DNA of 33,311 nucleotides from Omnitrophica bacterium GWA2_41_15 (lineage in GTDB: Bacteria > Omnitrophota > Gorgyraeia > Ghiorseimicrobiales > Ghiorseimicrobiaceae), in NCBI GenBank assembly GCA_919902105.1, contig CAKKQO010000073.1, forward strand, positions 1 through 33,311, given 5' to 3'. Under the pieces are notes generated by a model. The model worked only from the letters and a program-made list of their open reading frames with translations. It had not been told where the DNA came from and made no database searches. The position numbers and the translations under genes are program-made. Every line of letters begins with the position of its first letter. Positions within the stretch are counted from its first letter, which is position 1. Positions 1-33,311 of the stretch are shown in pieces.

Positions 1-21
1 CGAGGCGGGACATGTTTAACT

Positions 22-807
22 TTAATAAACCCCGACCAAAAAGCTCAATATTTTCTTTCCAAACAAAAGCGCGATCACGGCCCCTAAAGATAAAAATGGC
101 CCATAAGGAACTAAATGGCTCTTTTTTTTCACTAATATAAAAATTCCATATATTAACCCAAAAAACGGCGCTGTGAAAAAAGCGATTAGAGCCAACGCCC
201 AGCCCAAAAAGGCGCCCACGGCCGCCATAAGTTTCACATCGCCAAAACCCATTGCCTCTTTCTTGAAAAGAAAAGACCCTAATAAGCCCGTAAGATAAGT
301 GATAGCGGCTCCGATAAGCGCTCCGATAACAGACAATAATAAACCGGAAAAGTGGCTATTGACGTTCTGTATTTGAGGAAAGATAAAACTTAATGCCAAA
401 CCAAGGATGATGCCGCCCAGAGAAACTTCATCGGGGATAATCCGGTATTTCATATCTACAAAAGCAGCGATAAGCAAGAGAACAAAAAATAGGTTATAGA
501 TAAAGAACTGTAAGCTTATACCATAATACTTAAATGAAAATAAAAATATTACTGCGGTCAATAACTCTACAAAAAAATACTTAAACGATATCTTGACATT
601 GCAGTCCCGGCATCGCCCTTTTAATAAAATATAACTTATCAATGGGATATTATCGTAGAAGCGGATTTTATTATTACAATATGGGCAATGGGAACCGGGC
701 ATAATAATAGATTCTGCCCGAGGCAGGCGGTAAATACACACATTTAAAAAACTTCCCGCGCATAATCCAAAGATAAAAATTATTATCTGCTGCGTTACCT
801 GTGTCAT
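22..807 (-). CDS. pilD: Type IV prepilin peptidase / methyltransferase (A24 family)
   Basis: Inner-membrane aspartic protease that cleaves type IV pilin-like leader peptides and usually N-methylates the new N-terminus. The 261-residue length is normal for the bifunctional family. The cytoplasmic N-terminal domain carries the zinc pairs CPYC (C41, C44) and CRDC (C66, C69). The catalytic aspartates lie in VDMKYRIIPDE (D118) and GFGDVKLM (D190), between several hydrophobic membrane segments. Its start overlaps the aroE stop by ATGA, so it is the last recognised gene of the biosynthetic run and probably translationally coupled. Pilin or secretion genes are not visible here; they may lie beyond the left edge. 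The symbol could equally be gspO or comC. Confidence 0.93.
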   Translation of the reverse strand: MTQVTQQIIIFIFGLCAGSFLNVCIYRLPRAESIIMPGSHCPYCNNKIRFYDNIPLISYILLKGRCRDCNVKISFKYFFVELLTAVIFLFSFKYYGISLQFFIYNLFFVLLLIAAFVDMKYRIIPDEVSLGGIILGLALSFIFPQIQNVNSHFSGLLLSVIGALIGAAITYLTGLLGSFLFKKEAMGFGDVKLMAAVGAFLGWALALIAFFTAPFFGLIYGIFILVKKKSHLVPYGPFLSLGAVIALLFGKKILSFLVGVY

Positions 808-1721
808 TTTTTATTTAATGCCTCTTCCAGCGCTTTGCGCATTGCTTCCGAAGGCGCATGCCTACCGATCCAAAATTCCAATGCACGTTCCCCTTGATAT
901 AAAAACATACCTAAGCCTCTACAGGCTTTTTCTTCACCGCACGCTTCTTGCGCATCTCTAACTAACTGAGTCATTCTATTATATACTACATCATAAACAT
1001 ATAAATCCTTATGTAGTAAATTTTTATCAACAACCGAGGGATCACCTTCTTTCATGCCTATAGGCGAGGCATTAACTAACAATTGACACTGCTGTATTTT
1101 TTCAGGTATCTCTTTACAAGAAATAAATTCTAATTTTTCTCTTAACAACACAGGGGCATTTCCGAAATGCTCCTTAGCCGATCTAATCGTCTTAAGGTTA
1201 TTGTCGAATATATATATTTTATTAACCGTTTGCATTTTCCATGTCAGAGCGGCAATAACAGCTCTGCCCGCTCCTCCGCAACCAACAAGAAGCACATTTT
1301 TATTTCGCGCATCGAACTTTAAATCCTCTCTTAAAGATTCCCAAAATCCGCTTACATCGGTATTACAATAATCTAAGCCATTATGCAATCTTTTTACTGT
1401 GTTTACGGCTCCGGATATTTTTACGTAATGCGATAAATCTTCTGCGATGCCAGCATAAGGAAACTTCTTTGTTAATATTTCTTTTGTCTTTATCTTATGC
1501 GGAATAGTGATATTAAACCCTGCGATATCCTGCGAATAAAATATTTTTCCTTGCGTATCTTCTACTTTAATATTTTCTAATAAAAAACCCTCTAATTTTT
1601 CCGGCGGTATTTCAAATAGGCGGTATTCCGCCTCAATACCTAATTCCTTAAATGCGGCATTATGCATTGCGGCGGATAGACTGTGTTTTACCGGATACCC
1701 GATTAGGCCGTAAATTTTCAT
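804..1721 (-). CDS. aroE: Shikimate dehydrogenase (NADP+)
   Basis: Reduces 3-dehydroshikimate to shikimate in the aromatic amino acid pathway. The 305 residues begin with GYPVKHSLSAAMHN, the shikimate-binding SLS region, followed by FNITIPHK with the catalytic Lys, ISGAVNT, and NTDVSGF with the catalytic Asp. The Rossmann motif VGCGGAGRAV is near residue 147, and the C-terminal YNRMTQL and FLYQGERALEFW segments are typical. It is slightly longer than most AroE proteins because of small insertions, for example around EACGEEKACRG. The start has only a weak Shine-Dalgarno sequence. It lies 52 bases after leuA and overlaps the prepilin peptidase gene by 4 bases. No other shikimate-pathway gene is in the window. 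Confidence 0.95.
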   Translation of the reverse strand: MKIYGLIGYPVKHSLSAAMHNAAFKELGIEAEYRLFEIPPEKLEGFLLENIKVEDTQGKIFYSQDIAGFNITIPHKIKTKEILTKKFPYAGIAEDLSHYVKISGAVNTVKRLHNGLDYCNTDVSGFWESLREDLKFDARNKNVLLVGCGGAGRAVIAALTWKMQTVNKIYIFDNNLKTIRSAKEHFGNAPVLLREKLEFISCKEIPEKIQQCQLLVNASPIGMKEGDPSVVDKNLLHKDLYVYDVVYNRMTQLVRDAQEACGEEKACRGLGMFLYQGERALEFWIGRHAPSEAMRKALEEALNKK

Positions 1722-1773
1722 CTTTTATCTTTAGAGGACAAAACCTGCGGCAGAAAAAAAGACCAGCCAGAAG

Positions 1774-3309
1774 CTAAAAATAAACCTTCGGCTCATTATG
1801 GCGTGTTTTCAATGAAATTTTATTTATAGCATTTATGTACGCCTTGGCTGAAGCCTCAATTATGTCGGTAGAGGCAGCCCTTGCGCTTACCACCCTGTCT
1901 TTTACTTTTATCTTAATCGATACCTCGCCTTGGGCATCTTTGCCGGCGGTAATGGACTGTATGGAGTAATCTAATAATTTTCCTTTGATTCCGGTAATTT
2001 TATCAATTGCCTTATAGCAGGCATCTACCGGGCCGTCTCCACTTGACTCCGCTTTAAAAATTTTATCTCTTCTTTTTAAGCAAACTTGCGCCTTAGGTTT
2101 TATTTTTATTCCGCTTGAAATTACAAGGTCATCTAATTGCCAAATTTGAGCAGTAACCATAACTTCATCTTCAACGATGGCGAGTAAATCTTCATCAAAA
2201 ATGTGTTTTTTCTTATCGGCCAAGCCCTTAAAATACTTAAACGCCTTCTCCAGCTGTTTGCCTGTTAATTTTAAACCTAAACTTTCAAGCCTCTGTTTAA
2301 ACGCATGCCTGCCAGAATGCTTGCCTAAAACAAGCCCGGTTTCATAGAAGCCGACATCCTCCGGCTTGATAATTTCATAAGTAAGCCTCTTTTTTAAGAC
2401 GCCATCCTGATGTATGCCAGCTTCATGGCGGAAGGCATTTCCTCCGACTATTGCTTTATTGGGCGCTACCACAAAACCGGTAAGTTTGCTGACTAAGCGC
2501 GAGATTTTACAAATCTCCCTTGTATCAATATTAGAAACGATATCCTTAAAGATATCGGGGCGGGTCCTGATACCCATCACTACCTCTTCCAAAGAGGCAT
2601 TTCCTGCACGCTCTCCTATGCCGTTTATGGTGCACTCTATTTGCCGGGCGCCATTTTTTACCGCAGAAAGTGAATTTGCTACTGCCAGCCCCAAATCATT
2701 ATGGCAATGTACAGAAATTATAGCTTTATCAATGTTAGAAACGTTATTTTTTATTGCGGCAATTAAATTACCATACTCCTCTGGCTCGCTATAGCCCACC
2801 GTATCCGGGATATTTACGGTTTTTGCCCCTGCTTCAATTACAGCTTCAATTACGCGGAATAAAAATTCCGGCTCAGTCCGCGACGCATCCTCGGGTGAAA
2901 ATTCTATGTCCTCGACAAACTTACTGCCGTACTTTACGCTCTCAACTGCCAGGCGCAGTATTTCACTCTCGGCTTTCTTTAGCTTATATTGCATATGAAT
3001 CTTAGAAGTCGCCAAGAATATATGTATGCGCGGATGTTTTGCTTTTTTCAGCGCTTCGCACGCCGCGTCTATGTCTTTCTTTATTGCCCTGGCTAAGGCG
3101 CAGATAGATGCGCCTTTTACGGCCTGAGCAACGCTCTTAACCGCCTCAAAATCGCCGGCTGATGAAACCGGAAATCCTGCCTCAATTACATCTACGCCTA
3201 GCCTGTCCAAAGCGCGCGCAATCTCAACCTTTTCGTCTTTATTGAGGCTTGCCCCCGGCGCCTGTTCTCCGTCGCGCAGCGTTGTATCAAAAATAATAAT
3301 CTTATCCAT
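1774..3309 (-). CDS. leuA: 2-isopropylmalate synthase
   Basis: Condenses acetyl-CoA with 2-oxoisovalerate, the committed step of leucine synthesis. The DRE-TIM barrel starts with FDTTLRDGEQAPG (R12, D13) and has the metal ligands in SVHCHNDLG (H201, H203). The NGIGERAGNASLEE segment is typical of true isopropylmalate synthases. The C-terminal third, with LLDYSIQSITAGKDAQGEV, is the LeuA regulatory domain that binds leucine, so feedback inhibition is expected. At 511 residues it is a normal bacterial LeuA; citramalate synthase or homocitrate synthase is a less likely alternative. GAGGGA ten bases before the ATG is a good ribosome-binding site, sitting inside the end of the upstream gene, four bases away. 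LeuB and LeuCD are absent from the window. Confidence 0.95.
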   Translation of the reverse strand: MDKIIIFDTTLRDGEQAPGASLNKDEKVEIARALDRLGVDVIEAGFPVSSAGDFEAVKSVAQAVKGASICALARAIKKDIDAACEALKKAKHPRIHIFLATSKIHMQYKLKKAESEILRLAVESVKYGSKFVEDIEFSPEDASRTEPEFLFRVIEAVIEAGAKTVNIPDTVGYSEPEEYGNLIAAIKNNVSNIDKAIISVHCHNDLGLAVANSLSAVKNGARQIECTINGIGERAGNASLEEVVMGIRTRPDIFKDIVSNIDTREICKISRLVSKLTGFVVAPNKAIVGGNAFRHEAGIHQDGVLKKRLTYEIIKPEDVGFYETGLVLGKHSGRHAFKQRLESLGLKLTGKQLEKAFKYFKGLADKKKHIFDEDLLAIVEDEVMVTAQIWQLDDLVISSGIKIKPKAQVCLKRRDKIFKAESSGDGPVDACYKAIDKITGIKGKLLDYSIQSITAGKDAQGEVSIKIKVKDRVVSARAASTDIIEASAKAYINAINKISLKTRHNEPKVYF

Positions 3310-3313
3310 ACTT

Positions 3314-5194
3314 TTATAATCCCTCTACTGGCACGAAAATATAGAATTCATAAAAATTATCCTTATATAGCCAGCTAGAACCTATGCCCTTGATATCCTT
3401 GAGGATATCCAGCAACTGCAGAGTTTTTATAAGGTTACGCTTATATTCCTCTTGTTTTGTATCGTTACCGACCTTAATTGGCAAAGATCCAAACATTCTG
3501 CTAAGCGGCTCGATAACCTCCTTCGGATTAGCATAGAAAAAATTATTGAATTCAGGTTGTAGATTATGTCTTACTTGAGAGAATTTAACGCTGTCGCTAA
3601 GGTTTAAATTTTTCTTTTGATAAGTATTAATCAACATCTTTAGTAAAGAATCATTGGTAGTTGCGACCAAATAATCCCCCAAAAAGCAATAAGACGGCGA
3701 AAAAATATCTGCGTTTAATCCAAAAGGCAGGGTAAGGGAGGATTTGAGTTTTAAAGCATAAATATCCACAGCAGAATAATTATTTGTTTCTAAGTATGCA
3801 GGCAAAGGCGCATTTTCTTCTCTAAGAGCAGCGTCTTCCCCTGCCTCTTTTGCTTGCTCAGCTTGTAAGGAGGCAAAATATTTATTGAGCCCGTCATTCA
3901 TTCTCTGCCAAAGGCCCTGCATTATATTATTTATTTTTTCCTTATCCAAAACCTTTATACAGCCAAAAAATTCCGGCAGGCTTAAACTAAGCGCCTCAGG
4001 CCGCCCCTGATAAGAAAGTGCGACGTTGAGCTCTTTAAACCCCGCTAAACTACAGGCATATTCATTGCCTAAATAAGGCAAGACATCTTTCTCGATATCA
4101 AAACCTAATAAAGTATTAGCTCTTGTGTAAAACTGCGTAAACCTATTTACGCCTTCTGGATCTGTACCACCGATAGATTTTTCCAGCTGATTTTTTGTAT
4201 ACTCCCAGAAAAGTTTTATATCCCCTAAGTTTCCTCCGGAAAACATAGCCGCGCTAAAAGGGGTAAAGCCAAGGGCGGTGAGCTTAGCATTATTTAAACT
4301 CGCTAAAGCCGCCGTTAATGAGGGATCCTCTTTCCTCTCTTGGCCAAGATAAGACCATCCTTTGATTGCTATGCCTTGATTGAACTTTAATTCCAAGAAA
4401 TAAGCATCCAAAGGAGTTACCATGAATTTTACGGTGTTAGATTCTTTTAAGTTATTGGCCAGTTGGCTAAACCCCTTTATATCCAAATATAACCAAGCGC
4501 TAAAGTCATCTGATAATCTGTCTTTTGCCCGCTTAAATCCGTTATTGTAAGAAATGCTGTTCTTAAAACCGCTCTTATATAAATCTATCGCCTCTTTTAC
4601 CGCATCTAAACTATTGCTTGCGATTAAAACATCTCCTAAAATCAGGTAGGTTAATCCATCCATAGCTTCTGACTGTTTTATGGTAGTAATTTTATAGCCT
4701 TTATATTTAAGGACAGTGGTCAGTTTATCCTTCTTAACCATCGAGATGGAACGGTAGATTGATTCTCTAACTCGTTGGGATCCGCTTATTCTGCTTAAGA
4801 CGACAACGTCAAATTCCGCATCCTCTAAAGTAGTAGCACTTCTGAAAAATACCCCCATCAGCGTTTCTTTACCTAAAATACGCAATAATTCCTGCTTTTC
4901 AAACCATCGTTCTTTAGTTTTATCCTTTAACGCATTTATAGTTAGGCTATCCTTAAACGCCGCAGAATTTATAAGCTGAGAATAAATTTCTGTGGACTTT
5001 ATCTTATTCCAAGCACTATCTATATCGCGCACGCAAAGACAGATAAGTGCATCTTGGAGAAGTAAATCGGTAAGATTTCCTATTTTGGGAGGTTTTGATA
5101 ACTGCGGATAAAAGACAACGCTTATAATCGTAACCGTTATAACGGAAAAGAGTATGATTATTTTTATTTTTACATTTTGCATCGGGACACCCAT
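3314..5194 (-). CDS. Membrane-anchored extracytoplasmic protein, DUF3352-like
   Basis: Function not known. The 626-residue protein has one N-terminal hydrophobic segment (about residues 9-28, rich in Ile, Val and Phe) that looks like an uncleaved signal anchor, followed by about 600 soluble residues presumably outside the cytoplasm. The opening of the soluble part (DALICLCVRDIDSAWNKIK) resembles DUF3352-type proteins, which share the theme of an aspartate-containing strand followed by a 'W.K.K' helix; this assignment is from memory of the family and weak. A low-complexity Glu/Ala stretch occurs near residue 450. The ATG at 5194 and a second ATG four codons later are both possible starts; neither has a clear Shine-Dalgarno sequence. 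It sits between ilvC (24 bases upstream) and leuA (4 bases downstream), so it is cotranscribed with the branched-chain genes without an obvious metabolic link. Confidence 0.6.
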   Translation of the reverse strand: MGVPMQNVKIKIIILFSVITVTIISVVFYPQLSKPPKIGNLTDLLLQDALICLCVRDIDSAWNKIKSTEIYSQLINSAAFKDSLTINALKDKTKERWFEKQELLRILGKETLMGVFFRSATTLEDAEFDVVVLSRISGSQRVRESIYRSISMVKKDKLTTVLKYKGYKITTIKQSEAMDGLTYLILGDVLIASNSLDAVKEAIDLYKSGFKNSISYNNGFKRAKDRLSDDFSAWLYLDIKGFSQLANNLKESNTVKFMVTPLDAYFLELKFNQGIAIKGWSYLGQERKEDPSLTAALASLNNAKLTALGFTPFSAAMFSGGNLGDIKLFWEYTKNQLEKSIGGTDPEGVNRFTQFYTRANTLLGFDIEKDVLPYLGNEYACSLAGFKELNVALSYQGRPEALSLSLPEFFGCIKVLDKEKINNIMQGLWQRMNDGLNKYFASLQAEQAKEAGEDAALREENAPLPAYLETNNYSAVDIYALKLKSSLTLPFGLNADIFSPSYCFLGDYLVATTNDSLLKMLINTYQKKNLNLSDSVKFSQVRHNLQPEFNNFFYANPKEVIEPLSRMFGSLPIKVGNDTKQEEYKRNLIKTLQLLDILKDIKGIGSSWLYKDNFYEFYIFVPVEGL

Positions 5195-5218
5195 GCAACG
5201 ACATAGGTCATTTTAATT

Positions 5219-6214
5219 TTATTTCCGCATCCACGGCATCATATCCCTAAGTTCTTTTCCAACTTTCTCTATTGGGTGCTCATCGCCTTCTTTTAACAGT
5301 TTGTTAAAATTCGGCCGTCCCGCTTCATTCTCTCTTATCCATTCGCGGGCAAATTTACCTTTTTGGATTTCTTTTAAAATCTTCTGCATCTCTTTACGGG
5401 TTCTCTCGGTGATTATCCGTCTGCCGCGCGTTAAATCCCCGTAGCAGGCAGTATTAGAAACCCGCCTGCGCATCCCGGAAATTCCTGTTTCTTGGATTAA
5501 ATCTGTGATGAGCTTTAACTCATGTAAAACCTCAAAATATGCAATCTCCGGCTGATACCCTGCGCTAACCAAAGTATCAAATCCTGCTTTAATAAGCTCT
5601 GTTACGCCGCCGCAGAGAACCGCCTGCTCGCCAAAAAGGTCGGTCTCTGTCTCCTCCTTAAATGTTGTTTCAATTACTCCGGCTTTTGTTGCGCCTAAGG
5701 CCTTAGCATAAGCTAAAGCAATTTTTAAAGCATTGCCGCTTGCATCCTGAAATACCGCGACTAAAGAAGGAACGCCTTTGCCTTCTTCATACATCCTTCT
5801 TACTAAAGCTCCAGGCCCTTTGGGCGCCACCATAAACACGTCCACTTTTTTCGGCGGCTTTATCTCTCTAAAATGGATATTAAATCCATGCGAGAAACAT
5901 AGCGCCTTTCCTTTCTTTAAATTTGGCTTAATCTGCTCTTTGTATACCTTTGCCTGCACATGGTCCTGGGTTAAAATCTGAATTATATCTGCCTGTTCGG
6001 CAGCTCTCGCCGCAGAAACCGGAATAAATCCGTCCTTTAGCGCCTGTTCATGATTGGGGGTATCGGCTAATTCCGAAACAAGCACTTCTACGCCGCTATC
6101 CCTTAAACAAAGGCTTTGACCCCTGCCTTGAATACCATAACCGATAATTGCAATTTTTTTGCCCTTTAATAAATTTAAATCCGCATCATTGTCGTAGTAA
6201 ATTTTAATCGCCAT
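5219..6214 (-). CDS. ilvC: Ketol-acid reductoisomerase (class I)
   Basis: Isomerises and reduces acetolactate or acetohydroxybutyrate to the dihydroxy acids of valine and isoleucine synthesis, using Mg2+ and NAD(P)H. The 331-residue length is that of the short class I enzyme. The dinucleotide fold has [10 protein letters not shown] (residues 23-32). The metal site includes VAPKGPG and [12 protein letters not shown], and SNTACYGD is near the C-terminal helical domain. The loop after the second strand (SELADTPN, residues 47-54) lacks the Arg/Ser residues that usually hold the NADPH phosphate, which hints at NADH use. The start is preceded by GAGGAG with normal spacing, directly at the foot of a double-hairpin element. 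It follows ilvN and precedes an unrelated anchored protein. Confidence 0.95.
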
Positions 6215-6215
6215 T

Positions 6216-6340
6216 TTTTCTCCTCAATGACGGCATAATTTACGGAAACGACGTTGACGTAAATTATATGCCGGAATTGATCCCGATAGCTGCAAGAAAA
6301 TTTAGGATAAATTTTCGAAGTGATTTGCTATCGGGACAAC
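6216..6340 (-). repeat. Double-hairpin element, copy 1, in front of ilvC
   Basis: Two consecutive hairpins fill the ilvN-ilvC gap. Stem A pairs TCCCGATAGC (6281-6290) with GCTATCGGGA (6327-6336), 10 of 10, and encloses an inner hairpin GAAAATTTA/TAAATTTTC (6296-6316) with a three-base loop. Stem B pairs CGGCATAATTTACG (6231-6244) with 6258-6273, perfect except for a two-base AT bulge four pairs from its base. On the coding strand the order is stem A, TCAATTC, stem B, TCATTGAGGAG, start codon, so the ribosome-binding site lies immediately after stem B. Related copies occur at 6832, 7222 and 29520. Not a recognised riboswitch; it could be an mRNA leader structure or a MITE-like insertion. Confidence 0.75.
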
Positions 6341-6356
6341 ATAACTTAAGTCCTCA

Positions 6357-6830
6357 CTAATGCGCCATTGCCACTCTTCCGGTCCTGATTAATTCCTTAA
6401 TCCCAAACTGGCTTAACTCCTGAAGCAATTGTTTAATCTGCGCCTGTTCGCCCACTGCTTCAATAATTGCGCTATCGCCTTTATGCTGGATTATCTTACC
6501 TAGATATTTATTGAATATACTTTCTAACTTAACCTTATCTTTACTGGAATAATTAACTTTGACCAAAATCAATTCGCGCTCCGTATGTTCTTTTTTGGTA
6601 AAATCGGTTACGGTAATTACATCGATAAGCTTATTCAGCTGTTTTTTTATCTGCTCAAGTATCTTCTCATCCTCTGCTTCAACTACGATAGTCATATAAG
6701 ATATATCGGGATCTAACGTCTCGGATACTGCCAAAGAAGCAATATTATAGCCGCGGGCGCTAAATAATCCTGCTATGCGCGCCAGCACCCCGAATTTATT
6801 CTCTACTAAAACAGAAATTGTGTGTTTCAT
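6357..6830 (-). CDS. ilvN: Acetolactate synthase small (regulatory) subunit
   Basis: Regulatory partner of IlvB that confers valine feedback control. Residues 1 to about 75 form an ACT domain, opening with TISVLVENKFGVLARIAGLF and containing the ARGYNIASLAVSETLD segment expected at the valine site. The second half matches the ALS small-subunit C-terminal domain, ending in ELIRTGRVAMAH. The 157-residue length is typical of the IlvH/IlvN type. Unusually, it is separated from ilvB by an HD-GYP gene and a small membrane-protein gene. It has no visible Shine-Dalgarno sequence: the ATG comes five bases after TCATT at the foot of hairpin element copy 2, whereas copies 1 and 3 supply GAGGAG there. 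The symbol ilvH would be equally valid. Confidence 0.93.
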   Translation of the reverse strand: MKHTISVLVENKFGVLARIAGLFSARGYNIASLAVSETLDPDISYMTIVVEAEDEKILEQIKKQLNKLIDVITVTDFTKKEHTERELILVKVNYSSKDKVKLESIFNKYLGKIIQHKGDSAIIEAVGEQAQIKQLLQELSQFGIKELIRTGRVAMAH

Positions 6831-6831
6831 T

Positions 6832-6950
6832 TTAATGACGACATAATTTACGGAAACGAAGTTGACGTAAATTATATGTCGGAATTAACTCCGCAGAATG
6901 TATCAAAATTATGAGACAAAATTTTGATACATCCTATGAGGCGGAGTGGG
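6832..6950 (-). repeat. Double-hairpin element, copy 2, in front of ilvN
   Basis: Same architecture as the copy before ilvC. Stem A pairs ACTCCGC (6888-6894) with GCGGAGT (6941-6947) and encloses a perfect 13-pair inner stem ATGTATCAAAATT/AATTTTGATACAT (6898-6932). Stem B pairs CGACATAATTTACG (6839-6852) with 6866-6881 with the same two-base AT bulge. Compared with copy 1, stem B differs by a compensated pair (CGG/CCG becomes CGA/TCG), and its loop differs by a single base. The element fills the gap between the small membrane-protein gene and ilvN. The segment after stem B lacks GAGGAG. Confidence 0.75.
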
Positions 6951-6951
6951 A

Positions 6952-7209
6952 TTATAAACTGTTTTTCTTTTTAGTCCCGGGAAGTATTCCGGTTGCACTG
7001 CCAGCGATGGCTGTTATAAGCGAAGTAAGTAAAATAAGCCCGCCAAAATTTTTACCGAATTCATAGCCTGCCCCTTGGGCCGCAAGATAGACCTGCTGAG
7101 GATCTCGTGTTTTACTGCCTGCAATACCACCGACAATTGCCCCGCCAAGGCCGGAAATAGTAAAAAATATTAGGAAAAACCAAATAATCCCAAATATTAT
7201 TCGTCTCAT
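6952..7209 (-). CDS. Small two-helix membrane protein of unknown function
   Basis: I do not recognise a family. The ATG at 7209 is chosen because AGGAG stands 10 bases before it; a longer frame exists but its extra codons run back into a hairpin element. The 85-residue product begins MRRIIFGIIWFFLIFF, a hydrophobic helix, followed by a Gly/Ala-rich GGAIVGGIAG turn, a short polar section (SKTRDPQQVYLAAQGAGYEFGK), a second hydrophobic segment (about residues 54-72) and a Lys-rich tail. The Gly-zipper look suggests a small membrane oligomer or a regulatory partner, which is speculation. It lies between the HD-GYP gene and ilvN and is flanked on both sides by double-hairpin elements. Confidence 0.6.
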   Translation of the reverse strand: MRRIIFGIIWFFLIFFTISGLGGAIVGGIAGSKTRDPQQVYLAAQGAGYEFGKNFGGLILLTSLITAIAGSATGILPGTKKKNSL

Positions 7210-7221
7210 AATTATTTTCTC

Positions 7222-7401
7222 CTCAATGAGCGCATAACTTATGAACACAAAGTGTGAGTAAGTTATCTGCGCGAATTGATCCCGTTGAGTGTATCAAAAT
7301 TATCAAAGAGAATTTTGATACGTCATACCCTCTGCAATTCAAGGAATTGTGAGGACTTAGTCCCTGAAATTGCAAGGCAATTTCTAGGGGCGAAACGGGA
7401 T
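7222..7401 (-). repeat. Expanded double-hairpin element, copy 3, with three inner hairpins
   Basis: Stem B pairs GCGCATAACTTA (7230-7241) with 7259-7272, again with a two-base bulge (CT) four pairs from the base, and its loop contains ACAC/GTGT. Stem A pairs ATCCCGTT (7279-7286) with AACGGGAT (7394-7401) over more than 100 bases and encloses three separate hairpins: GTATCAAAATT/AATTTTGATAC (7291-7321), CAATTC/GAATTG extended by CCTC/GAGG (7329-7354), and CCCTGAAATTGC with 7377-7389. The first inner hairpin has nearly the same sequence as that of copy 2. On the coding strand it ends TCATTGAGGAG before the small membrane-protein gene, as in copy 1. It fills most of the 202-base gap after the HD-GYP gene. 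Confidence 0.75.
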
Positions 7402-7419
7402 AGCTTTAAAGCTATCCCG
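7396..7419. repeat. Perfect 24-base palindrome over the HD-GYP stop codon
   Basis: CGGGATAGCTTT followed by its exact reverse complement. The left half on the plus strand overlaps the closing arm of the copy 3 element; the right half contains the last codons and TAG stop of the HD-GYP gene (7412-7414). As RNA it would form a 10-pair or longer hairpin right at the end of that gene. There is no U-run, so it is not a classical intrinsic terminator; it could protect the 3' end or be one boundary of the repeat element. Confidence 0.6.
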
Positions 7420-8863
7420 CTATATACAGTTTATTTTCTGCTATCAGTTTTAAAAGGGCGCTAACGACGTTTCTATCAAGCTTACCCTTCTCTACCATTA
7501 ACTCGAACTCCTTTTTTGTTTCATCAATACCCAATGCTTTTCTGTATGGACGGTCTGTGGTCATTGCATCAAACATATCGGATACAGTCAGAATTCTCGT
7601 AATCAAAGGGATTTCATCGCCTTTTAGCCCATCGGGATAGCCAGAACCGTCTAAGAGTTCGTGATGATGCCTGATCGGGTTTATGATATGGCGGAAGTTA
7701 CGTAAAGGCCTGACTATCCCATCGCCGATCTGCGGATGCTTATTCATAATCATCCTCTCTTCGTTAGTTAACTTGCCTGCCTTTTGCAGTATTTCATCGG
7801 TAATCCCGATTTTTCCGATATCATGAAGCCGTGCTGCATCTCTGATTGTATCTAAATCTTCCTGCAAGAGGCCTAAACTTTCAGCAATCTTAACTGCGTA
7901 CTTAGCTACTCTGTCCGAATGACCGCGGGAATAATAATCCTTGGCTTCTACAGCTAACGCTAACGCAGAGATAGTCTCAAAATATATTTTCTCAACTTCC
8001 GCATTTAAAGTAAAATTTTCAAAAGAAACCGCTATCTGATAGCCCAAATTCGAAAGAATCTGTAGTTCCTCCTCCGTAAAGCTGCTGCCTGCTTTTTTAC
8101 CGCTTATGCAGATTGCGCCCCAGACTTTATCATGAAGGACTAAAGGCACAGCTGCCAAAGGAGAAGCAAATAAGGCGCTACTTTCTTCTTTATCAATGGC
8201 CGGCACCAGTAAAGGTTTTTTTTCCTTAGCTGCCCAGCCCGCTGCCCCTTCACCCAGATTTAACTTCTCAGGGACAAGTTTTTCATCAATACCTACTATC
8301 GCCTTAGGCTGTAAAAATTTATTTTCTTCATCTAACAAAAAGATCACTCCGCGCTTTGCCCCTAATGCTTCAACGGTTGTCTCTAAGATAAACTTAATGA
8401 GTAAGTTGAAGTTCTCGAGAGAACCGACAGCTTTACCAATATTTGAAAGGACCTGGTAAAGAGTTTTCTTCGTTTCTTTAAGCTCGCAAACGCTTTTCTC
8501 CAGATTGGTAATTATTTCGCTAAATGCCCTGGCTAACTGCGCCACTTCTTCATCGCCTTTAGCTAACTCTAAAATTGTCTCTTTATCGATTTTATCTAAA
8601 TCTAACGCCTGCCTTTTTACTTTATTGCTTAAAGAGACTATCTTAACCAGAAAACTCCGCGTCCCCCAAAAACCCAAAACAGAAAATATTCCGGCTATGG
8701 CTAATAGAATCTTTGGATTAGCATGGGCGATATCTATCCCGCGCCCAACTGTATATTGAAAAATAAGATAAATAAGTACGATAAACGGAATGACTGAGGC
8801 GACTAAAAAATATACGTAAAACTGCTTTAAAATTGATTCTTGTTTTACAGATTTTACTTTCAT
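7412..8863 (-). CDS. Membrane GAF / HD-GYP phosphodiesterase
   Basis: Likely cyclic-di-GMP phosphodiesterase. Two N-terminal membrane helices (about 15-36 and 51-68) enclose only some 15 residues, so there is hardly any periplasmic sensor. A HAMP-like linker (70-122) and a GAF domain (about 140-285) follow. The HD-GYP domain (290-483) has RGHSDRV, LHDIGKIG with H347-D348, the HHH at 399-401, and DGSGYPDGLKG with GYP at 408-410, so the metal-binding and signature residues are present. GAF probably senses a cytoplasmic ligand and gates hydrolysis. It starts 5 bases after ilvB and is followed by a small membrane protein and ilvN, an odd place for a signalling enzyme. The true substrate could also be another cyclic dinucleotide. 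Confidence 0.9.
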   Translation of the reverse strand: MKVKSVKQESILKQFYVYFLVASVIPFIVLIYLIFQYTVGRGIDIAHANPKILLAIAGIFSVLGFWGTRSFLVKIVSLSNKVKRQALDLDKIDKETILELAKGDEEVAQLARAFSEIITNLEKSVCELKETKKTLYQVLSNIGKAVGSLENFNLLIKFILETTVEALGAKRGVIFLLDEENKFLQPKAIVGIDEKLVPEKLNLGEGAAGWAAKEKKPLLVPAIDKEESSALFASPLAAVPLVLHDKVWGAICISGKKAGSSFTEEELQILSNLGYQIAVSFENFTLNAEVEKIYFETISALALAVEAKDYYSRGHSDRVAKYAVKIAESLGLLQEDLDTIRDAARLHDIGKIGITDEILQKAGKLTNEERMIMNKHPQIGDGIVRPLRNFRHIINPIRHHHELLDGSGYPDGLKGDEIPLITRILTVSDMFDAMTTDRPYRKALGIDETKKEFELMVEKGKLDRNVVSALLKLIAENKLYIAG

Positions 8864-8868
8864 AACCC

Positions 8869-10533
8869 CTAAGCCAAGCCGCCGATTATCTTATTAATTG
8901 CTTCTCCTGCCGGCACCATAGGATATACATTCTCTTCCGGCTCAATATGAAAATCAATAAATACCGTATTATCTATTGCTAATGCCTTTTCTACGGCATG
9001 CCGCACATCTTTCTTGTCTGTAACTAGAATCCCCGCTGCGCCGTAACTTTCGGCAAGTTTTACAAAATCCGGGCTGGTTATACATACTTGAGAATAGCGC
9101 CTTTTGTAAAAAAGCTCCTGCCATTGCCGAACCATGCCTAAATATCCGTTATTTAAAATTGCTACCTTAACATTAATTTTATTACAGGTACAAGTGGCTA
9201 ATTCCTGTATATTCATCTGAATAGAGCCGTCACCGGCAATATCGAAAACAATCTTTTCTGGACAGGCGAGTTTAACTCCTATTGCCGCGGGAAAACCAAA
9301 ACCCATAGTCCCGAGCCCCCCTGATGAAATAAAAGTCCGGGGCGAGTGATATTTATACCACTGCGCCGCCCACATCTGGTTTTGTCCGACTTCGGTAGTG
9401 ATTATCGCATCCCCGTGCGTCACTTCGTAAATCTGTTCAACCACATACTGCGGCTTAATTTTTCCGTCATCCTTGTATTTCATGGGATATTTTTTCTTCC
9501 AGTTCTCCACGGTTGTAAGCCATTCTGAGGTATCGGGAAGCTTTTTAATCTGCTCCAATAACTCGCCTAAAATATTTTTCGCATCTCCGACAATCGGCAC
9601 ATCCACTGAAACATTCTTGCTGATTGAAACAGGGTCGATATCAATGTGAATAATTTTAGCATGCGGCGCAAAGGCATCTAACCTTCCGGTCACGCGGTCA
9701 TCAAAACGCGCGCCCACGGCAATAATCAAATCCGATTCCATAATCGCGTGATTAGCATATGCCGTCCCGTGCATCCCGAGCATTCCCAAAGAAAGCTCAT
9801 GCCTGCCGTCAAATCCACCTAGGCCCATCAGCGTCATCGTAACCGGAGCTTTTATTTTTTCTGCTAATTCCCTTAATTCTCGCCAAGCGCCCGAGGTAAT
9901 TATCCCGCCGCCGGCATAAATAATCGGCCTTTTTGCTGTTCCGATAAGCTTTGCCGCTTTCTTAATCTGCCCGGGATGGCCAAAATATGTAGGCTTATAG
10001 CTACGCAAATCCACTGCTTGCGGCCAGATAAATTCTGTCTCCGCCAGTTGCACATCCACCGGGATATCAATTAATACCGGCCCAGGACGTCCGGTCGCGG
10101 CAATATGGAATGCCTCGCGGATAATCTGCGCTAAATCTTTAACATCTTTTACTAAATAGTTATGTTTAGTAATTGGCCGGGTTATGCCGGTAACATCCGC
10201 TTCCTGAAAGGCATCGTTGCCTATCAATGTAGTCTTAACTTGGCCGGTAAAAGCCACTATCGGGATAGAATCCATATAAGCAGTAGCTATGCCGGTAACA
10301 AGGTTGGTGGCGCCCGGGCCGCTTGTAGCAAGGCAAACTCCTGTTTTTCCGGTGGCGCGGGCATAACCATCTGCCGCGTGCGCCGCCGCCTGCTCATGCC
10401 GGGTAAGAATAAACTTTACATCGGCATCGTAGAGGCGGTCAAATATCGGAAGGACCACCCCGCCGGGATAGCCGAACATTACTTCCACGCCTTCGCGTTT
10501 TAAACACTCTATTAAGATTTGTGCGCCAGTCAT
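8869..10533 (-). CDS. ilvB: Acetolactate synthase large (catalytic) subunit
   Basis: Thiamine-diphosphate enzyme making 2-acetolactate or 2-aceto-2-hydroxybutyrate from pyruvate, the entry to valine, leucine and isoleucine. The catalytic Glu that activates ThDP is E47 in [18 protein letters not shown]. The Mg-ThDP motif runs from GDGSIQMN to [15 protein letters not shown]. The FAD/central domain includes RFDDRVTGR. The 554-residue length is normal for anabolic AHAS. Its first codons overlap the ilvD stop by ATGA. The regulatory subunit ilvN lies about 2 kb further down the same run, separated by two unrelated genes. Catabolic AlsS is less likely because IlvN, IlvC and IlvD are all nearby. Confidence 0.96.
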
Positions 10534-12182
10534 GCCAAAATTGCCCCCTTATCCGCAGAACTGACTAATTTGGAATATCTTGCCAGATACCCTGTATTAA
10601 TTTTTAGCGGAATGGGTTTCCATTCCTTAAATCTTTTCTCTATCTCAGGCTTACTTAACTTAATTTCTAATTTTCGCCTGGGGATATCTATCTCAATGAT
10701 ATCACCGTCTTCCACAATAGCGATCGGCCCGCCGCTTGCCGCTTCAGGAGAAACGTGGCCGATACAAGGCCCTTTAGTGCCGCCGGAGAATCTCCCGTCG
10801 GTAATTAAAGCAACGTCCTCGGATAGGCCCAAGCCGACAATTGCCGAGGTAGGCGCTAACATCTCGCGCATACCGGGGCCGCCTTTCGGCCCTTCATAGC
10901 GGATTACCAACACCTCGCCTTTATTGATTTTTCCGCCTAAAATATCGCGCATCGCTTCCTCTTCGCAGTTATAAGTGTGCGCGCGGCCGGAAAATTTCAT
11001 CATCTTATCGGATACTGCAGACTGCTTTACGACTGCACCGTCGGGGGCTAAATTCCCGAATAAGACAGCAATGCCGCCTTCTTTATGATAAGCGTTCTTT
11101 TCTGTGCGGATTACCAACTCATCAACAATCTCTGCCTCATCGGCAATTTCATAGGTAGTCTTTCCGCTTAAAGTATCAATATTATAAATTTTATCTTTGA
11201 GACGTTTTAAAACCGCAGGTATTCCTCCGGCATACTCTAAATCTTCCATCATATGCTCGCCTGCCGGCTCAATGCAAGTTATATGCGGCACTTTTTTGCT
11301 TAATTCATCAAATAACTCTAAAGGTAAATCAATGCCTGCCTCATGGGCAACGGCCTTGATATGCAGCACCGTATTGGTTGAACCGCCCAAAGCCATATCT
11401 ACCATTATCGCATTCTCAAACGCCTGGCGAGTCATAATATCGCGCGGCAAAATATTCTTCTTAACTAATTCTACGATTTTTTCACCCGAATCTTCGGCAA
11501 TTCTTCTTTTCTTGGCTAAAACTGCGAGCGCTGTCGCGCATCCCGCAAGTGTCATACCTAACGCTTCGCTAACGCAGGCCATAGTATTGGCTGTGTATAA
11601 GCCTTGGCAAGAGCCGGCGCCCGGACAAGCTGCTTCTTCTAAACAATTCAATTCTTTCTGCGAAATCTCACCCTTCTTTGCCCGCGCCAATGCCTCAAAG
11701 GTATCATGCACAAAGGCAAGGCGGCGCGCGCCCAGCCTTCCAGAAAGCATCGGCCCGGCAGTTACAATTATTGCCGGAATATTCAGGCGGGCCGCAGCCA
11801 TCAGCATCCCGGGAGTAATTTTATCGCAGTTAGTCAGACAGACTATCCCGTCAAAGGCATGCGCCTGGGCTACTGACTCAAGCGCATCGGCAATAATCTC
11901 GCGCGAAGGAAGCGAATAATGCATGCCCAAGTGGCCCATGGCAATCCCGTCGCAGATACCGGGGATACCTGAGAAAAACGGCACCCCTCCGGCGCTGCAT
12001 ACCCCCCGCTCAATAAACCTCTCTAAGTCGCGCATGCCGATATGGCCGGGAATAATGTCGCTAAAAGAAGTAGCCACTAAAATAAACGGCTTGTCTAACT
12101 CTTTTTTGCCTATCCCTGTTGCATACAAAAGTGCGCGATGCGGCATCCTTTCAATTCCTTTTTTAATTCTATCCGAACGCAT
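10530..12182 (-). CDS. ilvD: Dihydroxy-acid dehydratase
   Basis: Iron-sulfur dehydratase forming 2-oxoisovalerate and 2-oxo-3-methylvalerate, the third common step of valine and isoleucine synthesis. Family motifs: [18 protein letters not shown] at the N-terminus, [23 protein letters not shown] with a cluster Cys (C119), [16 protein letters not shown], and [11 protein letters not shown] near the C-terminus with the catalytic Ser. The early segment reads IPGHIGM, like the E. coli PGH type rather than the PCN type of [2Fe-2S] plant-like enzymes, so an oxygen-sensitive [4Fe-4S] cluster is the better guess. GGAAGG eight bases before the ATG, inside the end of the HEPN gene, supports this start. 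It overlaps ilvB by 4 bases. Confidence 0.96.
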
Positions 12183-12186
12183 AATT

Positions 12187-12582
12187 TTACCCTTCCGTTA
12201 TTTGTATGATAAAATCTATTATTTCTTCTGCGGCAGCTATCGCCTTTTGCGCTTCTTCTTTTAAATAAGTTATGGGTATTACCGGATAACGCGGAGAAAT
12301 GTAATAAGTGTCTAGGAGATTACAAGATGTTTTAAACTTTTCTAATTCTTTGTTTAACTTAATACACTGAGAAATTAGAATACGCAAAAGATGAATTTTA
12401 CGCACCGGCCTGCCGCTAAAAGAAAGGTAGCCTTTTAGATATTTTTCTACTGCCTGCTGACAATGGAAACAGGCTAATCCATAATACGTTGTTTCTTTAA
12501 ATCCGACTTTGGAATATGCCAAATCTTCTTCGGCCTTTTTGAACCATTCTTGGGCTAATATTTTGTTATTTTCTTTTTTCAT
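12187..12582 (-). CDS. HEPN-domain protein (partner of MNT nucleotidyltransferase)
   Basis: A small four-helix HEPN protein of 131 residues from the ATG at 12582; an in-frame TTG at 12606 would add 8 residues. Recognisable signatures are [16 protein letters not shown] at the start, [21 protein letters not shown] in the central helices, and [12 protein letters not shown], where HEPN nucleases place the R-x(4-6)-H catalytic motif. The Tyr two residues after the His, which is the modification site in HepT-MntA systems, is not present (HLL). The reading frame overlaps the end of the MNT gene by 17 bases, the normal arrangement for this two-gene module. It could be a toxin ribonuclease or a non-toxic partner of the nucleotidyltransferase; the sequence cannot decide. 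Confidence 0.8.
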
Positions 12583-12898
12583 ACAATACAATGCCTTCGT
12601 TAACAATATCCGTTATAAACGGATCCCCTAACTTAAGGCGCGCTTTTACTTCGATAGGCGTATAAACAATCGGCTCAATAGGGATATTCGAATCTACCAA
12701 ATTTAATACATCATTTATCCTATTTATTAACCGCTTGTGTGTATTTTTAATTATAAAAATATCTATATCCGAATCTCTCGTCGCCTTATTTTTTGCCGCC
12801 GATCCGTAAAGGATTATCTTCTGTGGTCTGTATTCCTCTTTTATTTGTTGAGTTAAAAACCATATTTGCTTTTTAAATTTTAAAGATATATTTTTCAT
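12566..12898 (-). CDS. MNT-type minimal nucleotidyltransferase
   Basis: A 110-residue nucleotidyltransferase of the minimal (MNT) kind. Its core is ILYGSAAKNKATRDSDIDIFII, with the GSxA helix cap and the two catalytic acids of DxD, followed by a strand containing IEPIVYTP where the third acidic residue would sit. The C-terminal [18 protein letters not shown] is common in MNT proteins paired with HEPN. In known systems the MNT member acts as antitoxin by transferring AMP to the HEPN toxin; this is family knowledge and not shown here. The ATG at 12898 has no strong Shine-Dalgarno sequence. It lies between a possible tiny reading frame and the HEPN gene, inside a run of metabolic genes. Confidence 0.85.
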   Translation of the reverse strand: MKNISLKFKKQIWFLTQQIKEEYRPQKIILYGSAAKNKATRDSDIDIFIIKNTHKRLINRINDVLNLVDSNIPIEPIVYTPIEVKARLKLGDPFITDIVNEGIVLYEKRK

Positions 12899-12917
12899 TT
12901 TGTTGGGTTTTGATTAA

Positions 12918-13028
12918 TTAGAGAATTTTTCCCGTCGAACCTTCAATAACGCCAAATAAATACGAAATTCTTGCTTTTCCTCTTACTTCTATATCTTGAC
13001 AGTCAATTAGAAGCATGGAAACCTTCAT
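12918..13028 (-). CDS. Possible 36-residue peptide between aldolase and MNT genes
   Basis: A short frame (MKVSMLLIDCQDIEVRGK and onwards, ending in TGKIL) fills most of the 154-base gap. The first ATG has GAGG almost touching it; the second ATG, four codons later, has AAGG at five bases. The mix of residues looks protein-like, not random, so it may be a small gene or the remnant of a longer one. No family is recognised. It ends 19 bases before the MNT start and could be a leader peptide for that pair. Confidence 0.25.
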   Translation of the reverse strand: MKVSMLLIDCQDIEVRGKARISYLFGVIEGSTGKIL

Positions 13029-13052
13029 CCTCAGCTCTAATTCAGAAGCGCA

Positions 13053-14378
13053 CTAATCCGCTCCTTCTCCGTCGTGCACAACCGCTTCCTTCTCATGATG
13101 CTTGCGGCTGATGACGCGCTTTAATATGATGTGCTTATTCACTAAATCTTTATTATTAACGGAATTTAACTGCTTAAAGAGAAATTCAAACTTCTGCTCA
13201 ATCTCTCCGGCAATAGCATCGCGGGCGTCTTGCGATAGGCCCATAATTTCTCCTTTAAACGGGCCGAGCGCTTTCTTACGCGTCTTATAGAAAAACTGCT
13301 CTTCGCTCTCGCCTTCTTTTTTTTCGCCTGCGGCATTAACTTTCAGCCAGTCGTAAATCTTTGCCTTTAATTCTTTCGGGAAATATTTGCTCTCATAAAT
13401 CATATTCTGAAACTCTGTTGCCAGATGCACCTCGGCAGTATCAATTTCGGCAAATTTATGAAAGGCCTCGGCCGGTAAAGTAGATGCCCCGTGCTGCACT
13501 GCCCCGGCAAGGCCGTATTCACTACGGGCAATCTCCGAAAGCGTCTTTAAGGTATCAAAGTCTAATTTTACCTGCGCGACTGTTCCGTCAGGCAGAACCA
13601 CGCCGCCGTGGGAAGTGCCGGTCTGCACAGAAATCTTGCTTATGCCAATAAGACCCTTGCGCAGCCTTTTTGCATACCCCTGCATAAACGCCCTCAGATC
13701 CTCAGGAGTTGAATTCTTATGCCCTACCTCGCCTATCTCTCCTCCCACCGATACGGTGATACCGCGCGGCTGTATCTTTCGGATAAATTGCGTAAGCTTT
13801 GCACACACTTCGTAATTCCAATACTGCTGTTTATCTATCGTTGCTTTGGATAAATCTACCAGAGTTGATGAATCAATATCGATATTATAAAAACCTGCGC
13901 CTACGGCCTCTTCGATTAAAACCCTTAAATCCTCTAATTCCTTATCCGGACTTTCGCCAAACTTTTTGGCATTCACCTGGAAATGGTCCCCTTGGATAAA
14001 AACCGGGCCCGAGTAACCCTCTTTTACTGCCGCCGCTATTACTACTGCCGCATATTCTACCGGCGGCTGGTTGGTATAACCCATCTCAGACTTAGCGAGC
14101 TCAAAGATAAACGCTCCGGCGTTATTCCTTTGCGCCACCCTGAATATTGCCCGGGACAAATCAAGCGTCATACTGCGCAAATTTATTGCCGGGACAGTAA
14201 ATCCGCCAAATTCAAGCTTCCCGCGCGCGATGTAAAACTGATGAATGCTTGAAAGATAAATCCCTTTTTTATAAGCAATATTAAATATTTTTTGAGCCAG
14301 TTTTTTCTTATTGACCGTATCATCGCTTAAGATTAAATCCAATGCTATTTTTTCGATATCTAAGGGCCTTCTTCCCAT
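13053..14378 (-). CDS. Class II fructose-bisphosphate aldolase-like protein
   Basis: Zn-dependent ketose-bisphosphate aldolase fold, probably splitting or forming fructose 1,6-bisphosphate. Visible features in barrel order: GGFTVPAINLRSM, PVFIQGDHFQVN with the Asp-His pair (D131, H132), a GGEIGEVG segment, VQTGTSHGG with a further His, and VQHGASTLP with the last His ligand. At 441 residues it is much longer than usual class II enzymes (about 300-360), with an N-terminal extension of about 55 residues and a charged C-terminal extension of about 90. It starts at TAATG, sharing one base with the receiver-protein stop, downstream of pfkA, which supports a glycolytic role. Tagatose-bisphosphate or another sugar-phosphate substrate remains possible. 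Confidence 0.8.
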   Translation of the reverse strand: MGRRPLDIEKIALDLILSDDTVNKKKLAQKIFNIAYKKGIYLSSIHQFYIARGKLEFGGFTVPAINLRSMTLDLSRAIFRVAQRNNAGAFIFELAKSEMGYTNQPPVEYAAVVIAAAVKEGYSGPVFIQGDHFQVNAKKFGESPDKELEDLRVLIEEAVGAGFYNIDIDSSTLVDLSKATIDKQQYWNYEVCAKLTQFIRKIQPRGITVSVGGEIGEVGHKNSTPEDLRAFMQGYAKRLRKGLIGISKISVQTGTSHGGVVLPDGTVAQVKLDFDTLKTLSEIARSEYGLAGAVQHGASTLPAEAFHKFAEIDTAEVHLATEFQNMIYESKYFPKELKAKIYDWLKVNAAGEKKEGESEEQFFYKTRKKALGPFKGEIMGLSQDARDAIAGEIEQKFEFLFKQLNSVNNKDLVNKHIILKRVISRKHHEKEAVVHDGEGAD

Positions 14379-14821
14379 TATAACTTTCCTTCCTTCTCTT
14401 CCTCGGCTTTTCTTAACTCCTCCAAATAAGCCTTAGTTCTTTCCAACTCATCAACAATTTTCGCCACCTTTAATACGCATTTTATGCGCATAGATAGTTT
14501 AATAGGATCTATTGGCTTATCTAAGAAATCATCTGCTCCTGCCTGAACGGCAATCTCTTTTTCTTCCGGAAAACCGGTAATCATAATTATCGGTATGGTT
14601 TTTGTCTTATCATTACTGCGTATCCTGCGGCAGACCTCAATCCCGTCTAAACCGGGCATTTTAAAATCCAAAAGTATCGCATCAGGCCTGGCTTGATTAA
14701 TTAAAATTAAGGCCTCTTCGCCAGATGACGCTAACTTTACTGTATAGCCCTCCTTAATCAATAACCGATTAAGGCCCAGACGAGCCTCTTCTTCATCATC
14801 GACAATCATTATAACCGCCAT
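14378..14821 (-). CDS. Stand-alone response regulator receiver protein
   Basis: A single CheY-like REC domain of 147 residues. The acid pocket is VDDEEEAR (D8, D9), the phospho-acceptor is D52 in ILLDFKMPGLDG, the conserved Thr region reads IIMITGFPEEKE, and the Lys lies in DDFLDKPID. After residue about 120 there is no DNA-binding or enzymatic output domain, only a charged helix (IVDELERTKAYLEELRKAEEE) likely to form a coiled coil. It may act through protein contact. AGAGGTGGG before the ATG is a strong ribosome-binding site. It sits between pfkA (11 bases away) and the aldolase gene, which it overlaps by one base, so it is made together with two glycolytic enzymes; its kinase is not adjacent. 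Confidence 0.92.
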   Translation of the reverse strand: MAVIMIVDDEEEARLGLNRLLIKEGYTVKLASSGEEALILINQARPDAILLDFKMPGLDGIEVCRRIRSNDKTKTIPIIMITGFPEEKEIAVQAGADDFLDKPIDPIKLSMRIKCVLKVAKIVDELERTKAYLEELRKAEEEKEGKL

Positions 14822-14832
14822 AGACCCACCTC

Positions 14833-15798
14833 TTATGTTAATATCTTAATCAGCCGGTAGAAACTATCTATATCTAATTTTTTCTTCTGGGATGCTAATT
14901 CTAAATCTACGGTAACGATATTGCCGCAGTTTAAAGCTACAGCCTTATCAGCCTCTCCGTTTAAAAGAGAGTCCACTGCTGCCTGTCCTAAACTGAGGGC
15001 TAATCTCCGGCTGGCGGCTGTGGGACGGCCCCCTCTTTGCACATGGCCTAAGACTACTGGGCGCGTCTCAAGGCTGGTCATCTCATTTATTTTTTTAGCG
15101 ATATCCTCTGCACTAGCAGCGCCTTCTGCGGCAATTATAATCCAGCTTATTTTTCCTCTTAAATTTCCATTGACAATATCGTGGCAAATATCTCCTAAGT
15201 CAAATTTTCTTTCCGGAATAAGCACTTCTTCGCAGCCGCCAGCTAAAGCCACCTGTAGAGCAAGATAACCTGAACTCCTCCCCATCACCTCAACTACAAA
15301 AATCCGTTCCATCGAAGTCGCGGTGTCGCGAATATTATCAATCGCGGAAAGGGCGGTATTTATGGCTGTATCGCAGCCAATAGTAGTATCAATACCATTA
15401 ATATCGTTATCAATGGAAGCGGGTATGCCGATACAGGGAATTTTATATTGGACGCCGAATTCATGCGCCGCCCGGAAACTGCCATCGCCGCCGATAACTA
15501 TTAACGCGTCAATGGCGTGCTTTTTTATAGTATCGAAAGCGCGCTTTTGGCCAACTTCTGTTTTAAATTCCGCACAGCGCGCAGTCTTGAGAATTGTGCC
15601 GCCTAAATTAATAATCCCGGAAACTGAACGGTGGTCTAAAGGCTTTAACTCTTCATTAATCAAACCCCACCAGCCGCGAAAAACTCCGGTAACTTCTATC
15701 TTTTTATAGGAGGCATAACGCACCACAGCGCGGATTGCCGCATTCATCCCTGGCGCATCGCCGCCTGAAGTTAACAATCCTATTCGTTTTATCACCAT
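14833..15798 (-). CDS. pfkA: 6-phosphofructokinase (probably ATP-dependent)
   Basis: Phosphorylates fructose 6-phosphate to the 1,6-bisphosphate. The 321-residue protein begins with GLLTSGGDAPGMNAAIRA; TILKTARCAEF holds the phosphate-contacting Arg; IGGDGSFRAA (103-107 for GGDGS) follows; the catalytic Asp is in PASIDNDINGID. Gly at the second-last position of GGDGS, in place of Asp, is the feature associated with ATP use in group A enzymes; PPi-dependent forms usually read GGDDS/T. VEVMGRSSGYLAL and VLGHVQRGG are also as expected. It lies 13 bases after ahcY and is followed by a receiver protein and an aldolase, giving a compact glycolysis-plus-regulator group. Confidence 0.94.
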   Translation of the reverse strand: MVIKRIGLLTSGGDAPGMNAAIRAVVRYASYKKIEVTGVFRGWWGLINEELKPLDHRSVSGIINLGGTILKTARCAEFKTEVGQKRAFDTIKKHAIDALIVIGGDGSFRAAHEFGVQYKIPCIGIPASIDNDINGIDTTIGCDTAINTALSAIDNIRDTATSMERIFVVEVMGRSSGYLALQVALAGGCEEVLIPERKFDLGDICHDIVNGNLRGKISWIIIAAEGAASAEDIAKKINEMTSLETRPVVLGHVQRGGRPTAASRRLALSLGQAAVDSLLNGEADKAVALNCGNIVTVDLELASQKKKLDIDSFYRLIKILT

Positions 15799-15811
15799 TA
15801 TCTTTTTCTTT

Positions 15812-18220
<2,409 letters not shown>

Positions 18221-18224
<4 letters not shown>

Positions 18225-18991
18225 AAAACCCTCCTTTTCTTTAAAGCCTGTGTAAAGACCCTATCGGCCATCTTGTAAGCATCAACATGGCCGATATCAT
18301 ACCAACGTCCTCTAAAGACAAAACCATATACCGGCTGTTTCTTGTATAACCAGCTTATATAGTTACCAGTGGCGTCGTTTCTATGAAGATTCTTATTCCC
18401 ATGCAGATATTCATTAGTCAACCCTAATTTTTCTTTGGGAAAATAGTAAAGGCACATTGCTGCCAGTGTCGAGCGAGGCATAGACGGCTTTTCCTTAAAA
18501 CTAACTACCCGTTTATTTCTGTCTATTTCTGCCACGCCGTATCTTGCGGCAGCTTTTTTATCATTTATATCAAATAACCCAATCGTTAAAGCTGGCTTAT
18601 TTTCTAAAGCCTTTTTTATAAAACCTCCTAATCCCCCAGTAAATAGGTTGTCGCCGCCTAAGACTAACAGATCGTCATTAATGCGTTTTTGCTTAATTGC
18701 TAAATTTATATCTCCTATAGCGCCGAGCCGCGTCTTTTCAGACATAGTCCCATCATTAATTATTTTGAGCTTGTTTTTAAAATTGGCCTGCGCAGCCCAG
18801 TTTCGAAAGCAAGAGAAAAATTTTGCATTAGTTACTACGAATATCTTATCAATGCCGCCTACATCTTTTAATTTATCGACGAGATAATTAATTATAGGCC
18901 GCCCCGCTATTTTTAACAGCGGCTTAGGCGTCTCTTTAGTTAAGGGGTAAAGCCGCGTGGCATAACCGGCAGCCAAAATCAATGCTTTCAT
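18221..18991 (-). CDS. Sugar-phosphate nucleotidyltransferase (RmlA-like)
   Basis: NTP-transferase fold enzyme of 256 residues that probably activates a sugar 1-phosphate. The N-terminal signature is [18 protein letters not shown] followed by [23 protein letters not shown] holds the metal-binding Asp; VVSFKEKP is the sugar-binding segment; [15 protein letters not shown] is the usual C-terminal motif. There is no left-handed beta-helix, so no acyltransferase function is fused. Glucose-1-phosphate thymidylyltransferase or uridylyltransferase are both possible; residues visible here do not fix the base or sugar. It overlaps the isomerase gene upstream (ATGA) and metK downstream (GTGA). Confidence 0.85.
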
Positions 18992-19809
18992 TCTACAACT
19001 GCGCTCAGCAAGCTTTTATCTTCTCTAAAACAATTAAGACAGGCGTATTTTTCCGGTAGATTTAAAAAATCTAATTTTTCCGGTTCTTCTAAAAGCTCAT
19101 AAATTGGCCTCTCCCAAGAAATGCCTAATTGTTCAAACGGTAACTTAGGCCGCATTGTTCTTACCTCGGGAACCTCTTTAAAAAAATCATTTTTAATAAA
19201 ATTTATCTCTCCATCGTTATTAACAATAAAATAGGCCGCTCCTTTTGCTTTTTTATAGAAAGAATAATCCGAATTAAACTGAGATGACACCCAATTAGAA
19301 GTCACTAACGGGGCTTCGCTTGAAGGATTTATCATAATATGCCCATAATGCGGCAAGACAACTATTTTTTCTTTGGCTTTGGCTTTTACCAATATGACGT
19401 CTTCTATTGTTTTTGGCTCTTCTTTACTTGGCCTCTGAAGCAAACAAAGCGCTTCCCCCCATAAAACCTCATACAATTCAGGATAAGAGCTTAGATGGTA
19501 ATGGCCGTGAGTCTTTACAAATTCATTGCCTAAAAACCCCGAGCGAATAATCGTTATATCGTATCGCAATTTATTCTTCTTAATTTTATCGTCGTCACCG
19601 GTACGATGAAGGCCTCGATACATATAATAAAGCTCTTCCTGCGCCTCTAGCTTGGCATCCATTAGGACTTCTCGCATTTGGCTTATCGTGCGCACATCCG
19701 GTTTAACCTGAAGGACATCATTGCCAAAGACCAATTCTAACTTCTCTTTATCTAACTTTAGAGCTAAACCTGAATTCTTCTCTAAGTTAATCATCTTAAA
19801 GCGAATCAT
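18988..19809 (-). CDS. Cupin-type glucose-6-phosphate isomerase (archaeal family)
   Basis: Interconverts glucose 6-phosphate and fructose 6-phosphate with a metal-binding cupin fold unrelated to ordinary bacterial Pgi. The family motif is plain: FVKTHGHYHLSSYPELYEVLWGEALCLLQR gives the H-x-H and the metal-binding Glu, and VVLPHYGHIMIN gives the last His; NWVSSQFNSDYSFYKKAKGAAYF is also typical. The 273 residues are longer than the archaeal enzymes (about 190), with an extra N-terminal helix region and a C-terminal tail containing CLNCF. It starts inside the end of ptsI (14-base overlap); an alternative ATG five codons later (19794) is equally plausible. A related sugar isomerase activity cannot be excluded. 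Confidence 0.82.
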   Translation of the reverse strand: MIRFKMINLEKNSGLALKLDKEKLELVFGNDVLQVKPDVRTISQMREVLMDAKLEAQEELYYMYRGLHRTGDDDKIKKNKLRYDITIIRSGFLGNEFVKTHGHYHLSSYPELYEVLWGEALCLLQRPSKEEPKTIEDVILVKAKAKEKIVVLPHYGHIMINPSSEAPLVTSNWVSSQFNSDYSFYKKAKGAAYFIVNNDGEINFIKNDFFKEVPEVRTMRPKLPFEQLGISWERPIYELLEEPEKLDFLNLPEKYACLNCFREDKSLLSAVVE

Positions 19810-21547
19810 AAACCTGCGGCACTAATTCTTTAAGTTTTTTCTTGCTGAATTTTTCTACTTCTCTGGCCGTAGAAAAAGTAAGCGCTTCTTCAGTTATCGC
19901 TTGCGCTTGCTTCATCGTAACTGAACGCACTAATTGTTTTATTTGCAAGATCATCTTACTCGGCATGCTAAATTCATCCAAACCCATACCTAAAAGAACG
20001 AGGGTAAACATAGGGTCTCCCGACATCTCACCGCACATACCCACCCAAATTTTATTCCTGTGGGCATCATCGATTATCTTCTTAATTAACCTTAATACCG
20101 CCGGATGCGCCGGTTCATAAAGGTAAGCTACTTTCTCATTAGTCCTGTCTACAGCAAGGGAATATTGGATCAAGTCATTAGTTCCGATGCTGAAAAAATC
20201 CGCTTCCTTAGCAATTAAATCCGCCGTAACTGCCGCCGAAGGAACCTCGATCATCGCGCCGATTTCCATATTTTTGTCAAAGGGCACGCCTTTAGTGCGT
20301 AATTCTTCTTTTACCTCTTCCAACACCCGGTTTGCCTGGCGCATCTCTTCTACGCCGGAAATCATCGGATACATTATCTTAAGCTTGCCATGCACTGAGG
20401 CGCGTAATATTGCCCGCAGCTGCACCTTAAATATATCTGGCCGGGCAAGGCAGAACCTAATTGCCCGCCAGCCTAAAAAAGGAACCATATCGCGAGGCAC
20501 CTGTAGCTGCGAGATAAATTTATCCCCTCCTAAGTCGAGCGTTCTAATAATTACCGGATAAGGCTTCATCATCTCGGCAACCAATTTATAGGCCTCGTAA
20601 TGCTCCTCCTCGCTAGGCAGATCCTTCCTATTCATATAAAAATATTCACTACGGTATAGGCCTATGCCTTCGGCTCCGTGATCAAGTAAAAAGGGGATTT
20701 CTTCCGGAAGTTCTATATTAGCCACAAGCTCAACGCGTCTTCCATCTCGGGTTTCAGCAAGCAGTTCTTTTAAGGAAAAAAATGCCTTGGCTTTAGCTAA
20801 TATTTCATCCTCAGCTTCTTTATAATTGGCGATGGTTTTGGCATCGGGGTTAATCACTATTATCCCGGCGCCTCCGTCAATAATAATGGTGTCTCCAGCC
20901 GTTATTTTCGACGTCGCCACCTCGACACCTACAACGGCAGGTATTTCAAAAGATTTTGCCATAATAGCGGTATGCGAAGTCTTTCCTCCGATATCGGTAA
21001 TAAAACCGAGGATATTTTTACGGTGCATTGCCGCGGTATCTGAAGGAGAAAGGTCATGCGCCACCACAATAACCTTTTCCTCAAAATCAGAAAGAGCTCT
21101 TTTCTTCTTGCCAGACAAAATCCGTAATACACGTTTACCGACATCATTAATGTCGGCGATCCTTTCTCTTAAATATTCATCCTCCATGCGAGAAAAAACA
21201 TTGACATATTTTTTTAATACTTCCTGGAAGATAAAATCCACATTGCATTTTTCACGCTTCACCCGAGAGATGACCTCCTCAATCAGCATTCTATCTTCTA
21301 AAACTAATAGATGCGCATCAAAAATCTGCGCCTGCTCTTGGTCAAATTCTTGTGCTATCTTTCTTTGCAGCGCTATCAATTCTTGCCGTGTCTGAATAAG
21401 CGATTCCTCAAATCGCACTATCTCGCTAACTACATCTCCCTCGCTAACAGCTCTCCTTGAGACTTCAAAATCATCCCGGCCTACAATATAAACAGGCCCG
21501 ATAACAATACCACTGGATGCAGGTATGCCTTTTAATATCTCATTCAT
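19796..21547 (-). CDS. ptsI: PTS enzyme I (PEP-protein phosphotransferase)
   Basis: Takes phosphate from phosphoenolpyruvate and passes it to HPr. The phosphorylated His is H192 in GGKTSHTAIMAKS. The N-terminal domain has the HPr-binding helical region (residues 30-140), and the C-terminal PEP-binding barrel has GIGLYRSEYFYM, ARPDIFKVQLRAILRAS, MIEVPSA, DFFSIGTNDLIQY and GMCGEMSGD. The 583-residue length equals ordinary EI, with no GAF domain of the PtsP/EI-Ntr type. It overlaps the HPr gene by eight bases. No sugar permease is close by, so the phosphate chain probably ends at the EIIA encoded upstream and is regulatory. Confidence 0.96.
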   Translation of the reverse strand: MNEILKGIPASSGIVIGPVYIVGRDDFEVSRRAVSEGDVVSEIVRFEESLIQTRQELIALQRKIAQEFDQEQAQIFDAHLLVLEDRMLIEEVISRVKREKCNVDFIFQEVLKKYVNVFSRMEDEYLRERIADINDVGKRVLRILSGKKKRALSDFEEKVIVVAHDLSPSDTAAMHRKNILGFITDIGGKTSHTAIMAKSFEIPAVVGVEVATSKITAGDTIIIDGGAGIIVINPDAKTIANYKEAEDEILAKAKAFFSLKELLAETRDGRRVELVANIELPEEIPFLLDHGAEGIGLYRSEYFYMNRKDLPSEEEHYEAYKLVAEMMKPYPVIIRTLDLGGDKFISQLQVPRDMVPFLGWRAIRFCLARPDIFKVQLRAILRASVHGKLKIMYPMISGVEEMRQANRVLEEVKEELRTKGVPFDKNMEIGAMIEVPSAAVTADLIAKEADFFSIGTNDLIQYSLAVDRTNEKVAYLYEPAHPAVLRLIKKIIDDAHRNKIWVGMCGEMSGDPMFTLVLLGMGLDEFSMPSKMILQIKQLVRSVTMKQAQAITEEALTFSTAREVEKFSKKKLKELVPQVYDSL

Positions 21548-21803
21548 CGCAAGTTAGGAGCCTTTCTAATTCTAAAAGCGCCTCCTCCGCATCATCGCCG
21601 GCCGCTTCAATTATCACTTCGCTTCCCTTAGCCGCGCCGAGCATAAGAATCCCCATAATAGATTTTCCGTTTACCACTTCACCGTCTTTAGCCACAGTTA
21701 TGCGGGCATCAAAGCGTGAGGCAATCTGCACAAAGAGCGCAGCAGGCCGGGCATGTAAACCCTGTTTATTACGCACCACTATTTTTTTATTTACTGATTT
21801 CAT
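21540..21803 (-). CDS. ptsH: PTS phosphocarrier protein HPr
   Basis: Small phosphate carrier of 87 residues between enzyme I and EIIA. The active His is H17 in NKQGLHARPAALFV. The second regulatory region reads NGKSIMGILML, with S48 at the position of the Ser that HPr kinase modifies in Firmicutes and many other bacteria. It overlaps ptsI by eight bases (ATGAATGA). Upstream it is separated from yvcK by a perfect 48-base palindrome. No HPr kinase gene is in this window. Confidence 0.96.
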   Translation of the reverse strand: MKSVNKKIVVRNKQGLHARPAALFVQIASRFDARITVAKDGEVVNGKSIMGILMLGAAKGSEVIIEAAGDDAEEALLELERLLTCDE

Positions 21804-21816
21804 ATTTCTATCTTTT

Positions 21817-21864
21817 AATTAGGGACACATCCCATTTTTTAAAAAATGGGATGTGTCCCTAATT
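21817..21864. repeat. Perfect 48-base palindrome between yvcK and ptsH
   Basis: Two 24-base arms, each the exact reverse complement of the other and with no spacer, starting AATTAGGGACACATCCC and centred on TTTTTTAAAAAA at 21840/21841. It begins four bases after the yvcK stop and ends 13 bases before the HPr start. The fold has A/U runs at the tip and not after the stem, so it is not a standard intrinsic terminator. Palindromes with GGGACACATCCC arms are familiar as dispersed repeats in some bacterial genomes; that comparison is from memory. It could be a mobile-element footprint or an mRNA stability hairpin. Confidence 0.85.
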
Positions 21865-21867
21865 ATG

Positions 21868-23178
21868 CTAAATGGAAAAAATTATCTGAGCAAGCTTATG
21901 CGAATCATGCCTGATTACCTCGCCAACTTCAACAATCTTTTCTTCCATAACTTTAAATCCTGCTTTTCTAATCCTATCTGCGTCATTTTTAATAAGGGAT
22001 GCTTTCTCTTCTTTATATTTTGTTATTAAGTGTTCGGGTATATTGGCAGTATTTACAATCACGTAATCAACTATACGCCGCTTAGAATGTGCTATTACCG
22101 TATTTAAATGATCGTATGCGGAATAACCGTCAGTTTCTCCATATTGGGTCATGATATTACAAACATAAATCTTCGCTGCGCGAGAGCCACCTATCGCCTC
22201 GGCTATTTCCCTAATTAATAAGTTAGGTAAAATGCTGGTATATAGACTTCCCGGGCCCAGCACAATAACCTCTGCTTCAGAGATAGCCCGTATGGCCTCA
22301 GGGGTTGCCAGAGCATCTGAAGGCCTTAAATACACGTTTTTTATCGGAGAACCCTTTTGAGGAATCTTGGCTTCTCCCTCAGTGCAAGTTCCGTCTTCGT
22401 GTTGGGCAACTAAAACCACTTTGCTTAATGTTGAAGGAAGAACTTGCCCCCGGATTGCCAGAACCTTACTTGATTCTTTAACCGCCTTTTCAAAATCCCC
22501 AGTCAGTTTACTCATTGCAGTAATAAAAAGATTCCCGAAACTATGCCCTTGCAGTTCCGAACTATTATCAAATCTAAACTGGAATAAATCACGCATCAAA
22601 GGCTCTGCCTCAGCCAAGGCCACTAAACAGTTACGGATATCGCCCGGCGGTAAAATTCCAAACTGTTCTCTAATTCTGCCCGAGCTTCCGCCGTCATCGG
22701 CAACTGTAACAATAGCGGTAATATTGCTCGTATATTCTTTTAAACCGTGTAAAAGCGTAGATAGCCCGGTTCCGCCGCCGATAGCGACAATCTTAGGCCC
22801 GCTTTCTAAATACTGTTTTTCATAAAGGATATCCAGTAAACCTTTACCTGCCCTCATTTCTTTGGAGGGTAAAAATAATTTAATAATAAACACTAATAAC
22901 TCTTTGAACCCTATAAAAATAAAATATATACCCAGCGCAACAGTCAGGATATCGCCGACTTTAGTAAGCGTTAATTTATGCGTAAAAAAACTTGCCTCAC
23001 CTAAACGCGATGCTCCGAATATGGTTAAAATAACCCCGATGACAGATACAACCAGCCAGCGCTTTATACCGATGCCCGGATAAAGCAGCTTGAGGAAAGT
23101 ATTCCTTATCCCCTGTTTTACCGGCCGAAAGGTCGCTCCCAGGTAACTGCGGAATATTGCGTTAAATCTTTTTTTCAT
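21868..23178 (-). CDS. YvcK/CofD-family gluconeogenesis factor with membrane-spanning N-terminus
   Basis: The C-terminal 310 residues are a YvcK-type (GlmR) domain: KIVAIGGGTGLSTLLHGLK, VTVADDGGSSGRIREQFG, LPPGDIRNCLVALAE, LQGHSFGNLFITAM and VIVLGPGSLYTSILPNLL. In Bacillus this protein binds UDP-GlcNAc and directs carbon to cell-wall precursors. The first 120 residues are an extension with two hydrophobic segments (about 40-60 and 75-105), so the protein is probably attached to the inner membrane. It shares 17 bases with the EIIA gene upstream and precedes HPr, placing a carbon-partitioning factor inside a PTS gene set. The family name is well supported; the ligand here is inferred. Confidence 0.9.
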   Translation of the reverse strand: MKKRFNAIFRSYLGATFRPVKQGIRNTFLKLLYPGIGIKRWLVVSVIGVILTIFGASRLGEASFFTHKLTLTKVGDILTVALGIYFIFIGFKELLVFIIKLFLPSKEMRAGKGLLDILYEKQYLESGPKIVAIGGGTGLSTLLHGLKEYTSNITAIVTVADDGGSSGRIREQFGILPPGDIRNCLVALAEAEPLMRDLFQFRFDNSSELQGHSFGNLFITAMSKLTGDFEKAVKESSKVLAIRGQVLPSTLSKVVLVAQHEDGTCTEGEAKIPQKGSPIKNVYLRPSDALATPEAIRAISEAEVIVLGPGSLYTSILPNLLIREIAEAIGGSRAAKIYVCNIMTQYGETDGYSAYDHLNTVIAHSKRRIVDYVIVNTANIPEHLITKYKEEKASLIKNDADRIRKAGFKVMEEKIVEVGEVIRHDSHKLAQIIFSI

Positions 23179-23632
23179 CTTCCTGCTGGATTATCTTTAA
23201 AACTGTTTTCTCATCTATTGCAGACTTTAAACTTTCACGAAAATATTTATCTTTTAAGAGGCGTGAAATGCGCGCAAGCGCTTTAAGATGAGGCCCTGCT
23301 GAATCCTGCGGGGCGAGGAGCAAAAAGAAGATATATACAGGCTCTCCGTCTAAAGAGTCGAAATCAACGCCCTTCTTAGAGATGCCAAAAGCCGCCACAA
23401 GGCTTGCGACGCAATCACTTTTGGCATGAGGAATGCCTACGCCTTGGCCGATAGCCGTTGAACCTAAGGCCTCGCGGCTTTTCAATAATTCAATAAGTTT
23501 ATTTTTATTTTTTTTATCTATGCCTTCTGCAGCCATCAACAAATCCACTAATTCTTTTATTACGCCATCTTTATCAGCAGCCTTGATATTCACTGTCACC
23601 GCGTCTTTAGAAAGAAAATCCATAATCTTCAT
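23162..23632 (-). CDS. ptsN: PTS EIIA domain protein, fructose/PtsN type
   Basis: A single EIIA domain (156 residues) of the fructose-mannitol/nitrogen family. The phosphorylated His is H69 in IGQGVGIPHAKSDCV. The rest (VYIFFLLLAPQDSAGPHLKALARISRLLKD) matches EIIA-Ntr, which acts as a regulator and not in sugar uptake. No EIIB or EIIC is attached or adjacent. AGGAGG precedes the ATG at a suitable distance. It stands at the head of EIIA-YvcK-HPr-EI, about 110 bases after tRNA-Gly. It could be called a fructose EIIA by homology alone; the absence of permease genes favours the regulatory reading. Confidence 0.9.
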   Translation of the reverse strand: MKIMDFLSKDAVTVNIKAADKDGVIKELVDLLMAAEGIDKKNKNKLIELLKSREALGSTAIGQGVGIPHAKSDCVASLVAAFGISKKGVDFDSLDGEPVYIFFLLLAPQDSAGPHLKALARISRLLKDKYFRESLKSAIDEKTVLKIIQQEDEKKI

Positions 23633-23740
23633 ACTTTACAATCCTCCTAAAATGACCCCTCTTCCAATTTCGGTTATGCCTCTTATTTTAAGGCCCTGCC
23701 TTATGAGCAAGATACTTTTGTTCCTACCGTCGCAATAATA

Positions 23741-23813
23741 AGCGGGAGACGGGGTTCGAACCCGCGACATTAACCTTGGCAAGGTTACGCTCTACCAACT
23801 GAGCCACTCCCGC
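23741..23813 (-). tRNA. tRNA-Gly (anticodon GCC)
   Basis: The reverse strand folds as a 73-base cloverleaf: acceptor arms GCGGGAG/CTCCCGC with discriminator U, D-arm GGCTCAGTTGGTAGAGC, anticodon stem-loop AACCTTGCCAAGGTT giving GCC, and T-arm GCGGGTTCGAACCCCGT. The 3' CCA is not encoded. Third of three tRNAs between frr and ptsN. Confidence 0.96.
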
Positions 23814-23823
23814 ATAAAAATCA

Positions 23824-23907
23824 TGCGGACGGAGGGACTTGAACCCCCATGACATTGCTATCACGAGGTCCTAAGCCTCGCGCGTCTGCCAATTCCGCCA
23901 CGTCCGC
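23824..23907 (-). tRNA. tRNA-Leu (anticodon UAG)
   Basis: An 84-base class II tRNA on the reverse strand: acceptor arms GCGGACG/CGTCCGC, D-arm GGCGGAATTGGCAGACGC, anticodon stem-loop CGAGGCTTAGGACCTCG giving UAG, a long variable arm (GTGATAGCAATGTCAT region) and T-arm GGGGGTTCAAGTCCCTC. The 3' CCA is not encoded. Ten bases separate it from tRNA-Gly. Confidence 0.96.
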
Positions 23908-23919
23908 GTAAAACTTAAG

Positions 23920-23992
23920 TGAGCCGCCCGTGACTCGAACACGGCACACTCGGCTTAAAAAGCCGATGCTCTACCAGATGAGCTAGCGGCCC
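23920..23992 (-). tRNA. tRNA-Lys (anticodon UUU)
   Basis: A 73-base cloverleaf on the reverse strand: acceptor arms GGGCCGC/GCGGCTC (one G-U pair) with discriminator A, D-arm AGCTCATCTGGTAGAGCA, anticodon stem-loop TCGGCTTTTTAAGCCGA giving UUU, and T-arm CCGTGTTCGAGTCACGG. The 3' CCA is not encoded. It starts five bases after the frr stop, so it is probably cut from the rpsB operon transcript. Confidence 0.96.
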
Positions 23993-23997
23993 TAAAA

Positions 23998-24558
23998 TTA
24001 TGAACCCAATAATTCTTTTTCTTTTTCGGAAAGTATCTTATCTATGTCCGCAATATATTTATCCGTCAGCTTCTGAACCTGCTCTTGGGCCTTAAATCTT
24101 TCATCCTCGGAAATAATCTTATCATTCTCTATTTTTTTTATCTCTTCGTTGGCGTCTCTACGGATAGTACGCAAAGAGACTCTTCCGTCTTCCGCCATTT
24201 TCTTAACCACCTTATCTAATTCCTGACGCCTTTCCTTAGACAACGATGGGAAAGATAAACGGACGACTTTTCCGTCATTAGAAGGAGTAACTCCCAAATT
24301 AGACTTAAGCACCTCTTTTTCTATCTCGGCTATCACCGAAGGATCCCAGGGTTGGATGGTCAATAAATGCGCATCCGGCGTAGTAATAGAAGCAAGCTGT
24401 TTTAATATCGTGGGCGTGCCGTAATAATCAACTCTCATTCCCTCGACTAAAGCGGCAGTTGCCCGGCCTGTCCTCACCTCATTAAAATATCTCTGCGCAG
24501 AATCTAGCGCTTTTTTCATTTTTTCTTCTGTATTATGTAATATCTCTCTAACTGCCAT
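23998..24558 (-). CDS. frr: Ribosome recycling factor
   Basis: Splits post-termination ribosomes together with EF-G. The 186-residue protein has the standard features: an N-terminal helix with MKKALDSAQRYFNEVRTGRA, the hinge YYGTPTILKQLASI, IQPWDPSVIAEIEKEV, and the long C-terminal helices with RRDANEEIKKIENDKIISEDE. GAGGTGAG just before the ATG is a clear ribosome-binding site. It is the last protein gene of rpsB-tsf-pyrH-frr, a conserved bacterial order, and is followed at five bases by tRNA-Lys. Confidence 0.97.
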   Translation of the reverse strand: MAVREILHNTEEKMKKALDSAQRYFNEVRTGRATAALVEGMRVDYYGTPTILKQLASITTPDAHLLTIQPWDPSVIAEIEKEVLKSNLGVTPSNDGKVVRLSFPSLSKERRQELDKVVKKMAEDGRVSLRTIRRDANEEIKKIENDKIISEDERFKAQEQVQKLTDKYIADIDKILSEKEKELLGS

Positions 24559-24587
24559 ATCTCACCTCAAATGACTCCGACGTTCCT

Positions 24588-25301
24588 TTATTTCACTATC
24601 GTACCCACCTTCTCACCCAGCACTACCCGTTTTATATTGCCCGGGCGATTCAGGTTAAATACAATAATCGCAAGCTTATTATCCATACAAAGGCTGATAG
24701 ACGTAGCGTCCATTACTTTAAGCCCCTTTTTCAAAAAATCTATATATTTTAAAGAAACATACTTTTTTGCGGATTTATCTTTCATTGGGTCAGCGGAATA
24801 TATACCGTCTACTTTTGTCGCTTTAAGCACAGCGTCGGCATTTATCTCCATAGCGCGCAGCGCCGCCGCAGTATCTGTGGTAAAATATGGATTTCCCGTC
24901 CCTGCGGCAAAAATTACAACCCGCCCTTTCTCTAAGTGCCGGATGGCTTTTCTGCGGATATACGGCTCAGCAATCCTCTGCATCTCTATAGCTGTCTGCA
25001 CGCGCGTGGGAACGCCTATTTTTTCTAAAGTATCCTGAAGTGCCAATCCGTTTATCACGGTTGCCAGCATCCCCATATAATCCGCAACCGACCTATCCAT
25101 ATTAAAAACCTTGGAATGCGCCTCTCCGCGGAAGATATTTCCCCCGCCGACAACCAAAGCCACTTGCACGCCTAAATCAACGAGCTCTTTTACCTGTTTG
25201 GCAAAAGAAAGGCAGATTGCAGGGTCTATACCGTGTTGTTTCTTGCCTTGGAGAGCCTCACCGCTCAACTTTAAGACGATACGTTTATAGATTGGCTTCA
25301 T
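24588..25301 (-). CDS. pyrH: UMP kinase (hexameric, amino-acid-kinase fold)
   Basis: Phosphorylates UMP to UDP. Motifs: [20 protein letters not shown] at the N-terminus, [12 protein letters not shown] for the phosphate site, [41 protein letters not shown], and [13 protein letters not shown]. The 237-residue length is normal. Its ATG shares one base with the tsf stop (TAATG), showing tight coupling within the translation operon. Confidence 0.97.
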
Positions 25302-25816
25302 TATTCCCCTAATTGATATCGGGTAAATCTTCTGATAATAATATTTTCACCAGTCTTGGCAATCAGCGAAGTAAGGTATTCAAAGATAGTCAAGTTTGCA
25401 TCTTTAATAAAGGCCTGCTCTAATAAACAGGCGTGTTTATAAAAATCAGCTCCTTCTTTGGCGGCTGTTTCCTGCGGCACCTCCTCTTTTTTAATATATT
25501 TCGGGCTCATTGCCGCAATCTGCATCGCCACATCTTTGGCAAATTTCTGGAATTCCTCGTTTCTGGCTACAAAATCAGTTTCGCAATTTACCTCAACCAA
25601 TACGCCGATTTTGCCGCCGGCATGGACATAAGACTCTATTCTTCCCTGGCGAGCGGCGCGATCCGCTTTTTTTACCGCCAACTGCATACCCCTTTTTTTT
25701 AAGAACTCAATTGCCGCCTTCATATCCCCCTTGGCTTCCTCTAATGCCTTTTTGCATTCAATTACGCCGCAAGAGGTGATTGAGCGCAGTTCTTTTATAG
25801 ATTCGTTCAATTTCAT
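25301..25816 (-). CDS. tsf: Elongation factor Ts (short form)
   Basis: Nucleotide exchange factor for EF-Tu. The N-terminal UBA-like domain has [25 protein letters not shown], and the core has [19 protein letters not shown], the TDFVAR motif that contacts EF-Tu. At 171 residues it is well below the ~280-residue E. coli type and close to the one-module form of Thermus (about 196); the second core repeat is missing or strongly reduced. It overlaps rpsB by ATGA and pyrH by one base. Confidence 0.95.
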
Positions 25817-26727
25817 TTCTTGGTTCTCCTCTTTTCTCCTATATTTTTTATCTCCTCTTTAGGGCGGATTTTGGGTTTCTGGGGGCGTTCAGCGGTATCA
25901 TCTATTTTCACCAACTCCTCCAACTCTTCCGCTTTCTCTTTAATGATATCGTGCTCTAAGGGCACATCTGCCGTATCAAGCAATCCCGCCCCCTGCTCTG
26001 AGATTTTATCTTCCTTGACTAATTCTTTCCCTAAGTATTCCAAGAAACGCTTCCTGCCCTCAACAATACTATCCGCAATTAAAGCAGTAACCAGCCTTAT
26101 TGATTTTATGGCGTCGTCATTTCCCGGTATAGGATAGTCAATCTTATCCGGGTCACAATTAGTATCGATAAGCGCACATATCGGAATAGAAAGTTTATAC
26201 GCTTCATTTACCGCAATCTCTTCCGATTTAGAATCGATGACAAACAAGGCCTGAGGCAGGCGCTCCATATCCATAATGCCTTCGAAATTTCTTTTCAGCT
26301 TATCCATTTCCTTAGTCAGGCGGGACACCTCTTTTTTAGCTAACTTCTCAAAGGTGCCGTCTGTCTTCATCTTTTCCAGGTCTTTACACCTCTTGATGCT
26401 TTTTCTCACCGTAGCAAAATTAGTAAGTAACCCCCCTAACCACCTGTGCTTTATAAAAAACATCCCGCACCTTTTTGCTTCTTCCCTTATTATATCCTGC
26501 GCCTGTTTTTTGGTACCGACAAAAAGGACGGCTGAGCCTTGGGCAGCCAAATCAGTCAGGAAATCCTGCGCAGACTTCAAGGCCTCCTGGGTCTTCTCCA
26601 AATCAATTATATATATTGCATTTTTCTTGCCAAAGACATACTTTTTCATCTTCGGGTTCCAACGTTTAGTCTGATGGCCGAAATGCACACCGGCTTCTAA
26701 CAATTTTCTCAGTAATTCGATTGACAA
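25813..26727 (-). CDS. rpsB: 30S ribosomal protein S2
   Basis: S2 of the small ribosomal subunit. Typical segments are [61 protein letters not shown] and [32 protein letters not shown]. The core ends near residue 235; a charged, disorder-prone tail of about 65 residues (rich in Glu and Lys) brings it to 304. The start codon is TTG, fixed by GGGGGAGGA seven bases before it and by alignment of the N-terminus. It heads the rpsB-tsf-pyrH-frr operon behind a structured leader of about 200 bases. Confidence 0.97.
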
Positions 26728-26935
26728 TTCTTCCTCCCCCTTTCAAACAAAATCTGCACCTTTCCTTCAGCGGAAAGGAAAGTCTACCCTTGTGGGTACC
26801 AGCTGGCGATTAGATTTTGCCTGTCTGCCGTCAGGCAGGGTTGATGTCGCACATGCTTGTGCGACCAAAAATAAAAATCTACCAACTAGTGATTAGATTT
26901 TGCTATTTAACCTAATTAACCGATACAGATTGAAT
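26728..26935 (-). promoter_or_regulatory. Structured 5' leader of the rpsB operon
   Basis: About 200 transcribed bases before the TTG start contain at least four hairpins: CTTTCC/GGAAAG (around 26760-26782), CTACCC/GGGTA (26784-26798), CTGCC/GGCAG (26825-26838) and GTCGCACA/TGTGCGAC (26846-26865). A 22-base imperfect direct repeat, beginning GCAAAATCTAATC on the coding strand, occurs at about 26799-26820 and 26882-26903; each copy can pair with a nearby AGATTTT. A leader this long and folded in front of S2 suggests autogenous translational control, known for rpsB in other bacteria, though I see no match to a known consensus. Confidence 0.55.
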
Positions 26936-26963
26936 ATTTTAACATATATTTTATTTATTGCAA
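26936..26963 (-). promoter_or_regulatory. Predicted sigma-70 promoter for rpsB operon
   Basis: On the coding strand TTGCAA (26958-26963), a 16-base spacer and TAAAAT (26936-26941). The region is AT-rich and lies in the gap after the exporter gene, the natural place for the rpsB promoter. Confidence 0.55.
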
Positions 26964-26981
26964 GGAATTTTGTTGCAAGAT

Positions 26982-28781
26982 TTAACTCTTTTGGCTGTTC
27001 TGGAGTTCGTATAAATGGCGGTAGAGGCCATTCTTGGCTAATAATTCATCGTGCCGGCCGCATTCGGTTATCTCGCCATCACTTAAGATAATTATCTTTG
27101 AGGCCTCTTTAATCGTGGACATTCTGTGGGCAACTATAAAAACCGTGCGATTTTTCATTAATACATCCACTGCTTCCTGCACAATTTTTTCCGCATGGGA
27201 GTCTAATTGCGATGTTGCCTCATCTAATAAGAGGACCGGCGGGTTTTTTAAAATAGCGCGGGCAATGGCAATACGCTGCTTCTCCCCTCCGGAAAGTTTA
27301 AAGCCGCGGTCGCCGATTACGGCATCGTAGCCTTGCGGCATCTCCATAATAAAGTCATGGGCAAAGGCGCTCTTTGCCGCCGCCTCAATCTCCGGTTGTC
27401 CGACATTGGCGTTGCCGTAGGCGATATTTGCCCGCACCGTATCGTTAAAAAGAATGGTCTCCTGTGTGACAATACCAATTTTGCCGCGCAGAGAACTGAT
27501 TGTTAATTCCCTTATGTCTATGCCGTCGAGCAAAACCCGGCCGGATTTAGGGTCGTAGAAACGCAAGAGCAAATCTAAAAAAGTGCTCTTTCCCGAACCT
27601 GAAGGCCCGACAATCGCCAACACCTCGCCTAAATTAACGCGGATATTTATATTTTTTAAGATGTCTCTGTCGCCATAGCTAAACCAGACCTTTTCAAATT
27701 CAATCCCCTTCTTTATCGTAATTAGCTCCTGCGCCCCCTCTTTCTCTTTTATCAATGGCTCTGTATCTAACACCTCGTAAATACGCGCATTAGCGGCCAA
27801 TGCCTGCTGCTGTAAACTGTTTACCTGGCTTAACTTCTTAAACGGGCGGATAGTGGATAAAATTGCCCCCATTAAGAGCGCGAATACGCCGAAAGAAAGG
27901 CTGCCCTTAATTACCTCCTGGCCTACCCAGTAGAAAATAAATAAACCGGCAAACGAGCCGATAAGTTCAGTGCCCGGGCCAAGTATTAGCGTGCGCTTAG
28001 CCGACTTCATCGTTAGTTTATAATAGTCTCTATTCTGGCGATTAAACCTCACCATCTCGTAATCTTCCATCGAGAAGGCCTTGACAATGCGCACGCCGCC
28101 AATAGTCTCAATCAAAAGCGAATTGATGTCCGCCATTTTTTCCTGCGAGCGCGTAGAAATTTTGCGCAGTTTCTTGCCGACATTAACAATCGGGAAGACT
28201 ATTAAAGGTATAACCACAAAAGACAAGAAAGCGAATTTCCAGTAAACAAAAAACGCTAAAGCCACATAAACCACTACCTGCATCGATTGGTATAGTAAAT
28301 CATACAGCCCGTAAGAAAGGGCGTTTTCTACCACTTTTACGTCGTTGGTAATACGCGAGATAAGCTCGCCGCTGCGCTTTGAGCTATAGTAATCCAAAGA
28401 TAAAACCTGCAGTTTGGCATAAAGTATCCTGCGGATATCCATAATGATTTTCTGCCCCACATCGGTCATCAGATAAGACTGCAGGAAGCCAAAAACTGCC
28501 TTTAAGACAAGCAGAACGAAAACCACCGGAAGCATTATACTGAGTAATTCAGAAGCAGATAATTTATTGATCGAGGCAATAAAATGCTCAAAATAAGGCG
28601 GCAGTTTCGCCGGAAGGATTATCTCTTTATTGGCCATTACCTTATCTGCCAGAGGCACAAGCATCCCTAAGGAGATGCCGTCGAAGACCGCAGAAACAAC
28701 CATCGCCGCCACTGCCAAGCCGAACAGCCCCGCATGCGGTTTAAGAAAAACAAACAATCTCCTATATTCCTTGCTAAACAT
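26982..28781 (-). CDS. ABC transporter, MsbA-like lipid exporter family (fused permease-ATPase)
   Basis: A half-transporter of 599 residues that works as a homodimer in the inner membrane. The first 320 residues contain six hydrophobic membrane segments and the exporter-type DYYSSKRSGELISRITNDV coupling region. The ATPase domain has Walker A GPSGSGKST (392-400), the Q-loop GIVTQE, signature LSGGEKQRIAIARA (497 onward), Walker B VLLLDEATS and the switch His in VAHRMST. In diderms this family commonly flips lipid A-core or other lipids; here a divergent plsC and acyl-ACP reductase fit a lipid substrate, but this is context only. Its promoter lies so close to the ATG that the mRNA may be nearly leaderless. 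Confidence 0.93.
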   Translation of the reverse strand: MFSKEYRRLFVFLKPHAGLFGLAVAAMVVSAVFDGISLGMLVPLADKVMANKEIILPAKLPPYFEHFIASINKLSASELLSIMLPVVFVLLVLKAVFGFLQSYLMTDVGQKIIMDIRRILYAKLQVLSLDYYSSKRSGELISRITNDVKVVENALSYGLYDLLYQSMQVVVYVALAFFVYWKFAFLSFVVIPLIVFPIVNVGKKLRKISTRSQEKMADINSLLIETIGGVRIVKAFSMEDYEMVRFNRQNRDYYKLTMKSAKRTLILGPGTELIGSFAGLFIFYWVGQEVIKGSLSFGVFALLMGAILSTIRPFKKLSQVNSLQQQALAANARIYEVLDTEPLIKEKEGAQELITIKKGIEFEKVWFSYGDRDILKNINIRVNLGEVLAIVGPSGSGKSTFLDLLLRFYDPKSGRVLLDGIDIRELTISSLRGKIGIVTQETILFNDTVRANIAYGNANVGQPEIEAAAKSAFAHDFIMEMPQGYDAVIGDRGFKLSGGEKQRIAIARAILKNPPVLLLDEATSQLDSHAEKIVQEAVDVLMKNRTVFIVAHRMSTIKEASKIIILSDGEITECGRHDELLAKNGLYRHLYELQNSQKS

Positions 28782-28789
28782 AATGCCCT

Positions 28790-28818
28790 AATATAACATT
28801 GTGTTATTACAGCGTCAA
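28790..28818 (-). promoter_or_regulatory. Predicted promoter of the exporter gene
   Basis: Coding strand TTGACG (28813-28818), a 17-base spacer and TATATT (28790-28795). The -10 hexamer ends nine bases before the ATG at 28781, so transcription would begin only one to three bases before the start codon. Confidence 0.65.
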
Positions 28819-28829
28819 GGCATTTCTGC

Positions 28830-28858
28830 TTGCATTTCTGCCCTTAAGCATCTATAAT
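28830..28858 (+). promoter_or_regulatory. Predicted promoter of plsC-AAR-kinase operon
   Basis: TTGCAT (28830-28835), a 17-base spacer and a perfect TATAAT (28853-28858), 36 bases before the plsC start. It is divergent from, and only 11 bases away from, the exporter promoter. Confidence 0.75.
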
Positions 28859-28893
28859 ATTACTAATTAATAGTAATTAAAAAGGATGGTTTA

Positions 28894-29499
28894 ATGTGGT
28901 ATCGCTTTTTTAGGGGAGTATTTAGAATTATATTAAAGTTGTTTTTTCGGCTTAAGGTGGAAGGTTTAGAAAACCTGCCGCAAAAGAGTAATTTTATCCT
29001 AATTGCTAACCATACAAGCTATTTGGATCCCTTAGTAATTCTGGCGGGTGTGCCCCAAAAAATTTCTTGTATCGCTCTTCGGGGTCTTTACCGGATATTC
29101 TGGCTAAAGTGGTTTTTGCAGAAAATGTCCGCTTTCCCCAGCGGCAGTTCATCAGAAAAAGCAGTTTCTTTATTAATGCAGAATAAAAATGTGGGATTAT
29201 TTCCTGAAGGCGGCGTAAGCCGCGACGGAAGCCTGCGAGAATTTAGAAGCGGCGCCGCCCTTCTTGCTATTAAAACAGGCAGGCCGATTGTGCCTTGTGC
29301 GATTTTCGGCACCCATGCCGCCTTACCCAAAGGGGCGGTATTGCCAAAGTTTAGTGCTATAACTATAAAGATAAGCAAGCCCATATATTTATTAAAGGAG
29401 TTTACAGATATTATTGACGATGTATATTTACAGGATGGTATTTTTAGAGTTAGGAATATAATAATGGAACTATTAAATAAACCAGCCGCAGACAGATGA
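28894..29499 (+). CDS. plsC: 1-acyl-glycerol-3-phosphate acyltransferase (PlsC family)
   Basis: Membrane-associated acyltransferase of 201 residues that probably adds the second acyl chain in phosphatidic acid synthesis. The catalytic H(x4)D motif is NHTSYLDP (H40, D45), and the glycerol-phosphate-binding motif is FPEGGVSRDG (103 onward), a variant of the usual FPEGTRS. GRPIVPCAIFGT is the fourth acyltransferase block. An N-terminal hydrophobic stretch (1-20) may attach it to the membrane. It is the first gene behind a near-consensus promoter and is followed, after a hairpin element, by an acyl-ACP reductase fusion. Acyl-ACP would be a common substrate of both. The family also includes lyso-ornithine and other acyltransferases. 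Confidence 0.9.
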   Translation: MWYRFFRGVFRIILKLFFRLKVEGLENLPQKSNFILIANHTSYLDPLVILAGVPQKISCIALRGLYRIFWLKWFLQKMSAFPSGSSSEKAVSLLMQNKNVGLFPEGGVSRDGSLREFRSGAALLAIKTGRPIVPCAIFGTHAALPKGAVLPKFSAITIKISKPIYLLKEFTDIIDDVYLQDGIFRVRNIIMELLNKPAADR

Positions 29500-29519
29500 A
29501 AGTGCGGAAATTTCAAACT

Positions 29520-29602
29520 GACTCCTTGCTTAAACGCTTGTCCCGAAACTTCGGGACTGCGCAAGCTTCGGAGTTAATCCCGCTATTCGCGGGATTAAGG
29601 AG
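29520..29602 (+). repeat. Double-hairpin element, copy 4, in front of the AAR fusion gene
   Basis: Stem A pairs ACTCC (29521-29525) with GGAGT (29570-29574) and encloses GCTTG/CAAGC (29536-29566) and GTCCCGA/TCGGGAC (29540-29557). Stem B pairs TTAATCCCGC (29574-29583) with GCGGGATTAA (29589-29598) with a five-base loop. GGAG follows directly, seven bases before the ATG. The junction GGAGTTAATCCCG is nearly identical to GGAGTTAATTCCG of copy 2 read on its coding strand, so the architecture of the ilv-region elements is repeated 22 kb away on the other strand. Confidence 0.6.
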
Positions 29603-29609
29603 ATGCTAA

Positions 29610-31181
29610 ATGCCGGATAGTGATTTGGTGCATATGAGGATCTCAAGGATTATCCCTGCTCCGAAGGATAACATAATCCGTTTTGTTACACAGGTTGAAG
29701 ACTTCCCTTCGTACATACCGACGGTGAAAGAGGCAAAGATTATTGAAAGAAAACACAACGTAATGAAGACCAAGTGGCTTGTGCAGGTGGATGGCGTGCC
29801 TATAAGTTGGGTAGAAGAAGATACCCTTGCCTTAAGGCAGGATTCTATTTATTTTAAAGCCATCGGAGGTGATTTAGAAGAGTTTAGGGGGGAATGGAAA
29901 TTCTATAATAACCATAGCGGAACAGAAGTAGTTGTGGATGTCTACCTAAAGGTAGGTATTCCGGCTATACGGGAATTTGCCGAGCCCTATATAGAGAAAC
30001 TGCTGACAAAGAATTTTGAGGCGATGCTTTCTGCGATAGAGAGCAGGCTTATATCTTTAAAGTATTCGCAGTTTAGAAAAGGAGAGGTTGTTAAATTGGC
30101 GGGCTTTGGCGTGCTGGGGCATTTTTATAATTATAACCATCTGGTTAAGTGCCTAAAGATGGTTAGGCCGGACTTTAGGGTGCCGTCGAGAGAGTTTTTG
30201 AGTAAATTGTTCACAATGACGCCTTCTTTTGCGATGCATGAGATGCAGGAATTTAAGTCTAAAACAGGCGAAGCTACCCGCGGATGTTTTATCTTATGCA
30301 CATTTATTCCCGAGATGCTGGATAAGGACCTCCACGCGGTTTACTCCAAAGTTGTGCGCGCCTGCAGGGTAGCCCAGAGGCACGGTGTTGGCGTCGTAAG
30401 TTTGGGCGGGTTTACCTCTATTGTCGGAGAAAGGCTCGGCCATCAGATAAGCGAAGATGTAGATATACCCATTACCACCGGCAATACCTATACCGCGGCA
30501 ATGGCAATAGACGGCATTGAAAAGGCGGTAGAGCTTTTAGGTAAAGATATAAAAGATTTAAAATTAACCGTGATCGGCGGTACCGGTGATATCGGAAGCG
30601 CCTGCAGCCGTGTACTGACGGATAGAGTAAAAGAAATAATTATAACCGGAAGGACTAAATCTCATCTTCGTCGCCTGCGCGATGAATTAAGAAAGAAACG
30701 CCATGCCCGCATTGAGGCTACGATGGATAACAAAAAAGCCGTCAGAGGCGCGGACATAGTTATTGCTTCAGCCAGCGTGGCCGCGGCAATATTAGATACT
30801 GCTTGGTTTAAGCCGGGGACGGTTATCTGCGATTTGGGTTACCCTAAAAATATTTCTTACGCGCCCATAGACAGGAAAGATATTATCGTTTTTTCCGGAG
30901 GGCTGGCGCGCCTGCCTACACCGATAAATACCGGAGTGGATATGGGCCTTCCTTCGCCGGATGTTTCCTATGGATGTTTTTCCGAAGCGATTATCCTTTC
31001 GCTTGAGCGGCGTTTTGAGAATTACAGTTACGGCCGGGGTAATATTATGCCGGAAAAAATAGATGAAATCAGGAAGTTAGGCGCAAAACACGGGTTTGGG
31101 CTTGCGCCTTTTTACTGGGCAAACCGCTTAATCACACAGGAACATTTCGAAGAGGTAAAAAAGGCTGCTGCTCGTGCTTAA
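29610..31181 (+). CDS. SRPBCC lipid-binding domain fused to long-chain acyl-ACP reductase (AAR-like)
   Basis: A two-domain protein of 523 residues. Residues 8-150 look like an SRPBCC/START domain of the COQ10/polyketide-cyclase type (IPAPKDNIIRFVTQVEDFPSYIP; EEFRGEWKF), a fold that encloses lipids. Residues 165-523 follow cyanobacterial acyl-ACP reductase from end to end: FGVLGHF (166-172), FIPEML, VSLGGFTSIV (G266), TTGNTYTA (289-296), the NADPH loop GGTGDIGSA (323-331), GYPKNIS, YGCFSEAIIL with the thioester Cys as C456, and YGRGNIMPEKI. In cyanobacteria AAR reduces acyl-ACP to fatty aldehyde. Separate AAR is about 340 residues, so the N-terminal domain is an addition. GGAG at seven bases fixes the start. 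The downstream kinase overlaps by 8 bases. No aldehyde-deformylating oxygenase is in the window, so the aldehyde's fate is unknown. Confidence 0.85.
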   Translation: MPDSDLVHMRISRIIPAPKDNIIRFVTQVEDFPSYIPTVKEAKIIERKHNVMKTKWLVQVDGVPISWVEEDTLALRQDSIYFKAIGGDLEEFRGEWKFYNNHSGTEVVVDVYLKVGIPAIREFAEPYIEKLLTKNFEAMLSAIESRLISLKYSQFRKGEVVKLAGFGVLGHFYNYNHLVKCLKMVRPDFRVPSREFLSKLFTMTPSFAMHEMQEFKSKTGEATRGCFILCTFIPEMLDKDLHAVYSKVVRACRVAQRHGVGVVSLGGFTSIVGERLGHQISEDVDIPITTGNTYTAAMAIDGIEKAVELLGKDIKDLKLTVIGGTGDIGSACSRVLTDRVKEIIITGRTKSHLRRLRDELRKKRHARIEATMDNKKAVRGADIVIASASVAAAILDTAWFKPGTVICDLGYPKNISYAPIDRKDIIVFSGGLARLPTPINTGVDMGLPSPDVSYGCFSEAIILSLERRFENYSYGRGNIMPEKIDEIRKLGAKHGFGLAPFYWANRLITQEHFEEVKKAAARA

Positions 31182-33311
31182 AGAATTATTATCTTTCTCC
31201 AATTATCATTTTAACCCTCACGCTGTGCCGGTGATAGGGGTAAGCCTGCTTATTTTTTCTATCGGCATTTTCATATTTTTCCAGGCAAAAAAATTAATTA
31301 AAAACGCTGCCTTCTTCTTCCTCTGCACAAGCTTAAGTTTATGGCTGTTCGGGACAGGCATAGTTTATCTTTCTGCAAATCCGGATACAGCCCTGTTTTG
31401 GTATAAATATTTCACTTTTTTCGGCGTAATAAACATTATGCCCAGCGCTTATTTATTTTCTGTAACCTCAAGCGGCTCCCTGCGTAAACAGCGCGGCTTC
31501 GTGGCCCTTTCTTTTTTGTTGGCATACCTTTTTTATTTTCTGGCTATCGCCACTGATAAATCAATAGGCACTCCCCGTTTATATTTCTGGGGCTACTACC
31601 CTGCCTATAAACCCTTAAATCTCTTATTTCTTCTATGTTATTCTATAACTTATATCGCAATTCAAGCTAACCTCTGGTTTGCTTATCAGAATGAAGAGAT
31701 TCCCATAAAAAAGACTCAAGTTTTAATAATATTTGCCGGTTTTCTTATCGGTTTTACCGCTTCTTTTGATTTCGCGGCAAAGATTTTTCCGGTTCCTCTT
31801 TATCCTTTCGGCTTTATGCCTATGTTTATTTTCACCTGTATGCTGGCATATTCGGTCATCCGGCATAAGGCATTTGATATAGAGACGGTGATTCATAAAA
31901 CTGCCGGATGGGTATTGGCCTCTTCCACCGCCTTTATCCCGATAATCATCCTTGCCTATCGCTTAGAGCCGTGGTATCAGACAGCGCCTGCTTTTCAAGT
32001 AGCGCTTCTTTGCGGCGGGGTTTTTTATCTGCTTACGCTTTACATCCAATACACCCAGCCGAAAATTGACCATTTTTTTCAGAGACGCAAATACAAATTA
32101 GAAGAAATCTCTACTAACTTCACCGAAGATTTAGTGCATTTAAAAGGGCTTAATCAATTAATAGAACGTATAGAAGACGTGCTCAAGGATACTCTATACC
32201 CCAAGCGCACGGATATTTTTATTTATAATGAGGTAAAGAAAAGATACCTGCTTACCAATTGGAATAATTCCATAGAACTGGAGGAAAATAAATTCTTAAG
32301 GTGGCTCTTGGAAAATAATAAGATCGCCTACCGCGATTTTGTCCCCATAGACCCGGTATATCTTGCGGTGCGCCAAGAAGCCGAAGAATATTTTAACAAG
32401 ATGGATGTCGCTCTTGTTGTCCCTTTGGTTTTAAATGAAAAACTCTTAGGGCTCATAAATTTAGATAAAAAAGCCAACCTCAAGCGCTATACAGCGGCAG
32501 ACCTGCATTTTCTTGCCACATTAAAAAACCAATCCGCGATTGCCATATCCAATTCCCTTGTTTATGGAAATATTGAAGAGCAGGTCAGGCAGCGCACCAA
32601 AGAATTAATGGAAGTGCAGAAACAATTGGTACAGGCGGAGAAGTTAGCTACTGTCGGCACACTCGCCGGCGGCGTGGCGCATGAGATAAACAACCCCTTA
32701 ACCGCGATACTCACCAACGTGCAGATGATGCTGATGGATGATTCTAATGATGCCTTACTCGACAGAGAATCTTTAGCGTTAATTGAGGAGGCGACAAAGC
32801 GCTGCCGCGAAATCGTCAAGAAACTGATGGTTTACGCCAGAAGGCCCTTAGAGCCAAGCAAGGTATCCAATGTAGATTTTTTAAAGGCCGTAGAAAATGT
32901 TATCTCTTTTTTACACTACCAATTAGAGCAGGAAAATGTTAAAATAATTTTTGCGGCTAAAAAAGAAAATAGTTACTTGGTAAATGCGGACTGTAATGAA
33001 TTAGAGCAGGTGGTGACAAATTTAATCTTAAATGCTAAGGATGCGATTAGGAAAATAAAAAAGAGCGGTAATATTTATATTACGCTTTATAAAACTAACA
33101 AGCAAATAAAGTTTGAAGTTAAAGATGAAGGCGCGGGCATACCCCAAGAAATACTCTCAAAAATATTTGACCCATTCTTTACCACAAAAGACGTCGGCCA
33201 GGGCTTAGGCCTTGGCCTTTCCATATCGCAGGCAATTGTGGAAAAATACAATGGCGCAATCAACGTGCAGTCTGCGCCCGGCAAAGGCTCTGTATTTACA
33301 GTGCGTTTCCC
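31174..33311 (+). CDS. Membrane sensor histidine kinase (7TM-GAF-HisKA-HATPase), 3' end cut by window
   Basis: An open frame from GTG at 31174 to the window edge (712 full codons, no stop). The GTG overlaps the AAR stop by eight bases. Residues about 18-265 form a series of hydrophobic helices resembling the 7TM histidine-kinase N-terminal region (NYHFNPHAVPVIGVSLLIFS; HKAFDIETVIHKT). A GAF domain follows (about 330-470; VVPLVLNEKLLGLINLDKK), then a helical linker, the H-box GTLAGGVAHEINNPLTA with H503, the N-box TNLILNAKDAI, G1 DEGAGIP (D651), F-box FDPFFTTK and G2 GLGLGLS. All ATPase elements are intact. The layout recalls PrsK-type kinases of exopolysaccharide/PEP-CTERM systems, but the response regulator is not seen. 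Overlap suggests it is co-made with the acyl-ACP reductase. Confidence 0.9.
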   Translation, partial: MLKELLSFSNYHFNPHAVPVIGVSLLIFSIGIFIFFQAKKLIKNAAFFFLCTSLSLWLFGTGIVYLSANPDTALFWYKYFTFFGVINIMPSAYLFSVTSSGSLRKQRGFVALSFLLAYLFYFLAIATDKSIGTPRLYFWGYYPAYKPLNLLFLLCYSITYIAIQANLWFAYQNEEIPIKKTQVLIIFAGFLIGFTASFDFAAKIFPVPLYPFGFMPMFIFTCMLAYSVIRHKAFDIETVIHKTAGWVLASSTAFIPIIILAYRLEPWYQTAPAFQVALLCGGVFYLLTLYIQYTQPKIDHFFQRRKYKLEEISTNFTEDLVHLKGLNQLIERIEDVLKDTLYPKRTDIFIYNEVKKRYLLTNWNNSIELEENKFLRWLLENNKIAYRDFVPIDPVYLAVRQEAEEYFNKMDVALVVPLVLNEKLLGLINLDKKANLKRYTAADLHFLATLKNQSAIAISNSLVYGNIEEQVRQRTKELMEVQKQLVQAEKLATVGTLAGGVAHEINNPLTAILTNVQMMLMDDSNDALLDRESLALIEEATKRCREIVKKLMVYARRPLEPSKVSNVDFLKAVENVISFLHYQLEQENVKIIFAAKKENSYLVNADCNELEQVVTNLILNAKDAIRKIKKSGNIYITLYKTNKQIKFEVKDEGAGIPQEILSKIFDPFFTTKDVGQGLGLGLSISQAIVEKYNGAINVQSAPGKGSVFTVRF

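Follow-up and report, generated by a model that had tools for sequence, protein, structure and literature searches.

Near the 3′ end of the stretch of DNA analyzed here (the window: all 33,311 nucleotides of contig CAKKQO010000073.1 from Omnitrophica bacterium GWA2_41_15), a protein combining an SRPBCC domain with a predicted acyl-thioester reductase is encoded in an operon with a 7TM receptor histidine kinase. We propose that this locus is probably a signaling cassette, a lipid-aldehyde synthase with its own receptor kinase, which would serve either a cell–cell signal or self-sensing of the product. Sequence comparison and structure prediction provide four supporting observations: the domain composition of the fusion protein, the conservation of its cysteine C456, the conservation of the operon, and the covariation of the sensor half of the kinase with the tailoring genes of related loci. 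Omnitrophota, ultra-small bacteria that occur widely and for the most part have not been cultured, show host-dependent traits (PMC10066038). When the text of this genome survey of the phylum was searched, no mention of signaling, histidine kinases, or aldehydes turned up. In the open-licence literature we found no prior description of the fusion, of a pair formed by an AAR-type enzyme and a receptor kinase, or of the locus or quorum sensing in Omnitrophota.

The SRPBCC–reductase fusion and its distribution

The fusion is encoded by an open reading frame of 523 codons with an ATG start (29610-31181, forward strand). Its N-terminal domain (residues 1-150; 29610..30059, +) matches the Pfam family PF03364 (Polyketide_cyc) over residues 15-139 with 60.4 bits, above the cut-off of 23.4 (E = 2.8e-16), and an AlphaFold2 model of the protein (pLDDT 89.3) predicts a helix-grip fold for the same region, followed by an AAR fold. 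By both measures the N-terminus belongs to SRPBCC, as a sequence-only reading of the window had claimed. In a Foldseek search, this part of the model matched the SRPBCC protein TTHA0849 (2d4r) with a TM-score of 0.92 over the TTHA0849 length, as well as the polyketide ARO/CYC proteins TcmN, ZhuI, and WhiE (TM 0.71-0.84). Fold and Pfam family are thus common to TTHA0849, the RatA/Coq10-type proteins, and the fusion, which differs from the RatA/Coq10 type in being joined to a reductase and in having no toxin or ubiquinone context.

The reductase domain (residues 156-523; 30075..31178, +) matches the AAR model TIGR04058 at residues 166-496 with 172.2 bits (E = 1.8e-50), far under the equivalog cut-off of 449.7, and the PigE model NF053554, which covers the reductase part only, scores level with it at 171 bits (E = 3.4e-50; threshold 850 bits). 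The top PDB match by sequence in phmmer is the cyanobacterial AAR 6jzq (EC 1.2.1.80; E = 2.9e-37, 30% identity), to which the C-terminal part of the model also aligns in Foldseek (E = 1.8e-25; TM 0.83-0.85). Rossmann fold, TTGNT and GGTGDIGS motifs, and a thioester cysteine are shared with that enzyme; unlike it, the fusion carries an N-terminal SRPBCC domain and has a kinase rather than an aldehyde-deformylating oxygenase (ADO) as its neighbor. Because the equivalog cut-off is not reached, the label of cyanobacterial-type AAR given in the sequence-only reading should be softened: the likeness in fold and sequence stands, while membership was overstated for a domain equally close to PigE. Sequence and model nevertheless confirm the fusion of an SRPBCC domain with a domain predicted to be an AAR/PigE-type acyl-thioester reductase. 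The view that AARs are normally stand-alone proteins also needs qualification, as AAR-like domains are already known in fusions such as PigE (PMC8341465).

The predicted acyl-thioester cysteine, C456 (codon 30975..30977, +), aligns with Cys294 of AAR, a column that reads Ser in the C294S mutant structure 6jzz, so the catalytic cysteine of AARs is present here, as had been expected. Of 43 aligned fusions, 42 have this cysteine and all have E459. The exception, L099 (744-2339, +), has a serine in its place and is directly followed by a second AAR gene, which suggests a division of labor between the two.

Homologs of the fusion were found in 100 of 384 sampled Omnitrophota genomes, and about 61 of these have it in fused form, with a match that covers both domains at an identity of at least 41%. 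They come from approximately 19 family groups that span more than one class; the recurrence of the fusion in 66 distinct loci shows that it is no assembly artefact. All named records of the fusion clade are from Omnitrophota except L095, titled Planctomycetales, and the lineage is indeed one in which an AAR-type enzyme was not expected. Furthermore, at least seven other genomes (G074, G040, G131, G071, G013, G050, and G136) have the two as separate genes, SRPBCC directly ahead of AAR, indicating that the two parts belong together, fused or not. ADO (PF11266), the alkane-forming partner of AAR, was found neither in the window's own genome, near the fusion or elsewhere, nor in any of 197 genomes of the class, with a positive Synechococcus control; its absence had been noted for the window.

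Operon context and the 7TM histidine kinase

Overlooked in the earlier reading, the kinase gene (31174..33309, +) overlaps the stop of the fusion by 8 nt and loses its last residues to the contig end. HisKA_7TM (PF16927; 40.5 bits, cut-off 28.6), HisKA, and HATPase_c matches identify it as a HisKA_7TM kinase, with a GAF region between sensor and core. In the model of the sensor half (residues 1-240; 31174..31893, +; pLDDT 92) seven long helices and a beta hairpin are predicted, and the HisKA/HATPase core (residues 481-712; 32614..33309, +) is conserved whatever the tailoring type of the locus. The Foldseek matches listed for the sensor model are all GPCRs, the best with E = 1.9e-3 and TM 0.53; as none passes E 0.001, we limit the claim to 7TM topology and do not extend it to GPCR homology. 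An identity as PrsK, the PEP-CTERM kinase (TIGR02916), was considered for the kinase and rejected (109 bits, cut-off 300).

A 7TM kinase lies downstream of the fusion, directly or after one or two tailoring genes, in 55 of 57 assessable loci: 48 with full-length kinases, four with kinases cut by contig ends (L081, L088, L095, and L102), and three recognized by Pfam (L036, L057, and L066). The fusions of L055 and L096 have no kinase nearby, and L097 offers too little sequence for assessment. Unfused AARs likewise precede 7TM kinases, often with KS, CLF-like, KR, and ACP genes between them. The window's genome holds only two PF16927 kinases in all. One of its other contigs, C21 (locus L147), encodes response regulators, an aldehyde dehydrogenase, an NMO-family flavoprotein, and a second 7TM kinase; since the same genes come after the kinase in the sister genome G001, at 85% nucleotide identity, C21 is probably the continuation of the window contig (C73). 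In the sister genome's locus (L048:5508-6489, -) a HEPN and nucleotidyltransferase gene pair is inserted between the response regulators of the kinase. Genes at first labeled NtrC proved to be methyltransferases, one of them with a PilZ domain.

At the head of the operon stands a PlsC-like acyltransferase gene (28894..29499, +; 201 residues, HX4D motif NHTSYLD, PF01553 E = 8.6e-26), whose homologs immediately precede the fusion in about 30 of its loci and often overlap its start. The intergenic leader (29500..29609, +) contains two GC-rich stem-loops (fold z-score -3.8). The second ends at the ribosome-binding site of the fusion; the first is a dispersed palindrome, GTCCCGAAACTTCGGGAC (29540-29557), which occurs at about six genomic places with 0-1 mismatch. 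Several fusion loci have a FadL-type outer-membrane channel upstream. An 86-residue open reading frame upstream of PlsC, taken for an ACP, proved to encode an HTH protein in the locus that was checked; true ACPs are present in other loci. Elsewhere in the window (19796-23632, -), a PTS enzyme I gene and a PTS EIIA-like gene that overlaps a CofD-like gene are found, in what is a small Omnitrophota genome.

Some loci contain dedicated KS, CLF-like, ACP, and KR genes, the KS having the catalytic motifs TACAAGN, HGTGT, and GHTMGA and the CLF-like partner beside it lacking them; there the acyl chain probably comes from this set. No dedicated KS/CLF pair was found in the window's genome or its three closest relatives, where the KS-type matches, at no more than 29-39% identity, fit general KAS enzymes. 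In the absence of the pair, general FAS is probably the source of the chain in these four genomes. Among the unfused AARs, those of L117, L118, L119, L123, L124, and L125 are accompanied by KS, CLF-like partner, KR, FabA-like, and FAD oxidoreductase genes, and in several by an ACP, an arrangement resembling a type II PKS/FAS-like cluster with putative reductive release. Directly 3′ of the 7TM kinase in L071 (13304-14914, +) is a receiver–ketoacyl synthase fusion (Response_reg 6-118, KAS 125-491), in which phosphorylation may control chain elongation, suggesting that at least one lineage has feedback on synthesis. L045 (6361-8499, -) encodes a fusion of SRPBCC, LuxD-like acyltransferase (PF02273), and methyltransferase, followed by two kinase-like genes of about 730 residues each, and is possibly a parallel system without AAR.

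Tailoring genes and the sensor half

Among 46 complete loci, 30, like the window, have no gene between fusion and kinase. The others have a GMC oxidoreductase (4), an SDR (4), an SDR with a formyltransferase (2), a class III aminotransferase with a GNAT (3), an aminotransferase with a formyltransferase (1), a B12-binding radical SAM protein (1), or a second AAR (1). Transaminases require an aldehyde or ketone substrate, and the class III aminotransferase genes thus support aldehyde production. A precedent is PigE, whose AAR-like N-terminal domain supplies the aldehyde for a class III transaminase (PMC8341465). The fusion has such a domain in common with the thioester reductase-transaminases PigE and TamH (PMC8341465, PMC9594044), and some Omnitrophota loci have a PigE-like context, with the class III aminotransferase as the next gene. 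Unlike PigE and TamH, the fusion possesses an SRPBCC domain, and the transaminase is a separate gene in the relatives and missing in the window.

A kinase that senses the product of its operon would be expected to vary with the tailoring chemistry in the sensor half but not in the core. Across the 46 loci, the distance between 7TM halves is associated with tailoring category when reductase distance is controlled for (partial Mantel r = 0.54, p = 0.0005), whereas the kinase core (r = -0.02, p = 0.62) and the SRPBCC domain are not, the label permutation of the test ignoring phylogeny, some tailoring categories consisting of one locus, and core and synthase serving as internal controls. The sensor association persists when only the 16 tailored loci are compared (r = 0.69, p = 0.001). 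Nearest neighbors have the same tailoring in 38 of 46 loci when chosen by sensor, against 23 by core and 26 by AAR; likewise, coarse tailoring categories require a minimum of 7 changes when mapped on the sensor tree, against 12 for the fusion and 15 for the core. In windows of 60 residues, the association extends over all 240 sensor residues, weakens across the linker and the GAF region, and disappears in the core. The fusion protein shows no association in any part, not even at the reductase end that adjoins the tailoring genes. SDR genes go with one sensor group and aminotransferase genes with another, and these pairings recur in separate synthase clades. The kinase of L073, from the window's own family, is 69% identical to that of the window in the core and 17% in the sensor; L073, L086, and L116 have no tailoring gene, yet their sensor halves differ from those of other untailored loci. 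That the sensor half tracks tailoring while the core and the reductase end do not points to a cassette of cognate product and receptor.

Proposed mechanism and alternatives

In organization, the locus looks like CqsA/CqsS with an unrelated synthase. In the alpha-hydroxyketone systems CqsA/CqsS and LqsA/LqsS, the gene for the synthase of a lipid-derived molecule adjoins that for a multi-TM sensor kinase (PMC3285556, PMC3376566), an adjacency which the presumed synthase and the kinase reproduce here, the product being a signal by analogy. Quorum-sensing synthase and sensor are usually adjacent and thought to coevolve as a cassette (PMC3376566), and in CqsA/CqsS the specificities of production and detection match (PMC3285556). 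The synthases differ, the Omnitrophota protein being a Rossmann thioester reductase and not a PLP-dependent CqsA-type enzyme, as do the receptors, here a HisKA_7TM kinase with GAF whose cell–cell role is putative.

From catalysis and choice of chain to product release, ligand recognition, and phosphorelay, we infer the following sequence of steps. The SRPBCC domain would bind the acyl chain of acyl-ACP, and a role in holding or handing over that chain is plausible. The AAR/PigE-type domain would transfer the acyl group to C456, and NAD(P)H would reduce it to an aldehyde. In many relatives, the genes between synthase and kinase would alter this aldehyde by oxidation or reduction, radical chemistry, or transamination with N-acetylation or N-formylation; the window's variant has no tailoring gene, and therefore the aldehyde itself or a simple derivative would be both its product and its ligand. 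The 7TM half of the kinase would recognize the product, and its core would signal to CheY-like response regulators encoded downstream.

Other readings deserve consideration. In one, the operon product is a structural or storage lipid, and biosynthesis is all that the kinase regulates, as a membrane-state or feedback sensor, with no cell–cell signal. The PlsC-like acyltransferase at the operon head, the dedicated KS/CLF-like/ACP/KR genes of some loci, and the L071 fusion, through which phosphorylation may act on chain synthesis, fit such a role, and a kinase within a biosynthetic operon may just control that operon. A general membrane sensor, however, has no need to vary with headgroup-tailoring genes, and the dedicated KS/CLF pair is missing from the window's genome; we find this reading unlikely. 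The substrate could instead be a non-fatty carrier-bound thioester, PigE-like or polyketide, in place of long-chain acyl-ACP, as the equal PigE and AAR scores, the resemblance of the SRPBCC model to polyketide ARO/CYC proteins, and the KS and CLF-like pairs of several loci might indicate. With no such pair in the window's genome and its three closest relatives, acyl-ACP from ordinary FAS is the simpler substrate there, and we rate this possibility as somewhat doubtful.

The covariation itself could be a by-product of linkage. Tailoring genes adjoin the sensor-coding end of the kinase gene, along which the association declines, and the exchange of one segment near a recombination hot spot could link both without recognition, the kinase sensing something unrelated. 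Such exchange leaves the boundary of the association between sensor and core unexplained; moreover, the equally adjacent left flank, the AAR C-terminus, shows no association, and the same pairings recur in separate synthase clades, so that we grant this explanation only a small chance. Even less credible to us is the view of the sequence-only reading, a metabolic source of aldehyde for alcohols, waxes, or ether lipids beside an incidental kinase. AAR chemistry is metabolic in cyanobacteria, and an aldehyde dehydrogenase is present in the sister genome's locus and on the matching contig of the window's genome. Against this stand the adjacency of the kinase in nearly all assessable loci, with start/stop overlaps, and the missing ADO; the intervening genes of relatives, too, encode aldehyde-, alcohol-, and amine-handling and N-acylating enzymes and not those of wax or ether-lipid synthesis. 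On the whole, the earlier interpretation is partly supported.

Returning to the synthase–receptor cassette, we tentatively extend it to a lipid-aldehyde signal family of Omnitrophota that may have diversified into chemical dialects (pherotypes), with a constant SRPBCC–reductase synthase, exchangeable headgroup tailoring, and a co-exchanged 7TM sensor. If true, reductive (AAR-type) release would join the bacterial routes to lipid signals, and the paired synthase and sensor genes could be studied in laboratory hosts, with no need to culture the organism. For the Omnitrophota themselves, a synthase–receptor cassette with swappable chemistry would amount to a cell–cell language.
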